A program made the position numbers and the translations under genes. This document shows positions 1-64,000 of a DNA stretch of 64,000 nucleotides, one piece after another. Source of the DNA: Actinomycetales bacterium. GTDB lineage: Bacteria; Actinomycetota; Actinomycetes; Actinomycetales; Microbacteriaceae. The notes under the pieces were generated by a model. That model saw only the letters and a list, made by a program, of their open reading frames with translations. It made no database searches and was not told where the DNA came from. The stretch spans positions 1 to 64,000 of the forward strand of contig JAATGV010000008.1 of assembly GCA_015654475.1 (NCBI GenBank). Direction: 5' to 3'. Each line of letters begins with the position of its first letter. The first letter of the stretch is position 1.

Positions 1-253
1 ACGGCTCAAGCCGAGCCCGGCGCCCAAGGTCGAGCAGGCGGCATCCCGTCCGCCGCGCCAGCCTCGGGATGGGGACCGGTCGCGTACCCGCACCTCGGGG
101 GGAACCGGGACCCCGTCGAATCCCGAGCAGCGCGCCCACGAGTCTGGCACCTCGGGCGCGGGAACCCACGACGGTGCCGCTCCGGCACGCCGCCGCACCC
201 GCACCCGGCGCCGCCCGTCCGGTACGGGGGCGTCCACTCCGCCCGCGGAGTAA
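1..253 (+). CDS. C-terminal tail of an R/P/G/T-rich protein (5' end outside window)
   Basis: The plus frame that ends at the TAA at 251-253 is open back to base 2, about 83 codons. It reads as a disordered tail rich in Arg, Pro, Gly, Thr and Ser, ending in a run of Arg-Thr-Arg and a short acidic end. Such tails occur on actinobacterial RNA helicases and RNA-binding proteins, and the helicase at 1235-2704 has a similar one. No catalytic domain lies inside the window, so the protein cannot be named. It is convergent with the PHP gene, 25 bp away. High-GC DNA can stay open by chance, so confidence is moderate. Confidence 0.5.
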   Translation, partial: RLKPSPAPKVEQAASRPPRQPRDGDRSRTRTSGGTGTPSNPEQRAHESGTSGAGTHDGAAPARRRTRTRRRPSGTGASTPPAE

Positions 254-278
254 TGCCTATCGGGACCTTCGTGCGTTA

Positions 279-1130
279 CTAACCCCGGAAGGGGCGGCTC
301 CCCGACCCCGCGGCAATGAGCCGCTCGAGCACCTCCGGCGACGTCGTGTTCTCGCCCAACCGGTTCGGCTTGCCCTCCCCGTGGTAGTCGCTCGCCCCGG
401 TAACCTGCAGCCCAAACTTGGCGGCGAGCTCGTAGAGCCGGATTTTGCCGTCCTCGGTGTTGTCCCGGTGGTGGATCTCGAGGCCGAAGAGTCCGGCATC
501 CACCAGTTCCTTGATCGCGTCGTCCTCGATGACGCGATAGCGCCCCTGGGTCGCGGGGTGCGCGAGCACGGGAACGCCGCCGGCTGCCCGCACGGTGACG
601 ACCACGGCAAGTGGGGACGGCGCAAACGTGGACACATAGTACGGGGATCTGGGGTGCAATATGTCATAAAAGGCGGTAGAACGATCGGGCACGATGCCTT
701 TCGCGACAAGCGCATCCGCGATATGCGGGCGCCCGACGGTCGCGCCGTCGTGAATCTGGGCGTCGACGTCTTCTACCGTGATGTCGTAGTCGACGGAAAG
801 CGCCTCGATCATGCGCCGTGCCCGGATCAGCCTTGCGTCGCGAACCTCCCGCATTTGCTCGGCGAGGGCGGGATGCGTCGGGTCAACGAGATAGCCGAGC
901 ATGTGAATGGATGCACCACGCAGCTTTGTCGACAACTCGATGCCAGGCACGAAGCCGAGGCCAAGGTCGGCGGCGGCTTTGCCTGCAGCGCCCCATCCGT
1001 CCGCACTCTCATGGTCGGTCAGCGCCACAATATCGAGTCCTGCCACAGCCGCGGCGGCGACGACTTCCGCCGGGCTGTCGGTGCCGTCAGACGCACTTGA
1101 GTGTGTGTGAAGGTCAATCTTTGGTGGCAT
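279..1130 (-). CDS. PHP-domain phosphoesterase (TrpH / nucleoside 3',5'-bisphosphate phosphatase-like)
   Basis: 283 aa. The N-terminus carries the PHP metal motif DLHTHS (His8, His10), then LTDHES near residue 40 and a further metal site in VLAHPA; ASDYHGE near the C-terminus completes the set. These match the stand-alone PHP proteins (TrpH/YciV family) that hydrolyse 3',5'-bisphosphonucleotides or trim short RNA 5' ends; which activity applies here is unknown. Length fits the family. The ATG is at 1128-1130. It is transcribed on the same strand as the downstream-coordinate RNA helicase, about 100 bp away, which suggests an RNA-turnover pair. Family assignment is secure, substrate is inference. 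Confidence 0.88.
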   Translation of the reverse strand: MPPKIDLHTHSSASDGTDSPAEVVAAAAVAGLDIVALTDHESADGWGAAGKAAADLGLGFVPGIELSTKLRGASIHMLGYLVDPTHPALAEQMREVRDARLIRARRMIEALSVDYDITVEDVDAQIHDGATVGRPHIADALVAKGIVPDRSTAFYDILHPRSPYYVSTFAPSPLAVVVTVRAAGGVPVLAHPATQGRYRVIEDDAIKELVDAGLFGLEIHHRDNTEDGKIRLYELAAKFGLQVTGASDYHGEGKPNRLGENTTSPEVLERLIAAGSGSRPFRG

Positions 1131-1234
1131 ATGTCACTCCAGACAACGAAGGTTGTGCCCTGTGCTGTTGATGGTGAGTCGCAGGCGGGTGGAGGTCGTC
1201 GAGCACCGTGCCCTCAAACGGGAATCGCGTGGCG

Positions 1235-2704
1235 TCAGGCGTTTTCGCCGGACGGCCGTGGTGAGCCACCTCGGGTCCTGCGCCTGCGCCTGCGGCCTTC
1301 GCGATGGTGGGAGGTGTCTTCGACTGGGACAGGCGTGCGGGTGGGTTCATCGGAAACCGCTGTTTCTGCGGCAACCGCTGCTGTGGCACTCCCGGCGGCA
1401 GGCGCATCGGAACCGCGGTTTCCGGATCGCGAGCGTCCTGTGTTCGTACGGCCATTGCGATTCGATGAGCTCGACCGTCTGGGGCCAGACTCACTGCTTG
1501 CTTTGGGGGCTCGCGCGCGTGCGCCGGGCAGGCGCCCGTCGGCGCCCTCGGGAATGTGCAGGTCGGAGTAGAGGTGTGGGGATGTCGAGTATGTCTCGGT
1601 CGGCTCGGGCTGACCAAAGTCGAGGGCCTTGTTGATCATGCCCCATCGCGCCGAGTCATCCCAGTCGACGAACGTGACGGCGATGCCGGTTTTACCTGCG
1701 CGACCGGTGCGGCCGATTCGATGCAGGTAGTCGTCTTCGTTGTCGGGGATCGAATGGTTGATGACGTGCGTCACATCGTCGACGTCGATGCCACGTGCTG
1801 CGACATCCGTTGCGACAAGGACGTCGAACTTGCCGTGCTTGAAGGCGGCGAGATGGCGCTCGCGGGCCTCTTGGTTGAGGTCGCCATGCACGGCGGTGGC
1901 TGTGAACCCGCGCTCATCGAGTTCCTCGGCGAGCTTGGCGGCGGCGCGCTTGGTTCGCACGAAGATAATGGTGCGGCCGCGGCCCTCGGCTTGAAGCACA
2001 CGAGCGATGATCTCGTCTTTGTCGAGCGCGTGCGCGCGGTAGATGAACTGCTCGATGTTCGCCTGCGTCTGACCTTCGTTGGGCGCGGCAACCTGAACGT
2101 GGATGGGTCGGGTCATGAAGCGGCGAGCGAGCGCCACAACTGCGCCCGGCATCGTCGCTGAGAACAGCATGGTCTGCCGAACAGGATTGACGAGGGAGAA
2201 AATGAGTTCGACATCCGGCAAAAAGCCGAGGTCGAGCATCTTGTCTGCTTCATCGAGCACCATGACGCGAACGTGCGCGAGGTTCAGGATGTGTTGGTTC
2301 GCGAGATCGATGAGGCGCCCGGGAGTGCCGACGACGACCTGCGCGCCCGCCTTGAGCTGGGCGATCTGGCCTTCGTACGCCTTGCCGCCGTAAATGGTGA
2401 CAACTGTGGTGCCGCGCGCGGCGGCGACAGCCTCGATGTCTTCGCTCACCTGGACGGCTAGTTCACGGGTCGGCACCACGACGAGCGCTTTGACACCCGG
2501 CTCTGGGTTGACTCCGAGTTTTTGGAGCAGCGGGATGCCGAACCCAAGCGTCTTGCCCGTCCCGGTCTTGGCCTGCCCGATGATGTCGTTGCCCTCCAGC
2601 GCAAGCGGAATGGCTTCCTGCTGGATGGGGAACGGTTCTGTGATGCCCTTCGCCGAGAGAGCATCGACCATGTCTTGGTCAATATTGAGGTCGCTAAAGG
2701 TCAC
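1235..2704 (-). CDS. DEAD-box ATP-dependent RNA helicase (RhlE-like)
   Basis: 489 aa. Motifs in order: Q motif (FPIQQEA), motif I AKTGTGKT at 45-52, PTREL, TPGR, DEAD, SAT, then helicase domain 2 with ATDVAARGID and HRIGRTGRAG. The RecA-like core covers about 1-370. A basic Ser/Arg/Asn/Gly-rich tail follows from about 400 and probably adds RNA affinity. It likely unwinds short RNA duplexes in the cytosol in RNA decay or ribosome assembly. In mycobacteria the same neighbourhood (ferritin-like protein, DUF3107) holds rhlE, which supports the call. It is divergent from the ferritin-like gene, sharing a 144-bp promoter region. Confidence 0.95.
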   Translation of the reverse strand: MTFSDLNIDQDMVDALSAKGITEPFPIQQEAIPLALEGNDIIGQAKTGTGKTLGFGIPLLQKLGVNPEPGVKALVVVPTRELAVQVSEDIEAVAAARGTTVVTIYGGKAYEGQIAQLKAGAQVVVGTPGRLIDLANQHILNLAHVRVMVLDEADKMLDLGFLPDVELIFSLVNPVRQTMLFSATMPGAVVALARRFMTRPIHVQVAAPNEGQTQANIEQFIYRAHALDKDEIIARVLQAEGRGRTIIFVRTKRAAAKLAEELDERGFTATAVHGDLNQEARERHLAAFKHGKFDVLVATDVAARGIDVDDVTHVINHSIPDNEDDYLHRIGRTGRAGKTGIAVTFVDWDDSARWGMINKALDFGQPEPTETYSTSPHLYSDLHIPEGADGRLPGARARAPKASSESGPRRSSSSNRNGRTNTGRSRSGNRGSDAPAAGSATAAVAAETAVSDEPTRTPVPVEDTSHHREGRRRRRRTRGGSPRPSGENA

Positions 2705-2848
2705 GGATTTCCTCGCCTTTTCTTGTATTTCCTCAGTCTAGTGGTGCAAATCGTGCCGAGCGTAGGCAGTATGGCAGGACCTGGCCATTGCTCAGGGGTC
2801 TGACCGCGGCCGAGATGAGATGCAGCAATCGGTGTCTGTCGTAATAGC

Positions 2849-3622
2849 ATGGGGTCTGTGTGGAAAATATTCCGGCGCCGCCGTGGCGACTCCGACTTGC
2901 GGGTCAAGTCACGCTCGGAACATCTTTCGGGGGCAAGGCCGCTCTCGATCGACATCTCGGCGTACGCTCCGAGCCTTGCCGGTTTGATCGCTGGGTGTGC
3001 ATACCAGCACTATGTGGCGTATCGCTTTCTTTCCGAATGGGTGCGCGACGCTGATTCGTCCGCCTCGCGTTTTGATTTCGCAGCCATAGCTGCCGCGGAA
3101 TATGACAAGTTCTCGCAGTTCCGCAAGGCGTTCCTCATCCATTCGCCCGACGCCGATCTGCGCGAGAGCGTTGTTTCTCCCGATCACATCGATGCCGCGT
3201 ATGGAATGCTGACTCCGCGCGCCTGGCAGGAGGCGGCGCTGCAGGCGTATGTGGTCGGCGGCCTGCTCGACGGTGCGCAGTTGTCGATCTGCAACTCGGT
3301 GACCGGAGTCCCCGAACCGGTTGCGTCCAGGATCTCCGACGATACTGTTGCGCTTTCCATCGTGGATCTGCTTTCGCGGCAGGTCGAGTCGGGTGAGTTT
3401 TCTCGCGATCTGCTCGCGCTGTGGGGCCGTGCCGTTGTCGGCGACGCCCTTCTTGCGGTTCGGTCGTTGCTCGTCTTGCCCGACGATGTGCGTGCTGCGA
3501 TCGTGTCCGGTGAGCGTCCCGATGAATCGGTAGCGATGGCGATCGCCCAGATCGATGCTTTTCAGTCGCAGCTGGTTGCCGAACACACGTTGCGCATGGA
3601 TGCGCTTCACCTGACTGCGTAG
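2849..3622 (+). CDS. Ferritin-like fold protein (Rv3210c-like, MiaE-related)
   Basis: 257 aa. Predominantly alpha-helical, with helices at about 35-65, 75-95 and 140-165 that suit a ferritin-like four-helix bundle. The N-terminus is basic (FRRRRGD). By position beside the RhlE-type helicase and DUF3107 it corresponds to the actinobacterial ferritin-like family of unknown substrate, sometimes linked to the tRNA hydroxylase MiaE. I cannot identify a convincing set of four Glu and two His di-iron ligands by eye, so catalytic activity is uncertain. The ATG at 2849 lacks a clear ribosome-binding site; an in-frame GTG lies three codons later. Family 0.7, function unknown. Confidence 0.75.
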   Translation: MGSVWKIFRRRRGDSDLRVKSRSEHLSGARPLSIDISAYAPSLAGLIAGCAYQHYVAYRFLSEWVRDADSSASRFDFAAIAAAEYDKFSQFRKAFLIHSPDADLRESVVSPDHIDAAYGMLTPRAWQEAALQAYVVGGLLDGAQLSICNSVTGVPEPVASRISDDTVALSIVDLLSRQVESGEFSRDLLALWGRAVVGDALLAVRSLLVLPDDVRAAIVSGERPDESVAMAIAQIDAFQSQLVAEHTLRMDALHLTA

Positions 3623-3628
3623 CGTCCG

Positions 3629-3649
3629 AGCGACTGAGAAGGTCGCTTT
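3629..3649 (+). terminator. Possible short hairpin terminator after the ferritin-like gene
   Basis: AGCGAC (3629-3634) and GTCGCT (3642-3647) form a 6-bp stem with a 7-nt loop, followed by only three T before mixed sequence. It is 7 bases after the stop codon, so the position fits a terminator, but the stem is short. Confidence 0.35.
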
Positions 3650-3741
3650 ACCCGGAGCAGATCTCCCTCATTGGCGTGTGTGGTTGGGCGCTCAATCAGA
3701 CTCGCTGAGGCTTGTGCGCGTCCGGAGCGCGCGCGAAGCTG

Positions 3742-4035
3742 CTATCCACGAACCAGCTCATCGCGCCGGCGTTGCGCGTATGCCGCGCGCATCGATTTCT
3801 GAAGCGCCGCAGTGACAACTCCGGCGATGCCGCCAATGACGGCGGGAAGCGTCCACATGATCGCTGTCTCTGCAGGGATACCGGCCCACAGCATCGCGGT
3901 CCAGAGCCACGTTGCGACAAGAACGGTGACGGTTGGCACGATGAGCGCGCCGCTATAGGTTTTGTCGCGTAGCGGAGAAACGGCAAGCAGGCTTCCGATC
4001 GACCCGGAGATGAAGACGATGATGATGATTTCCAT
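3742..4035 (-). CDS. Small integral membrane protein, function unknown
   Basis: 97 aa with three predicted membrane segments at about 3-20, 31-53 and 60-80 and a basic C-terminus (YAQRRRDELVRG), so the tail is likely cytosolic. ATG at 4033-4035. It follows DUF3107 on the same strand with about 30 bp between, consistent with co-transcription. I recognise no domain of known function. Small membrane proteins of this type accompany DUF3107 in Micrococcales, but that is recollection rather than a search. Confidence 0.7.
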   Translation of the reverse strand: MEIIIIVFISGSIGSLLAVSPLRDKTYSGALIVPTVTVLVATWLWTAMLWAGIPAETAIMWTLPAVIGGIAGVVTAALQKSMRAAYAQRRRDELVRG

Positions 4036-4065
4036 GGTGTGTCGCGCTCTCGGTGTGCCTGCGGG

Positions 4066-4290
4066 CTATGAGCCGAACCCGACGCGGCGTGACTCTTCGG
4101 TGCCGATCTCGACGTAGCCGATCGCGCTGGTGGGGATGATGTAGTGCCGACCCTTGCCGTCGGTGAGGGTGACGCTCGGTGCGTTGGAGGCCAGAGCCTT
4201 TTGAATCTCGTCGACGAGTGCTGCTGGATCTGCCGAGGTCTCTAGCGAAACCTCTCGGGGCAGGTTCTGGATGCCGACACGAATGTCCAT
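4066..4290 (-). CDS. DUF3107 protein (Rv3208A-like)
   Basis: 74 aa, the usual length. The pattern MDIRVGIQN, REVSLETS, then KGRHYIIPTSAIGYVEIG and a C-terminal RRVGFG is characteristic of DUF3107, a small actinobacteria-specific cytosolic protein. The N-terminal beta strand and acidic-residue helix suggest a compact alpha/beta fold. Its role is unknown; the mycobacterial member is linked by location and expression to envelope stress, which I do not extend to this gene. A good purine-rich ribosome-binding site (AAGGAGGAA) precedes the ATG on the minus strand. It is divergent from adnA. Confidence 0.9.
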   Translation of the reverse strand: MDIRVGIQNLPREVSLETSADPAALVDEIQKALASNAPSVTLTDGKGRHYIIPTSAIGYVEIGTEESRRVGFGS

Positions 4291-4495
4291 TGGTTCCTCC
4301 TTGGGCGGATGGTGTTCCGCTGTGAATTAAAAGGATACGGCTTCTCTGTGAGCCGGATCTGCGTGTTCGCGGTGGGAGATATATGGCAGTGGATGTTGGT
4401 GTCGGGGTTCGGTCGCGGTGCCGGTGCGAATCGAGGCGCTGGGGTTGCCTCTCTTGCTCCACTTCGTGTCAGTGGCTGGACTTAGGGTGGAGGGC

Positions 4496-7400
4496 ATGGA
4501 GACGACACCAACAATCGCCGGCGGTAGTGGCGGTGACAATGCGCTTGGCGCGGCTGCTGGGGCCTTCGCGGATGGTGTCATTGCATTGAGCGATCAGCAG
4601 CAGCACGTCGTACAGTTTGCAGGTCGTGCACTTTTGGTCATCGGTGTCGCGGGCTCCGGCAAGACGGTCGCGCTCATCGAGCGTGTGGCTGCGCTGGTTT
4701 CGCGTGGGGTTGCCCCCGAGTCGATCCTGGTTCTCTCTCCCGCCCGTGAGTCGGCGAAGCGACTCCGCGAGATGCTCGGTGCGCGTGTTCCAGTGGCCCG
4801 TTCGGGCGTCTGGGCACGAACGGCACAGTCTTTCGCGTTCGAGGTCGTCAACGCCTTTGCGCGCGACTCTGGCGAGGCTCCGGTGCGGCTGATGACTGGC
4901 GGTGAGCAAGAACAACTCATCGGTGACCTTCTCGCGGGCCACGAGAGCACCGGTGCCGGGCCAAGCTGGCCGTCATGGATCGGCCCAGAGGTTCGGAGTC
5001 TGAGGGGTTTCCGGCACGAGCTTCGCGATGTTATCGATCAGTGCAGTGAATACGGGGTCGGTCCAGACGCACTTCGTGCCTCTGGTCGGGACGAGTGGAC
5101 CGCGGTCTCCGACTTTCTGCGTGAGTATCGCGAGGTGGTGTCGGCGGTTAGCCCGATGGCGGTGAGTGCGCCAGATCTCGTCTCTCGCGCTGCCCGACAT
5201 CTCTCCTCCGCAGATTCGTGGCCAGAATCCGTGGCGCGTATCCGCCATGTTCTCATCGACGACTCGCAAGAGCTGACAGAGTCGGTGGCGCTCCTCGTCG
5301 GCGGGCTTGTTCTCCATGGGGCCTCGGTGGTCTCCTTTGGCGACCCAGACACGGCGACAAATGAGTTTCGGGGTGGCAAACCGGAGCTCGCGGCCACTCT
5401 CGGCGAAGTCATTGGCGTGCCCTGCGAGATCCTCGTCCTTGACTCGAGTTTTCGGCTGACCGGCCAGATCGCGGAGGCGATGGGTCGTGTCACGGCATCC
5501 ATCGGTGCTGCGAGGCAGGGTACCCAGCGCCGCGCGTTGCTCGACAACCATGCTGGTGGCTCCGAGGCGACGGTCAGCGTTTACTCGTCTCCGAGCAGTA
5601 GCGCTGCGGCGATCGCCTCCCGGTTGCGTCGGCGTCATCTCATCGACGGCGTGCCGTGGCACGAACTCGCTGTCATTGTGAGGTCCGGCGCCGTTGCTGA
5701 AGGGCTCGTCCGTTCGCTTGAGGCCTGCGGCGTCCCCATTCACGAGTCGGGTCGCCCTCAGCTCTTTCGGGAACATGTCGCCACGGAACCGCTCGTGACT
5801 GCTGCTGCGCTGGCCTGCGGGGTCGTGCCGAGGACAGCGAGCACATATATGCATTTGCTCGGTAGTTACGTTGGCGATATGGACGCAATCGCGCTGCGCC
5901 GTCTGCGGCGGGCGCTTCGACGTGAAGAGCTCGAGGGAGGTGGCAATCGGACTGCTGACGAACTCCTCGTTGAGGCATTCAGCGTCGCCGGGGGATTCGC
6001 GAGCATCGATATGCCCGTGGCTCGAAGTGCAGAGCGCTTCGCGCAGCGTCTTACGGAAGCTGGTCGGATCGGCGCAGACGGCACCGCGGAAGATGTGTTG
6101 TGGTCATTGTGGAACTCGACGATGGTGCACGACAGGGATGGGGTAAGGGGCCGTGTCGATGAGACCTGGCGCGACATGTCCCTTTCGGGAGACACCGACT
6201 CGTCAGGGCTTTCGCGAAACCTCGATACTGTGGTGGCATTGTTCGCCACTGCGAGTCGGTATACCGAGCAGAATCAGGGATCCCCGCCATCTGAATTCTT
6301 TGCAGAACAGCTTGAACGGCATATCGCGGACGACATCATCGTGCCATCCGTCGAGGTCGACGCCGTCTGGATCGGCACGCCCCCGCAAACAATTGGCAGA
6401 GACTTCGATACTGTCGTCATTAGTGGCGTCGATGACGGGGTATGGCCAGATCTTCGGTTGCGTGACACCTTGCTTGGAGCCGGAGACATCAGTTCCCTCA
6501 GCAGCGTTGGGGGAAGCGGCACGATCGATCGGCGTCGTGAAGTGCTCAACTCAGAGCTTCGGCTTTTCGCCCGCGCCGTGTCTCGGGCGCGACATGCCGT
6601 ACACGTGACAGCGATCGATAGCGATGACGAGAAGCCATCTCCACTCGTATACGCGATAGACCCATCGCTGCGGGGCACCGAAACGGCGGCAGAGCCCGGC
6701 GAAAGGCACCCATTTACCTTGCGGGGCATTGTTGGTCAGCTTCGACGTGAACTCGTCGCGCCCGCGTCGTCTACGACTCGGTTGGAGGCCGCAGCGGGAC
6801 TCGGTGTCCTTGCAAGAGAAAACATTCTCGGAGCACGACCAGATCAATGGCAGGGACTCATCGAGGCAAGCACAAGCGAGCCCATTCGCGACTTTTCTCC
6901 AGAGCGGCCCGTGCCGATCAGCCCATCCGGCATCGGCAGCTTCGAAAGCTGCCCGCTCAGCTGGTTCCTCGACAAATACGGCGGCAATGACACGGGTACT
7001 GCGGCTGCAATGGGCACAATCGTGCATGCTGCTCTCGAAGTGGCCGGCGATCAGGTAGACCGGCGCGATCTCGGTGACTATGTCGACTCTCGATGGAGCG
7101 AACTCGAGTTCGAGGCGCAATGGCATTCCCAGCAGGAACGCGCCCGCGCCGACGTGATGCTCGACAAACTCGTCGCCTACCTCGCCGACGCGCAGCGGGC
7201 AGGCAATTCACGACTCGCCGCCGAAGTGCGTTTCGCGGCCCCCGGCAACAACTACGAGCTGAGAGGCAGCATCGACCGCATTGAGACTACTAGCGACGGA
7301 GAACTTGTGGTCGTCGACTTGAAGACCGGGGTGCCGCCCGTCAAATCGGAAGTCGTCGACAACCCACAACTCGGCAGTTATCAGCTCGCCATCGTCGAGG

Positions 7401-7672
7401 GTCTGCCCAATAGCGACCAAGAGATCGCTGTCGAACCGGGAACTCGCGTGCGAGAGGCCAAACTCTTGTTCGTCAAAACCAACACGCAGACGTATGCGGT
7501 TCACACGCAAGATCCCCTCACCGACGAAGGGTTTGCCGAGTTTCGGCGGCGACTCGAAACCGTCGCAGAAGGGATGTCCGGCTCTGTCTTCGCCGCCAAT
7601 ATCGAGCAGCACTGCTATGGCTTCAACCACACCCAGTGTGCGATTCACCTGGTGCCGGCGGTGACGGAGTGA
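4496..7672 (+). CDS. adnA: AdnA: UvrD-like helicase/PD-(D/E)XK nuclease subunit of the AdnAB resection complex
   Basis: 1058 aa from the ATG at 4496; GTG codons at 4418 and 4487 are in-frame alternatives. Walker A GVAGSGKT near residue 49 is intact. Motif II reads LIDDSQEL (Asp-Asp rather than Asp-Glu) and motifs V-VI are divergent, as expected for AdnA, the weaker motor of the pair. The C-terminus holds a RecB-type nuclease: VHAALE, VVDLKTG and QLGSYQLA. Cys in SFESCPLSW and the final C-x7-C resemble Fe-S ligands, but I see only three of four. The complex processes DNA double-strand ends. adnB follows with a 4-bp overlap, so subunits are made together. Confidence 0.92.
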   Translation: METTPTIAGGSGGDNALGAAAGAFADGVIALSDQQQHVVQFAGRALLVIGVAGSGKTVALIERVAALVSRGVAPESILVLSPARESAKRLREMLGARVPVARSGVWARTAQSFAFEVVNAFARDSGEAPVRLMTGGEQEQLIGDLLAGHESTGAGPSWPSWIGPEVRSLRGFRHELRDVIDQCSEYGVGPDALRASGRDEWTAVSDFLREYREVVSAVSPMAVSAPDLVSRAARHLSSADSWPESVARIRHVLIDDSQELTESVALLVGGLVLHGASVVSFGDPDTATNEFRGGKPELAATLGEVIGVPCEILVLDSSFRLTGQIAEAMGRVTASIGAARQGTQRRALLDNHAGGSEATVSVYSSPSSSAAAIASRLRRRHLIDGVPWHELAVIVRSGAVAEGLVRSLEACGVPIHESGRPQLFREHVATEPLVTAAALACGVVPRTASTYMHLLGSYVGDMDAIALRRLRRALRREELEGGGNRTADELLVEAFSVAGGFASIDMPVARSAERFAQRLTEAGRIGADGTAEDVLWSLWNSTMVHDRDGVRGRVDETWRDMSLSGDTDSSGLSRNLDTVVALFATASRYTEQNQGSPPSEFFAEQLERHIADDIIVPSVEVDAVWIGTPPQTIGRDFDTVVISGVDDGVWPDLRLRDTLLGAGDISSLSSVGGSGTIDRRREVLNSELRLFARAVSRARHAVHVTAIDSDDEKPSPLVYAIDPSLRGTETAAEPGERHPFTLRGIVGQLRRELVAPASSTTRLEAAAGLGVLARENILGARPDQWQGLIEASTSEPIRDFSPERPVPISPSGIGSFESCPLSWFLDKYGGNDTGTAAAMGTIVHAALEVAGDQVDRRDLGDYVDSRWSELEFEAQWHSQQERARADVMLDKLVAYLADAQRAGNSRLAAEVRFAAPGNNYELRGSIDRIETTSDGELVVVDLKTGVPPVKSEVVDNPQLGSYQLAIVEGLPNSDQEIAVEPGTRVREAKLLFVKTNTQTYAVHTQDPLTDEGFAEFRRRLETVAEGMSGSVFAANIEQHCYGFNHTQCAIHLVPAVTE

Positions 7673-10600
7673 GCACACGTTCTAGCCGCGAATTGGCCGT
7701 CAAGCTCGGACTGCCCGCCCCAACCAGTGAGCAGGCTGCGATCATCGAATTCCCTCAAGACGTCCCGGCGCTCGTTGTAGCTGGTGCCGGAAGTGGCAAG
7801 ACGGCGACCATGGCGCAACGTGTCGTCTGGCTCGTCGCCAACAAGAAAGCGCGTCCATCGCAGATTCTTGGGCTCACCTTCACGCGCAAGGCCACCACTG
7901 AATTGTCGCAGCGAATCAATGCAAACCTTGCCGCCCTATCCGACCTTGATCGTGATGATGTCGAGCGCTCTGTCGACGACACTCTCTTCGAATCTCCGAC
8001 GATTTCAACCTACAACGCTTTTGCCAATCGGTTGTTTCAAGAAAATGCCCTTCGTGTCGGGTACGAGCCTGAATCCACGCTGCTTACAGAGGCTGGGGCT
8101 TGGCAAATCGCCTACGACACTGTCACCGGCTGCACAGACGAGCGCATCGTGACGCTCGATAAGGGCCCGGCCGCGGTGACGGGCATGGTGTTGGACCTCG
8201 CTCACGCGATCAGCGACCATCTCGTCGATATCGACCGACTCGAGCAATTCCCCGCAGAGTTCTCAGCACTCCTCGACTTGCCAGGAAAGGGTCTCCGCAA
8301 ACCCGTTCGAGCGGCCATTGAGACCGTCTCGGCGATTCCCATCCTCCTTCCGCTGGTACGCGCGTTTGCTGAAACCAAGCGTCAGCGTGCTCTCATCGAA
8401 TACTCCGACCAGGTGCCGCTCGCTCTGGCCGCGCTCATCAAGTCGCCATCGGTCGTTTCTGAATACCGCAACCAATACCGGTATGTGCTGCTCGACGAAT
8501 ACCAGGACACCTCCGTTTCTCAGACCAAACTTCTTGCGCATCTTTTCCATGACACCCCTGCCATGGCAGTCGGCGATCCCAACCAGTCGATCTACGGATG
8601 GCGCGGTGCTGCATCCGGCAACCTGTCGCGCTTCGTCGAAGACTTCTCCTCCTCATCGCGCGCACCCAAGGATGCGTCGCTGCAAATCCCGTTCACACTC
8701 TCGACAAGCTGGCGTAACGACAATCGCATCCTTGACGTTGCGAAGGCGGTTGCGAAGCCACTCAATCTGGCCGCTGCGAAACGGGCAGGGTCCGACTCCA
8801 TGCTCATGGAACTTGCTCCGAGGCGCGATGCCGGGCCCGGGCGTTTCGAATACGTCGAGGCCGTCACACTTGACGACGAGGCAGAGGCCGTTGCGGGCCT
8901 CATCGAGGAGGAGATCTCCGCAAGCGCTACTCCGCAAGAGATCGCGCTGCTTTTTCGCACGCGAAAGCATATGGGGGTGTTCGCCGAATCGCTCCGCAAA
9001 CGTGGCATTCCACACGAAGTGGTCGGTTTGGGGGGAGTGCTTGAAAGCCCCGAAGTCACCGACCTCCGGTGTGCCCTTGCTGTTATCGCCGAGGCGACCG
9101 CGGGCAACGAACTCATCCGGCTCCTTACCGGTTCGCGGTGGCGACTTGGCCTCCGCGACATCGCGGCCCTGCATCAGCACGCACGGGCACTTGCGCATCG
9201 AGACGGCGCGGCTCAGGACAAGGTGCAACGAGATGGCGCGCCCGAAGACGGCTTCGCTCACAGCAGGACGACTCAAAACGGGGATCCTCTGGATCAGGAG
9301 ACCGGGTTCCCGCATCGTGACGAGGCATCGGCCGTTCCGCCTCCGGTATCACGCGATGATGAGGTGACTATCGTCGATGCGCTCGATCACATCGGAACCC
9401 TCGCCGCCGACTCGCACCAGCTCGATTCGTTTAGCGAAAGCGGGCGCGTGCGGCTCCGAGATGCCGCCCATACCTTTGCCAAGCTCAGGCGCGCGTCTGG
9501 ACGTCCACTTCGAGATCTCGCCCGGCTCGTCGAATACGAGCTCGCCCTCGATATCGAGGTCATCGCAAACCCTCGAAACCAGATTCCACGGCGCAACCTC
9601 GATATCTTTCTCGAAAAGGTCGCCGAGTATGAGGCCACCGTTGCCGGCGCGAGCCTTTCCGGCCTGGTCTCTTGGCTTGCCAGGGTTGCCGCAGATGAGA
9701 ACATCGCGCCAGAACAAGTGCAGAGCACCCCTGGCACGGTGCAACTACTCACCGTGCATGCCGCCAAAGGGCTCGAGTTCGATGTCGTCGTTCTGCCGCG
9801 ATTCGTCAAAGATGAATACCCAGCGCGAAACAAGGGAGGATATGGATGGCTTCATCCGGGGCATCTGCCAAACGAGTTCCGTGGAGATCAGCGAGACATT
9901 CCTCAGCTTTCCTGGCGCGCAAGTACCGACACAGCCGACCTCGGCAAGCGTTACGACGAGTACATCGAAGCCGAAAAGAGCCACTACCTAGCAGAAGAAC
10001 GACGCATACTTTATGTCGCTGTCACCCGGCCAAGACGCAGACTCATCCTCTCCGCCGGTCTCATCGGCACCAATCGCAAAAACCCTTATGAACGCAGCGC
10101 ATACTTCGATGGCCTCAGCGACCTGATCACCGAGCCGTGGGAGCCCGTAAGTGAAGAGATGCTCGTGGCTGCCGCGCAAACGCAGACTCCGACATCGGTG
10201 CCCTGGCCGCGAGACCCACTCGGTGAACGCCGCTTTGCGCTTGCCGCCGCAGCGACCCTGGTCGAAGAAGCCGCGAACGATACACAATCCCTTGCATCCG
10301 CCGGAGCATTCGCTCCCGACATCGAGCTATTGGTAGCCGAATACCGAGCCAAGCGGGACGCGAAGCCCGACCTCGCCGCACCCGATACGATCGCCGCATC
10401 GCACCTCGCCGACTACCTCGCAGATGCCGAAGCGATGATGCTCGATGCGCTCCGCCCCATCCCACACAAACCCTCCACTGCGGCGGCGCTTGGCACGGCA
10501 TTCCACGCGTGGGTCGAAACGCGATATTCGGCATACGGATACCAGGACACCCTCGATCTCGAGCCGTTGGCAAACGATAGCGAACAGAATGACAATGCGC

Positions 10601-11055
10601 TTTACTCCCTAGACGACGCACGCCTCACACCGCTGATTGAAACATTCCTGGCGAGCCAGTGGGCGGCCATGCGACCGGTCGACGTAGAGGTGGCGATAAC
10701 CACAACGTTGGGTGGCAGACAGATCCCATGCAAGATCGACGCAGTGTTCGCCCGCCCCGATGGTGGATACGAAATCGTCGATTGGAAGACCGGCGCATTA
10801 CCCCGTGACGAAGAAGAGCGGGCGTCGAAGGCCGTTCAGCTTGCCCTCTACCGCCACGCATACGCCGAGTGGAAAGGCATCGACGCAAACTCGATCAGCG
10901 CCGCGTTCTTCTTCGTCGCACACAACGAAGTGGTGAGACCGGTCAATATGCTCGATTCTCAGCAGCTCGCTGCGCGCATCGCAGCGCTCGACGAAATCGC
11001 TCGTGCCGATGCGCCCTGCAATCCCCTGGCGGTTGAAAGCGAACATGCGGGCTGA
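7669..11055 (+). CDS. adnB: AdnB: main ATP-dependent helicase/nuclease subunit of AdnAB
   Basis: 1128 aa. The GTG at 7669-7671 overlaps the adnA TGA (GTGA), which decides the start over the GTG at 7636. All UvrD/RecB motor motifs are intact: AGAGSGKTATM near residue 44, LTFTRKAT, DEYQDTS, GDPNQSIYGWRGA, TVHAAKGLEFD and YVAVTRPRRRL. The C-terminus has the nuclease motifs FHAWVE, IVDWKTG and LALYRHAY. It partners AdnA to unwind and resect broken DNA. A hydrophilic low-complexity insertion with repeated RDGA/Q-rich elements lies at about residues 505-565, between helicase motifs; it looks like a lineage-specific linker and does not disturb the motifs. Confidence 0.94.
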   Translation: MSTRSSRELAVKLGLPAPTSEQAAIIEFPQDVPALVVAGAGSGKTATMAQRVVWLVANKKARPSQILGLTFTRKATTELSQRINANLAALSDLDRDDVERSVDDTLFESPTISTYNAFANRLFQENALRVGYEPESTLLTEAGAWQIAYDTVTGCTDERIVTLDKGPAAVTGMVLDLAHAISDHLVDIDRLEQFPAEFSALLDLPGKGLRKPVRAAIETVSAIPILLPLVRAFAETKRQRALIEYSDQVPLALAALIKSPSVVSEYRNQYRYVLLDEYQDTSVSQTKLLAHLFHDTPAMAVGDPNQSIYGWRGAASGNLSRFVEDFSSSSRAPKDASLQIPFTLSTSWRNDNRILDVAKAVAKPLNLAAAKRAGSDSMLMELAPRRDAGPGRFEYVEAVTLDDEAEAVAGLIEEEISASATPQEIALLFRTRKHMGVFAESLRKRGIPHEVVGLGGVLESPEVTDLRCALAVIAEATAGNELIRLLTGSRWRLGLRDIAALHQHARALAHRDGAAQDKVQRDGAPEDGFAHSRTTQNGDPLDQETGFPHRDEASAVPPPVSRDDEVTIVDALDHIGTLAADSHQLDSFSESGRVRLRDAAHTFAKLRRASGRPLRDLARLVEYELALDIEVIANPRNQIPRRNLDIFLEKVAEYEATVAGASLSGLVSWLARVAADENIAPEQVQSTPGTVQLLTVHAAKGLEFDVVVLPRFVKDEYPARNKGGYGWLHPGHLPNEFRGDQRDIPQLSWRASTDTADLGKRYDEYIEAEKSHYLAEERRILYVAVTRPRRRLILSAGLIGTNRKNPYERSAYFDGLSDLITEPWEPVSEEMLVAAAQTQTPTSVPWPRDPLGERRFALAAAATLVEEAANDTQSLASAGAFAPDIELLVAEYRAKRDAKPDLAAPDTIAASHLADYLADAEAMMLDALRPIPHKPSTAAALGTAFHAWVETRYSAYGYQDTLDLEPLANDSEQNDNALYSLDDARLTPLIETFLASQWAAMRPVDVEVAITTTLGGRQIPCKIDAVFARPDGGYEIVDWKTGALPRDEEERASKAVQLALYRHAYAEWKGIDANSISAAFFFVAHNEVVRPVNMLDSQQLAARIAALDEIARADAPCNPLAVESEHAG

Positions 11056-11101
11056 GGCCGACTATGCGGATTGTCAGCTGTTTCGGACTACTCGCCCGAG
11101 C

Positions 11102-12319
11102 TCAGCGGGGCTGGTCCGGAGCTGATTCGTCGAACGAGTCGCCCGGTGTGCCCGAATCATCCGGTGTGTCCTCAGACATCGCAACCGTGGCAACGATGTC
11201 GTCGTCATCATCGCGTGGCCCGGTCGGCAGATCGCCGATTGGAACAGTCTCGACGCCATCATCGTCGAAGTCCGTCTCGATCGCAGTGTCGTCAACTGCT
11301 CCGTCGTTGATGTCGGCAACAGGGCCGGTGGAGTCCGAGTTGCTGGAGTCCGAGTCAAAGAGGCTCTGCTCTGTCGGCTCCTCAAAAGTGCGAGGCACCA
11401 GCGGAGCGACGGCCCCGCGTTCGACGTCCGAATCGAGTGCACGCAACATGCGAGCCCCATCATCAACAATGCTGGCGTCGCCAGTGTCAACACCATGCAA
11501 CATCCACCTAGCCAGATCAAGCTCGCGATGCAGAAGTGCGCGCTCACGCACGGTGTCATCAAAGGCACCCTCGCGGGCGGCAAGGTACGCCTCAGTTATT
11601 TCATAGGCGATACCCGGAAGGTCGATGAACCATGCCAAGTCAGCAGCAGGATCGCCGATGTGGAATTTAGACCAGCCGAATACTCCGGTGACCTCGCCGC
11701 CCAGCACGGCAAAAGACGTCTCAGACAGGTCACCATGCACAACCGTTGGGGTGAAATCCCACAAAGAATCACTGCCCAATGCTTCGTCCCACCGAGCAGC
11801 AACCGCTTCTGGCAAGCGGCCCGTAGACCTGGCGCGATCGACGACAACCGCCACCTCGGCGGCTACAGACGCCGCCGAATCCCGGGGCAAACCGAAATCA
11901 TCGATAACGGCGCGCGGAAGATTATGGATCGAGGCGATTGCACTGCCAACCGAGACGCACAAATCTCGGCTGCCCTTCATCTCGCGGTTAGTGAGCGGGC
12001 CACCGGGAACGAACTCGAAGAGCCTGCCTATTGTCGGACCGACAACGGCGTGGCCGACCAGCACAGGAACCTCAAAAGACAGCCGAGAACGTATCCCAGC
12101 GCTCAGAGCCGACAGCGCAGGCAACTCCTCGGTTGCGGCAGTTTCGGAAGATCTCGTGGTGGGAACGCGAAAAATGAGTTCTCGGCCATCTGCGGTCGAA
12201 ACGACAGCCGAATCGAAGTCACCGTCGCCACCCCACGTATGAGTTCGCGCGCCAACAACCATCAAGCCATCGATAGCGTTCGTTGAGAGCGCGGCTAAAG
12301 TGAGTGGAGACCTGCCCAT
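11102..12319 (-). CDS. APH-fold phosphotransferase-like protein, probably a pseudokinase
   Basis: 405 aa. Residues about 50-260 follow the aminoglycoside phosphotransferase/choline kinase fold: a nucleotide-side lobe, then VVHGDLSETS and GVFGWSKFHIGDPAADLAW. In active enzymes the first motif is HGDxxxxN and the second begins with a metal-binding Asp (IDW). Here the Asn is Ser and the second Asp is Gly, so phosphotransfer may be lost although GDPxxDLA is kept. The last ~100 residues are an acidic, Asp/Ser/Thr-rich disordered tail. It is convergent with adnB, 46 bp away, and divergent from nudC. I would not call it a resistance gene. Confidence 0.8.
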   Translation of the reverse strand: MGRSPLTLAALSTNAIDGLMVVGARTHTWGGDGDFDSAVVSTADGRELIFRVPTTRSSETAATEELPALSALSAGIRSRLSFEVPVLVGHAVVGPTIGRLFEFVPGGPLTNREMKGSRDLCVSVGSAIASIHNLPRAVIDDFGLPRDSAASVAAEVAVVVDRARSTGRLPEAVAARWDEALGSDSLWDFTPTVVHGDLSETSFAVLGGEVTGVFGWSKFHIGDPAADLAWFIDLPGIAYEITEAYLAAREGAFDDTVRERALLHRELDLARWMLHGVDTGDASIVDDGARMLRALDSDVERGAVAPLVPRTFEEPTEQSLFDSDSSNSDSTGPVADINDGAVDDTAIETDFDDDGVETVPIGDLPTGPRDDDDDIVATVAMSEDTPDDSGTPGDSFDESAPDQPR

Positions 12320-12413
12320 GAACCCAGGCTAGGCGAACACCAGAACGATTGCTCCCTGCGCCACGCACACATGACCAGGTTGACCGAGTCTCAAATACCC
12401 CAGGAGAAGCACA

Positions 12414-13427
12414 GTGAAGTCGTTGACGATCGCCCCACCGCTTGCTCGCGCAGGAATAGATCGCGACGCTGAGGCGCGTGAAGACCCGGAGCTATTCGAC
12501 CGTATCCTTGCTGAACCGGGCACTCGGATACTCGCACTCAACGACGGCAAAGTGCCAATTTCCGATGGTCGCATCGTCTTGTGCGCGCCGGATGTTGCGG
12601 CAAGCGCGCTCGTGCGAGTGTACTTGGGCAGAAGTATCGGTTCCGATTCGCGCGAACCGGAAGGCACCGCGATAATCCTGCACATCGTGGACGACGGCGC
12701 GCGCGCCGAACTTGACGCGAGACTGGGGCCGGGCATCGAATGGGCAGAATTACGCGACGTGGGGGGAGACCTGAGTGCAAGGGATGCGGGCATGCTCGTC
12801 GAAGCGCTTGCCGTGGCCCGGTGGCACACCAACTACGCCTACTGCCCGAGGTGCGGGCTTCCCAACATCGTCCGCAAGGGCGGCTGGGTACGCCAGTGTC
12901 CTAACGACGGTTTCGAAGTGTATCCACGTATCGACCCAGCAGTGATCGTTGCGATTCGCGACACAAATGACCGTCTGCTTCTTGGCGGAGGGCGCGGGAA
13001 CTGGTATTCGGTCCTCGCCGGGTTCGTCGAGGCAGGTGAACCGGTCGAGGCCGCAGTACTGCGTGAAGTGCACGAGGAATCGGGCCTGACTGTCTCTATC
13101 GACGGCTATCTTGGGTCGCAGTCATGGCCATACCCGCTCAGCCTGATGCTGGCATTCAGTGCCGTGGTCACTGACGCCGACCCCGATGCGGCGCTCACAC
13201 CGGACGGTCAGGAGATCACCCACCTCGAGTGGTTCAGCCGAGAGGAACTGGTTCGGCGGCGTCACGACCTTCGATTGCCAGGAACCTCCTCCATCGCGCG
13301 GGCCATGATCGAGGCGTGGCTTGGCGCTCCCCTCGATACCGCCGGCAACTCCGTCGCGGCACATACCGAACTCGCGGAACCGACGCCTGCCCCGAACACG
13401 TTTCTTGCCGGGACGGACATTCCGTGA
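12414..13427 (+). CDS. nudC: NAD+ diphosphatase / NAD-capped RNA hydrolase NudC
   Basis: 337 aa from a GTG at 12414 with AGGAG seven bases upstream. The zinc ribbon CPRCG...QCPNDG has three Cys, with Asp at the fourth position. The Nudix box GFVEAGEPVEAAVLREVHEESGL-type sequence matches Gx5Ex7REUxEExGU, and SQSWPYPLS just after it is the NudC signature that discriminates NAD hydrolases from other Nudix enzymes. It splits NAD(H) to NMN(H) and AMP and can remove NAD caps from RNA. The stop overlaps the uvrD2 start (GTGA), so nudC and uvrD2 are translationally coupled, as is their order in mycobacteria. Confidence 0.94.
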   Translation: MKSLTIAPPLARAGIDRDAEAREDPELFDRILAEPGTRILALNDGKVPISDGRIVLCAPDVAASALVRVYLGRSIGSDSREPEGTAIILHIVDDGARAELDARLGPGIEWAELRDVGGDLSARDAGMLVEALAVARWHTNYAYCPRCGLPNIVRKGGWVRQCPNDGFEVYPRIDPAVIVAIRDTNDRLLLGGGRGNWYSVLAGFVEAGEPVEAAVLREVHEESGLTVSIDGYLGSQSWPYPLSLMLAFSAVVTDADPDAALTPDGQEITHLEWFSREELVRRRHDLRLPGTSSIARAMIEAWLGAPLDTAGNSVAAHTELAEPTPAPNTFLAGTDIP

Positions 13428-15130
13428 CCGCGAGAACCGATCTTAACCACGACGGCGGACTCGAACGCCTCCTCGCGCCCCTAAACCCCGAGCAGCGCGA
13501 GGTGGCGACCACCCTGCTCGGCCCCGTCCGCGTGCTTGCGGGTGCTGGCACGGGAAAAACCACCGCAATCACCCATCGAATCGCTTATGGAATCGAATCG
13601 GGGGTTTATGATCCCAAATCCGTCATGGCGCTGACATTTACTCAAAGAGCGGCGGCCGAGTTGCGTGCACGGCTGCGTGCCCTCGGGGCGCCTTCTGTTT
13701 CTGCCCGAACGTTCCACTCGGTTGCGCTTGCCCAACTACGGTATTTCTGGCCCCAGGTTTTCGGGGGACGGATGCCGAGCCTGATCGAGTCGAAAATGTC
13801 GCCGCTTCGGGAGGCCGCCGTTGCGGAGGGTCTAAACCTGGACCCCGCCTCGGCACGTGACCTTGCTTCGGCGATCGAATGGCGCAAAGTGCGCAACCTG
13901 AGTATCGACGACTACGCGCTCGTCGAAAGGCCGACACCCGGAAGCTTGAGCCTCGACCAGGTTCTGGCCCTCATGCGCCGCTATGAGAACATCAAGCTCG
14001 AGCGACGAGTCATGGACTTCGATGATGTTCTGCTCGCCACATTGGGAATCATGGTGAACGAGCCGACGATCGCGTCGCAGGTGCATGCGATTTACCGCGT
14101 ATTCGTCGTCGACGAGTTCCAGGATGTCTCGCCCGTGCAGAAACAGTTGCTCGATGCGTGGCTTGGCAAGAGGCGCGACGTGTGCGTGGTCGGGGACGCT
14201 GCGCAGACGATTTACAGCTTTGCTGGGGCGAGTGCGCGCTACCTTATCGATTTCGACCAAGAGTTCCCCGGCGCGGCTCATGTCGAGATGGTACGCAACT
14301 ATCGGTCGACGCAACCCATCGTTCAGGCAGCGAATGCCATCATGCGCGGAAGGGAGGGCGCCGTTACACTGACCAGCGACGTAGCCGGCCCTAACCCGAC
14401 CGTGAACGAGTTCGAAAGTGACGATGATGAGGCTGGATGGATCGCCGCCACAATCGCTCAAGAACTGGCACGAGGTTCCGCCGCGGACACGATAGCCGTC
14501 TTGACTCGCCTCACATCACAGCTCGCTCCCATTGAGGCCGCGCTTGGCGCAGCGGGCGTGCCATACCACCTTCGCAAGGCACCTCCTTATTTCGCACGAC
14601 CCGAGGTCGCCAAGGCCATGCTGTTGCTCAACGCCCAAGCAGCCCGACCGGGCGCAGGGCCGGCCAAACCCTTCCTGCACGAAGTAGTCGACGTGCTACA
14701 CGAACTGGGGTACACCCCACGACCGCCGGAGCAGCCTGGTGCCAAGCGGGAGGAATGGGAGGCCCTCGCCGCCATTCTGCGTATGGCAGAGGAGATGCCG
14801 CCGGAGACCACTCTGACCGATTTCGTCCTCGAATTGTCGGCGCGACGAACCGACCAGGCTGCCCCAACGCTTCGAGCGGTCACGGTGAGTACCATTCATA
14901 CCGCCAAGGGGCTGGAATGGGACAGCGTGTATCTGCCTGGAGTTGCGGACGGGCTGTTGCCGATCAGCTATGCAAAAGATGCCGATTCGATCATGGAGGA
15001 GCGCCGGCTGTTCTATGTCGCGGTGACTCGGGCGCGCAAAAACTTGACGATGACGTGGTCCAGTTCAGGCGGAGGTGCGCGGAAACGCTCACGATCCCCG
15101 TTCCTCGCAGACCTCTCAAACGTTCGCTGA
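13424..15130 (+). CDS. uvrD2: UvrD2-type superfamily 1 DNA helicase, short form
   Basis: 568 aa from the GTG that overlaps the nudC stop; the longer open frame from 13229 is only a shadow within nudC. Motifs: GAGTGKTTAITHRI, LTFTQRAAAELRAR, VVDEFQDVSPVQ, GDAAQTIYSFAGA, NYRSTQPI, TIHTAKGLEWD and FYVAVTRARKNL. It is an ATP-dependent 3'-5' DNA helicase. Mycobacterial UvrD2 is about 700 aa and ends with HRDC and tetracysteine domains; here the protein ends shortly after motif VI and lacks both. The 3' end overlaps the convergent ThiF-like gene by 15 bp. Confidence 0.93.
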   Translation: MTARTDLNHDGGLERLLAPLNPEQREVATTLLGPVRVLAGAGTGKTTAITHRIAYGIESGVYDPKSVMALTFTQRAAAELRARLRALGAPSVSARTFHSVALAQLRYFWPQVFGGRMPSLIESKMSPLREAAVAEGLNLDPASARDLASAIEWRKVRNLSIDDYALVERPTPGSLSLDQVLALMRRYENIKLERRVMDFDDVLLATLGIMVNEPTIASQVHAIYRVFVVDEFQDVSPVQKQLLDAWLGKRRDVCVVGDAAQTIYSFAGASARYLIDFDQEFPGAAHVEMVRNYRSTQPIVQAANAIMRGREGAVTLTSDVAGPNPTVNEFESDDDEAGWIAATIAQELARGSAADTIAVLTRLTSQLAPIEAALGAAGVPYHLRKAPPYFARPEVAKAMLLLNAQAARPGAGPAKPFLHEVVDVLHELGYTPRPPEQPGAKREEWEALAAILRMAEEMPPETTLTDFVLELSARRTDQAAPTLRAVTVSTIHTAKGLEWDSVYLPGVADGLLPISYAKDADSIMEERRLFYVAVTRARKNLTMTWSSSGGGARKRSRSPFLADLSNVR

Positions 15131-16123
15131 CCACCACCCGGCGAATTCCCTGCACCCGCAAGCGGGGTGAAATCGGGGCGTCTCTGCTCGGGTGGTGCCG
15201 TACGGGTGAATGCGGTAGCCGGTAGGTGGCGTCGGCTCCCCATCCGCCAGCGCAAGCACCTGCATGAGCGCCAGGCTCATTGCGCTCGCGGCGACAGTGC
15301 GTTCGATAGCCGGAACAGGATGAACACTGAGCTGTGCGGCAGTGAGCATCCAGGTGGCGTCGTTCTCTGCCCGCCAGAGTTCGCGGCAATTAAGACATGG
15401 GGTGACGCCTGAGAGGACCGCGGGGGAGACTTCGACGCCATGTGCGTGAACCGAGACCGCAATGTGCGGTGTTGCATTGCGCATCCAGTTGCGTGTGGAA
15501 GTTGGGTGGGGAGAGGGCGTGCCGACGAACAGTCCAATTGGTTTTCGGTGCGTGCAATCGCGGGTGCATACGTGTTCGTGCTCGTTGTGCAGGCTGGCTG
15601 GCGGGTCTTGTGCGGCTGGGCTGGGGTCGAATTCGGGTGCAGCATCCGACGCGGGCTGTTCATGCACCGGTCTGCGAGCTGACGTCGAGCTTGCGATAGG
15701 CATGAGTTCTATCTCGAGTCCTGTGTTCTCGAGCATCCAGTCGCAGAGGTGAAGGTAGCGCGTGTCGCCGATCAGCTGAACCACGTGCGACTCGCGCCGC
15801 TGTCTGAGTGCACGAGCGCGAGGCGCCGTCGTGGCGTCGCTGAGCTCCCCAGATTCGGCACCGCTACCACGCGGCAAAAGGGTGCTGTCGAGCAGACTCG
15901 GCCGCACGAACGCCAGAAGCCTGCGCAAACGCCGCTGCGATATGGCAGAGTCTTGCGCAATCAGTGTGAGGGCAGCCAGTTCGGTTCCAGCACGCGCCGC
16001 GTCGACAATTGCGGCTTCGGCGTCGGTGACAACACATGTCGCCGAATAGGGTTCGTCGCCACAGCGAAGTCGCGTGCCAGTGGTCCACAGGACAGGCACT
16101 CGAGGATTAGCTTGGAGATACAT
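15116..16123 (-). CDS. ThiF/cyclodehydratase-like protein without a recognisable nucleotide-binding loop
   Basis: 335 aa from the ATG at 16123; the frame is open to 16225, but the extra N-terminus looks non-conserved. The C-terminal half, with SPAVLSGVTPCLNCRELW, an IERTVAASAMSLALMQVLAL helix and a final HPACGC, is typical of the C-terminal part of ThiF-family and TOMM leader-binding proteins. A second Cys cluster lies at CTRDCTH. I do not see the GxGxxG ATP loop of E1 enzymes, so adenylation is doubtful. In actinobacteria this gene sits beside uvrD2 without a peptide precursor nearby, so a RiPP role is not supported. Function unknown. Confidence 0.72.
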   Translation of the reverse strand: MYLQANPRVPVLWTTGTRLRCGDEPYSATCVVTDAEAAIVDAARAGTELAALTLIAQDSAISQRRLRRLLAFVRPSLLDSTLLPRGSGAESGELSDATTAPRARALRQRRESHVVQLIGDTRYLHLCDWMLENTGLEIELMPIASSTSARRPVHEQPASDAAPEFDPSPAAQDPPASLHNEHEHVCTRDCTHRKPIGLFVGTPSPHPTSTRNWMRNATPHIAVSVHAHGVEVSPAVLSGVTPCLNCRELWRAENDATWMLTAAQLSVHPVPAIERTVAASAMSLALMQVLALADGEPTPPTGYRIHPYGTTRAETPRFHPACGCREFAGWWSANV

Positions 16124-16285
16124 CCAGCCATTGTGCCGTCCCGGAAGAAGGCATCCAGGGTTATCCACAGCAGGGAGGCCACGGAGGCGGTCACAGGATG
16201 TTGTGGATATGTTCGGATAGAACACGAGCGGGCGTCGGCCTCCGTAGGCCGCTCGAAACGTGTGACCCGCTCGGGCAAACCGGTA

Positions 16286-17635
16286 CTAGACCGTAGGTTC
16301 TTCTCCCGAAGATTCGGGCGCATCACCGGAGCCGTCGAACCCGCCAGAAAGCAGGCGCTCCAGGTCACGATCGATCTCATCGGGGCCTGCGGGGTTCGTA
16401 AGTCTTGAGATCAGGCCGTCAGGGGAATCGATGTCCTCCGCAGTCGGCAGCACATCCGGATGCTGCCAGAGTGCGTCCCGCGCCGCAGCACCAAGGCTTT
16501 CGGTCACGCTACGCCACATCGCGGCGGCCTCACGCAGCCGTCTTGGTCGCAACTCAAGCCCGATCAAAGCGCCGAAGGCTTGTTCCGCTGGGCCACCAGA
16601 GGCACGCCTGCGGTTCATGGTCTCGCGGAGCGCCGCTGATTTCGGCAGCCGGGTCGTCGCATCGGTGGTAACGACGTCCACCCATCCCTCGATCAAAGCA
16701 AAAAGAGTCTCGATGCGCTCAAGCGCTGCCTGCTGCGCGTCGGTTCGCGGCGAGAGCAGTTCACCGCTGTTGATTGCGGATCGAAGCGCCGTCGTGTCAC
16801 TCAGATCAACTGATTGGATGGTGTCTTGCATGCGTTCCATGTCAATGCCGAGTTCTCCCGCATATTCACGGATCGCCGTGACGAGGTGCAGGCTCAACCA
16901 GCGAGCGTTGCGGAACAGTCCGGTGTGAGCGAGTTCGCGCGTCGCCAGGTAAATGTTGACCTGGTCGATGGGGATGTCGAGATCACGGGCGAATTCGACG
17001 ATGTTCTGCGGCACAAGGGCAGCCCGCACATCCCCAAAAAGCGGAACGCCGATCTCTGTGCCCGATACCACCTCTTCGGAAAGCTGGCCGACCACTTGGC
17101 CGAGCTGCATCGAAAAGAGCGTCTTTCCCAGGCTTCGCAGCATGCCCGATGCTCCTGCGACCATGCCACTCATTTCTTCAGGAGCTTGCTTGGCAAGCGC
17201 CTCGACAAGGGTGTCGCCGATTGAATCGGAGATAGGATCCGAGATCTCGCGCCACGCGTCGAGGGACCCGTTGACCCATTCGACGCGGTTCATCACGCGT
17301 CCAGTCTCGGTCGGCTCAGCCAACGACGTCTGCTCAGCGATCCACAAGCCCGCGATCTGGAAGGCCTCGGCTGCAGCCTTGCGCTCGTCTTCTGTGATTG
17401 GAATCTGGTGACCGGCCGCGACGGCGACTGCCCGCTGCGTGGCGTTCTCGGACGTATCGTGTGGGGAGGACGTCATAGCGGCCTGCAACTGGCTTATCAT
17501 CTGGGAAATGAGGGCAGGATCTTGCGGCAGCCCGGCCGCGCCAGCGAGTTCGGAGAAGTCGAAGGACCCGCTACCTTCCAGGAATTCTTTGAACATGCGA
17601 AGGAATTCTTCGTTGTTCTCATTCTCCTCAGCCAT
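16286..17635 (-). CDS. Zincin_2/DUF2342 putative zinc-dependent hydrolase (Rv3195-like)
   Basis: 449 aa from the ATG at 17635, preceded by GGTGAGGAG; the 26 extra residues of the longer frame are rejected. The N-terminus is acidic and Asn-rich. The core has FSMQLGQVVGQLSEEV, FGDVRAALVP, then NIYLATRELAHTGLF, the family's metalloprotease-like site in which the first His of HExxH is replaced by Arg. The family is annotated as zinc-dependent metalloprotease or coenzyme F420 biosynthesis-associated protein, without firm biochemistry. It lies divergently to the PDZ/S16 protease, the same pairing as in mycobacteria. Confidence 0.85.
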   Translation of the reverse strand: MAEENENNEEFLRMFKEFLEGSGSFDFSELAGAAGLPQDPALISQMISQLQAAMTSSPHDTSENATQRAVAVAAGHQIPITEDERKAAAEAFQIAGLWIAEQTSLAEPTETGRVMNRVEWVNGSLDAWREISDPISDSIGDTLVEALAKQAPEEMSGMVAGASGMLRSLGKTLFSMQLGQVVGQLSEEVVSGTEIGVPLFGDVRAALVPQNIVEFARDLDIPIDQVNIYLATRELAHTGLFRNARWLSLHLVTAIREYAGELGIDMERMQDTIQSVDLSDTTALRSAINSGELLSPRTDAQQAALERIETLFALIEGWVDVVTTDATTRLPKSAALRETMNRRRASGGPAEQAFGALIGLELRPRRLREAAAMWRSVTESLGAAARDALWQHPDVLPTAEDIDSPDGLISRLTNPAGPDEIDRDLERLLSGGFDGSGDAPESSGEEPTV

Positions 17636-17853
17636 AGTGCTCCTCACCTCAGCCTCACGACACTTGCACATGCAGTGTTTTGTGTGCCTTAACGCTACGG
17701 GATCGCACTGCAATTTCGCTGTGGTTCGCTCTAGGCGTGATGACCATTTACGCCAGCACCTACGGGTGGGCCGAGCCGCCGGTCCACCCTGAGCCGGTTA
17801 GGCCAGACGTTGCGGGGTTCGCGGTTCCCAGCCCGGCACGGCAGAATGGGCGA

Positions 17854-18978
17854 GTGACTCTTTTGACAAGGTGGACGGGCGACGCGCGTTACCGCATCCG
17901 CCCGCGCCGTAGGCGCGCGTCAGTCGCAATAGTTTCCGCCACCGCGGCGCTCGCCTTTATCGGGGTGATGACCTTGCCGAGTCCCTACGTCATCGACGTG
18001 CCTGGCCCAGTGTTCAACACGCTCGGTGAGACGACGGTGACCGACTCGTCGGGCGACCAGTCGACCGTGCCTGTGATCAAAGTGGACGGCGCGACGACAT
18101 ATCCCACCTCGGGGGACCTCAACATGTTGACGGTCTCGCAATGGGGATCGCCGTCGGCGTTGCCGTCTGCATTTGAGGTATTACAGGGCTGGATCTCGGG
18201 CACATCGAGAGTGATCCCCATTGATCAGGCCTATCCACCTGGCACAACCACCGAGTCCGAGGCCACTGCCAACGCCGAGTCGATGGCCAGTTCACAGCAG
18301 ACGGCGGTCGCCGCGGCCCTGACCCATCTTGGCTACAAGGGCAGCCCTGAGCTTGTCGTCGAATCCATCTCCGAAGGCTCGCATGCCCAAGGGGTGCTGG
18401 TCGCGGGGGACGTGGTGACTGAAGTCAATGGCACGGCGGTGTCGACCGTCGACCAGATTCTTGCGCTTGCGGCAAAGGCATCAGACGCCGATCCGCTCAA
18501 GGTCACCTTCACTCGCGATGGCACGAAACACACCGAGTCGATCGCACCCATGACGGGGGAGGACGGCGTAAAGCGGTTAGGCGTTGCGGTGACGATCTCG
18601 TACTCTTTTCCTGTCTCTGTAACAGTCAATCTGGAGAATGTTGGTGGGCCGAGCGCAGGGATGATGTTCGCCCTCGGAATTATCGACACATTGACCCCCG
18701 GTGAGTTGACTGGCGGCCGGTCGATCGCGGGAACCGGGACGATCGACGCAGAAGGGAAAGTCGGGGCGATCGGCGGCATCCAACAGAAAATGGTGTCGGC
18801 GGTTCGCGCCGGGTCGACCCTTTTCCTCGCGCCGTCGGATAACTGCGATGCGGTGGTCGGCCATATTCCCGCGGGTCTGTCTGTTGTCAAGGTCTCAACT
18901 CTTGACGAGGCTTTGACCGCCGTCACGCAGTACGCATCGACTGGTTCGGCGAACGGACTTCCAGTCTGCGGTTCGTGA
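17854..18978 (+). CDS. Membrane-anchored PDZ / Lon-type (S16) serine protease, YlbL family
   Basis: 374 aa from the GTG at 17854; longer starts at 17680 and 17740 add non-conserved sequence. A basic stretch (RPRRRRA) precedes one membrane segment at about 25-45, so the rest faces outside. A PDZ domain covers about 165-235 (SEGSHAQGVLVAGDVV). The S16 domain has the Ser nucleophile in ENVGGPSAGMMFALG and the Lys partner in GGIQQKMVSA, giving the Lon Ser-Lys dyad without an ATPase. CAGAAT six bases before the GTG resembles a -10 box, so the mRNA may be leaderless. Substrates are unknown. Confidence 0.9.
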   Translation: MTLLTRWTGDARYRIRPRRRRASVAIVSATAALAFIGVMTLPSPYVIDVPGPVFNTLGETTVTDSSGDQSTVPVIKVDGATTYPTSGDLNMLTVSQWGSPSALPSAFEVLQGWISGTSRVIPIDQAYPPGTTTESEATANAESMASSQQTAVAAALTHLGYKGSPELVVESISEGSHAQGVLVAGDVVTEVNGTAVSTVDQILALAAKASDADPLKVTFTRDGTKHTESIAPMTGEDGVKRLGVAVTISYSFPVSVTVNLENVGGPSAGMMFALGIIDTLTPGELTGGRSIAGTGTIDAEGKVGAIGGIQQKMVSAVRAGSTLFLAPSDNCDAVVGHIPAGLSVVKVSTLDEALTAVTQYASTGSANGLPVCGS

Positions 18979-19078
18979 TCGACGATGCGTACGGGCTCCT
19001 TTCAGGCCTCTTCGATAGAATGTCCGCCTGGCGGCGATACACGCTGCTGTGTGACGCCTTGACGAAGAGGATTCTTTG

Positions 19079-22063
19079 ATGACTAGCGCCCATGTGGCAG
19101 ATTCTGCCGCCACTCCGCCGCGCCGCAACACCCGAACACGCAAAATCTTGTTGATCTCGACAGCGATCATCGTAGGCATCGTTGTGCTGTTCCTTGCGGT
19201 TTCGGCTTTCTACACCGAGATCTTGTGGTTCAACCAGCTCGGCTTTGTCTCTGTGCTGTTCACCCAGCTGGGCTGGGGCTTCGCGCTATTCGTCGTCGGA
19301 TTCGTCGTCGGCGGTGGCCCCTCGTGGATCGCGCTGCGTCTTGCCTACCGGTCCCGCCCCGTTTATGCGCAGTTCAGCAGTTCACTTTCTCATTATCAGG
19401 AGTTGGTGGACCCGGTTCGGAGACTGCTGTTCTGGGTGATCCCTATTGGGGTTGGCATCTTCAGCGGCGCGGTCGCATCGTCGTCATGGACAACGGTGGC
19501 GTTGTGGGTCAACGGGGTGAACTCGGGAGTGACTGATCCGCAGTTCAACCTCGACAACTCGTTCTACATGTTCGCCTTGCCGTTCTATCGCGGGGCTGTC
19601 GCATTCTTGTCGGCGATCGTCCTGTTGTGCTTGGTATTGACCGTCGTTGTCGGATATCTGTATGGCGGGATCCGCGTCGCCGGACGCGAACTGCGTATTG
19701 CAAAAGGGCTGCGGGTTCAGGGCGCGCTCACGATCGCGATCTATCTCCTACTGCAGGCCGTGAGCCTCTGGCTTGATCGTTATGGCACGCTGACTGAGGC
19801 GAACTCGTTGATGACGGGTGCCAACTACACCGACGTCAATGCGGTAATTCCCGGCAAAACCATTTTGGCGATCATCGCGCTCATCGTCGCCATCGCTTTT
19901 GTGGTGACAGCTTTCATCGGCAAGTGGCGTGTGCCGCTGGTCGGCACGGCTTTGCTTGTGGTCAGCGCGCTGGTCATCGGGCTGCTATACCCTGCGTTGG
20001 TTCAGAAGTTCTACGTAGACCCGAGCGCCCGTGAACTCGAGTCCAGTTACATTCAGCGCAACATCGATGCCACCCGAACCGCATACGGGCTGGATTCCAT
20101 CAATACCGTCGAGTATTCCGCGACGACAGACGCGACGGAGGGTGCGTTACGCTCGGACGCCGATACGACGGCATCCATTCGCTTGCTCGACCCGACCATC
20201 GTCTCGCCGGCGTTCCGTCAATTGCAGCAATTCAAGCAGTACTACCAGTTCTCGGATGACCTCGATGTGGATCGTTATGACATCGATGGCTCGACCCGCG
20301 ACACTGTGATCGGCGTGCGCGAGCTCAACCTCAATGGCCTCGGCGACTCGCAGAGCTGGGTGAATGACGTCATCGTGTATACCCACGGATATGGGGCTGT
20401 CGCGGCGTTCGGCAACGAAACCGACGAAGGCCTTCCGTCTTTCTTCGAAAGCAACATCCCATCCACTGGCGAGCTCGGTGACTATGAGCCTCGTGTGTAC
20501 TTCGGCGAAAACTCACCCGAGTATTCGATCGTTGGAGCACCGGATGGCACGAGCCCAGTCGAGTTGGATTATCCTGCGGGCAGCGGAGACGACTCGGTCA
20601 CATACAACACATTCGAAGGCGACGCCGGCCCCAAGCTCGATAACATCTTCACCCGTCTCGCGTATGCGGTGAAATTCCAGTCTGAACAGATTTTGCTTTC
20701 GTCCTACGTCAACAACGACTCGCAGATTCTCTATGACCGTGACCCGGTCACCCGGATTCAGAAAGTCGCGCCCTACCTGACTCTCGACTCAGATCCATAT
20801 CCTGCTGTCGTCGATGGCCGCATTCAGTGGATCGTCGATGGATACACGACCAGCGCGAGCTACCCCTATTCGCAGCAGGAGTCGCTTGCTACAGCGATTT
20901 CGGACACACGCACTGACACGTCGACGCGATCGACCGACACCGTCAACTACATCAAGAACTCGGTGAAGGCCACGGTTGATGCGTACAGCGGTGCTGTCAC
21001 GCTCTACGCCTGGGATGCCGATGACCCGGTGTTGCAGACGTGGCAGAAAGTATATCCAAGCACTCTCAAGCCATACAGCGAAATGAGCGCGCAATTGATG
21101 GCGCACGTGCGGTATCCGTCTGATCTGTTCAAGGCGCAGCGGCAGATGCTGGCCACGTACCACGTGACCGATGCCGGTGCATTCTATTCTCAGGAAGATG
21201 CGTGGCAGGTACCGACCGATCCGACCGCAGCATCGACCTCCACGCTCAAGCAACCACCGTACTATCTGACGCTTGAGATGCCCGATGCCGAGGCAGCGTC
21301 ATTCTCGCTGTATTCCACATACATCCCGATCAATAATTCTGCCGGCACGAGTTCGCGAAGCGTGTTGACGGGATACTTGGCGGCCGATTCGAATGCCGGC
21401 TCAACCGCAGGGGTGAAGTCTCCCGACTACGGCAAATTGACGTTGCTTGCCTTGCCGAGGGAGACGACTGTGCCAGCGCCTGGTCAAGTTCAGTCTGCGT
21501 TCAACACGAACCAAGATATTTCGACTGCGCTGAACCTATTGGATCAGGGTGGCTCTGCTGTGGTGAAGGGCAACCTGCTTACCCTGCCTGTCGGCGGCGG
21601 GCTGCTCTATGTTCAACCCGTGTACGTGAAGTCTTCCGGTGAGACGACCTACCCGATCTTGCGCAAGGTCTTGGCCTCTTTCGGTAGCAAGGTGGCCTTC
21701 TCGGATACGTTGGACGCGGCCCTGGATTCCCTGTTCGGCGGCGATTCCGGTGCGACAGCAGGCGACGGCGGTACCGGTGGCGCATCCTCTGGTAGCGGGT
21801 CGAGTAGCGAAGGATCTGGTTCCAGCGAGACCGGGTCGGGCAGTTCCGGTGAGGCCGGATCGGGCAGCGGCACGGGCACCGAGGGGGGCTCCGGCAGCTC
21901 GACGTCCGAAAGTACCGAACTGAAGCAAGCGCTCGCCGATGCCAAGCAGGCCATTACCGATCGTCAGGCAGCCCTGGAGAAGGGCGACTGGGCAGCATAC
22001 GGTGTTGCCGATGCGAAGCTGCAGAAGGCGCTTGAGACAGCCATCTCCTTGAGCGGAAACTAG
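19079..22063 (+). CDS. UPF0182 large integral membrane protein (Rv3193c-like)
   Basis: 994 aa from ATG 19079 with GAAGAGG eight bases upstream; the TTG one codon earlier is less likely. The first ~330 residues hold about seven membrane segments, with conserved FYTEILWFNQLGF and SLWLDRYG. The rest is a large extracytoplasmic domain (DPSARELESSYIQRNI, HVRYPSDLFKAQR). From about 893 to 945 a Ser/Gly/Thr linker precedes a C-terminal helix with lysine/alanine repeats. The family is common in actinobacteria and its function is unknown. It follows the PDZ/S16 protease in the same orientation, an order conserved with mycobacteria. Confidence 0.93.
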   Translation: MTSAHVADSAATPPRRNTRTRKILLISTAIIVGIVVLFLAVSAFYTEILWFNQLGFVSVLFTQLGWGFALFVVGFVVGGGPSWIALRLAYRSRPVYAQFSSSLSHYQELVDPVRRLLFWVIPIGVGIFSGAVASSSWTTVALWVNGVNSGVTDPQFNLDNSFYMFALPFYRGAVAFLSAIVLLCLVLTVVVGYLYGGIRVAGRELRIAKGLRVQGALTIAIYLLLQAVSLWLDRYGTLTEANSLMTGANYTDVNAVIPGKTILAIIALIVAIAFVVTAFIGKWRVPLVGTALLVVSALVIGLLYPALVQKFYVDPSARELESSYIQRNIDATRTAYGLDSINTVEYSATTDATEGALRSDADTTASIRLLDPTIVSPAFRQLQQFKQYYQFSDDLDVDRYDIDGSTRDTVIGVRELNLNGLGDSQSWVNDVIVYTHGYGAVAAFGNETDEGLPSFFESNIPSTGELGDYEPRVYFGENSPEYSIVGAPDGTSPVELDYPAGSGDDSVTYNTFEGDAGPKLDNIFTRLAYAVKFQSEQILLSSYVNNDSQILYDRDPVTRIQKVAPYLTLDSDPYPAVVDGRIQWIVDGYTTSASYPYSQQESLATAISDTRTDTSTRSTDTVNYIKNSVKATVDAYSGAVTLYAWDADDPVLQTWQKVYPSTLKPYSEMSAQLMAHVRYPSDLFKAQRQMLATYHVTDAGAFYSQEDAWQVPTDPTAASTSTLKQPPYYLTLEMPDAEAASFSLYSTYIPINNSAGTSSRSVLTGYLAADSNAGSTAGVKSPDYGKLTLLALPRETTVPAPGQVQSAFNTNQDISTALNLLDQGGSAVVKGNLLTLPVGGGLLYVQPVYVKSSGETTYPILRKVLASFGSKVAFSDTLDAALDSLFGGDSGATAGDGGTGGASSGSGSSSEGSGSSETGSGSSGEAGSGSGTGTEGGSGSSTSESTELKQALADAKQAITDRQAALEKGDWAAYGVADAKLQKALETAISLSGN

Positions 22064-22135
22064 CGGTATCCGAGGCCGGATTCACTGAACTGGTTCGCGC
22101 GAGCAACTGCACCGTGGTAGAGTTGACCCTTGTGC

Positions 22136-22209
22136 CGCGGGGTGGAGCAGTTCGGTAGCTCGCCGGGCTCATAACCCGGAGGTCGCAGGTTCAAATCCTG
22201 TCCCCGCAA
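22136..22209 (+). tRNA. tRNA-fMet (CAT), initiator
   Basis: 74 nt folding to a full cloverleaf. The acceptor stem starts with C1, which opposes A72 (the unpaired C1:A72 that marks initiator tRNAs). The anticodon stem carries the GGG:CCC pairs around CTCATAA. TTCAAAT forms the T loop. CCA is not encoded (AACAG follows). Confidence 0.95.
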
Positions 22210-22237
22210 CAGATGTTCGCATCGCGGACACACCGGA

Positions 22238-22267
22238 AGCCGTCGCAGATTCGTCTGCGGCGGCTTT
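22238..22267 (+). terminator. Rho-independent terminator of the initiator tRNA
   Basis: A 12-bp stem (22238-22249 with 22254-22265, a single G-T pair) closed by a TTCG tetraloop and followed by TTTCC. It lies 28 bases after the tRNA, so it probably ends that transcript. Confidence 0.8.
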
Positions 22268-22777
22268 CCTCATTTTGAGGGGGCGGGGGCCGGGGGCGTC
22301 CGGGACCCGTGCCTGCACGCCCCAGTATCTCTGCGCTTACTGCCTGCCCCTGCCGCCATCGCTTGTTGGACCCCTGCCCGTTTTCTTGCAGATGCCGCGC
22401 CAATTGAGTTCGGATTGAACCTCGTCGACCCCGCACGCCTGTTTTCGTGCAGACGCCCCCACTCGAACGCGCGATCTCCTATACCTGTCGTGATCGGGCC
22501 CCGAGATTCTGGGCAACAAAGGATGTGTGCGCTGCGTCTATTGGTTTCGAATGGGGGCGTTTGCATTTCGCGGCCATCGCCACCGGGCAAATGACTCTCG
22601 TACTTGCGGATTAGGCGGCGCGGGCGTCGGCACGGGACGAGAAGAACTCTGGCCCGTTGGGCTCTCTTGCTACCTCGCGCGCGAGGTCCGTGCCCGTCGG
22701 CCGCGCATCCTCATGATGCGACAGCGCTACCTTTGTTGTGCACCACCGGACGAGACCATTGGACAAAGAAGGTCCCT
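22268..22777. other. Intergenic stretch with related imperfect repeats
   Basis: No convincing gene. It contains two direct copies of a sequence of the form YTGTTTTCNTGCAGAYGCC (22376-22395 and 22439-22458). An inverted copy of TGCARACGCCCCCAYTCGAA lies at 22546-22565, pairing with 22448-22466. The inverted pair could form a stem of about 20 bp with two mismatches around an 80-nt loop. Nature unknown: remnant of a mobile repeat or a structured leader of the lipoprotein gene. Confidence 0.45.
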
Positions 22778-23323
22778 ATGAGGTTGACGGTTGGTTTAAG
22801 GGCTTTGATCGGGCTGTTTTTGGTGTTGGTGGCTGGATGCACAAGCAACGTTGGTCCGGATGCTTTGGGCGTGTCGGTGAGTTCGTCGCCATCGTCTTCC
22901 TCGTCTTCGCAGTTGGAGCCTTCGCTGGCGTCGCGGCTCGACGGGTACCTCAAGGTGGCCGACCGGATGAATTTGCCGCTTTCGGGGAGCGTATTTCAGA
23001 CCAGTGCCCGACCCACCATTACAGAGGCGGACGGCGTGTGGACCGCGTCGGTTATTCATGACCAAGACGCGACGGGGTGGAAGCCAGGAACCTACCGTCT
23101 CAACGTTCATTGTGTCGGTGTTGGTAGTGTCAGCGCTCAATTCAGCGTCGGTGACGTTCATTCCTCAGTGACGCTACTGCCCGAATGCACACCGGAAGGC
23201 AATTTCGGCAACGTCGACGTTCAGATTGACACTAAAGCGACTAGCTCGGACGTGATCATCACGCCTGAGGGAAACGCCCAGGCTGCCGTGGCTTATCAGA
23301 TACGGCGCATCAATACCGATTAG
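22778..23323 (+). CDS. Putative lipoprotein, function unknown
   Basis: 181 aa from ATG 22778 with GAAGG five bases upstream; the frame is open further upstream but that part is basic and unlike protein. Residues 1-24 form a lipoprotein signal peptide ending in LVAGC, so Cys is the likely lipidated residue. A Ser-rich linker (about 35-50) leads to a beta-rich domain with one Cys pair (HCVGV, PECTPEG), probably a disulfide. It is likely anchored to the outer face of the membrane. I recognise no family; nothing nearby suggests a substrate. Confidence 0.75.
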   Translation: MRLTVGLRALIGLFLVLVAGCTSNVGPDALGVSVSSSPSSSSSSQLEPSLASRLDGYLKVADRMNLPLSGSVFQTSARPTITEADGVWTASVIHDQDATGWKPGTYRLNVHCVGVGSVSAQFSVGDVHSSVTLLPECTPEGNFGNVDVQIDTKATSSDVIITPEGNAQAAVAYQIRRINTD

Positions 23324-23557
23324 GCGCGCTGTTCCGAGGTAGCAGTATCGGAGACCCCAAATCCGGATCCGAGCTAACGTTAGGCGCAGTCTTCGCTTGT
23401 GCGGTTGGTGCAGATACCGTGAACCCATAAAGTGAATAGTCGGGCCATATAAAACAGACGAGTGGCCGCCAGCAGACTGAGCCTCAGGCTGTACAGCGGT
23501 TGCGATTCTATGACAACTGACTACCAATATCGTCTCGTTACTCAAGGAGGAGCCGTT

Positions 23558-24025
23558 ATGACGGATGTTATCGCCGAGCTGGAGAACCAAGAAAGGGAGT
23601 TGGTCTTCGAGTCGTTCGACCACGCGGATGCGTGGCGACTCGGCTCGCGGATCACGCAGATCGCGCAGGAGGCCGGCCACGCGGTCGGTATCGATATTCG
23701 GCGCCGCGGTCTGATTCTTTTCCGTGCCGCGCTGCCGGGGATCACTCCCGATCAGGAGAGCTGGATTGATAGGAAGTCGGCTCTCGTCCTGCGTATGGAA
23801 CACAGTAGCGCTCTTGTGGATGCGCGGCATTCTGCGGCAGGAATCGACGCGGCCGCCATCGGCTGGCTGGGTTCGGACTATGCCATCACCGGGGGTTCGT
23901 TTCCCATCCGGGTTCGAGGGGTCGGTGTGGTTGCTGCCGCCACTGCCTCGGGATTGTCTTCCCAGGAGGATCACGACCTCGTCGTCGCCGGTATCCGTTC
24001 CTATCTGGCTGAAGGAGAGCACTGA
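23558..24025 (+). CDS. HbpS/GlcG-like haem-binding domain protein (UPF0303 type)
   Basis: 155 aa from ATG 23558, chosen because AAGGAGGAG lies six bases upstream. The sequence ELVFESFDHADAWRLG, then IDIRRRGLILFRAALPG, MEHSS and GGSFPIRV follows the UPF0303/heme-degrading domain family (YBR137W-like). These are small cytosolic proteins of a profilin-like fold, some of which bind haem; the in vivo role is unclear. No signal peptide. The stop overlaps the next ATG (TGATG), so the two genes are co-translated. Confidence 0.85.
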   Translation: MTDVIAELENQERELVFESFDHADAWRLGSRITQIAQEAGHAVGIDIRRRGLILFRAALPGITPDQESWIDRKSALVLRMEHSSALVDARHSAAGIDAAAIGWLGSDYAITGGSFPIRVRGVGVVAAATASGLSSQEDHDLVVAGIRSYLAEGEH

Positions 24026-24918
24026 TGAGCGAGAGTGACCCGGTTCGTCGGTTGGAGGACGGACAGCGCGCTCGCATCCGGGTCTGGGAGCGGGCGAGCG
24101 GAACAGTCCGCGACGTGTATGAGTCTCGTGATCGTCTCTATGAAGCGCCCAATTGGACGACGGATGGCCGCCTCATCGTGAACGCCTCCGGACTACTGTG
24201 GACGGTTCCGGTCGATGGATCAGCATCGCCGCAGCCTATTCCCGCAACCGGACTTCCCGAGGTCAACAACGATCATGTGCTCTCGCCGGATGGCAGCAAG
24301 ATTTTTGCCTCGGCAAATGATTGGCATATCTGGGAGGTTTTGCTCGACGGCGGTCCTGCCCGGCGGGTAACACACGAGGATGGTGCGATGCATTTCCTGC
24401 ATGGCGTCAGCCCAGACGGTGGCATGCTTGGCTACGTCCGGTTGGAGCCGGAGGGGGACAATTGGTGGGCCTCCGCCACTATTCACACGATAGATCTCGA
24501 TGGCGGGCACGATGTTGCCATCACCACCGATCCGGGGCCGGCAGACGGGTGCGAGTGGACGCCGGGGGGAGACTGGATTGTCTTCAACACCGAACAGTTC
24601 TCAACCGACGCCGGGCATGCGCAGCTCGCAAGGGTTCGGCCCGACGGAACCGAACTGGAACAACTGACGTTCGATGAGCGTGTCAACTGGTTCCCGCATG
24701 TCGCGCCGACCGGCGACATTGTTGTCTATCTCAGCTATCCGTCCGGCACGACGGGGCATCCTGCTGACCTACCCGTCGAACTTCGGTTGGTTTCCATCGA
24801 TGACTGGCAGCAGCCCACGACCCTTGTCCTTCTCAATGGCGGGCAGGGAACGATCAACGTACCCAGCTGGGCTCCCGACGGATCAGCATTCGCATTCGTC
24901 GACTATCCCTTCGACTAG
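24025..24918 (+). CDS. TolB-like beta-propeller protein (PD40 repeats)
   Basis: 297 aa, start overlapping the previous stop. At least five repeats of the type LSPDGSKIFA, GVSPDGGMLGY, WTPGGDWIVF, VAPTGDIVVY and WAPDGSAFAF mark WD40-like PD40 blades, forming a propeller of about six blades. There is no signal peptide, so unlike E. coli TolB it is probably cytosolic. Coupling to the haem-domain protein suggests a shared, unknown role. Such proteins often resemble hydrolase or sugar-lyase domains, but I see no catalytic residues. Convergent with the GT2 gene, 47 bp away. Confidence 0.85.
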   Translation: MSESDPVRRLEDGQRARIRVWERASGTVRDVYESRDRLYEAPNWTTDGRLIVNASGLLWTVPVDGSASPQPIPATGLPEVNNDHVLSPDGSKIFASANDWHIWEVLLDGGPARRVTHEDGAMHFLHGVSPDGGMLGYVRLEPEGDNWWASATIHTIDLDGGHDVAITTDPGPADGCEWTPGGDWIVFNTEQFSTDAGHAQLARVRPDGTELEQLTFDERVNWFPHVAPTGDIVVYLSYPSGTTGHPADLPVELRLVSIDDWQQPTTLVLLNGGQGTINVPSWAPDGSAFAFVDYPFD

Positions 24919-24965
24919 TCGGCTATTTCCCCGGCCTCGGGACCAGAAAAAAGCCTGAAGCAACG

Positions 24966-25745
24966 TTAGTGGATAGGGCTGGGGTCGTCTTCTTCGAGAG
25001 GCCTCAAACTCACGCCTTTGCTTGAGGTTTGATAGAAGGCTCCTGCCGAGCCGGTCATCGATCTCGGTGTGAGCGGCCGTCTCATCATGTTTCTGAGGTA
25101 GCCGGCGTAGCCTCCGGGTGTTTGCCCTCGCAGCCGGGCGGATGTAATCACTTCTGCGTCGCTTGAGGCCACCTGCGAGTGCCCGGCGAGCCGCGTGACG
25201 AGGTCGACATCCTCATGTTCGGGCAATCGTCGATACCCGCCGATGCTGAGGTAAGCGGAGGCACGGAAGCCGAGGTTGGCACCGTGGACGTGTCCGTTGG
25301 GCTGTCCTTTGATATGGGTCTCTTCCCATTTGCGTTGCAGTTCCTCTGGGGATTCGCGAGGGTCCGGTCGGACAGTTCCGATGACGACGTCGTATCCGGA
25401 GTCGGCATATCCGATCTGTGCGGTGAGCCAGTTTTCAGGGACGACAGAGTCCGCATCGGTGTTCGCCAACCATATGTCCTTTGGAGGGAGGTCGAGGGAA
25501 TGCAGAGCGTGGAGTGCCGCGGTGCGGCGCGCCGTTCCAACGTTGGAGCTTTCGATCTCCACTACCTGCACGCCCTGCACGCTTCGGGCGACAGCAGCAG
25601 TGTCATCGAGACAGCCGTCGGCCACCACGGTAATCATCACATCGACCGAGCAGTGCTGTTTGGCGGCGATCACCGACCGGAGGCACCGTTCGATGCGGTC
25701 GCTCTCATCGCGGGCGGGGATGAGGACAGCTGCATGGTTGATCAT
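24966..25745 (-). CDS. Family 2 glycosyltransferase
   Basis: 259 aa. GT-A fold signatures: VLIPARDESDRIERCLRSV near the start, VVADGCLDDT, then the DxD-type motif ANTDADSVVPENW near residue 95-105 and HGANLGFRASAYLSIGGYRRLPEHEDVDL for the acceptor side. No membrane segment, so it is a cytosolic, soluble enzyme. It is the last gene of a minus-strand operon and its ATG overlaps the previous stop (ATGA). Donor and acceptor sugars are unknown. Context with a PIG-L deacetylase and a methyltransferase suggests transfer of an amino sugar to a small molecule; that is inference. Confidence 0.92.
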   Translation of the reverse strand: MINHAAVLIPARDESDRIERCLRSVIAAKQHCSVDVMITVVADGCLDDTAAVARSVQGVQVVEIESSNVGTARRTAALHALHSLDLPPKDIWLANTDADSVVPENWLTAQIGYADSGYDVVIGTVRPDPRESPEELQRKWEETHIKGQPNGHVHGANLGFRASAYLSIGGYRRLPEHEDVDLVTRLAGHSQVASSDAEVITSARLRGQTPGGYAGYLRNMMRRPLTPRSMTGSAGAFYQTSSKGVSLRPLEEDDPSPIH

Positions 25746-27037
25746 ACGAGGTGTTCCCGCTGTGCAACCGAGCGTGCGTCTTCGCTGAAGACATCGAGCA
25801 CAAAGTCATCTTCGACGTGATGAACCAGGCGCGTCCATCCCTGCCTGGCGATCATTGGGTGCACTTCGTCTCCGGTCATCGGGTGGTCAGCAACCGGATG
25901 GCGCCAATGGCACGCAACGAGAACCCCGCCTGGGGTGAGACTCGCACGAATCTTTCTCAGTACCGTATTGAGGCCTGAGGCACCCCAGTAGTAGGCGACT
26001 TCGGAAAGAACGATCAGATCGAACTCTCCAGGCGGAAAGTTCGTGAGCACATCCTGTGTGCGGATGGTGGCTCGCGACCCGACGAGTCTTTTCGCGTGTT
26101 CAACCGCGTCCGCGGAGATATCGACGGCCTGGAGATGATCGCAGCGGGAGGCGAGAAGCTCTGTGAGCATGCCGATGGAGCAGCCGATTTCCAGGCCTCG
26201 CCGGTAGCGCTCGTGGGGCAAGGAGGCGATTGTGATCTGCCGTTTGCGCTGTTCGTACCAGCGGGTGCGGAATCGCCACGGGTCGTCGGATTTTGCGTAG
26301 ATGGCATCGAAATAGTCTGCTCCGAGGATGCGATCGTTGGTGATGAAGATCTCCTGGCTGCCGTAGAAATGCTCGAGGAAGTCGGGACGGAGAATCGGCT
26401 GGTCGTCGCTCGTCTGGGAGCGGAAGTATCCGATGGCCTGAGCTTTTGTGTCTGCATCGATGTCAACGGTGACCATCCTTTCCCAGGGCGTGTCGGGGTG
26501 GTCCGGGTGTGCCCAGTGCCACATCCAGATCGGGTACTCGAGCACCCTTCTGCCGTCCGCAATTTCAACAGCGATCTCTCCGACAACCCGGTGGTCTCGG
26601 TGCTTATCGAATCTCCATGGCACGACGAGCACCGCATTCGGGCTCACGTCCCGCAGCGCGGATGCAAGCGCGTGCGTGATCTCGTCACGGTATTCTCGAA
26701 CCTCGCCGTCGGGAAAACCGAGCATCGTGATCGGAGCGTGTGGGGCAAGGTGCTTGATTGCCGTGGCGAGTTCGTCGGCCCGCTTCTCCGCGATTAGGGG
26801 GTCGCCGGGATGGGATGCGGCACCGTCTGTGACACAGAGGATGCGTACGGGCATGTGGGAGGCGTGGCAGAGGGCGATGAGCCCGCCCGCGCCGAGTGTC
26901 TCGTCGTCGGGGTGCGCACCGATGACCACGACTTCGTCGACGTCGCCCACCCGTAGGGGAGGTCGGTTGTGCATGCGGGAATCTGCCAGCCATTGCCGTT
27001 TCGTTGTGCCAAGCTGTGCGCTGTCAAAGATCACCAT
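25742..27037 (-). CDS. Bifunctional PIG-L deacetylase / SAM-dependent methyltransferase (NodS-like)
   Basis: 431 aa from ATG 27037; the frame is open to 27763 but that part is antisense-like to the previous gene. Residues about 35-215 are a PIG-L deacetylase: VVVIGAHPDDETLG and KHRDHR supply the zinc ligands found in LmbE/MshB-type enzymes that remove N-acetyl groups from amino sugars. Residues about 235-425 are a class I methyltransferase with GLEIGCSIGMLTELLA and FDLIVLSEVAYYW, resembling NodS N-methyltransferases. The fusion suggests deacetylation then methylation of the same amine. It overlaps the genes on both sides by 4-7 bp. Confidence 0.9.
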   Translation of the reverse strand: MVIFDSAQLGTTKRQWLADSRMHNRPPLRVGDVDEVVVIGAHPDDETLGAGGLIALCHASHMPVRILCVTDGAASHPGDPLIAEKRADELATAIKHLAPHAPITMLGFPDGEVREYRDEITHALASALRDVSPNAVLVVPWRFDKHRDHRVVGEIAVEIADGRRVLEYPIWMWHWAHPDHPDTPWERMVTVDIDADTKAQAIGYFRSQTSDDQPILRPDFLEHFYGSQEIFITNDRILGADYFDAIYAKSDDPWRFRTRWYEQRKRQITIASLPHERYRRGLEIGCSIGMLTELLASRCDHLQAVDISADAVEHAKRLVGSRATIRTQDVLTNFPPGEFDLIVLSEVAYYWGASGLNTVLRKIRASLTPGGVLVACHWRHPVADHPMTGDEVHPMIARQGWTRLVHHVEDDFVLDVFSEDARSVAQREHLV

Positions 27038-28032
27038 GGTGTGTCTTTCTGTGTGGTGAGGATGCTGCCGTGGGACGCTTCGTCGCGTTCGGCGTGATGT
27101 TGTCGGATGTAAAGTTGCAGGTCGGCGACCTGCTTTGCGTACACGGGGTCTGTTGACAGTGGACCGGGCCCGAGCGCGTGACCCGCCCGGGTGACGATCT
27201 CCTCGCATGACCGCGCTATCAGCCCGCGGACGCGTTTTGCGAGTAGTCGTCCGTCCACGGCGTCGTGTTCTTCTATGTGCGTGGCTGCGTCGACCAGAAC
27301 GCTGCGGCACGCGTTGAGGAGGGTGTCGATGGCGCCGAGGTGTGCGAGCAGGTGCGGGCTCTCGGCACGACGGGCCTGTGCCAGCACGGCACGTGCGATC
27401 CCGACGGCGCCTCCGAACCAGCACGCGGCAACACCTATGCCGCCCCACCAGAATCCGGGACGATCCAGATACCAGCCTGGCTCCCCGACTGGTTCGGCCG
27501 GAACTCGATCGAAAGTGACGGGGCCACTGGGTATCTCGACGAGGCCACGAGCATGCCACATGCCCTCGACGACGTGCACGCCCGGATCGGAGAGTCTTAC
27601 CGAGAACAGGCGCGGGCCGCTGGGGGTGTTCGCGGTGATCAGCGCCGAGTCGAGAACGGAGGCGAGAGAACACCAGGGCTTGGTTCCCTGCAGCATCCAT
27701 CCCCCTGGTACTGGTGTGGCGCGAAGCGGATCGAGGCCGCCTTCGGCAGCGAATACGCCCCATACGCCATCTGGAATCGGTCGGCTCGCTTGGGTGAGGA
27801 TGGCAACGGCATCCAGGTGAGGTTCGATGGCGCGCGCCACTCCCATGTCATGTGCTGCGAGGGTGGCGAGCATTTCCCACAGCTCACGGGTGCCACCGCG
27901 TCCAAGCGTGGGGGCTTTTTCGCTGAGGTCTTTTGCGAGGGCCAATGCGCCGGGGATGTCATCGGGGAGTGCCTGCCCGAGGGAGGTGAGCATGGCTGGT
28001 GGATTTTCGTCTTCGTTGAGTAACACAGTCAT
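27031..28032 (-). CDS. Acyl-CoA dehydrogenase-like protein, divergent and short
   Basis: 333 aa from ATG 28032, where GGAGGTGAGC gives a strong ribosome-binding site; longer starts are rejected. The order of segments follows acyl-CoA dehydrogenases: GVFAAEGGLDPLRATPVPGG with a WMLQGTKPWCSLA stretch in the middle domain, and a helical C-terminal domain. The usual YEGTSEIQ end and the catalytic Glu region are not recognisable, and the protein is 50 aa shorter than typical, so it may bind flavin and act on an unusual substrate or not be an oxidase. It opens the acad, PIG-L/MT, GT2 trio; overlap with the next gene is 7 bp. Confidence 0.82.
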   Translation of the reverse strand: MTVLLNEDENPPAMLTSLGQALPDDIPGALALAKDLSEKAPTLGRGGTRELWEMLATLAAHDMGVARAIEPHLDAVAILTQASRPIPDGVWGVFAAEGGLDPLRATPVPGGWMLQGTKPWCSLASVLDSALITANTPSGPRLFSVRLSDPGVHVVEGMWHARGLVEIPSGPVTFDRVPAEPVGEPGWYLDRPGFWWGGIGVAACWFGGAVGIARAVLAQARRAESPHLLAHLGAIDTLLNACRSVLVDAATHIEEHDAVDGRLLAKRVRGLIARSCEEIVTRAGHALGPGPLSTDPVYAKQVADLQLYIRQHHAERDEASHGSILTTQKDTPW

Positions 28033-28063
28033 GCTCACCTCCGTCATATGGTGCTCGTCGACG

Positions 28064-28279
28064 TTACGCTGCCGCACGCGCTCGGTCGCGCCCAGGGAGG
28101 GCAAGGTTGGAGATTGCAACCAGTGCTGATAGTCCGACGAAGACGTAGATGACGCGCGATGCAGCGGATCCTTCGCCAAAGAGCGTATCGACGAGATTGA
28201 ACTCGAATGCGCCCACCAGCCCCCAGTTGATGCCACCGATGATGCAGAGGACGGTGGCAATGCGGACAACCCAGATCAC
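28064..28279 (-). CDS. DUF378 small membrane protein
   Basis: 71 aa. Start is a GTG at 28279 with AAAGGA upstream; no ATG is available, and the longer frame to 28669 is a shadow. Two membrane segments at about 2-20 and 38-57 with GGINWGLVGAF and NLVDTLFG between them are the DUF378 (YuzA) signature. Function is unknown. It ends 31 bp before the acyl-CoA dehydrogenase-like gene and starts 5 bp after the previous stop, so it is in the same operon. Confidence 0.85.
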   Translation of the reverse strand: MIWVVRIATVLCIIGGINWGLVGAFEFNLVDTLFGEGSAASRVIYVFVGLSALVAISNLALPGRDRARAAA

Positions 28280-28284
28280 GGTAG

Positions 28285-28545
28285 TCAGTCCTTTTCGTTC
28301 TTCAGAGCGATACCGAGGGCGAGAAATGTCGGCGCCCACTGCCCGACGAAGATTCCCCACCGGTCGGACTGTGCTTTGCTGTCGTCCTTGCCACGGGAGG
28401 CGAGCCACGACACCAGGGATATCCCGATGGACGCAAATCCGGCGGTGTATGCGTGGCCGCTGCGCACGCCCCACTTCGAGAGCACGCGGACGGGGTTCCA
28501 GGCGGTGGCCTCTGCGGCCTGTTGTACGTCTTTCTTGCCAACCAT
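28285..28545 (-). CDS. Small membrane protein, function unknown (first gene of operon)
   Basis: 86 aa from ATG 28545, supported by AAAGGAGTGG about eight bases upstream; the alternative ATG at 28566 lacks this. A soluble basic N-terminus (GKKDVQQAAEATAWNPVRVLSKWG) is followed by one or two membrane segments (GFASIGISLVSWL and IFVGQWAPTFLALGIAL). It resembles small actinobacterial membrane proteins paired with DUF378, probably stress-related, but I cannot name the family. It heads the five-gene minus-strand operon. Confidence 0.75.
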   Translation of the reverse strand: MVGKKDVQQAAEATAWNPVRVLSKWGVRSGHAYTAGFASIGISLVSWLASRGKDDSKAQSDRWGIFVGQWAPTFLALGIALKNEKD

Positions 28546-28781
28546 GATTTCCACTCCTTTCGTCAACGACAGGTGTCGTTATCTGGTAAGACGAGGGAGA
28601 CCACGATTTCGTCACAAGATCGTATACGGCTATGCCTGGCTTCGGGCTGGCGCTTGCGCGTCGCAGCATCCGTCAACGAATCCATTACTCGAGTTGCTCA
28701 CCTTCACTAAGCGAAGCGGCACCACATGTAGCAGACGGGCGTACCCGTAGTGTGTGCAGGAAGTCGCTTAGGCGGCCGCTC

Positions 28782-29060
28782 TCAAAAGGTTTCGCCGCCG
28801 AGGTTGACGTCTGTGGTGATGATTCCGACGTCGAGCCCGGTGCCGGCGAGTTGTTCCTGGAGGGCGGCGACTGCGGGAAGGAATGTGGAGATGTCGCCGT
28901 CGGGTGTATATGCCTGGATGGTCACGGTGGTGCCGTCGGGCAGGATGCCACCTCCGCCGAGAAGGCCGGGGAGCTGGTTTTCTTTTGCGTCCACGAATTC
29001 GGGAATCAGATCGCCGAAATCTTCCCAGCTGATGTCAACCGTCTTAAAGATGACTTTCAC
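28782..29060 (-). CDS. Hypothetical small protein
   Basis: 92 aa from a GTG at 29060. The sequence has good protein character (VKVIFKTVDISWEDFGDLI, LPDGTTVTIQAYTPDGD, GTGLDVGIITTDVNLGG). The longer frame, open to 29291, runs antisense to the protease fragment and is unlikely. No clear ribosome-binding site. I recognise no family. It abuts, head to head, the broken protease, so it may itself be a fragment. Confidence 0.4.
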   Translation of the reverse strand: MKVIFKTVDISWEDFGDLIPEFVDAKENQLPGLLGGGGILPDGTTVTIQAYTPDGDISTFLPAVAALQEQLAGTGLDVGIITTDVNLGGETF

Positions 29061-29097
29061 ATCGTTTCTGGCGCCGATTTTTTCGATCGCGGCCCGG

Positions 29098-30044
29098 CGA
29101 CAATGAGACGGCTGTCGATGATCAGGAGGAGTCCTTGGATGCTCAATATTATGCCTCGGAATATGACGTCTCTCTTGAAGTCGCTCAGGATAACCTCGAA
29201 ATTCAGGCCGAGCTGGCCCCTCATTTATCGGAGTATTCCGCGCTCGCAGGAAAGAGATTGATCGGCGCAACACTGACGCAAGGCGAGACAATCGGCATAA
29301 GCATTACCGTTAGCGGGACCTCCCCAATCAATGCCTTGACTGAGATTGCGCGTTCGGATTCTCGTGTCACAGTCAACTACATTGAGCAGCCTTCCCGCTC
29401 TACTCTGGAGTCTTATATCGAGGATAATTTGGCGGGCTGGAGTGAGAAGTTTCCAGAGATGCAGGGCGTTTACGTCGACGAACAAACCGGTGCTATTCGC
29501 ATCGACATCACTTCGACCGCTGGTTCATCCGGAAGCGCTGCTGGCGCAGGCGGAAAGTCGAGTTCTGCGTCTCAGCTCACACGGGACGTGTCCGGGGCGG
29601 CACCCGACGGGACAGTTGTTCAAGTAGATTCTCAAGACGCGGTGGCTACGGACTCGCTGCAAGGGGCGTTGCCTCTCTGGTGACGACATCCATGATCCCG
29701 AGTGCACAATAGGGTTCTCCGTACAGGCCTCTTCTGGAACAACCGGAGTACTTACGGCCGCACATTGTGCGAACGAGCTTTCGTACGAGAGTTTTTCTTC
29801 CTCGGCCATCCGAGTTCTGACCTACAAGTCAGGTGTGCGCAACTCTCATATTGATGTGCAGTGGCATACGGGCAGCGTGACGGCTTCCCCGTCCTTCTAC
29901 ACTTCTTCCACGCCTTCGCCTCGATCGGTGACGGCGTTAGCCTTTCGCGCCGATATGCCCGGAGTCTTCGCGTGTCACCGCGGGCGAACAACCGGCTATA
30001 GTTGCGGCACAATTCAGACCGCCCCGATGTCAGAAATCAGGTGA
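29098..30044 (+). pseudogene. Remnant of a secreted S1 (streptogrisin-like) serine protease
   Basis: Frame 2 (29135-29683) encodes an alpha-lytic-type propeptide (AAEYGV-like EYDVSLEVAQDN, then ENLAGW-like and GVYVDEQTGAIRIDI). Frame 3 continues from about 29682 with LSGDDIHDPECTIGFSV, catalytic His in LTAAHC, IDVQWH (Asp side) and CHRGRTTGYSCGTI, then stops at 30044. One frameshift lies between 29660 and 29681, near a CTCTCT run. The signal peptide is missing upstream and the GDSGG Ser motif is missing downstream. The gene is therefore broken at both ends as well as shifted. Confidence 0.85.
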
Positions 30045-30184
30045 TGAGGTCCGACCTTGGACTCGGCTCCTAACCCATCCAAACGGGGGGGGCGCTACTG
30101 CACCACTCCACGGGGCTTGACCAATAGAGCAAATCACCGGTATCGTCCCTAGTGGGGAACTTAGCTTTTGATTGAGGGGTCAAG

Positions 30185-31144
30185 ATGCGTAAGAAATATC
30201 GAATTTTTATTGCATTATTCGGCGTAGTCGCACTATCAAATACAATGACAATGGTGCCAGCGTTTGCCGACAGCAATTCTGGGTCGGTGTCTTCGAACGA
30301 GATTGAGAACAGCATTTCGAATGTTCCGTCCTCGCTGCTTGATGATGTCGTTGTTGATTATTCCCCCGGCTCGGCGGCTGAACAACTGGGTGGCGGCTCG
30401 GCATTAGTCATCCCGACGGATCCTGCAGACGGCGTCGCGTTGGGGATCGGTGCATACCAGCTGGAGATATCACTTCCGCGGTCGGATGTTGCTGGTGAAG
30501 CCGTCACTTTAGAAGGTGGGGTCGTTGCGTATCCCAGTGAAGGCGAGTCAGCTAATGCCGTTGCTGCTACTGACGGTGGAGTTCAGCTCCTCAACGTGAT
30601 CTCGTCGCGCGAGGCAAGCGAGGCATATAGTTACGATTTGAAGTTGCCCGAAGGCGCAAAGCTGGAGGCATCAGGCGTCGGAACAATTGCAGTTGTCGCC
30701 TCATCGGGTGAGTTGGTTGCCACGATTGCCGAGCCGTGGGCCATTGACGCGCGTGGAGCGAAAGTCCCTACTCACTACATTATTAGCGGAAGTACTATCA
30801 CGCAGATCGTAGAGCACACATCGTCGAGCTTTACCTACCCGGTGGTTGCGGATCCGTCCGTGAGCTATCTGTGGTGGGGGGTCGCAACAAAGCTGACGCA
30901 TGCCGAAACAAAGAGTCTTGCCTACAAAATAGATGTGACTTCAACTGCGGCGGCGGGCGCAGCACTCTGTCAGTTCCTTCCTGGTGCGTACAGGGCAGTA
31001 TGTAGTATCGGGGTGGCTTGGCGGCTCGGAAGTTGGACAACGCCGATCCAGAAAGCGGCATCTCGGACTGGTCGATGTGCGCAGATCAATATCCCGTGGA
31101 CGTCAGGAATATTATTATGGAACGTAACAGACGAAAAATGTTGA
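30185..31144 (+). CDS. Secreted protein, function unknown
   Basis: 319 aa. Lys/Arg-rich start (MRKKYR), hydrophobic core and AFA cleavage site around residue 28 make a Sec signal peptide. The middle is a beta-rich acidic domain (about 45-215) and the end, from VVADPSVSYLWWGVATKLTHAE, holds a hydrophobic Gly/Ala stretch and four Cys (CQF, VCS, RCAQ, final C) that could form two disulfides. Similar C-terminal layouts occur in secreted actinobacterial proteins of unknown role. GAGGGG lies before the ATG. The 3' end overlaps a small 2-TM gene by 28 bp. GC content is lower than in the flanks. Confidence 0.78.
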   Translation: MRKKYRIFIALFGVVALSNTMTMVPAFADSNSGSVSSNEIENSISNVPSSLLDDVVVDYSPGSAAEQLGGGSALVIPTDPADGVALGIGAYQLEISLPRSDVAGEAVTLEGGVVAYPSEGESANAVAATDGGVQLLNVISSREASEAYSYDLKLPEGAKLEASGVGTIAVVASSGELVATIAEPWAIDARGAKVPTHYIISGSTITQIVEHTSSSFTYPVVADPSVSYLWWGVATKLTHAETKSLAYKIDVTSTAAAGAALCQFLPGAYRAVCSIGVAWRLGSWTTPIQKAASRTGRCAQINIPWTSGILLWNVTDEKC

Positions 31145-31299
31145 TTCGTGAGGCAGCCGAACTCGTCGTGACGCTAGTCGGAATCTACCTCATTCTTGGC
31201 GTTGTTTATCCGCAAAGACCTAGTTCGTTGATAACCATCCTGGTTACCGTCACGATTGTTTGGATTGTTGCTGCGGTAATACGCCGTCGGCGTGCGTAG
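31117..31299 (+). CDS. Small 2-TM membrane protein overlapping the secreted-protein gene
   Basis: 60 aa from ATG 31117 with AGGA about nine bases upstream; ATG 31138 is an alternative. Basic N-terminus (MERNRRKM), two membrane segments at about 14-31 and 38-55, basic end (RRRRA), so both ends are likely cytosolic. It starts 28 bp inside the end of the preceding gene, implying coupling. The arrangement resembles a secreted effector with a membrane immunity partner; this is inference, and the protein may also be unrelated. Confidence 0.6.
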   Translation: MERNRRKMLIREAAELVVTLVGIYLILGVVYPQRPSSLITILVTVTIVWIVAAVIRRRRA

Positions 31300-31348
31300 A
31301 AGAAGCATGTGGTGGTTTCTGATGCTTAGGGCTGGATTGGAGGTGTCC

Positions 31349-31789
31349 ATGTCGAAGGGTAGGGGCATTCGTAAGGCGATGCTTACGGCAGTCATAGTGT
31401 TCGGATTTGTCGCTGGATGCACGTCGGCACCCAGCGAGTCGGAGTCCGCGATCTTGCCGGTATCGAGCAATGCCGCCACTGTGTCTATCGCAACTGTTGA
31501 TCCGGGCAGTCCTGGGGTCGGTGATGCCGTCGGCGTTGTCGGCACACTTGTCGTCGAGGGTGGTTGCCTTTATGTGCAGGAGGATGGAACGCGTTACCTT
31601 CCCGTCTTCCCTGCCTCAGTGACGAGTTGGGATGGGGCCCTGCAATTTGAGGGCAGCGTCTTTCATGTGGGAGACACTGTCGAGATATCCGGGTCAGAGT
31701 ACCAGGGCGATATACCCGCAGGGGTCGCCATCCCGGCGGCATGCGACACATCACATGTCAGGGATGCGAACTATGTGCGGGCCCGGTGA
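31349..31789 (+). CDS. Putative lipoprotein, function unknown
   Basis: 146 aa from ATG 31349, supported by GGAGG six bases upstream. Signal peptide with lipobox FVAGC at about residue 25, then a Ser-rich linker. The domain reads VEGGCLYVQEDGTRYLPVFP and FHVGDTVEISGSEYQ, a small beta-barrel (OB-like) pattern with one further Cys pair. Lipoproteins of this type are frequent in actinobacteria and of unknown role. Same strand as, and 50 bp after, the 2-TM gene. Confidence 0.75.
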   Translation: MSKGRGIRKAMLTAVIVFGFVAGCTSAPSESESAILPVSSNAATVSIATVDPGSPGVGDAVGVVGTLVVEGGCLYVQEDGTRYLPVFPASVTSWDGALQFEGSVFHVGDTVEISGSEYQGDIPAGVAIPAACDTSHVRDANYVRAR

Positions 31790-31851
31790 CAGTTCTGCGG
31801 CCTCGGCTCAGCACTATTTTTGAGGCCACGTAAGACTGCCGTAAGAGGTAG

Positions 31852-31933
31852 TGCGGGAGAAGGGACTTGAACCCTCACGCTCGAAAGCACAGGAACCTAA
31901 ATCCTGCGTGTCTGCCAATTTCACCACTCCCGC
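31852..31933 (-). tRNA. tRNA-Leu (TAG)
   Basis: 82 nt on the minus strand with acceptor stem GCGGGAG/CTCCCGC, anticodon loop TTTAGGT (anticodon TAG), a long variable arm (TGCTTTCGAGCGT) typical of class II leucine tRNAs, and a GGTTCAAGT T loop. CCA is not encoded. Confidence 0.94.
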
Positions 31934-31935
31934 GA

Positions 31936-32209
31936 CTTGCCGCTAAGGCGAAGCATCGCTTCGCGCGGCCATGTCGCCGAGACCGCCGGAGGCGGTCTCG
32001 GGTTGTCTCGACTACGATATCGTGTTTTTTCGGGTGGTTCGGGGTGTGTCTTGCCGCTAAGGCGAAGCATTGCTTCGCGCGGCCATGTCGCCGAGACCGC
32101 CGGAGGCGGTCTCGGGTTGTCTCGACTACGATATCGTGTTTTTTCGGGTGGTTCGGGGTGTGTCTTGCCGCTAAGGCGAAGCATCGCTTCGCGCGGCCAT
32201 GTCGCCGAG
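31936..32209. repeat. 114-bp tandem repeat, 2.4 copies, each with paired hairpins
   Basis: Copy 1 is 31936-32049, copy 2 is 32050-32163 and copy 3 is cut at 46 bases, ending at 32209 directly before the MFS stop codon. Copies 1 and 2 differ at one base, in a hairpin loop (ATC versus ATT). Each full unit has GCGAAGC/GCTTCGC (7-bp stem, 3-nt loop), GAGACCGCC/GGCGGTCTC (9-bp stem, 3-nt loop), the palindrome CGATATCG and a T6 run. Because 114 is divisible by 3, frames stay open on both strands, but they are not genes. Confidence 0.95.
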
Positions 32210-33496
32210 CTATTGCGGTTTGGGAACGTACCTTGGGATATACCGGGCCAGCATCAGAGCACCGAGTAGCCCAACCACCCCGAGCCCGGCTGCAGCACTT
32301 GCGAGACTGATGGCCGCAGTGACCGCGGAAATGATCGCGGGAGCTGCAGCACTTCCGCTATCGGAAAGAAATCTCCAGGCTCCGAGAAAGGGTGCGGGGT
32401 CGTCTCGGGGTGCAAGGTCGGCTCCCATGGTCATGAGTATTCCGCTGCCGATGCCATTGGCCACTGACATGGCGACGGCGACGACCGCGAAAGATGTCAC
32501 GTCCCCGCTGAAGACGAGCGCGATGTGCGCCAACCCGAGTCCGATCATGCTCGGCACGGCCGACCATGCGCGACCAAATCGATCCATGATCTGACCAGAA
32601 GAGTAGAAGAGAGCAAAGTCAACGGTCCCAGCAATGCCCATGATGAGTGCAGTATGCGAGACGTCGAGCTGCAGGTGCACGGCCCACAGCGGGAGGATCA
32701 CTTGTCGCGATGACCGCAACAATCCGACGGTCAAAGCGCCAGTGCCCATGCGTGCAAGTACCGTGCGATGTGCGACGAGGGTCTGGAACAGCCCGAGGCG
32801 CGCGGGAGCGTCGGCGACTGGCGCGGATTCCTTATCTGCCGGTATCTTCGCGCCCGGGTTCGAATTGGAGCTTGAATTGGAAATGATCGGATGATCAGCG
32901 CCAGCCAGTAACACGGCGGGGTCCGGCAGCACGAGTAAAAGCGCTACTGTCAGTGCACAACCGATCAGGTTGATCCAGAACACCGCCTGGGTGCCGCCCC
33001 AGGGAATGACCGCGACCGCGATAAACGGCCCGATGAAATAGCCAAGTCGGAATGTTCCCCCGAGCAGCGACAATGCGCGTGCTCGTGTCGCCAACGGAAT
33101 CGTGGTGGTGAGAAGCGCATGCCGAGCAAGAGCGAAGACAGCGCTCGCAACGCCCATCAAGAAGACGCCACATGCCAGGACAATCAGTGTTTGTGCGGTG
33201 AGGCACAACACAACGCCAACAGCGATGACCCCCGCGCCAACGATCATCGACCGGTTTTCGCCAAACCGGCTGACCACCCATCCACTCGGAATGTCGCCGA
33301 CGACTTCGCCGATCATAAGCAACCCAGAAATGAGGCCGGCGAGAGCAAGGCTTGCCCCAAGGCCGGTTGCTGTGGCTGGCAGGATGGGCAGAATTGCGCC
33401 CTCGCCGATCGCAATAAGTAGAGAAGGTAAATAGATGGGAAGTGCCGCACGGCCGATGCTGAGGGATTCATGGTTATTGGCGTTCACTCGTACCAT
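32210..33496 (-). CDS. Major facilitator superfamily transporter
   Basis: 428 aa from ATG 33496. Twelve membrane segments by hydrophobicity, with the MFS motif A-like loop GEVVGDIPSGWVVSRFGENR between segments 2 and 3 and a hydrophilic Ser/Asn/Pro loop at about residues 205-235 that separates the two halves. RFGRAWS repeats the loop in the second half. It likely exports a small compound; the substrate cannot be told. Divergent from prfB (59 bp between starts). Its stop codon abuts the truncated third copy of the 114-bp repeat, so its 3' end may be recombined. Confidence 0.9.
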   Translation of the reverse strand: MVRVNANNHESLSIGRAALPIYLPSLLIAIGEGAILPILPATATGLGASLALAGLISGLLMIGEVVGDIPSGWVVSRFGENRSMIVGAGVIAVGVVLCLTAQTLIVLACGVFLMGVASAVFALARHALLTTTIPLATRARALSLLGGTFRLGYFIGPFIAVAVIPWGGTQAVFWINLIGCALTVALLLVLPDPAVLLAGADHPIISNSSSNSNPGAKIPADKESAPVADAPARLGLFQTLVAHRTVLARMGTGALTVGLLRSSRQVILPLWAVHLQLDVSHTALIMGIAGTVDFALFYSSGQIMDRFGRAWSAVPSMIGLGLAHIALVFSGDVTSFAVVAVAMSVANGIGSGILMTMGADLAPRDDPAPFLGAWRFLSDSGSAAAPAIISAVTAAISLASAAAGLGVVGLLGALMLARYIPRYVPKPQ

Positions 33497-33555
33497 TCTA
33501 AAGCGGTGCAATTCGCCGGTCGTGTGTCGTGTCGGCACGCTAGGCTGGGTGGGCT

Positions 33556-34668
33556 ATGGCAGACCTCGACTTTGATGACCAGATCTCGGCACTTCGATCC
33601 ACATATCGCGACGTCGTTCATGTGGTCGATGTGCCGGCCCTTGAGAAACGCATCGCCGAACTCGAGGAGCAGGCGGCGGTGCCGAACCTGTGGGACGATC
33701 CCGAAGCGGCTCAAAAAATCACGAGTGCTCTGTCGCATGCGCAGACTCAGCGCACCAAAGTCATCGAACTGGCTGCGCGACTCGATGACCTTGAAGTGCT
33801 CATCGAAATGGCCAACGACGAGGACGACGAGGCCGTCAAAGCTGAGGCAACCACTGAGCTTGCGGATGTCCGGCGTGCCATGGACGAACTCGAGGTGCAG
33901 ACCCTGCTCAACGGCGAGTACGACGCCAGGCCAGCAGTGGTCACGATTCGTTCGGGTGCCGGTGGGGTGGATGCGGCAGATTTTGCCGAAATGCTGTTGC
34001 GTATGTATGTGCGCTGGGCAGAGCAGCACGGTTACCCGTTGACGGTGATGGACACGTCGTATGCGGAGGAGGCCGGCATCAAGTCTGCGACCTTCGAGGT
34101 CGATTCGCCGTACGCGTTCGGCACGTTGTCTGTCGAAGCAGGCACGCATCGCCTTGTACGGATGAGTCCGTTCAACTCGGCAGGCAAGCGCCAGACATCG
34201 TTTGCCGCTGTTGAGGTGATTCCGCTTATGGAAGAGACCGCTCACATCGACATCCCGGACAATGACATTCGCATTGACGTTTTCCGTTCGTCTGGCCCCG
34301 GCGGCCAATCGGTGAACACCACCGATTCTGCGGTGCGCATTACTCACCTTCCTACTGGAACTGTTGTTTCGATGCAGAACGAGAAGAGCCAGATTCAGAA
34401 CCGTGCCGCGGCGATGCGCGTGCTGCAATCCCGGCTCTTGCTGCTTCAACATGAGCAGGAGGCGGCCACCAAAAAGGAGCTTGCAGGCACCATCACCGCC
34501 AGTTGGGGTGACCAAATGCGCTCCTACGTTCTGGCGCCATACCAAATGGTCAAGGATCTACGTACAAATTATGAGGTCAACAACCCGCAGGCCGTTTTCG
34601 ATGGCGACTTGGATGGCTTCATCGCGGCCGGGATCCGGTGGCGCAAGAGCCAGGATCCATCTGCTTAG
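33556..34668 (+). CDS. prfB: Peptide chain release factor 2
   Basis: 370 aa, full length for RF2. Stop-codon recognition motif SPF lies in [10 protein letters not shown], and the peptidyl-transferase motif is GGQ at 249-251 within [18 protein letters not shown]. It reads UGA and UAA. There is no in-frame UGA near residue 25, so the E. coli-style autoregulatory +1 frameshift is absent. It precedes ftsE, ftsX and smpB in the order common to actinobacteria; the gap to ftsE (146 bp) suggests a separate promoter. Confidence 0.97.
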
Positions 34669-34814
34669 GGAATCGCATCCACGGGAATCTGCGTCAGCTT
34701 CCGCTCGACGTGACGTCGACATCCAACTCGACAAAAATTCGCGTGCTGAGAAATAGCTCAATAAGAGAGTCGCACCCTCGGCCGGGGCCCGTTGCACCCT
34801 AAGCTGTCACCGCA

Positions 34815-35501
34815 ATGATTAGCTTCAGTGGCGTGACCAAACAGTACCGGGGCACAACCAAGCCTGCCCTCGACAATGTCAGCCTCAACGTCGACAAAGG
34901 CGAGTTTGTGTTTCTTGTCGGCGCGAGTGGCTCGGGAAAATCGACTCTTCTTCGGCTCGCGCTCAAAGAAGAGAAGGCCACAGTCGGAGAGATTTTCATT
35001 CTTGGCCAGGACGTTGGGGCGATCTCGTCCCGCAAAGTGCCGTTCTACCGACGCAAGCTCGGTGTGGTGTTCCAAGACTTTCGGCTACTGCCAAACAAGA
35101 CCACATACCAGAATGTCGCGTTTGCGCTGCAGGCCACAGGAAAGTCGCGTGGCTTCATTCAAGAAGCGGTGCCCGATGTGCTCAAACTTGTCGGGCTCAC
35201 TGGCAAAGAAGCGCGAATGCCTCATGAACTCTCCGGTGGAGAACAGCAGAGAGTCGCGCTTGCGCGTGCCGTCGTGAACAAGCCGGCTGTGCTGCTTGCT
35301 GACGAACCAACCGGAAACCTCGATCCCATGACAAGCCAAGGCATCATGGCACTGCTCGAACGGATCAACGCGGGTGGCACGACGATCCTGATGGCCACGC
35401 ACGACACAATGATCGTCGATCGCATGAATAAGCGTGTCGTCGAGTTGAGTGCCGGTCACATTGTGCGCGACGACGAACACTCCACGTATGGGGGCATCTA
35501 G
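34815..35501 (+). CDS. ftsE: Cell division ATP-binding protein FtsE
   Basis: 228 aa. ABC ATPase with Walker A GASGSGKS at 36-43, a Q loop in VVFQDFRLLPNKT, signature LSGGEQQRVALARA, Walker B VLLADEPTGNLDP and switch His in MATHDT. The short length and KTTYQNVAF region fit FtsE. It pairs with FtsX to control peptidoglycan hydrolases at the division site. The ftsX start is three bases after the stop, so both are co-translated. Confidence 0.97.
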   Translation: MISFSGVTKQYRGTTKPALDNVSLNVDKGEFVFLVGASGSGKSTLLRLALKEEKATVGEIFILGQDVGAISSRKVPFYRRKLGVVFQDFRLLPNKTTYQNVAFALQATGKSRGFIQEAVPDVLKLVGLTGKEARMPHELSGGEQQRVALARAVVNKPAVLLADEPTGNLDPMTSQGIMALLERINAGGTTILMATHDTMIVDRMNKRVVELSAGHIVRDDEHSTYGGI

Positions 35502-35504
35502 CCT

Positions 35505-36413
35505 ATGTGGAGCATGATTCGCGAGGCGGGTGCTGGACTGCGCCGAAACCTGTCAATGGTGATCTCAATCGTCTTGGTGACTTTCATTTCGCTGACATTC
35601 GTTGGTGCAGCCATATTGCTGCAGATGCAGATCAACCAGATGAAAAACTACTGGTACGACAAAGCGCAAGTTGCTGTGTACCTGTGTACGGGATACGAGC
35701 AGGCGCCGCTCTGTCCTGATGGCAAAGTCACTGACGAGCAAAAGACCGCGATTGAGGCGACCCTCAAGTCGGAGGAACTTGCGCCGCTCATCAAGGAATA
35801 CTTTTTTGAAGATGAGGCGACAGCCTACAAAAACTTCAAAGAGCAGTTCTCGGGCAGCGATGTCGCCACCTATGTCGAAGCAGACCAACTCGGCCAGACA
35901 TTCTGGGTGAGCCTGGTCGATCCGTCCAAATCGGAAGTCATCGCCCAAGCCTTCTCCGATACCGCTGGGGTGAGCTCTGTCAAAGACCAGCGCACCTACC
36001 TTGACCAGATCTTCCAAGTGCTCAACGGGGCAAGCCTTGCGGCGATCGGCGTGGCCGTGTTGATGCTTCTCTGTGCGGTGTTGTTGATCTCCACCACGAT
36101 TCGGTTGTCGGCGTTCGCACGGCGCAAGGAGCTTGGAATCATGCGTTTCGTCGGCGCGTCGAATCTGTACATTCAGACGCCGTTCGTGCTCGAAGGAATC
36201 GCGTCAGCACTCTTTGGGTCGTTGCTTGCCGGTGGTGCCCTTGTTCTTGTGGTGAAGTATTTTGTTCGCGACTATCTGGTGACCGCAATGCCGTACGTGT
36301 CGTTCATCCAGATCTCCGATGCGTTGATCGTGTGGCCTGTGATTGTTGGGTTTGGGGTGTTGCTGGCAGGATTCTCGTCGGCACTCGCGATTCGGCGATA
36401 CCTGCGGGTCTGA
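35505..36413 (+). CDS. ftsX: Cell division protein FtsX
   Basis: 302 aa. Four membrane segments: one at about 20-42, then three in the C-terminal third (about 175-200, 225-250, 270-292), with a ~130-residue external loop between 1 and 2. The loop contains Cys in YLCTGYEQAPLCPDG, probably a disulfide. RKELGIMRFVGASNLYIQTPF is the conserved FtsX/permease motif. It transmits FtsE ATPase state to hydrolases outside the cell. Confidence 0.96.
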   Translation: MWSMIREAGAGLRRNLSMVISIVLVTFISLTFVGAAILLQMQINQMKNYWYDKAQVAVYLCTGYEQAPLCPDGKVTDEQKTAIEATLKSEELAPLIKEYFFEDEATAYKNFKEQFSGSDVATYVEADQLGQTFWVSLVDPSKSEVIAQAFSDTAGVSSVKDQRTYLDQIFQVLNGASLAAIGVAVLMLLCAVLLISTTIRLSAFARRKELGIMRFVGASNLYIQTPFVLEGIASALFGSLLAGGALVLVVKYFVRDYLVTAMPYVSFIQISDALIVWPVIVGFGVLLAGFSSALAIRRYLRV

Positions 36414-36560
36414 TCGCCTCGGCGCGTCGCTGCGGTCCGATGGCACGGATGCGTGCGATCGGCGATCTGGTTGTCGCCGGTGAAGTGCGGTAGCATGGTG
36501 GGCTGCCCGGGTCGCGCCTAGCTTGGGCGAGTCGAGCGTCGATACGAGAAGGTGGTGACC

Positions 36561-37034
36561 ATGGCGAAGGAAAAAGGCCAAAAGGCTGTCGCAACGAATC
36601 GGCGTGCTCGCCACGATTACGAAATCCTTGAATCGGTAGAGGCGGGCCTTGTGCTTACAGGGTCAGAGGTGAAGTCGTTGCGCGAAGGCCACGCCGTTAT
36701 CCGAGACGGCTACGCCTATTTCGAGCGCGGCGAGGCGTGGATCGATAACATCTCCATTGCCGAATACATCAACGGCACGTGGAACAATCACGCGCCAAAG
36801 CGCAAACGTAAGCTCTTGATGCACCGCCAACAGATCCTCAAATGGCAGTCGAAGGTTGCCGAGCAGGGGCTCACGGTCGTGCCGCTGTCGTTGTACTTTT
36901 CTGATGGGCGGGCGAAGATCGAAATCGGTTTGGCGAGGGGCAAGAAGGATTGGGACAAGCGTCAGACGCTTCGTGCCCGCCAGGACGTGCTTGAGGCCAA
37001 GCGTGCGATGAAGTCACGCGGACAGGACTGGTAG
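36561..37034 (+). CDS. smpB: SsrA-binding protein SmpB
   Basis: 157 aa from ATG 36561, with AAGGTGG eight bases upstream; the GTG at 36552 is less likely. Conserved segments: NRRARHDYEILE, GLVLTGSEVKSLREGH, then LLMHRQQI and the basic tail KKDWDKRQTLRARQ, which enters the decoding centre. It carries tmRNA to stalled ribosomes. The ssrA gene lies 4.0 kb downstream, separated here by a GH94/LacI cassette, while the two genes are normally close in related genomes (recollection). Confidence 0.96.
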   Translation: MAKEKGQKAVATNRRARHDYEILESVEAGLVLTGSEVKSLREGHAVIRDGYAYFERGEAWIDNISIAEYINGTWNNHAPKRKRKLLMHRQQILKWQSKVAEQGLTVVPLSLYFSDGRAKIEIGLARGKKDWDKRQTLRARQDVLEAKRAMKSRGQDW

Positions 37035-37040
37035 ATTTCG

Positions 37041-37071
37041 CTGGCAGCCGGGCCAAGGTGCCGGCCGCCAG
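37041..37071. terminator. Bidirectional hairpin between smpB and the GH94 gene
   Basis: An 11-bp stem with one A-C mismatch (37041-37051 with 37061-37071) and a 9-nt loop lies between the convergent stops at 37034 and 37087. No U-tract; likely a shared terminator. Confidence 0.55.
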
Positions 37072-37086
37072 GGTGCCTTGCCCGAA

Positions 37087-39552
37087 CTATTCGATCGTTG
37101 CCGATACCTGCACAGTCGAACCGGGCGCCGCATAGGGGATCTCCCTGCCATCCACGGCCACTCCGTCGACCGTGAGCTTTGCGCGAGCGCCTTCGCGACC
37201 AGAGTTGCTGACGTGGATGATGTAGGTGGCCCCGCGAATCTGCCGGGTCACCGTGAAGTCGGCGATGTCCGGGCCAATCTGTGGGTCGATGATGAGGCTC
37301 TGGTATGACGGGCGCACACCGAGCAGGAACTGCGAGATGGCCACGAAATTCCATGCGGCCGTGCCGGTCAGCCAGGAGTTCTTCGCCTCGCCATGCCGAA
37401 TCGCCTGCTTGCCTGCGATCATCTGGGCGTATACGTATGGCTCCTGGCGGTGCACATCGGAGATCTCTTCCCGATAAGCAGGAGCGATGGTGCGGTACAG
37501 GTCGAAGGCCCGTGCACCACGACCGACGACGGCTTCGGCGATCATCACCCACGGGATGTTGTGGCAGAATATTCCGCCATTCTCCTTGTAACCGGGTGGA
37601 TAGGTCGACACCTCGCCGAGCTCGATGCGGTAGGTCGTGTAGGCCGGGTATTGCAGCACCAAACCGTGTGCAGAGCCGAGCAGTTCCTCGACCGAGTTGA
37701 GTGCGCGTACGGCGGGACTCTGTGGATCGGGTGCGCCGTCCTCCGCATTGGCCACACCGACGCCAGCCAGCACCGCAAAGCCTTGCGGCTCGATCCAGAT
37801 CCGACCTTCCGTGTCCTCATGGGTGCCCACTTTGTTGCCGTAGTAGTCATAGGCGCGCAAGAACCATTCGCCATCCCAGCCAGCGCCAAGCAAGACCTCA
37901 GACATAGTGTCCGCCGCACTTGTCGCCTCCGCACCCTGGTTCGCCTCACCATACGCGTCGGCGATCTGGGCGAACTCACGGGCCGCCAATACGAACTGCG
38001 CGGCGATGAACGTGGATTCCGCAGTACCGCCTGGGAGGTTCTCGGTGGTCTGGAAGGACTCGCCTGGTGTCGTTGAGAAACAGTTCAGGTTGAGGCAGTC
38101 GTTCCAGTCGGCGCGACCGATGAGCGGGAGCCCATGGGGGCCACGGTTGTTGAGCGTGAAGGCGAACGACCTGCGCAAGTGCTCGAAGAGTGTCTCGGCG
38201 AGCGCGTCGTTGTTGTCGAACGGCACGCGCTCATCGAGTATCGACCAGTCTCCGGTTTCCTTGAGATAGGCAGCGACGCCGAGGATAAGCCATGCTGGAT
38301 CGTCGTTGAAGCCAGATCCGAGATCGTGGTTGCCTTGTTTGGTGAGGGGTTGATATTGGTGGTACGCCGAACCGTCTGGTAGCTGGGTCGCTGCAATGTC
38401 GAGCAGGCGCTCCCTAGCGCGTTCGGGAATGAGGTGCACGAATCCGAGGATGTCTTGGTTCGAGTCGCGAAAGCCCATGCCGCGCCCGATGCCGGTCTCG
38501 AAATACGATGCCGAGCGTGACATGTTGAACGTGACCATGCACTGATATTGGTTCCACAGGTTCACCATGCGGTTGAGCTTGGGATCTGGTGAATCGAGTG
38601 TGTAGCTGCCGAGCAGCTTTTGCCAGTACTCGTTGAGCGCAGCGAATGCCGCGTTCGACTGCTCCACGGTGGAGAAACGGCTTGTCAGCGCCTGTGCCTT
38701 CTCCTTGTTGAGGGCTTGGTGCGCGTCATCCGTCCATTTTGCGTCGTCGTCGTTTTCGACGTAGCCGAGCACGAAGATGAGCTCGCGCGATTCGCCTGGC
38801 TCGAGTTCGATGTTGAGCTGGTGTGACGCGATGGGGTACCAGCCGGATGCGATCGAGTTGGTGGCCTGCCCAGCGTGCGGCACCAACGCGTCGTTGAGTC
38901 CAGCGTATGCCCCAAGGAAGCTGTCGCGGTCGGTGTCGAACCCGTCGATGGGGGAGTTGACCGAGTAGATCGCGTAGTGGTTGCGGCGCTCGCGGTATTC
39001 GGTCTTGTGGTAGATCGTCGAGCCATCGACTTCGACTTCGGCGAGTGACAGGTTTCGCTGGTAATTGGTCTGGTCGTCTTCGGCGTTCCAGAGGCAGAAT
39101 TCGAGGTAGGAGAAGAGCCGAATGGATTTTGGCGCGTCGGTGGTGTTGGTGAGAGTGACGTGATGGATTTCGGCGGTCTCGCCCACGGGAACATAGTGCA
39201 ATGTCGATGCACGTAATCCGTTGCGCTCGCCGGTGATTCGGGTGTAACCGAGGCCGTGCCGGGTTTCGAAGAAGTCGAGGTCCTTCTTTGTGGGCATCCA
39301 CGTGTTTGTCCAGACATCGCCGCCATCGTTGATGAAGAAGTAGCGGCCTCCTGAGTCTGCCGGGATGGAGTTGTACCGATACCGGGTCAGCCGACGCATC
39401 TTGGCGTCGCGGTAGAAGCTGTATCCTCCGCCCATATGGGAGATCAGCGAGAAGAACTCTTCGGTGCCCAGATAGTTGATCCAAGGTGACGGAGTCTGCG
39501 GTGTGGTGATGACATATTCGCGGGATTCGTCGTCGAAGTGTCCGTATTGCAT
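37087..39552 (-). CDS. Cellobiose phosphorylase-type GH94 enzyme
   Basis: 821 aa, the family's usual length. Segments match GH94 cellobiose phosphorylase: [24 protein letters not shown] and the catalytic region [12 protein letters not shown], where the Asp at about 485 (WND) corresponds to the general acid; [16 protein letters not shown] binds substrate and phosphate. It splits cellobiose with phosphate to glucose 1-phosphate and glucose in the cytosol, without a signal peptide. Exact substrate (cellobiose, cellodextrin, or another disaccharide) is not proven. A GAGAGCGCTCTC palindrome sits 37 bp upstream of the ATG; a LacI gene is divergent, making a regulated pair. Confidence 0.92.
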
Positions 39553-39936
39553 GTTTGTGGGGCCTTTCGTCGCACCATCGAGACGGGCGAGAGCGCTCTC
39601 TCGCGGTCGCGAAGACTATACCAAATGTTCCCGATTGCTGGGTGTCGCTTGTCGTCCGAACCATACTCTTGCCGCCCGGTTCGTGGATTCGTTGTTGAGT
39701 TTGCAGCAATTCATCTGTGGGGTGCGAGACGAGTGTGGCGAGGTCCGCAACGCTCCATGGTGGCGAGTTCTCCAAGTTGTGAGTGTCTCTCTCACCTTCT
39801 CTTGTTTCTTGGGTGGATCTTGGCCACGCTTCCCGCCCACGTCGAGCAAATTCTCTTGCTTTTCGGCCATAATGTCTTGGAGCTGTTTAATTGAGTTGAC
39901 ATGGATGTTCGCTCTTCGGCGGTGAGGAGGCTCCAG
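39553..39936. promoter_or_regulatory. Divergent control region with a LacI-type operator
   Basis: 384 bp between the GH94 and LacI starts. GAGAGCGCTCTC (39589-39600) is a perfect 12-bp palindrome whose core GAGCGCTC matches the known CebR operator, so it is a candidate site for the adjacent LacI protein in the GH94 leader. I see no second copy near lacI. GTGAG...CTCAC (39780-39796) is a weaker inverted repeat. No clear promoter boxes were identified. Confidence 0.6.
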
Positions 39937-40962
39937 ATGCGTACCGGCAATCCGACTCTTGAGGCGGTTGCTCGAGAGGCGCAGGTGTCGCGGGCCACGG
40001 TCTCGCGGGTGGTGAACGGCTCTACGACGGTTGACCCGAAGCTTGTTGAACGGGTGCGCGCTGTCGTTGAACGCATGCACTACATCCCGAATCGCGCAGC
40101 CCGATCGTTGGCGGGCAGGATGAGCGGTTCGGTGGCATTGTTGGTGCCCGAGGATTTGTCGCGGTTTTTTGCTGACCCGTTTTTCGCCGCTATTCTGCAC
40201 GGCATCACCCAACGGGTAGATGCCGAAGGCTATGTGCTGAATTTGCTCGTCTCGTCTGGCTCGGGTGCGGGTTCTGGCGGTGGCACGATCGCCAAGACGG
40301 CGAGCTATCTCGGCGCGGGCAACGTGGACGGTGTTGTTGTGGTTTCGCACCATGCGGGCGATGCGGGCGTGGAGGAACTGGCAAAGCTCGTTCCTGCGGT
40401 TTTCGGCGGTCGCCCGAGCAAGGTGTATCCGGGACAGACTCATTACGTTGATGTTGACAACGTCGCGGGGGCACGCGTCGCGACGCGACGTCTTGTCGAG
40501 ATTGGTCGACGGCGCATCGCGATGATTACCGGGCCGTTGACGATGGCGGCGGGCGCTGACCGGAGGGATGGCTTCTTGGCTGAGATGGCGGCGTCTGGGC
40601 TTGAACCGGTTGCGATAGCCATTGGTGACTTCACTGCAGCAAGTGGTGCGTCGGCGATGAGCGAAATTCTGGCGACCGGCCTGAAGTTCGACGGCATTTT
40701 CATTGCGTCGGACTTGATGGCATTGGGTGCGGTGAATGTGCTCAAGAGCAAGGGGTTGCGCATCCCTGAGGATGTTGCGGTGGTCGGATTCGACGATTCG
40801 CCTGCAGCCGTGCAGGGCGAGGTTCAGTTGACCACCATTCGTCAGCCGTCAATCAGGTTGGGCTGGATGATGGCCGACGTGTTGTTCTCTCTTCTTGCGG
40901 GCAATGAGCAGCCTGAAGTGCAATACATGGATACGGAACTGGTGATCAGGCAGTCGGCGTAG
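39937..40962 (+). CDS. LacI-family transcriptional regulator (CebR-like)
   Basis: 341 aa from ATG 39937, chosen for GGTGAGGAGG six bases upstream; the in-frame ATG at 39901 has none. Residues 5-50 are the LacI HTH: TLEAVAREAQVSRATVSRVVNG with the hinge helix YIPNRAARSLAGR. A periplasmic-binding-like effector domain follows (SVALLVPED, FDGIFIASDLMALGAVNVLK, VVGFDDSPAAV). It probably represses the divergent GH94 gene and is relieved by the disaccharide or a breakdown product; this is inference from neighbourhood and the palindrome. Confidence 0.9.
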   Translation: MRTGNPTLEAVAREAQVSRATVSRVVNGSTTVDPKLVERVRAVVERMHYIPNRAARSLAGRMSGSVALLVPEDLSRFFADPFFAAILHGITQRVDAEGYVLNLLVSSGSGAGSGGGTIAKTASYLGAGNVDGVVVVSHHAGDAGVEELAKLVPAVFGGRPSKVYPGQTHYVDVDNVAGARVATRRLVEIGRRRIAMITGPLTMAAGADRRDGFLAEMAASGLEPVAIAIGDFTAASGASAMSEILATGLKFDGIFIASDLMALGAVNVLKSKGLRIPEDVAVVGFDDSPAAVQGEVQLTTIRQPSIRLGWMMADVLFSLLAGNEQPEVQYMDTELVIRQSA

Positions 40963-41050
40963 CCTTCCTCTCCGATTCATGGCATGGAATCTACCGGTTT
41001 GTTGTTGTACTCTTTAGTGCCGACTTGTTCGGTGTTTGACAACTCAACAT

Positions 41051-41420
41051 GGGGACGATCGGTTTCGACACTGTCTTTTTGAGTGTGGGAAGCGGGCCGA
41101 GGAGGCGTGGGTTATCTCGTTAACGATCTCACGCAACTTATAGGTGCAAACACAAAGCGCACCGACTTCGCCCTCGCTGCTTAAGCGAGCTTCGAAGTCC
41201 GTCGAACTAGGGGTGCTTCTGCCCTAGTCTTCGGCGTCATTTAAGAAGCTGGCTGCTGCATTGCGCCGAAGGATGCAGCGGGACTTTTCACTTCGACTGG
41301 GCTTGTTGACCTAGGTGCCTGTAACAAAGGTCAGAGCCAAGTAGAACGTTTCAACAGGCTACGCCCGTAGAAGACACATGACATGAGCAGTGGACCCGGG
41401 TTCGATTCCCGGCGTCTCCA
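41051..41420 (+). ncRNA. ssrA: tmRNA
   Basis: 370 nt. The 5' end GGGGACG pairs with CGTCTCC near the 3' end to make the tRNA-like acceptor stem (one G-U), and GGTTTCGACA and GGTTCGATTCCC are the D- and T-arm hallmarks. The tag reading frame begins at 41147 (resume codon GCA) and ends at TAA 41182-41184, encoding ANTKRTDFALAA. CCA is not encoded. It tags stalled peptides with SmpB. tmRNA 3' ends are common integration sites, and foreign-looking DNA starts directly after it. Confidence 0.96.
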
Positions 41421-42023
41421 CAAACACGAAAGTGCTGACGGGAGTGCTACCGCGGCCACATGGCCTCGGTGCGCTTCCGTCTCTGTAAATGAGCACTTCA
41501 CGAAGTGGGCAAGGTGGATGCAAGCCCGCAACAAATGCGTGAAGGGCATTAAATGTTTCGGGTGGCTTTTCCGCCGGTGACCGGATTCTCCATGCCGGCT
41601 ACCATCCACGTTCGCTTTTCCAGGGACAAGACTGCTGTGAAGAATTTGGTTTGGTGCGACTGCGGTGACCAATGGGGGGAGGATCACTTCGTGGCTGTGA
41701 CCGCACAGGCACCCAATGTGTTCGTCGGGTTTTCCGACGCGGAGTGAGATCTCGGGCGAACAGGATCCCGTAGCCGGGCTGGTGTTCGATGCTGTCGATC
41801 GCTGTTCCTCTGAGTGCGCGATGTCCTTCTTGGACGTGTGTGCCCTGGATGAGGGTGCCTGCCTCCACCAGCTCCATGGTTTCCTTCCGCTTGAGGTTCC
41901 GTCGTGGCGGCAACCATCTCTTAGACCAGTTACAGGCCAATAGCGGCCACAGATCGGGCAGCGGTTGTCATTCTTGGTGCTTGGTGACAATCCGTGTCCT
42001 ATCTGGTCGGTAGAGTTCTGTGC
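41421..42023. other. Non-core region after tmRNA with weak small reading frames
   Basis: No convincing integrase. A minus frame 41599-41877 (92 aa, MELVEAGTLIQG start) has AAGGA before its ATG but ends in a basic non-conserved tail. A plus frame 41592-41747 (CDCGDQWGED) and a minus frame starting at 41990 with a zinc-ribbon-like RCPICGRYW overlap it. They may be fragments of phage genes; I cannot decide which frame was coding. No second copy of the tmRNA 3' end was seen in this stretch. Confidence 0.35.
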
Positions 42024-42527
42024 ATGGGGCAGATCGGGTTATGGATTGTCGCCGCGGGTCCGTGGATCTTGGCGGCAGTTCCGATCATCATCTCGGTGGC
42101 GGGCGTCATCGTCGCAATTCGCGCAAACAGGCTCTCTCATCTCATTGACGATCGATCAACTGAACGCAACGATGTGAGTTGGGAGTTGGTGTCGCCGAAA
42201 ATCTCGGAGGTGTCCGACACGTTCTCGATCAAAAACACGGGGATCGACGCAGCGGTGAACGTAGACATGGTTCTGCGCATTGATGGGACCCAGCACACGG
42301 AACATGCAGACCGTGTCGGCCCGAACGACTCCGTATCTTTCCGCACGACCGCATTGGAAGATGCGAAGCGAGAAGCCAAGAAAGACGCAGCACGGAATGC
42401 GCATACGTACGTCATGGGCAATGTGGCCGGCCTTTTCACATGGGAGGACGCTTACGAGGCTGTGGATGTTACCGGTCGAATCTATTGGCGGACGCCCCTT
42501 GGAACTCTACGTTCGGTCGAATTCTAG
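42024..42527 (+). CDS. Hypothetical protein with one N-terminal membrane segment
   Basis: 167 aa from ATG 42024; a GTG at 41994 is in frame. A membrane helix at about 6-32 (WIVAAGPWILAAVPIIISVAG) is followed by a soluble domain (NDVSWELVSPKISEVSDTFSIKNTGIDAA), a beta-sandwich-like pattern, then an Ala/Lys helix. No family recognised. It runs convergently into the terminase large-subunit remnant, stops overlapping by 4 bp (CTAG). Location suggests part of the integrated element. Confidence 0.6.
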   Translation: MGQIGLWIVAAGPWILAAVPIIISVAGVIVAIRANRLSHLIDDRSTERNDVSWELVSPKISEVSDTFSIKNTGIDAAVNVDMVLRIDGTQHTEHADRVGPNDSVSFRTTALEDAKREAKKDAARNAHTYVMGNVAGLFTWEDAYEAVDVTGRIYWRTPLGTLRSVEF

Positions 42528-43858
42528 GCTGTGAGTTTCTTTCGCCATAGGTCTTCGGTTGTGGCGATGGTGTATCGTCCGGCGTCTAATGAGTCGTCGT
42601 TGACTTTGACGGGTTCTTCTCGACCGTGGAGGAGCGCTTTGGGGGTTCCAGGCGTAGCCGGGTGCTTCTTGGATGAAGCCTTCGCATCGGTCTGTGACTT
42701 GCAGGTTTCCCTCGGCGAGTAGGGAGGCCATCATGGAGACGCCGAAGCCGACGTTTTTGACGGCGAGGTGTGTGGTCTCGCCTCTCAATTCGATTTCACG
42801 GGCGAAGTGTGTGACGGCGGAGTCGACGATCTTGAAGCGTGGTTTCAAGGCCAGCCCGATGTTGTTTTCTGGCAGGTGTGGTTTGTCCAGCCAGTCGAGC
42901 AACAGTTCGGCTTGTGTGGGCGGTGCTAGTGTTCCGGTGCCCTCTTGCCTGCCGACATACCGCCATTCGTCAATCAGAATCAGGCGGTGTTTGTACCCGT
43001 CGGCTTTGGTGCCTTTGGTGAGTCCAAGGAGTAGGGCGGCGGATGGGTGGACGGTGCCGTAGTCGATTCCCACGCCGAACAGTTCCGAAATGTTGGGGGT
43101 TTCTTCCGATGGGATCACATGCTTTGCGGGGTCCCACATGTCGAAGATTGCGCCCTCGGCGGCAACCCACGCACCCTCAATGAACCGCTTGTACCAAAGG
43201 CCCGTGTATTGGGCTCGGTACTGTGCTTTCTTCGCTTCGGACAGGATCGGGTTGTCGTCCATGGTGAAGTGCCAGCGACGCCAGCCCTCCAACTTGCGCA
43301 GTCGATCCAAGAAGTCTGTCTTGAACCAGTGGGCGGGCGAATCAGGGTTCGTTGTTCCGAATAGTCTTGATTCGTCCAAGGACATGCGACCGAGGAGTTG
43401 TTTGTAAGCGTCCTCGGGAAGGACCGTGATCTCATCCACATAGGCGAGGAGCACGGTCATGCCCCGGATCTTCGACTCGGCGCGGGCATCATTCATGCCG
43501 ATAACATGGATTTCACGACCGAAGATGTATGCCGTCGGGGCGTTCTCCCGGTACTTCACAAACGGTTTGAACACTTGCAACCCTGCGGAGTCTTCAATGG
43601 TCATAAAGAGTTGCGGTAAATGGAACCAAGGTTGGGGCCCACAATCACAATCCGGCCAGTATGTGGAGCGTCAGAGATCGCCAACAGGAACGCCAACACT
43701 GAAGTGTAGGTTTTGCCTGACCGGATCGAGCCTTCCCACACGCAATGCGTCCCGAACTGAGACGATACTAAGGACCGCGCCTGGTTACGAGACAGACTCT
43801 TCTGCGCTACCGGTGTTGCTATCAACGAACTCGTCGCCATAACCATCATCACCGCCAA
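42524..43858 (-). pseudogene. Phage terminase large subunit, two frameshifts
   Basis: The N-terminal fragment (43601-43858) has Walker A WEGSIRSGKTYTSVLA; the next frame (from 43604) carries the ATPase Walker B VLLAYVDEIT, the coupling motif GTTNPDSPAHW and nuclease-domain GIDYGTVHPSA. A shift at about 43601-43607 separates them (one T too few near CTTT). A second shift lies in the G5 run at 42641-42645: with one base removed the frame continues PKALLHGREEPVKVNDDSLDA to a TAG at 42524, the normal terminase end. As written the protein would be split and mis-ended, so it is probably non-functional. Confidence 0.85.
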
Positions 43859-44264
43859 CCAACAGTTCAGACTTCAACGCCGTCAACTGTTCAAGCACCG
43901 CGGCTGATTGATCTTCTTGGCCATTGCCGTCATACAAACCAGCAAGCTTCGCGCGCATATCCATCGCCTTGAACACCACATTCGCGGCCTGGGCATCCCC
44001 ATTGCGGGCGGCAGCCCAATGGCCCAACTGAAGAACATCGAGGCGTTCCAACTCTTGTACAAGTAACTGCTTCGCTTCTTGACGGGGGATTGCGGCAAGT
44101 TCTTGTTCAACCGCTTTGTATGCGGAAGCCTGATTCTTCCAGCCGACTTCCTCGGCGATGTCGCGGTAGTTCATGCCGGCGAGTCGAAGTTCGAGGGCCA
44201 GTTTGCGCTTTTCAGCGGCTTCTGCGAGCCTCTTGGTCGACTGGTGTCGAGTTTGTTTCGGCAT
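43785..44264 (-). CDS. Terminase small subunit-like HTH protein
   Basis: 159 aa from ATG 44264 with GGAG seven bases upstream. Basic N-terminus (MPKQTRHQSTKRLAE), then a helix-turn-helix LALELRLAGMNYRDIAEEVGWKNQASAY and a coiled-coil helix, the usual layout of small terminase subunits that recognise packaging sites. It overlaps the terminase large gene start. The acidic tail is open without damage. Packaging genes alone do not make a phage, so this looks like a remnant. Confidence 0.75.
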   Translation of the reverse strand: MPKQTRHQSTKRLAEAAEKRKLALELRLAGMNYRDIAEEVGWKNQASAYKAVEQELAAIPRQEAKQLLVQELERLDVLQLGHWAAARNGDAQAANVVFKAMDMRAKLAGLYDGNGQEDQSAAVLEQLTALKSELLVGGDDGYGDEFVDSNTGSAEESVS

Positions 44265-44462
44265 GATGTTGCTCCATTCGCCCGTCGCCTGTACGGGTTC
44301 AAGAAGGTGGGGGACGGCTACCTGTTACGCCTGATGTGAACTGTGAACCATGCGTTGGGGCCCTGAATGATCTGACTGAATGAGCGTCTAACGTTCTGCG
44401 ATTCCTGTGTAGGTATATCTAGAGAAAGCGCACCTGTCGGTGGGGTGGAACATAATGAAGCA

Positions 44463-45182
44463 ATGACCTTTGATGATGGCCTCACTACTGCGCAAGGCAT
44501 CCTGCTTAATCAAGAATCGGACTCCGCCAAGCATCTGCTTGCCTATGGTCTTCGCGCGTTGCGGAATGCCGCTTTTCATGACACCACGCGCGACCCGGTA
44601 ATGACGATGCTGTCAATTGGCTCCGAGAAACTGCTTAAGGTTTCGTTGGGACTGTTCAATGTGGCGACGGAACATGCATGGCCTTCAAAGGATGTGTTTA
44701 CCAAGGAATATCGACACGACCTAATCAAGATGGAGGGTCTGGTGCACAACGCGATTCGAGACAACATGGATCGTGCCACTCATCGCAAATATGTGGAGGA
44801 TCTTCTGACGGCGGTGGAGAATGACCCCGTGTGGCCACCATTGCTGGCGTCGCTCAATCGATACGGACAGAGCGGGAGGTTCTACTATCTCGATGCCCTG
44901 GCAGAAGAGCCACAACGCGCACCTAGCCCGGAGGCGTTCTGGGACGAGGTCGATAATGTCGCCGTCAATGACCCTGAACTTAAGGCGCTATTTCAGCGGA
45001 CGAGCCAGGACTTCGGTCTGTTCGACGAGTTCAATAGGAAACTTAACTTGGTTGCGGCAGGCAGCCTTAAGCAGTGGTGGGAATTGGTTGCCATGGCGGG
45101 CAAACAGGGTGTTATGGGAGAGCGTGGCAAGGGGTGGGGGCATGCTCAAAGCGCTATTGGGCGTCAGGTTATTGGCGATTAA
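44463..45182 (+). CDS. Hypothetical protein with an Rx4H motif (possible HEPN-like RNase)
   Basis: 239 aa from ATG 44463; a GTG at 44445 is in frame. The protein is mainly helical. LLAYGLRALRNAAFHDTT places R34 and H39 in an R-x4-H pattern at the end of a helix, the HEPN nuclease signature, and EKLLKVSLGLFNVATE follows as a second helix of the expected bundle. Other residues needed for HEPN are not evident, so the call is tentative. No antitoxin (MNT-like) gene is adjacent. It is divergent from the terminase genes, within the integrated element. Confidence 0.6.
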   Translation: MTFDDGLTTAQGILLNQESDSAKHLLAYGLRALRNAAFHDTTRDPVMTMLSIGSEKLLKVSLGLFNVATEHAWPSKDVFTKEYRHDLIKMEGLVHNAIRDNMDRATHRKYVEDLLTAVENDPVWPPLLASLNRYGQSGRFYYLDALAEEPQRAPSPEAFWDEVDNVAVNDPELKALFQRTSQDFGLFDEFNRKLNLVAAGSLKQWWELVAMAGKQGVMGERGKGWGHAQSAIGRQVIGD

Positions 45183-45481
45183 TTCTCTAGGGGACTGTCG
45201 TGGGTGGTATCTGTGATCGCGTCTGTACGCATTCCGGAGCCAATCGACAATACTTGACGTGAGACAAAGGGTAAGAAGTAGTGCGACTGGCGGGAGTGAT
45301 CCGCCTACCAAGCCCAGTCGAATCCCCGTCGCATGAAGCTTGGGGTCACAGGGGGAGGTTTCGAAGGTCTTTCGGGCACCAGTGTGCCTAGAGTCGCTAC
45401 AGCCGGTTAGTCCGCCGACCGCTACGCCCACAACGACGCTGACTGGACGACGTGAGGGCGAAGAGTGGATACGATGCTCAT

Positions 45482-45799
45482 ATGGAAGATCCCAGATGCG
45501 TTGCCTGTAAGACAGAAGACTACTTGTACTTCTTTGGGTATGAAGGAGCCTGGGAGGAGGAGCGTAATCTCCGTACAAGCTTGGGGGCTCGCCCGCCGAG
45601 CTATAAGCACCACTCGCCGGTGGTCCAATGGGTTTGCATGAATTGCGGGCTACGGGGTGGAAGGGGAGTGGCTGATAGTTGGGTCTTTCCTGTTGACTCC
45701 GAGAATCCCAAAGTTAGGCCTGAGGTGCCTTTCAACCGCGGAAAAGACGGCGGCTACATTTTTCGAGCCGGAGACCCAGCGGGGCTACCGCTATATTGA
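45482..45799 (+). CDS. Zinc-ribbon hypothetical protein
   Basis: 105 aa from ATG 45482. Two CxxC pairs (CVAC near residue 6 and CMNC near 53) form a probable zinc ribbon; aromatic residues around DYLYFFGYEGAW are unusual. No function recognised. It lies alone on the plus strand between the HEPN-like gene and the SHOCT gene, and is followed by a strong hairpin. The ribosome-binding site is weak. Confidence 0.55.
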   Translation: MEDPRCVACKTEDYLYFFGYEGAWEEERNLRTSLGARPPSYKHHSPVVQWVCMNCGLRGGRGVADSWVFPVDSENPKVRPEVPFNRGKDGGYIFRAGDPAGLPLY

Positions 45800-45814
45800 G
45801 CGACGAAGAGTGAT

Positions 45815-45842
45815 GCCCGTCACCATTCCCAGGGTGACGGGC
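45815..45842 (+). terminator. Hairpin after the zinc-ribbon gene
   Basis: A perfect 10-bp GC-rich stem (45815-45824 with 45833-45842) with an 8-nt loop, 15 bases after the stop at 45799. No T-run follows. Confidence 0.6.
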
Positions 45843-46045
45843 GGGGCAGGTTCGAAGGGGAACCTGCACGATTTGGAAAATATTTGTAGCGTTGCGCAGG
45901 GTGCAAGTCTATGTATCTATAGTCGTGACTTTCGCGAATTATTGCACGCATCATGTGGGTGTGTTGCAGGATGTTCAAGAAAGGTTTAGCGCTAAGCTCA
46001 TAACTAAGTTAGCAAGTGCGTTCACATACATAGAGAGGTGCCATC

Positions 46046-46699
46046 GTGCCTACCGAAGACAACGAACCAACCGTCGGGGAAGTCATTGACAACCCAGAGA
46101 AATATCCTGAGTACTCGCGAGAGATGCGGCGAATCACAGAGAAACTCCTTTCATCCACTGGTCGCGGAAGACTTGGGTCTTCCCTTAATATAACGTCTCA
46201 GCTCCCTGATGTAAGTGCGCTGGGCACAAGTATCCACGTCCCTAAAATTGATGATCTGATGTCTTCGAGCCAGGACAAACTTAAGTCGGCTACGGAGGCC
46301 GCACAGGCTGCTGCATCCGCGGCTACTGGACTCATCACTCCGGAAATCTCGAAGATGATTGCGCAAGCGAAAGAGAACTCAAAAGTCGTCGATCAGATTC
46401 GCAAGGTGGCTATCCCGTCTGGGTTGTTCGAGGGTGCCTCGAAGGCAACTCTTGCGCGAACGTTGGGTATCACCAGCGGAAGAGTGTCGCAGATAGTGAG
46501 TGAGCCAGCAAAGAAGCACATCGCTGCGGCAAAAGAGGCCGCGCTGGAACTTGAAAAGATTGACCCCTCGGCTCTCAGAGGCCCCTCGGCAGGTATCGTC
46601 TCTGAGCTTCGTGAACTTGGCGAGATGTTTCACTCTGGCCTTTTGACTAATGAAGAATTCACCCGCGCCAAAGATCGGGTATTGAATCCAGAGAGTTAG
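46046..46699 (+). CDS. HTH and SHOCT-domain protein
   Basis: 217 aa from GTG 46046 with AGAGGTG nine bases upstream. N-terminal half is acidic then Ala/Ser-rich and helical. ATLARTLGITSGRVSQIVSEP (about 134-154) is a helix-turn-helix. The last 35 residues (IVSELRELGEMFHSGLLTNEEFTRAKDRVL) are a SHOCT domain, often found at the C-terminus of phage and membrane regulatory proteins. It is plausible as a phage repressor or immunity gene, but no target site was found. The minus HTH gene overlaps its 3' part. Confidence 0.75.
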   Translation: MPTEDNEPTVGEVIDNPEKYPEYSREMRRITEKLLSSTGRGRLGSSLNITSQLPDVSALGTSIHVPKIDDLMSSSQDKLKSATEAAQAAASAATGLITPEISKMIAQAKENSKVVDQIRKVAIPSGLFEGASKATLARTLGITSGRVSQIVSEPAKKHIAAAKEAALELEKIDPSALRGPSAGIVSELRELGEMFHSGLLTNEEFTRAKDRVLNPES

Positions 46700-46891
46700 T
46701 GGTTCCCCCCTGGATGCTCTTCCGGTCGGCCGCCCGCGTTCCACCATGGCATCTGCCTTAAGAACATCGCGCAGTAGAACTACCCGGCGCCCGCGGCCAT
46801 CAACGAAGGCAGGTAGCAGGCCCTGGTTGATCCATGCATAAATACGTGAAGGGTGCTTTTCCACTTTGTATGCCGCTTGTGCAACCGTCAC
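46379..46891 (-). CDS. Excisionase/HTH-like protein, C-terminus probably extended by a frameshift
   Basis: The first ~65 residues (VTVAQAAYKVEKHPSRIYAWINQGLLPAF) match the MerR/excisionase HTH type that bends DNA. After GRPTGRASRG the frame runs antisense through the SHOCT gene. A C6 run on the plus strand (46705-46710) sits at this point: one base fewer gives GNH and a TAA at 46696, a normal end of about 68 aa. The written frame of 170 aa is therefore probably not the ancestral product. GTG start at 46891, following a gene 12 bp upstream. Confidence 0.6.
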   Translation of the reverse strand: MTVAQAAYKVEKHPSRIYAWINQGLLPAFVDGRGRRVVLLRDVLKADAMVERGRPTGRASRGEPLTLWIQYPIFGAGEFFISQKARVKHLAKFTKLRDDTCRGASESRGVNLFKFQRGLFCRSDVLLCWLTHYLRHSSAGDTQRSRKSCLRGTLEQPRRDSHLANLIDDF

Positions 46892-46902
46892 TAGGTCAGT
46901 CG

Positions 46903-47211
46903 TCAGCGCCCACCCTCTTGCATTGATCGGATATGTTCAAGCGTGGGCCTGTCACCGCTCAAGTAAGGCTCTAAGTATTCCACGAAGACCTCTTCTGGCG
47001 AAGCTCCCTGGGCGAGACGGTCCTTGAAGTATTGGTCTCGGTCGCGTTGCTCCTGAACTTGTTGAACGTCGAACTGTACTGACCTTTGCCTGGACTCTGC
47101 GTCCCATTGCTGCTGGCAATCTCCGCATCGTTGAAGCTGTTGTTGTGTCCGGTTCTTTTTGTACACGCTTTTACCACAACCGTCTGGGCACGGAAATGGC
47201 CTCACTGCCAA
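46903..47211 (-). CDS. Small zinc-ribbon protein
   Basis: 102 aa; GTG at 47205 is an alternative start giving 100 aa. A zinc ribbon is formed by CPDGCGKSVYKK and RCGDCQQQW near the N-terminus, then a Gln/Arg-rich charged helix and LEPYLSGDRPT. No family recognised. It overlaps the preceding gene by about 40 bp and precedes the HTH gene, so it belongs to a dense minus-strand operon of small genes. Confidence 0.6.
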   Translation of the reverse strand: MAVRPFPCPDGCGKSVYKKNRTQQQLQRCGDCQQQWDAESRQRSVQFDVQQVQEQRDRDQYFKDRLAQGASPEEVFVEYLEPYLSGDRPTLEHIRSMQEGGR

Positions 47212-47509
47212 CCAGTTTGTGCACTTCCCCTGCGTGGTGGATTCCGAAAGCCTTGGCGATTTCGGTTACTCGAACATCTGGATATTGCCAGTAAACTCGC
47301 TTGACTAGATCCCACGGAGTCGGTTCGTCATTGATGAAGAGGGCAGCTCCGAGCCTGTGCAATGCATCTTCAACTCGGTCACGAGTCTCAATCACTTTGG
47401 CCGCAGCATCTTTGGCTGAGGCTAGGTCGTTGTCCAGCTCCGACAAGCAACTTTCGGTTTCGTCGAGGAATTCTGAGGTGCGTACTTGAGCCATTTTGTC
47501 GCTTGTCAC
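47171..47509 (-). CDS. Small helical protein with C-terminal HTH
   Basis: 112 aa from GTG 47509, whose first bases overlap the previous TGA (GTGA). N-terminal two-thirds is a coiled coil (ETESCLSELDNDLASAKDAAAKVIETRDRVEDAL); the C-terminus VRVTEIAKAFGIHHAGEVHKL is a helix-turn-helix. It is likely a DNA-binding regulator of the element. Function not known. Confidence 0.6.
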   Translation of the reverse strand: MTSDKMAQVRTSEFLDETESCLSELDNDLASAKDAAAKVIETRDRVEDALHRLGAALFINDEPTPWDLVKRVYWQYPDVRVTEIAKAFGIHHAGEVHKLVGSEAISVPRRLW

Positions 47510-47991
47510 TTTCGTTTCCCGAGCCCAGGAAGTCCTCCGCGTACAACCTGAGATTTGCTCGTGAGGTAGATCATTGCGGGTGTTGCTTTCCTGGAGTTGC
47601 GGAGCTTCGTGGTCGAAACTGAGTAGGTCTTCTTGACATTTCTTGTCTTCCTAGAACCGGACTTCTCCTGCCCTTTCACACGCACGGTTGCCAAGGAACC
47701 GTCGCATCGCGTTCCTTCAGGTAACAAGTGGATTGACATGCGGCCATCCGGCAAGACGAGGTGCTCTGAATCACAATCGACGCAATATTCGTGGTCATGA
47801 TAAAGCGCTTCAACCTCTGATTTAGGGCGCTTGGTTCGCCTCTTTACAGGCTTCCTTGCCCTACTCGTCACATATGTTGAGCCTGAAGCTGGGCACTTTT
47901 TCCCAGATGGTGTCGCGTGTTCGGCGAAGAGCGCACCCCCGAGCGGCACATTTTGCTCACAAACCGGACACCTTCCGTTCACTGAGCTCAA
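47506..47991 (-). CDS. Zinc-binding hypothetical protein
   Basis: 161 aa. Cys pairs CPVCEQN at the N-terminus and CVDCDSEH in the middle suggest two zinc sites; the rest is Lys/Arg-rich (KPVKRRTKRPKSE, RKTRNVKKTY), consistent with nucleic acid binding. First gene of the small minus-strand operon that continues through 47171, 46903 and 46379. No family recognised. The overlap with the next start (GTGA) argues that all are translated together. Confidence 0.6.
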   Translation of the reverse strand: MSSVNGRCPVCEQNVPLGGALFAEHATPSGKKCPASGSTYVTSRARKPVKRRTKRPKSEVEALYHDHEYCVDCDSEHLVLPDGRMSIHLLPEGTRCDGSLATVRVKGQEKSGSRKTRNVKKTYSVSTTKLRNSRKATPAMIYLTSKSQVVRGGLPGLGKRK

Positions 47992-48082
47992 CTCCTAGAC
48001 TTCCCCAGATTTTACAGCGCTGGTGGTTCCAACACGAGGACAACTGTCGGCACGTTTCAGTGACACAAATTAATTGTTTGGC

Positions 48083-48421
48083 CTAAAACGGCCAGGTCGC
48101 GACCAGCGAAAATCCGGCCGCGAAGACCATCATGAACCACGAGTATGCCGCATAATCAAGATGACGGTCATACTGCAGTTCTTCCTCGCTCAGGACAGTT
48201 TCGTGCACCTCTGCGACCTTCATCTTTACAGCGATGCGTCGTTGGCGGAACTCCCACCAGTGCGGAAAGTCTGACTTCGTCTTCGCAACCTGCTCTTGGG
48301 TCAGGCTATTCAGCGCTACCAGGTAGCCGGCACCGTGAATTGCAGCAGAGATAGAAAGATATGCCTGCCAAATAGTGCCGCCGGTAGCCAACAACGCTGC
48401 GAAAAATGCCCAGTCAATCAT
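48083..48421 (-). CDS. Membrane protein, last gene of the rtcB operon
   Basis: 112 aa with hydrophobic segments at about 4-22, 28-42 and 90-108, and a charged middle (QEQVAKTKSDFPHWWEFRQRR, EVHETVLSEEELQYDR). It starts 3 bases after the 62-aa gene stop, so it is co-transcribed with rtcB. I do not recognise the family. Ribosome-binding site not clear. Confidence 0.55.
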   Translation of the reverse strand: MIDWAFFAALLATGGTIWQAYLSISAAIHGAGYLVALNSLTQEQVAKTKSDFPHWWEFRQRRIAVKMKVAEVHETVLSEEELQYDRHLDYAAYSWFMMVFAAGFSLVATWPF

Positions 48422-48424
48422 GCT

Positions 48425-48613
48425 TCAAACGCTACGACGAGGCACTGACACGCAGCTCACTAAACCCGCGATAATCGCGGATACATGCGTCACTGCCGCA
48501 GCGAGCGCATCGAACCGACCTGTCACGCGGTCGAATGGTGCACGTCTCCGCCTTGCGGCACCCTGAACCTTGATCTTCGGGAAGTGGCGGGGCGTTCTGG
48601 GTTTAGTGCTCAT
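48425..48613 (-). CDS. Small basic protein coupled to rtcB
   Basis: 62 aa. The ATG at 48611-48613 overlaps the rtcB stop by one base (TAATG), so translation is coupled. The sequence is strongly basic (KPRTPRHFPKIKVQGAARRRR) with a hydrophobic C-terminal stretch. It resembles no archease; it could bind RNA or be a spurious short frame, but its tight spacing to both neighbours supports it. Confidence 0.5.
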   Translation of the reverse strand: MSTKPRTPRHFPKIKVQGAARRRRAPFDRVTGRFDALAAAVTHVSAIIAGLVSCVSVPRRSV

Positions 48614-49779
48614 TAGTCGCCTTTCACGTTGACGAGTTGGTGTAATGTGTGCCGGATCGACACCAAGTCCGCGGAGTCGTTCATCACTACGTCGATGTTT
48701 TTGTAGGCGGCGGGGATCTCGTCAATGAATGCGTCCGTGTGCCGGTACTCGATGCCTTGCATGGATTCTTCGAGCTGTGCCATGGTGAATGTTTTTCGAG
48801 CCAGTGAGCGCGAGTAGTCACGTCCGGCACCATGCGGCGCGGAACATAGGGCAAGCCGGTTACCCTTACCCTCCACCACGTAGGACGCGGTACCCATGGA
48901 GCCAGGGATCAAGCCCATCACCCCCTCGTGTGCGTCGATAGCACCCTTGCGCGACACAATCAGTTCACGACCAAAGTGCGTCTCAAGGGACGTGTAGTTG
49001 TGGTGGCACTGTATCGTCTCAAGCCGCTCCACAGCCTGACCAGTCCACACCTCGAATGCGGTAACAACCCGGTCCATCATCTCGGCACGATTTTGCAAAG
49101 CGAACTCCTGCGCCCAATGCAACTCGGCCATGTACCGGGAGAACTCTTTCGTCCCCTGCACAAGGTAAGCAAGGTCGTCATCTCTCAACCTGATCCACCA
49201 CTTTGCCATCTGCTCCTGCGCAACCTTGATATGGTGTTGGGCAATTTTGTTCCCAATACCACGCGACCCGGAGTGCAGGAATAACCACACGTCGTCGTTC
49301 TCATCGGCAGTGATCTCAATGAAGTGATTACCTGAACCGAGTGTGCCTAGTTGTAACGCCCAATTCGGAGCATAACTGGAAGGATCGAAACCGTACTTCT
49401 CAGCTAACTCGGTAAGCGCCTCAACCCGATCCCTGGCCGAATCCGTGAGAGACGTGTTGTACTTGCCTGCCGAGAGTGGAATAGCAGCCTCAATAGCCTC
49501 CCGCACCGCTCTACGATCCTCCGGCAGATCTTTGACCGTGAACTGGGTTCGCACCGCGATCATCCCACAACCAATATCCACACCAACCGCCGCAGGGATC
49601 ACCGCACGCTCAGTCGGGATCACCGACCCCACCGTTGCACCCTTACCCAAATGTGCGTCAGGCATCAACGCCACATGCGGAAAAATGAACGGCAACGTCG
49701 CCGTCACCCTCGCCTGTTCAAGCGTGTTATCTGCAATATCCGAAGCCCACACAAACAACTTCTTGCTATCCTGCCTCAT
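48613..49779 (-). CDS. rtcB: RtcB-type RNA-splicing/repair ligase
   Basis: 388 aa, short for RtcB (about 400-480). Signature motifs: PDAHLGKGATVGSV, VGVDIGCGM with metal ligand Cys71, LGTLGSGNHFIE, HSGSRGIG, SRKGAIDAHEG and, near residue 318, CSAPHGAGRDYSR with the His that carries GMP. It joins 2',3'-cyclic phosphate to 5'-OH RNA ends using GTP and manganese, in tRNA repair. No archease gene is nearby. It heads a small minus-strand operon. Its place beside phage remnants fits phage-borne RtcB, used against host anticodon nucleases (inference). Confidence 0.93.
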   Translation of the reverse strand: MRQDSKKLFVWASDIADNTLEQARVTATLPFIFPHVALMPDAHLGKGATVGSVIPTERAVIPAAVGVDIGCGMIAVRTQFTVKDLPEDRRAVREAIEAAIPLSAGKYNTSLTDSARDRVEALTELAEKYGFDPSSYAPNWALQLGTLGSGNHFIEITADENDDVWLFLHSGSRGIGNKIAQHHIKVAQEQMAKWWIRLRDDDLAYLVQGTKEFSRYMAELHWAQEFALQNRAEMMDRVVTAFEVWTGQAVERLETIQCHHNYTSLETHFGRELIVSRKGAIDAHEGVMGLIPGSMGTASYVVEGKGNRLALCSAPHGAGRDYSRSLARKTFTMAQLEESMQGIEYRHTDAFIDEIPAAYKNIDVVMNDSADLVSIRHTLHQLVNVKGD

Positions 49780-50369
49780 CGTTTACCTTCCTAAAACATC
49801 TACGCGGGTAAGCTTCGTCGAAATTGCCGTCGTTCTGTCACTCGCAACAGGAGCATCCCAGTCTAGAGAACGGTTCGCCCCCGTAATCGCTACTCGAAGC
49901 GGCGGGAGTAGGGATCATCCTACGTAAACCGGGCAGCCACGATTCGGAAATACGCCTACTCGAAGGCCTTGCGGCAAAGTATCCGAATTCGAAACCTATC
50001 GCCGAGCGAGGGACGATGGCACAAAGTTCGCAAGCAAGCATGGATGACTAAATCGTTGTTGAGGGCTTCAACACCTCGACCGCTTTCCTGACCGCTCGGC
50101 TTCAGTACGCTGTTGCCTCCGCTGGGGGGGGGCTAAGCTCAGTGCCTACTTCGTCATTGCTAACTACTATTGGTGGCGGCAAGATAAGGTCGTGAGCATC
50201 GGTAGTAACGACTTTATAATTGGTATTAGGCGTGTCGCGGTGACCATAGTGGTCGGACCCACTCATTTGCTTCGCATGCTTGCAGCACCTGCACCAATAG
50301 CTCTGCTGATGCCTGCCGAACCATAGAGGGTTTTGGCAAGAAGCGGATTGAGGGAATCGAGCGTTTGCT
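49780..50369. other. Gene-free 590-bp stretch
   Basis: No supported gene on either strand. CTACTCGAAG occurs twice (around 49890 and 49958), a weak direct repeat. A run of nine G lies at about 50125. It contains the promoter of rtcB on the minus strand but no clear boxes; it may be the right edge of the integrated element. Confidence 0.4.
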
Positions 50370-50564
50370 ATGTCAAGATCTAAACCGGTATTGGACGAAC
50401 AACAGCTGGCGGAACGTCACCTGTTGCGAGCTGCAGGCGCCCTCGCATTTGTCGGTGCCGCTATTTTGCTGTTTGGCATGGCCAGCCCAGTCTTGGCGAC
50501 TCTTGGTGTCGTTGTCCTCGGTCTCGGCATCTGGTTGGGGTTCTGGGTAGGGATTAATTCCTAA
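50370..50564 (+). CDS. Small membrane protein, function unknown
   Basis: 64 aa from ATG 50370. A charged N-terminus (SKPVLDEQQLAERHLLR) is followed by two hydrophobic segments (about 21-40 and 42-62) rich in Gly, Ala, Leu. No ribosome-binding site is evident. An imperfect hairpin (ATAACTAAGG with CCTAGTTAT, about 50575-50605) follows the stop. I recognise no family. Confidence 0.45.
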   Translation: MSRSKPVLDEQQLAERHLLRAAGALAFVGAAILLFGMASPVLATLGVVVLGLGIWLGFWVGINS

Positions 50565-50843
50565 AAGGGTCCCAATAACTAAGGACTCCAAAAACCTAGT
50601 TATCTGGCCGGTCCCTTGTTCTATTCGTCCCGTTTTGGTTCGCACTCTGTGAGGGCTTGTGGGTCCCCGTGGAGTTCGGTGGCACCACGCCCGGCGCGTG
50701 AGCGCAGCAGGCACGGTTTGTTCCCCACAAGCCCGACATGAGGCGCAACTATTCCGTGACGCCCTACTTCCGGCGATATCCCTTCAGCAAATCGGGCACA
50801 GTTTCTGAACACACACCTGTGCTCGACCATGAGGGGAACACCA

Positions 50844-53150
50844 ATGAAATATCACGATTACGTGCCGGGCGGCCTGAAGACCAAGCCGCGTTCGGCAGCC
50901 ACAGCACGGTCACGTCGAATGCGGATCCATGGTGCCCGTGGCACAATCCGGGCCGTGCTGAGCTGCGTGCTCGTCGTGTTTCTGGCTATCTGTGGATCCG
51001 CGGCATACGCCGACCCATATGTAGAATCGCGGCGCCTCGGCTACCTGCTAGACGGTACGTCCGATGGCCACACCGTGACAAATGTGTGGATGGGCTCGTT
51101 CGACAAGGCGAATTCTGAGGTGCCTTGGTTCTGCATTGAATTAGGCGTCCCAGTGACGTCAGACAAGAAAGGGGAATTGACTGAGCGCACCAGTTCGGCG
51201 CATCGAAAGGCGGCATACATCATTGGCAAGTATGGCGACTCGTCGAGCAGCAAAACTCACGCAGCAATTGCGTTGGCTGTGCACGAACTTCTTGACACAA
51301 CGTCGGTATGGGATGCCGGCAGGTCGACGATCCGTGGTGCCGTTGACGGACTCGCAAGGGAGGGCACGCTCGAGCTCTCAGACCAGTTCATCGAAGAGGC
51401 ACAGGACGCCTACGGGCCGTGGCATCTGGAGGACCCGACCATCAACATTGCCGCCGACAACCGTTCAGGCAGTGTGTCGAAGATCCACGCCACGTCGGCA
51501 CCAGGCAAACGTCAAAGCGTTCCAATTACTCTCACGCTATCGGGGGACGCGACGTGGAATGCTACTGGGACGAAGACAACGGTGGTCGATCCAGACGCGT
51601 CGGGCGCTACCCGGTTCACGCTTGCCAGCGGAGGTGGCACCGTGGCTGTCACCGCCAGCTACGATGACGCACCGAGGGGCCACGCGGTGATCTCCACGCC
51701 GCCGGGCAACTCTCAGGTGCACACCGCTACGTCGGAACCGGAGACCATCAGCTCGCACTCAGAGGTGCAGGTGGGCGAATGGAGTGTCACCCCCACCGCC
51801 ACAACCGTGGCAAATTCGCATGCGCGCATCGGGGAGGCTCTCACCGACACCATAGATGTCGTCCTCCCCGATGGACAGCTTTGGCCAAAGGAATCGGGCA
51901 ATGCGGTGCCAGCAGTGTTCTCCGTGTCGTGGTATTTCTCTCAGACGCCGCTGCCTGAACGGTCGGCGGTGCCCGCCACACAGCCATATACGACCAAGAA
52001 GGTGACCGTGAAGGGGGAGGGCACGGTCACGGTGCGGGCCGATAGATCGGCGCAGCAGTCCGGTTACTACTATCCAGTAGTTGAACTGAACGTCAACGAC
52101 CAGCCAAACGATTACCGCCAGTATTTTGCGGCCGACTGGTCCGCATTGTTGCACGAAGCACGAGAGCAAACATTTGTTCCTTGGCAACCAACAGTGACAA
52201 CCGCGACAACGCACCCGCGCATCGACGTGGGGGAATCAGTGGCCGACGTGATTGTCGTGGCAGGCAACGAACCGTCGACAGCGTTGGTGGTCGAATCCAC
52301 GTTGTGGGGGCCGATAGCTGAGCCTCCCCAGTTTGTCGCGAATCCCGATCACATGAAGTCGGCGGCACCCGTGCCGGAAGGCACGCCGGAGGTAGCAACG
52401 GTGAGTACGGAAGTCGTCGGTGATGCCACAGTGACAACTGAAGCTCTCGAAGTAGTTGAGCCGGGCTACTACGTATGGACGGAGAAGATCGCGGCCACTG
52501 AATTCACTGAAGCGTGGCACTCAGACTGGGCGTCTGAGACCGAGATAAGTCGACGTGTCCATCAGCCACAGGTCACAACCGTGACGTCGAGCGCGATGGT
52601 AGGGCCAGGAGAGACCATCACCGACACTCTCACTGTCTCGGGCAACGACCCGGATGGGGAACTCGTCATCACCTCAACCTTGTATGGTCCGCTGCCCCGC
52701 CAGCCGGAGCTTCTCGTCAACGCCGAGCCGCACAATGCGGAGGTGATCCTGCCTGCGGGGCAGATCCCCGTGGTCGGCACCGTGACGACCACGGTTATGG
52801 GAAACGGTACAGCCGTGACGCCGGGTCTAACGGTGACAAAACCGGGGTACTACGTTTGGGTCGAGACCATCCCGCCGACAGAGTCGAGCTCAGGATGGGC
52901 GGCCAACTATGGCCAAACCGATGAGGTGACGCTCGTCGCAGCGCCGGTTTCTAAGTCGGCGACGGTGCCGCCGATCGAGACACCATCCAAGACGAGTGAG
53001 GTGCCAGCAACGAGCCTTGCAAACACCGGTCAATCGCGCATCGGACCTCTGCCAATGCTCGGCGTAGGGTTCGGCACACTCGGTGCCGGGGCCGTGGTTG
53101 CCGTAATCGCCCTGCGGCTGGCCCGTCGAACGCCGGTCGTCAAGGACTAG
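50844..53150 (+). CDS. Sortase-anchored surface protein with a degenerate thioester (TQXA) domain
   Basis: 768 aa from ATG 50844, eight bases after GAGGGG. A basic N-terminus and hydrophobic helix ending in SAAYA form the signal peptide. The N-terminal domain (FCIELG near residue 100, KTHAAIALAVHELL) resembles a thioester domain, but the Gln of TQxA is His, so no Cys-Gln bond is expected. Three beta-sandwich repeats follow (about 310-435, 440-570, 575-705); the last two share TLxGP, GYYVW and an aromatic end. The C-terminus has LANTG (LPxTG-like), a membrane helix and Arg residues. No sortase gene lies nearby. It is a probable adhesin. Confidence 0.85.
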   Translation: MKYHDYVPGGLKTKPRSAATARSRRMRIHGARGTIRAVLSCVLVVFLAICGSAAYADPYVESRRLGYLLDGTSDGHTVTNVWMGSFDKANSEVPWFCIELGVPVTSDKKGELTERTSSAHRKAAYIIGKYGDSSSSKTHAAIALAVHELLDTTSVWDAGRSTIRGAVDGLAREGTLELSDQFIEEAQDAYGPWHLEDPTINIAADNRSGSVSKIHATSAPGKRQSVPITLTLSGDATWNATGTKTTVVDPDASGATRFTLASGGGTVAVTASYDDAPRGHAVISTPPGNSQVHTATSEPETISSHSEVQVGEWSVTPTATTVANSHARIGEALTDTIDVVLPDGQLWPKESGNAVPAVFSVSWYFSQTPLPERSAVPATQPYTTKKVTVKGEGTVTVRADRSAQQSGYYYPVVELNVNDQPNDYRQYFAADWSALLHEAREQTFVPWQPTVTTATTHPRIDVGESVADVIVVAGNEPSTALVVESTLWGPIAEPPQFVANPDHMKSAAPVPEGTPEVATVSTEVVGDATVTTEALEVVEPGYYVWTEKIAATEFTEAWHSDWASETEISRRVHQPQVTTVTSSAMVGPGETITDTLTVSGNDPDGELVITSTLYGPLPRQPELLVNAEPHNAEVILPAGQIPVVGTVTTTVMGNGTAVTPGLTVTKPGYYVWVETIPPTESSSGWAANYGQTDEVTLVAAPVSKSATVPPIETPSKTSEVPATSLANTGQSRIGPLPMLGVGFGTLGAGAVVAVIALRLARRTPVVKD

Positions 53151-53174
53151 GCCCAAAGGAACAGGCCGCGCGAA

Positions 53175-53211
53175 GCGGCGGGCGTCGGTGGCTGATCACC
53201 GTGCCCGCCGC
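53175..53211. terminator. Large hairpin after the surface-protein gene
   Basis: GCGGCGGGC (53175-53183) pairs with GCCCGCCGC (53203-53211), and an inner GGTG/CACC stem adds 4 bp. It sits between two convergent genes, 25 bases after the first stop, so it may end transcription from both sides. Confidence 0.65.
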
Positions 53212-53391
53212 GACGTCGGATAATGTGGTGTCGGACATTCAGCCCACACTGGCGCCAAGCAGGCACCGCATGTGGCAGGTCGTGTCAACTCCCGGCGCCA
53301 CCGCCTCATCAATAATCAGTCGAACTGAAGGACTAACCCTCAACCGGCGAACAGCCCCCAAAGCTGTCTGCGCCTTTCGGCCTGCGACTCG

Positions 53392-54138
53392 TTAGTGCGT
53401 GTGTGACTCAGTCTTCGCGAGCTGCGCGCCGAGATCGTCTGGAGTCAGATTCGCGTCACGGAACGCATCCGTCAGGGGCAACTGCAGCCGGATGTCGGTG
53501 CCGAGGCATAAAGCCGCCCTGCCCGAGACCAGCTGGAAGTCGAGGATATGCCCGCCCGCTGTGCGGTCTTCAGTGATGAAATGTGCGTGGCATCCAGGAA
53601 CCCCGATGCCTTGCTCATAGAGGGGTGTGCGGAACCCGACCACAACTCCGCGGACGTTCTCATGAATGATGACGTTGTCGTCGTCGGTTGCCTCCACCAT
53701 TGGCCGATACGGCTTCGACTGTTTGACGACCGTACGCGTCTTCACCGAAGCGAATTCACCCTCAATGCGCAACGCGTACATGTAGTTCTCCGACATCGTC
53801 ATATGATCGATGATTTCTGAAACCTCGGCTCGCGAACTGTTGGGCGGCATATCGGCCTCAATGTGGGGCACAAAGTTGGTGACGACCGCATACGGCGTGT
53901 AGTCGTCCAGGTTTCCCAGATGGGCTCCGCCGTCGCCGCGCAGTTGGTAACACGTTCCGCCCAGGATCACCATTTCGCCATCAAGCGCATCAAAGGTACC
54001 GATCCCGAACGAGCCATGCCCAAGCAGGTCGCGCACACAAGTCTCGCCCTCGTACACCCCATCGAGCAGCGCACTCATCAAGCTCGTCTGGAAAATCTCG
54101 TGACGCGATACCGGGAGATGTGAGATGGGAGATGTCAT
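53392..54138 (-). CDS. alsD: Acetolactate decarboxylase
   Basis: 248 aa, typical length. The sequence [34 protein letters not shown], then GEMVILGG and the zinc-ligand stretch [20 protein letters not shown] are diagnostic of AlsD/BudA. It converts alpha-acetolactate to acetoin in the cytosol, draining pyruvate to a neutral product. Its ATG overlaps the alsS stop (ATGA), so both enzymes are made together. The last gene of the operon. Confidence 0.95.
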
Positions 54139-55883
54139 TGCAACACGTCGCTTTCTAGGTCGGTCATCAGGTCTGTCAAGTTGTTCCGGTAATCGACGCG
54201 AGCATCAATGATGCTCGGGCCATCCTCGGCGAGCGCCGCGGCGAACACATCTGCGAAGTCGGCGAGGCGATCGACGCGATAGCCGTGAGCGCCAAACGAT
54301 TCGGCATATTTGACCACATCGTAGTCGCCAAGCTGGATGCCGTTGGAACGACCGTACTTGCCGAGTTGCTGGAAGGCGACCATGTCATAGGTCCCGTCGT
54401 TGAAAATGACGTGCACGAAGTTGGTGTGCAGTCGAACGGCGGTTTCCAGTTCCATGGCCGAGTATAAGAATCCTCCATCCCCTGAGACCGAAACCACCGG
54501 TGCGTCTGGGCGAACGAGCGCCGCTGCGATCGCCCACGGAAGGGCGACGCCGAGCGTCTGCTGGCCGTTCGAAAACAGAAGAGTGCGGGGATGATACGTA
54601 CGGAAGTGGCGAGCCATGTAGATGTAGTTCGAGCCGACATCGCACAACACGGTTGCGTCGTCCGGCGTCACCCGGCGCAGTTCGAGAGTGAGGGCGGCCG
54701 GATGGATGCCCGCGGACTCATCGGTTGGGAATGTGACCGCATCTGCTTCAGTAAGCCGGTTGCGCTGTTCGGCCACCTCGGCTGAGGCTGCTGGGCGAAG
54801 GGAGAGGCCACGGATGTGGTGGCCGAGGGCATCGATTGTGTCGGCGATGTCTCCCCGCAACTCGAGAGTCGGCCGGTAGTAATCGTCGAGATCGGCGGCG
54901 ATTTCGTCGAGGTGGATCACGCGGCGCTGGCGGTCTCGGTTCCATTTCGCCGGCTCGTATTCGACGAAGTCGTATCCGATAGTGAGGATGAGGTCTGCTC
55001 GATCGAGCAGAATATCTCCCGGCTGGTTTCGAAACAGCCCAACCCTGCCAAGATAGTGGTCTTCGAGTTCGCGCGTGATCACTCCTGCCGCCTGGAAGGT
55101 CTCTACGACGGGCAGTTCGGTAACGTCAAGCAGACGATGCAATGCAGCGGCGGCCCGGTCGGAACTCGATCGTGCTCCCGCGAGGATGACGGGAAACTCG
55201 GCGTTGCGAAGAAGCTCTGCCGCCGCACTCAACGAATCCTCCGGCGGCACGCCCAGCTTGGCGGCCCAGTGCGGCGTTGTCATGCGAACGTTTGTTTGCT
55301 CGAGCAGCACGTCGTAGGGCAACACCACGGCGGTCGCCCCGCGAGGCTCCTGTGCCGCCATCCGGAAAGCGTTGGCCACCGCCTCAGGCACGTTGTCGGC
55401 AACGCTGACTTCTCCCGCCGTCTTGGTGACGGAGGAAAGCAGGCTGACGGCATCCATCGATTGGTGAGTGCGCTTGAGCCGGTCAGCGCGGGACACCGCG
55501 CCACACAGTGCGACCATGGGATCACCTTCTGTGGTGGCGGTAAGAAGCCCGGTTGCGAGATTGCTTGTGCCTGGTCCGCTGGTGACGAGCACGACGCCGG
55601 GCTTTCCGGTGAGGCGACCAACCGCGGCGGCCATGAAGGCAGCATTCTGCTCGTGCCTGCAGACGATGAGTTCGGGCCCGGCATCGAGGAGCGCGTCGAG
55701 AAGTGGGTCGATTTTTGCGCCAGGAACTCCGAACACCCACTTCGTCTCATATGCGCTCAGCAATTCTGCGATGCGGTCGGCCGAGCGAGCGGACGCGATT
55801 GCGGTCGCAGTGGCCGGAGCGGATGTGACGCTTCGGTCGGTTGAGTGCTCGGTGTTGTGGGCTGCTGAAATCGGATTCATCAT
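54135..55883 (-). CDS. alsS: Catabolic acetolactate synthase
   Basis: 582 aa. Thiamine-diphosphate enzyme: [16 protein letters not shown] and the catalytic Glu in [13 protein letters not shown] near residue 78, SGPGTSN, and the ThDP/Mg motif [17 protein letters not shown] near residue 465-480 with [10 protein letters not shown]. No FAD-binding regulatory features and no ilvN partner nearby, which favours the catabolic AlsS/BudB type over anabolic IlvB. It condenses two pyruvate into alpha-acetolactate. An N-terminal ~35-residue Ala/Thr-rich extension is unusual. ATG at 55883 or 55880. Regulated from the shared region upstream. Confidence 0.93.
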
Positions 55884-56056
55884 CTCTCGTTCGTTTGATG
55901 AGGTGTCTGACTCCTATTATGCACGTAATTACTGTACGTGGCGAACAGTAATTGGAAACGTGACGTCACGCGGCGGCGACGTGCAGCCGATCCGGGTAAT
56001 CTGACACAAGGCGGCACTGTAGCTGCACAGACGACGATCCGAAGGGACATGGACAC
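55884..56056. promoter_or_regulatory. Divergent regulatory region of alsS and the metY-type gene
   Basis: AATTACTGT (55927-55935) and ACAGTAATT (55945-55953) form a perfect 9-bp inverted repeat spaced 9 bp, a typical dimeric repressor site. CGTGACGTCACG (55959-55970) is a perfect 12-bp palindrome. On the minus strand CATAAT at 55913-55918 is a possible -10 box for alsS, with the inverted repeat just upstream. The repressor is not encoded in the window. Confidence 0.6.
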
Positions 56057-57373
56057 GTGACACGTGAGGCGCCGGACGAGAGCCGGTGGAGTTTCGATAC
56101 CAAACAGATCCACTCGGGCGAACGCCTCGACGGCGACTATCGAGCGCGTATCCCCCCGATCTACCAGTCCACGAGCTTTGTGTTCACCGATGCAGAAACC
56201 GCAGCGAATATCTTCTCACTCGACAACTTGGACGACTTCTCTTACGCAAGAGGGGCCAATCCGACCAACGCCGCGGTCGAGCGCAGAATCGCCAGCCTCG
56301 AGGGCGGGTTGCGTGCCATCGCCGTCGGTAGCGGGCAGGCCGCAACCACACTTGCCTTGCTCAACCTGGTGCGAACAGGCGACCATGTCGTGGCCTCCAG
56401 CCACCTTTATGGCGGTAGTCTCACGCTGCTTCAGCAACGATTCTCCGAACTCGGCATCGGGCTAACCCTCGTCGACGACCTCAACAATCCTGCTGCATGG
56501 CGGGCTGCGGCGCGCCCAGAGACGCGCGCGTTCTTCGCTGAAAGCATCGCCAACCCCCTCGGCCGTGTGCTCGATATCGAGTCCGTTGCCGCAGTTGCGC
56601 ACGAGGTCGGGGTTCCTTTAGTGATAGACAACACTTTGGCGACCCCATATCTATTGCGCCCGATCGAGTATGGTGCCGACATCGTCGTCCATTCGACAAC
56701 CAAATTCCTTGCCGGTCACGGGAGGGCGGTTGGGGGAATCATCGTGGATTCGGGACGATTCGATTTCGGTGCGCAGCCGCAGAAGTGGCCCGGATTCACG
56801 GAACCGGTCGACGAGTTCGGCGGGAGGGACTTCTGGACCCGATTCGGAGACCGTGGTCTTGCCTATAGCGTGCGATTGCGTATAACGGTGTTGCGGGACT
56901 TCGGCCCAAGTGCCTCGGCATTCAATTCGTTTCTGCTTCTGCAAGGACTCGAGACTTTGAGCCTGCGGATGCGTCAACATGTCGCGAATTCGGCACGGGT
57001 GATCGAGTTCTTGAGTGAAGACCCGCGGGTGTCGAGCGTGCACTATTCCGGTAGCGCACCGGGAGAACGAGAACTGGTCGAGAAATATCTCCCGCGGGGC
57101 GGCAGCTCAGTTTTCTCCTTCGTTCATGCGGGTGGATACCATGCAGCGGTTCGATTTATCGAGTCTCTGCAGATATTCAGTCATCTTGCCAATATCGGTG
57201 ACGTTCGCTCGCTTGCCATCCACCCTGCCTCGACTGTTCAGGTGGGCGTGTCTGCCGCTGAGCGGGAAAAGGCAGGAGTACCCGATTCCCTGATTCGATT
57301 GTCTGTAGGAATTGAGGATGCTGACGACCTGATCGCCGATCTTGACCAGGCGCTTTCCGCATCGATTGCATAA
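56057..57373 (+). CDS. metY: O-acetylhomoserine sulfhydrylase / cystathionine-synthase family PLP enzyme
   Basis: 438 aa, length typical of MetY rather than the 380-400 aa MetB. PLP-dependent Cys/Met metabolism fold: YSARGANPTNAAVERRIASLEGG-like N-terminal part, YGGSLTLLQQ, FAESIANPLGR, VIDNTLATPYLLRP and the PLP lysine at 216 in STTKFLAGHGR. It likely makes homocysteine from O-acetylhomoserine and sulfide. The GTG start at 56057 is preceded by AAGGGA nine bases upstream. CACGTG occurs twice around the start. No metX is adjacent, so the substrate is not certain. Confidence 0.88.
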   Translation: MTREAPDESRWSFDTKQIHSGERLDGDYRARIPPIYQSTSFVFTDAETAANIFSLDNLDDFSYARGANPTNAAVERRIASLEGGLRAIAVGSGQAATTLALLNLVRTGDHVVASSHLYGGSLTLLQQRFSELGIGLTLVDDLNNPAAWRAAARPETRAFFAESIANPLGRVLDIESVAAVAHEVGVPLVIDNTLATPYLLRPIEYGADIVVHSTTKFLAGHGRAVGGIIVDSGRFDFGAQPQKWPGFTEPVDEFGGRDFWTRFGDRGLAYSVRLRITVLRDFGPSASAFNSFLLLQGLETLSLRMRQHVANSARVIEFLSEDPRVSSVHYSGSAPGERELVEKYLPRGGSSVFSFVHAGGYHAAVRFIESLQIFSHLANIGDVRSLAIHPASTVQVGVSAAEREKAGVPDSLIRLSVGIEDADDLIADLDQALSASIA

Positions 57374-57531
57374 TATATCGTTCCGTCGTTCCCCGCGCTC
57401 ACAATCCCCGCGGCTGGGTAGAACATGTGAGTTACGTCAAATTGAATTCCAAATACTTCCTCTTCGCCTTTGGTTCGGATATCCTTGGCTTCTGCCGTGA
57501 TTTGGTACGCAAGTTGAGGAGCAATTGACAT

Positions 57532-57861
57532 ATGGCACAGAAAATCACACTTATCGATGACATCGACGGGACCTACATCGCCGAGGGCGAGGGCGGGACG
57601 TTTGTCTATTCCGTCGGTGGGGTGACGTACGCGATTGACCTTACTGCTGAGCACACCGCTCAGTTCGAGTCGGTGCTTGCCCCGTATATTGCAAAGTCCC
57701 GCAAGGTCCCAACCGCCGCGTCTACGGGCCACCGTCGTGCGAAGGACTCCAGTTCAGATGTCGCTGCCATTCGTCAGTGGGCACGGGAGAACGGCGTTCC
57801 CGTCTCCGAGCGCGGCCGCATCGCAGCCACCGTGCGCGCGGCGTATGAAGCAGCTAAGTAG
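57532..57861 (+). CDS. lsr2: Lsr2-type nucleoid-associated protein
   Basis: 109 aa. N-terminal dimerisation domain (KITLIDDIDG, VTYAIDLT), a linker and a C-terminal DNA-binding part (IRQWARENGVPVSERGRIA) with the AT-hook-like RGR at 94-96. It bridges AT-rich DNA and silences acquired genes, the actinobacterial counterpart of H-NS. The accessory, lower-GC regions of this window (about 28-32 and 41-50 kb) are the kind of DNA it targets (inference). The ATG is 11 bases after GAGGAG. Confidence 0.96.
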   Translation: MAQKITLIDDIDGTYIAEGEGGTFVYSVGGVTYAIDLTAEHTAQFESVLAPYIAKSRKVPTAASTGHRRAKDSSSDVAAIRQWARENGVPVSERGRIAATVRAAYEAAK

Positions 57862-57876
57862 GGAATAAGGCTCGGG

Positions 57877-57908
57877 CTGCCTGTGGAACTCTTGCTTTCC
57901 ACAGGCAG
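57877..57908. terminator. Bidirectional hairpin between lsr2 and mutY
   Basis: A perfect 12-bp stem (57877-57888 with 57897-57908) and 8-nt loop lie between the convergent stops of lsr2 (57861) and mutY (57983). Confidence 0.75.
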
Positions 57909-57982
57909 GCCACGGCCTTAATATCCAATTCCACATCGTGATGTACCCGTGAAATATGAACACATGATGTTCGATTGATATA

Positions 57983-58849
57983 TTATTCCGGCAATTTCCA
58001 TGTGTCTGCGGGCCCAGAACTAATCAAGCCGTCTGCGAAGAGCGAGTGCACGGCTCGGCTTACCTGAGCGGCATCGGGCCAGCCCAAGACCTTTTCGTCG
58101 ATGCGCAGGGCGTCATCGGCATTCCGGAGCATCGCGAGAATGCGTCCGCGTACCTGCCTGTCACTGCCGATGTAGGCCTTCTGCCGGGTCTGCGTCGCCT
58201 GGGATCCGGCCGGGTACCCTGCCGCGCGCCAAGCGCAGGCGTTCGTTATCGGGCATGAATCGCACAGGGGAGCGCGCGCGGTGCATACGAGTGCTCCGAA
58301 CTCCATATAGGCCAGAGAAGCCTTGGCCGCACATGCGCTTTTCTCTGGCAGGCTTGCGGCCACTTCGGTCATGTCTGTGCGGGTTCGAACCGGAGAGATT
58401 GCGACTCCACGATCGACGCGAGCGAGCACACGGCGCACGTTGGTGTCGACCACCGGAACTTTCTGCCCGAACCCGAATGCTAAGACGGCACGGGCCGTGT
58501 AGTCGCCAACGCCGTGCAATCGCAGAAGGTCGTCGAGGTTGTCGGGTACCGAGCCAGCGTGTTTGGACTCGATTTGCTCTGCGGCATCGCGAAGCCATAG
58601 CGCCCGACGCGGATACCCGAGGTTCGCCCACTCGCGCAAAACCTCCGCGCCCGTGGCCGCAGCGAGATCAGCGGGGGTCGGCCACCGTTGCATCCAGCCG
58701 AGGAATCGGGGAATCACCCGATTCACCGGGGTCTGCTGCAGCATGAACTCGCTGACGAGCACTCGCCAAGGGGTCGCGCTCTCTCCCCGCCATGGCAACG
58801 ATCGCCCATGTGCGTCGAACCATGAGATCAGCGATTGGGCAGGCAACAT
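57983..58849 (-). CDS. mutY: A/G-specific adenine DNA glycosylase MutY
   Basis: 288 aa from ATG 58849; the 18 extra residues to 58903 are not conserved. Catalytic Glu34 lies in VSEFMLQQT, the HhH motif is LHGVGDYTARAV, catalytic Asp is in VVDTNVRRV and the 4Fe-4S cluster is C-x6-C-x2-C-x5-C (CTARAPLCDSCPITNAC). It removes adenine mispaired with 8-oxoguanine. E. coli MutY has a ~120-residue Nudix-like C-terminal domain; it is absent here, as in other short actinobacterial forms. Confidence 0.94.
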   Translation of the reverse strand: MLPAQSLISWFDAHGRSLPWRGESATPWRVLVSEFMLQQTPVNRVIPRFLGWMQRWPTPADLAAATGAEVLREWANLGYPRRALWLRDAAEQIESKHAGSVPDNLDDLLRLHGVGDYTARAVLAFGFGQKVPVVDTNVRRVLARVDRGVAISPVRTRTDMTEVAASLPEKSACAAKASLAYMEFGALVCTARAPLCDSCPITNACAWRAAGYPAGSQATQTRQKAYIGSDRQVRGRILAMLRNADDALRIDEKVLGWPDAAQVSRAVHSLFADGLISSGPADTWKLPE

Positions 58850-58977
58850 GTCTCCACTGTATCGAGGTGGATATGAGAGCAACCCCACCGCTGTTTGAAG
58901 CAAAGACGCACAACCATTGTGTGTCGTCTCACATCCTTGTCTTCTTCGTCGGTCGCGGTGTACTAGCGTTTATAGGC

Positions 58978-60009
58978 ATGAAGCGAATTGGCATTCTCAC
59001 GAGCGGAGGCGACTGCCCCGGTCTCAATGCGGTCATTCGGGGCGCAGTCCTGAAGGGCACAGCACTCAACGATCAAGAATTTGTCGGGTTCCGCGACGGT
59101 TGGTGGGGGCTCGTCCACGGCGAGACCATTCGACTCGATCGCAAAGACATCCGAGGTCTTGCTCGCGAAGGCGGCACCATTCTCGGCACGAGTCGATTCG
59201 GGCCGTACGAAGGTCCGAACGGCGGTGGAGCGAACATTCAGAAGACGTTGGACCGGCTTGGTATCGACTCGGTGATCGCCATTGGCGGCGAGGGCACGGC
59301 CGCGGCTTCCCAGCGACTGTATAACGAGGGCATCCACATCGTCGGTGTGCCAAAAACCATCGATAACGACCTCGACGCAACCGACTACACCTTCGGGTTC
59401 GACACCGCGGTGGAGATTGCTACCGAGGCCATCGACCGGTTGCGCACCACGGGCAACTCGCACAAGCGTTGCATGGTTCTCGAGGTCATGGGCCGGCATG
59501 CAGGGTGGATCGCGTTGCACGCCGGAACCGCGGGCGGCGCACACGTCATCCTGATCCCTGAGCACACAGAAAGCCTGGAGCAGATTTGCGCTTGGGTCGA
59601 ACATGTCCGCGATCGCGGACGCGCACCAATGGTCGTTGTCGCCGAGGGCTTCAAGCTGCCGGATATGGATGAGGCGTTCTCGGACAAGGGCCTCGATGGC
59701 TTCCACCGGCCACGTCTTGGTGGCATTGCTGAAGTACTCGCCCCGATGATCGAGGAGCGCACTGGAATCGAGACCCGCTCGACAGTGCTCGGCCACATCC
59801 AGCGCGGTGGCGTACCAACCGCATTCGATCGTGTTCTCGCCACGCGACTCGGTATGGCAGTTGTCGACCTGGTCAAAGACGAAGGATGGGGCAACATGGT
59901 CGCCCTGCACGGCACCGATATTGCGAGGGTCGAGTTTCAAGACGCGCTCGCCAACTCCAAGCAGGTTCCCGCCGAACGCTACGAAGAGATGCGGGCCATT
60001 TTCGGCTAG
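58978..60009 (+). CDS. pfkA: 6-phosphofructokinase
   Basis: 343 aa from ATG 58978; the frame is open to 58792 but antisense to mutY's 5' end. GGDCPGLNAVIR binds the phosphoryl donor and GGEGT (103-107) and PKTIDND (125-131) form the active site, followed by MGRHAGWIALHAG and GHIQRGGVPTAFDR. Gly106 with Lys126 is the mixed pattern (G104/K124 in E. coli numbering) seen in actinobacterial PFKs, where donor can be ATP or PPi, so I cannot decide between them. It makes fructose 1,6-bisphosphate. Confidence 0.93.
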   Translation: MKRIGILTSGGDCPGLNAVIRGAVLKGTALNDQEFVGFRDGWWGLVHGETIRLDRKDIRGLAREGGTILGTSRFGPYEGPNGGGANIQKTLDRLGIDSVIAIGGEGTAAASQRLYNEGIHIVGVPKTIDNDLDATDYTFGFDTAVEIATEAIDRLRTTGNSHKRCMVLEVMGRHAGWIALHAGTAGGAHVILIPEHTESLEQICAWVEHVRDRGRAPMVVVAEGFKLPDMDEAFSDKGLDGFHRPRLGGIAEVLAPMIEERTGIETRSTVLGHIQRGGVPTAFDRVLATRLGMAVVDLVKDEGWGNMVALHGTDIARVEFQDALANSKQVPAERYEEMRAIFG

Positions 60010-60032
60010 CAGAAGGCAAAACACCGGTTCAG

Positions 60033-60063
60033 ATGCCGCCGCGAGTCACACTCGCGGCGGCAT
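60033..60063. terminator. Strong hairpin between pfkA and ffh
   Basis: A perfect 14-bp stem (60033-60046 with 60050-60063) and a 3-nt loop, 24 bases after the pfkA stop and 42 before ffh. No U-tract follows, so it may act as a rho-independent-like barrier or an RNA processing site. Confidence 0.7.
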
Positions 60064-60104
60064 CGCTGTATGTGAGGCGGCTAATCGGTTAGCCTTGATT
60101 CACC

Positions 60105-61712
60105 ATGGCTGCTTTTTCTCATCTTTCGAGTCGTCTCGCCGACACATTCAAGAACCTTCGTGCGAAGGGCAAGCTCTCCGCCGCGGACGTCGATACGACA
60201 GTGCGCGAGATCAGGCGAGCCCTGCTTGACGCCGATGTCGCGCTGAGCGTTGTCAAAGAATTCACCGCGCAGGTGCGTGAGCGTGCACTTGGCGATGAGG
60301 TCAATCAGGCGCTCAACCCTGCACAGCAAGTCGTCCATATCGTCAATGACGAGCTCATCCATATCCTCGGCGGCGAAACCCGGCGCATCCAATTCGCCAA
60401 GACCCCGCCGACAGTGGTCATGCTCGTCGGCCTTCAAGGTGCGGGCAAGACGACCCTCGCTGGCAAGCTCGGCACGTGGCTGAAGGGCGAGGGGCACACT
60501 CCACTGCTTGTTGCAGCGGACCTGCAGCGCCCCAACGCCGTGGATCAGCTGAAGGCAGTCGGCGAGCAGGCGGGCGTTCCGGTGTTCGCGCCCGAGCCTG
60601 GTAACGGGGTCGGCGACCCGGTTCGGGTTTCTCGCGACGCGATCGCTCATGCGACCGCCAAATTGCATGACATCGTGATCGTGGACACCGCGGGTCGCCT
60701 CGGTGTCGACGCCGAACTGATGAAGCAGGCCGCCAATATTCGCAAGGCCGTCAATCCCGACGAGGTCTTGTTCGTCATGGATGCCATGACGGGTCAAGAT
60801 GCCGTCACGACTGCTGAGGCGTTCCTCGAAGGTGCCGACTTCACCGGTGTTGTGCTGACGAAACTCGATGGCGACACACGCGGTGGCGCGGCGCTCTCGG
60901 TGGCGAGCGTGACAAAGCGGCCCATTCTGTTTGCGTCTACAGGCGAGCGTCTCGACGAATTCGAGGTGTTCCACCCCGACCGGATGGCTGGTCGCATTCT
61001 CGATATGGGTGACGTACTCACCCTTATCGAGCAGGCGCAGAAGGTCTTCGACGAAGATCAAGCTCGCGCCATGGCGGAAAAGATGGCGAACGAGACGTTC
61101 GACCTCGAAGATTTCCTCGGCCAGATGCAGCAACTCAAGAACATGGGTTCGATGAAGAAGATGCTTGCGATGATGCCGGGGGCCGGCCAGCTTCGCGATC
61201 AGATCGAAAATTTTGACGAGAGCGAGCTGACCCGCACGGAGGCGATCATCCAATCGATGACACCTTCCGAGCGTCGTACCCCCAAGGTACTCAACGGCTC
61301 TCGTCGGCTGCGCATTGCGCATGGATCGGGCACCACTGTCACCGACGTCAACCAGTTGATCAGCCGGTTCGAGCAGGCGGCCAAGATGATGAAGACGGTT
61401 TCCCGAGGTGGCGTTCCCCAGGTCCCGGGGATGGGGCCAATCGGCTTTGGAGGGGCGGGAAAGGCCAGACAGCAGAAGTCGCCGAAGGTCAAGGGCAAGT
61501 CGGGCAACCCGGCGAAGCGCGCCGCAGAAGAGCGGGCGCTCAGGGAGCGTCGTGCCGGCGGGGTCACCCCTGCCGCGCCGTCTCCATCGGGTTCAGCGTT
61601 CGGAACTGGGGCTGCCTCAGGTTCAGGCGGTCAGCCTGCTCCCGGTGCCCCGCAGCTCGATGAGGCAGCGCTGAAGGCGCTCGAGGGCCTCGGCGGGATC
61701 TTCAAGCGCTAG
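60105..61712 (+). CDS. ffh: Signal recognition particle protein Ffh (SRP54)
   Basis: 535 aa. N domain, then the GTPase with G1 GLQGAGKTTLAGKL (about 109-122), DTAGRLG and TKLDGDTRGG, and a Met-rich M domain (MKKMLAMMPG, LNGSRRLRIAHGSG, FEQAAKMMKTV) that holds signal sequences and SRP RNA. The last ~90 residues are a Gly/Ala/Pro/Lys-rich extension, longer than in E. coli (453 aa). It targets membrane proteins. It stands before rpsP-khpA-rimM as in many actinobacteria, with a GCS2 gene inserted on the other strand. Confidence 0.96.
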   Translation: MAAFSHLSSRLADTFKNLRAKGKLSAADVDTTVREIRRALLDADVALSVVKEFTAQVRERALGDEVNQALNPAQQVVHIVNDELIHILGGETRRIQFAKTPPTVVMLVGLQGAGKTTLAGKLGTWLKGEGHTPLLVAADLQRPNAVDQLKAVGEQAGVPVFAPEPGNGVGDPVRVSRDAIAHATAKLHDIVIVDTAGRLGVDAELMKQAANIRKAVNPDEVLFVMDAMTGQDAVTTAEAFLEGADFTGVVLTKLDGDTRGGAALSVASVTKRPILFASTGERLDEFEVFHPDRMAGRILDMGDVLTLIEQAQKVFDEDQARAMAEKMANETFDLEDFLGQMQQLKNMGSMKKMLAMMPGAGQLRDQIENFDESELTRTEAIIQSMTPSERRTPKVLNGSRRLRIAHGSGTTVTDVNQLISRFEQAAKMMKTVSRGGVPQVPGMGPIGFGGAGKARQQKSPKVKGKSGNPAKRAAEERALRERRAGGVTPAAPSPSGSAFGTGAASGSGGQPAPGAPQLDEAALKALEGLGGIFKR

Positions 61713-62854
61713 GTCGTAGAGCGCGAAATGGAGTGCTCGAACTCGTCCGCAAGGCTGTCGACTACCGCAGACAGTTGATGGTCGGCTGCTTCGGCGACAG
61801 CGAGCTGTCTGAGGTAGCTTGGCCCGTCCGTCGCCAGTGCGATGACATCGTTCAATTCAGCGAGGCAACCAAGGCGCTCGGCGGTCGGAGAGAGTGTCTC
61901 CACAAGCCCGCGGAGCGAGTCGAGCAGCGGAACCTGAGTGTTCTCGCTGTCTGTGATGACATCTGCAGCAACGCCGAATCGGGCGGCTCGCCACTTGTTC
62001 TCGCGCACCTGCCACGGGGAGAGGCGTATGACTGGATTACCCGCGATGACTTCGCCATACAGCCAGTCGACGAGTGACTGCGTCAGCGCGGTGATCGCCG
62101 CGATTTCGCGAATCGTGGCTACCGCGTCGCTCACGCGCAGTTCCACGGTGCCGAAGTGCGCTGCCGGGCGAATGTCCCAGCGATTCTCGGTAGGCGCCTC
62201 GATGGTTCCCGACGCAAAAAGATCTGCGATGTACGCCTCGTATTGCTGCCAGGTGTCGAACGCGTAGGGCAGGCCCGCTGTCGGAAGTTGTTGAAACAGC
62301 ATGGTGCGGTTCGAAGCATAGCCTGTTGCGGTGCCTTCCCAGAATGGGCTGGAAGCACTGAGCGCCAACAAATGGGGGATATATGGCAGCAGGCCCTGGA
62401 TGATGGGGAAGACCGCGTCGCGACGCTCCACACCCACATGTACATGAATGCCGTAAATCAGCATCGATCGTCCCCACCATTGGGTGCGCTCGATGAGGCG
62501 GTCGTAGCGTTTGCTGGATGTGACGGGTTCGTCGGCGGCAATGGCGAATGGATGCGTGCCCGCGCCGATCAGGCGAAGTCCGCGTTCGTGCGCTACGCCA
62601 CCGACGGCGCTGCCGATGGATGCGAGTTCGGCGACCGCGGATGCCACCCGTGAGTGGATTCCGGTATCGATTTCAACGGTGTTGAGCAGGAGCTCTTTGC
62701 TCAGTCGCGGCGCGAGTGCTGGCTGGCGTGCGCTGAGCTCGGCGATCACCTCGTGACCGTCGGCGACGAGGGCGCGCGTAGCACGGTCGATGAGAGCTAG
62801 CTCCCATTCCACACCGATTGTCGATCGCTGCGACGATGCAAAAGTGATCTCCAC
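61709..62854 (-). CDS. Carboxylate-amine ligase, glutamate-cysteine ligase family 2 (YbdK-like)
   Basis: 381 aa from GTG 62854; longer frames are unlikely. Conserved GCS2 stretches: STIGVEWELALID, KELLLNTVEIDTGIH, GAGTHPFA, WWGRSMLIYGIHVHVGV and RWDIRPAAHFGTVELRVSD. It is an ATP-dependent ligase that may join glutamate to an amine. Whether glutathione-type product is made is unclear; actinobacteria normally use mycothiol. It is convergent with ffh, sharing the CTAG of both stop codons. No ribosome-binding site is evident. Confidence 0.88.
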   Translation of the reverse strand: MEITFASSQRSTIGVEWELALIDRATRALVADGHEVIAELSARQPALAPRLSKELLLNTVEIDTGIHSRVASAVAELASIGSAVGGVAHERGLRLIGAGTHPFAIAADEPVTSSKRYDRLIERTQWWGRSMLIYGIHVHVGVERRDAVFPIIQGLLPYIPHLLALSASSPFWEGTATGYASNRTMLFQQLPTAGLPYAFDTWQQYEAYIADLFASGTIEAPTENRWDIRPAAHFGTVELRVSDAVATIREIAAITALTQSLVDWLYGEVIAGNPVIRLSPWQVRENKWRAARFGVAADVITDSENTQVPLLDSLRGLVETLSPTAERLGCLAELNDVIALATDGPSYLRQLAVAEAADHQLSAVVDSLADEFEHSISRSTT

Positions 62855-63144
62855 ACTGCGATTATTGCGCAGAGCCCGAGCGAAATGACGCACGCTCGAC
62901 ACAGATTGACACAATATGCCGAGAAAAGGGTTCCGATGTATTCGTCCGTCCGCGAAAGCTATGAGGAACAGGCACGCGGGGTGTTAGCGGTACTGGGCAA
63001 AGTGTGGCAGAATGGGGCGTTGTTGTCATACAGGAGGCTCGACCCTCTATCCAGTGCCTGCATGACCCATTGAGCTTCGATGGCGTGGTATCCCCACTCC
63101 AGGCCGTCACACAGTTCGCACACCAACTGACATACAGGAGAATT

Positions 63145-63579
63145 GTGTCCGTCAAAATTCGTTTGAAGCGCCTCGGCAAGATCCGCGCCCCGTTTTACCG
63201 CATCGTCGTTGCGGACTCGCGCTCAAAGCGCGACGGCCGTGTGATCGAAGAAATCGGCAAGTACCATCCCACCGAAGATCCCTCGTTCATCGAGGTCAAC
63301 TCCGAGCGCGCGCAGTACTGGCTCTCTGTTGGCGCGCAGCCGACAGAACATGTGCTCGCCATCCTCAAGCTCACCGGCGACTGGGGCATCTACAAGGGCG
63401 AAAAGGGTGCCAAGAACACGGTTCGTGTTGCAGAGCCCAAGGCTGAGTTTGTCATCGATGCGGCAAAGAAGTCGGTTGTCAGGCCCAAGCCTGAGAAGAA
63501 AGCCGAAGCGCCTGCAGCCGAGGCCGAAGCGCCTGCAGCAGAAGTTGAGGCACCCGCCGAAGCCCCCGTCGAGGCGTAA
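63145..63579 (+). CDS. rpsP: 30S ribosomal protein S16
   Basis: 144 aa from GTG 63145 with AGGAG five bases upstream; the frame is open from 63004 but the extra residues are not ribosomal. The S16 core ([24 protein letters not shown]-type start, [13 protein letters not shown]) covers the first ~85 residues. A Glu/Ala/Pro/Lys-rich tail of about 40 residues, partly repeated (EAPAAE), follows and is typical of actinobacterial S16. It binds 16S rRNA in small-subunit assembly. First gene of the rpsP-khpA-rimM cluster. Confidence 0.96.
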
Positions 63580-63584
63580 CCTTT

Positions 63585-63827
63585 ATGACCCAGCTTGCAC
63601 CCGCTGTTGAGCATCTCGTCAAGGGAATCGTCGACAACCCAGATGACGTGGTCGTCTCTGAGAAGTCGACATCCCGTGGGGATCTCGTCGAAATTCGCGT
63701 CCACCCAGACGACCTTGGCCGAGTCATCGGTCGGTCGGGGCGCACTGCGACCTCCATCCGCACTCTCGTTTCGGCGCTCGCCGGATCGCGCCGTGTGCGG
63801 GTAGACGTCGTAGACACCGACTTCTAG
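63585..63827 (+). CDS. khpA: KH-domain RNA-binding protein KhpA
   Basis: 80 aa, five bases after rpsP. A single KH domain with the GxxG loop as GRSG (RVIGRSGRTATSIRTL) and flanking strands VEIRVHPDD and VRVDVVDTDF. It is a small RNA chaperone that partners a second KH protein (KhpB) in other bacteria. Position between rpsP and rimM is conserved in actinobacteria and firmicutes. Confidence 0.93.
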   Translation: MTQLAPAVEHLVKGIVDNPDDVVVSEKSTSRGDLVEIRVHPDDLGRVIGRSGRTATSIRTLVSALAGSRRVRVDVVDTDF

Positions 63828-63842
63828 TCGGTGTCTAGCGTC

Positions 63843-64000
63843 ATGTTGAGGCTTCGTGTCGCCCGGTTGACCAAGGCGCACGGTCTCAAAGGTGGGATCA
63901 AGCTTGAGTTGTACACGGACGACCCGAAGGCACGTTTCGTGCCGGGGGCGCAGTTCCACATGCAGGTTCCCGAAACCTCGCCGTGGTTCAACACGACCAT
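63843..64000 (+). CDS. rimM: Ribosome maturation factor RimM, 5' part only
   Basis: The ATG at 63843 (or in-frame GTG at 63831) opens a frame that runs off the window. VARLTKAHGLKGGIKLELYTDDPK is the RimM N-terminal PRC-like signature. It helps 16S rRNA processing together with S19. About 52 codons are visible. Confidence 0.9.
   Translation, partial: MLRLRVARLTKAHGLKGGIKLELYTDDPKARFVPGAQFHMQVPETSPWFNTT

Follow-up and report, generated by a model that had tools for sequence, protein, structure and literature searches.

A conserved three-gene cassette that may make a modified amino sugar in Actinomycetales and Proteobacteria

Within a 64,000-nucleotide stretch of an Actinomycetales genome (the window; contig JAATGV010000008.1), three adjacent minus-strand genes form a conserved cassette: a flavoprotein of acyl-CoA dehydrogenase (ACAD) fold, a PIG-L deacetylase/NodS-like methyltransferase fusion and a short family 2 glycosyltransferase (GT2). 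We lean towards reading it as a cytosolic four-activity pathway whose product, a modified amino-sugar metabolite, helps the cell to survive stress. In the step order that we infer, the GT2 would move an N-acetylamino sugar, UDP-GlcNAc being the probable donor, onto a small acceptor, the PIG-L domain would strip the acetyl group and the NodS-like domain would N-methylate the freed amine; the ACAD-fold protein would act last, using reduced flavin and O2 to oxygenate what is most likely the same nitrogen.

The earlier note on this DNA described five closely packed minus-strand genes. All five open reading frames were confirmed between 24966 and 28545, with their spacing corrected: the ACAD-like and fusion genes overlap by 7 nt and the fusion and GT2 genes by 4 nt, gaps of 5 bp (86-aa gene to DUF378 gene) and 31 bp (DUF378 gene to ACAD-like gene, counted from ATG 28032) lying upstream. 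This ATG has a GGAGG just upstream; an alternative start at 28047 would give 338 aa. Of the two small proteins, both previously taken for membrane proteins, hydropathy marks only the DUF378 protein (71 aa, 28064–28279, minus strand; PF04070, 4e-22) as clearly so. The 86-aa protein (28285–28545, minus strand, 5′ of the DUF378 gene) gave no match in a Pfam scan and its family is unassigned. Both genes probably share the cassette's transcript, and they adjoin the cassette only in the window's two nearest loci (L039 and L040); they thus lie outside the conserved unit, which is three genes with four activities rather than the five first proposed.

The fusion (431 aa, 25742–27037, minus strand; AlphaFold pLDDT 92) bears out the earlier reading of a deacetylase joined to an N-methyltransferase, matching Pfam PIG-L (9.9e-25) and NodS (7.8e-17) in a single protein. 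Its PIG-L (LmbE) domain (26561–26929, minus strand) scores 88 bits against a gathering score of 28.2 (PF02585), carries AHPDDE and HRDH motifs and keeps invariant metal-site residues H42, D44, D45, H146 and H149. The AHPDDE plus HxDH metal site is common to MshB, BshB, TT1542 and diacetylchitobiose deacetylase, and the domain is likely to perform N-deacetylation of the GlcNAc type, as in the MshB/BshB/TT1542 family; the fusion differs from these enzymes in carrying a methyltransferase and in its other pathway partners. The NodS-like domain (25907–26290, minus strand) scores 62.2 bits against a gathering score of 24 (PF05401), with conserved SAM-site residues, and reaches 68.8 bits against the 300-bit cut-off of the NCBIfam NodS equivalog. 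Foldseek places NodS (3ofk) first for the fusion, followed by 4isc and then TT1542 and BshB, making NodS the closest solved fold to the methyltransferase half. The nearest solved relative by sequence (E 2e-34) is 4isc, a Pseudomonas syringae 'putative methyltransferase' from structural genomics, which unlike the window's protein stands alone, unfused.

A divergent actinobacterial clade replaces the PIG-L domain altogether. At 16 of 16 such loci a CE4 deacetylase gene (PF01522, TFDDGPDPVWTP) lies directly upstream of the ACAD-like gene, and all 16 also hold a NodS-like gene; three of them (L156, L158 and L170) encode a Pyr_redox_2 reductase and a GT2 in addition. That a NodB-type CE4 enzyme occupies the place of PIG-L points to deacetylation as the function of this slot, and from this swap of two deacetylase types in one slot the chemistry can be predicted strongly and in a form open to testing.

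The glycosyltransferase called in the earlier note is upheld by a GT2 Pfam match of 4.6e-15 (PF00535; 259 aa, 24966–25745, minus strand), with TDAD and ED motifs and invariant catalytic residues. Motif inspection and hydropathy revealed neither QxxRW nor a transmembrane segment. A single-sequence search of solved structures returned no match, and a profile search gave general GT2 matches only. GT2, N-deacetylase and N-methyltransferase are also the activities of rhizobial Nod factor synthesis (NodC, NodB and NodS). The suggestion of a Nod-like amino-sugar pathway keeps its force in the NodS fold, the retained metal residues and the NodB-type CE4 enzymes of some actinobacterial cassettes. The Nod factor system itself does not survive, because the GT2 is short and soluble and has no processive motif of NodC, a membrane chitin synthase; further differences are the mostly PIG-L deacetylase, the added ACAD-fold flavoprotein and the missed NodS NCBIfam cut-off.

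The same trio could instead decorate a cell-surface or lipid-linked glycan, in the manner of a Nod factor or an envelope component, and the GT2 profile does weakly match lipid-linked sugar transferases and exopolysaccharide enzymes. We hold this to be unlikely, though a serious competitor: hydropathy finds no membrane segment in any of the three core proteins and no strongly hydrophobic segment in the CE4 replacements examined, and no flippase, exporter or polymerase recurs beside the cassette in the annotated regions.

The third core protein is the flavoprotein (333 aa, 27031–28032, minus strand). Its earlier description, a divergent acyl-CoA dehydrogenase-like protein, is right about the fold: the AlphaFold model (pLDDT 93) has the N-terminal, middle and C-terminal ACAD domains, and the best 50 of 311 PDB matches (E ≤ 0.001) are all of this fold, the Acyl-CoA_dh_M Pfam match (3e-07) falling under its curated cut-off. 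As a guide to chemistry the name is poor, because the catalytic Glu of the C-terminal domain, the base of an enzymatic acyl-CoA dehydrogenase, is lost; in a profile built from five canonical ACADs only, its counterpart is Gln316, a residue that does not vary across 52 sequences. HMM searches against solved structures return mostly group D oxygenases as best matches (among them DszC, TdsC and MsuC), with CarC and ColB1 near MsuC in a mixed ranking. Fold matches include the sugar N-oxygenase KijD3 and the nitrososynthase DnmZ, and true ACADs reach equally high TM-scores; the modelled fold alone cannot tell oxygenases from dehydrogenases. With the group D flavin monooxygenases (DszC/TdsC and MsuC, along with KijD3 and DnmZ, which share this fold class) the protein has features in common, namely its ACAD fold, its GTK-x-x-CS and helix His motifs of DszC type and the missing catalytic Glu. 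It differs in being about 60 residues shorter, in its 16–22% identity (structural alignments) and in an operon that, in the window, holds no reductase; the only dedicated reductases seen are those of the CE4-type clusters and one close to an Embleya locus. We put the protein forward as a candidate flavin-dependent oxygenase of the group D type, with the amine as its target.

A dehydrogenase or desaturase whose target is a C–N bond, or a group attached to a carrier or to CoA, with the remaining pathway as proposed, would suit the ACAD fold and the presence of CarC and of ColB1, a carrier-bound cysteine dehydrogenase, among the HMM matches. The invariant Glu-to-Gln change, together with the DszC-type CS motif and helix His, speaks against it, as does the want of any recurrent acyl carrier or CoA ligase in the clusters read, and we give it perhaps one chance in a handful.

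A branch of low-molecular-weight thiol synthesis, akin to mycothiol or bacillithiol with the PIG-L domain in the part of MshB or BshB, would accord with the matches to BshB and TT1542 among solved folds and with a stress role. We dropped it as very improbable: the fusion scores 15.3 bits against a 224.35-bit NCBIfam cut-off for MshB and lies under that of the BshB equivalog too, two separate and better MshB-like genes stand on another contig of the same genome (C19), the cassette has no cysteine ligase, and the gene set is also found in Gram-negative bacteria.

What singles out these three genes is their linkage. Among 149 genomes of the order, the ACAD-like gene is present in 45, the fusion in 46 and the GT2 in 44; all three occur together in 44, and in every one of those 44 they lie within 5 kb, mostly within 150 bp, of each other. 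Co-occurrence of the ACAD-like gene and the fusion is far above chance (Fisher p ~3e-34, the kinship of the genomes being ignored), and the linkage covers the three core genes, not the two small ones. The earlier note had proposed a neighbourhood survey of the fusion, with unrelated neighbours as the unfavourable outcome; constant partners are the opposite result. The same genes, unfused, appear in Acinetobacter, Comamonas, Pandoraea, Cupriavidus, Legionella and Sphingomonas plasmid records, spanning alpha-, beta- and gammaproteobacteria with varying gene orders and fusion states (the PIG-L gene of the Cupriavidus locus is on the opposite strand). Chance packing of unrelated genes, to which the two unconserved upstream genes might have lent colour, is dismissed for the core by this conserved linkage and by recurrence of the set in several proteobacterial classes. 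The cassette is present in about 30% of the order's sampled genomes and well beyond the order, plasmids from clinical Acinetobacter isolates included, under gene names (acyl-CoA dehydrogenase, nodulation protein) that mislead. A viral origin was also considered and rejected, the ACAD-like protein having no relative in viral contigs. Working from the sequence alone, the earlier note could see neither this spread nor the stress genes described next.

Genes of stress physiology flank the cassette repeatedly: otsA/otsB at some loci, otsB with GH65 at another, catalase, DUF421 and otsAB at a third, and a Dps gene close upstream of the cassette at several loci from Cryobacterium and Arthrobacter; CsbD, DJ-1, a sigma factor and a SpoIIE phosphatase are further neighbours. 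Such neighbours suggest conditions in which to seek the product, and the cassette may lead to a protectant general to bacteria. Text searches of alphaproteobacterial stress-regulon papers and of the Mycobacterium smegmatis SigF regulon paper did not find the gene set. A SigB/SigF-type promoter match lies upstream at 2 of 80 actinobacterial loci, against ~0.5–0.7 expected, an unconvincing excess, so stress control in actinobacteria is conjectural. In colistin-dependent mutants of Acinetobacter baumannii, ACICU_02432–02435, given as one operon of a glycosyltransferase, a SAM methyltransferase, an LmbE protein and an acyl-CoA dehydrogenase-related protein, are down 31–62-fold together with otsA/otsB (PMC5660220). 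We matched these gene names and their order to the cassette in record L124; unlike the window's genes they are unfused, and they are known from a transcriptome table that assigns no function. In agreement with the earlier note, we found no characterised pathway for the set in the open-access literature, PMC5660220 alone listing the operon.

More speculatively still, and rather improbably on present evidence, the product could be an N-oxygenated, N-methylated amino sugar (a sugar hydroxylamine or nitrone) that serves as a widespread, stress-associated intracellular protectant or radical scavenger. Such N-oxygenation and N-methylation chemistry is not known among bacterial stress protectants. 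If this were true, bacteria would assemble the protectant using one or the other of two unrelated deacetylases.

The five closely packed minus-strand ORFs that the earlier note read as an operon are borne out, with Pfam support for their domains: from upstream, an 86-aa protein (28285–28545), a DUF378 protein (28064–28279), an ACAD-like flavoprotein (27031–28032, alternative start 28047), a 431-aa PIG-L/NodS-like fusion (25742–27037) and a 259-aa GT2 glycosyltransferase (24966–25745). The ACAD-like and fusion genes overlap by 7 nt, the fusion and GT2 genes by 4 nt. Each of the three proteins was used as a query of its own against 149 genomes of the order, with matches to the ACAD-like protein in 45, to the fusion or its halves in 46 and to GT2 in 44; all three core genes occur in 44/149 genomes, never more than 5 kb apart and mostly within 150 bp, the exceptions being an ACAD-like match alone in one genome and the methyltransferase part alone in two. 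Because each protein was searched independently, this linkage does not stem from the choice of a single query. The order ACAD–fusion–GT2 is kept in nearly all of 80 named actinobacterial loci; PIG-L and methyltransferase are separate genes in Rathayibacter, and Frondihabitans shows an altered gene order. The 86-aa and DUF378 genes are present just in the two closest loci and are therefore local additions, so that the proposed five-gene unit narrows to its three core genes.

In the fusion (confident AlphaFold model, pLDDT 92), the SAM site and the PIG-L metal residues of the AHPDDE and HxDH motifs are conserved across 18 fusions. Foldseek places Bradyrhizobium japonicum NodS top (TM 0.82, normalised to NodS) and 4isc from P. 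syringae second, with TT1542, BshB and diacetylchitobiose deacetylase matching the PIG-L half. GT2 is short, and its TDAD and ED residues are conserved in the 29 members compared; no membrane segment was found in it and no named family was reached, the nearest (arsenosugar-type, EpsD and mycofactocin glycosyltransferases) lying far below cut-off. This residue conservation supports predicted glycosyl transfer, deacetylation and N-methylation. GT2 would act first, followed by deacetylation, N-methylation and flavin-dependent oxidation, all in the cytosol; we infer the order of steps, the sugar, the acceptor and the final oxidation reaction. Each enzyme family is already known, and we read the combination as Nod-like deacetylation and N-methylation joined to a flavin enzyme; as the earlier note held, we found no characterised pathway with this gene set in the open-access literature searched.

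The ACAD-like protein (AlphaFold pLDDT 93) reaches a sole Pfam match, Acyl-CoA_dh_M, under its curated cut-off. The ACAD C-terminal domain family is matched just once more in the window's genome, which makes a β-oxidation role unlikely. Among PDB entries, the best profile matches are to 5gj7/5z8t, whose titles read acyl-CoA dehydrogenase type 2 domain protein and flavin-containing monooxygenase, followed by DszC, TdsC, CarC and MsuC. Alignment reveals a GTK-x-x-CS motif and helix histidine in common with DszC, and the catalytic Glu of canonical ACADs (from relatives) aligns with Gln316, invariant in 52 ACAD-like sequences. The top fold matches include KijD3 and DnmZ, enzymes that oxidise the amino group of sugars bound to a nucleotide. 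Sugar N-oxygenase work is cited in PMC6165268. Since the fold accommodates true ACADs just as well, it is the sequence motifs, the missing Glu and the logic of the pathway that carry our reading of the flavoprotein as an oxygenase.

A phylum-wide search returned divergent ACAD-like proteins (E ~1e-20 to 1e-39), nearly all from one family-level group, f34. In 16/16 loci read (L140–L155) the gene immediately upstream of the ACAD-like one encodes a CE4 polysaccharide deacetylase bearing a TFDDGP motif, and a NodS-like methyltransferase is also present; the parts of the CE4-type loci that were read showed no PIG-L match. CE4 and PIG-L enzymes catalyse the same type of reaction with unrelated folds, and the swap is therefore a non-orthologous replacement and good evidence that N-deacetylation is the function of this slot. 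Such CE4/ACAD-like/NodS-like clusters, a distinct architecture, were seen in loci L140–L155, L156, L157, L158, L169 and L170, with a Pyr_redox_2 reductase after the methyltransferase in L156, L157, L158 and L170; in L156, L158 and L170 the order runs on with this reductase and GT2.

Outside Actinomycetota, plasmid-collection records place the four activities, unfused, side by side in Acinetobacter, Comamonas, Pandoraea, Cupriavidus, Legionella and Sphingomonas; in Cupriavidus basilensis a PIG-L gene is close by on the opposite strand. On a Pandoraea vervacti plasmid (L034, 9194–9914) a probable frameshift divides the GT2 frame between two overlapping ORFs. Stress genes recur near the cassette in the loci read. 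Two Comamonas species have otsA and otsB on either side of it, and Legionella has otsB with a GH65 enzyme; Acinetobacter carries catalase, DUF421 and otsA/otsB, and Cupriavidus catalase and glgE. CsbD is found in Pandoraea and in one actinobacterial genome, Dps lies immediately upstream in several loci of Cryobacterium and Arthrobacter, and a sigma factor, DJ-1 and SpoIIE accompany the cassette in another genome. No stress-sigma promoter was detected in actinobacteria, and OtsA is encoded elsewhere in the window's genome. A gene group listed as an operon in A. baumannii, with members named as a glycosyltransferase, a SAM methyltransferase, LmbE and an acyl-CoA dehydrogenase-related protein, is down 31–62-fold in colistin-dependent mutants along with otsA and otsB (PMC5660220); we matched it to the cassette through gene names and order rather than sequence.

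Converging on the window operon are plus-strand genes for an HbpS-like haem-degrading family protein (23462–24025; PF03928, E 8e-25) and, after it, a PD40/WD40-like β-propeller protein (24025–24918). Elsewhere in the window, a 114-bp unit repeated in 2.4 tandem copies (31936–32209, 98% identical) adjoins a tRNA-Leu gene (31851–31933), and the stretch 42000–50000, after a tmRNA gene (41051–41421), has lower G+C (to 0.53) and many short ORFs and is possibly an integrated element.
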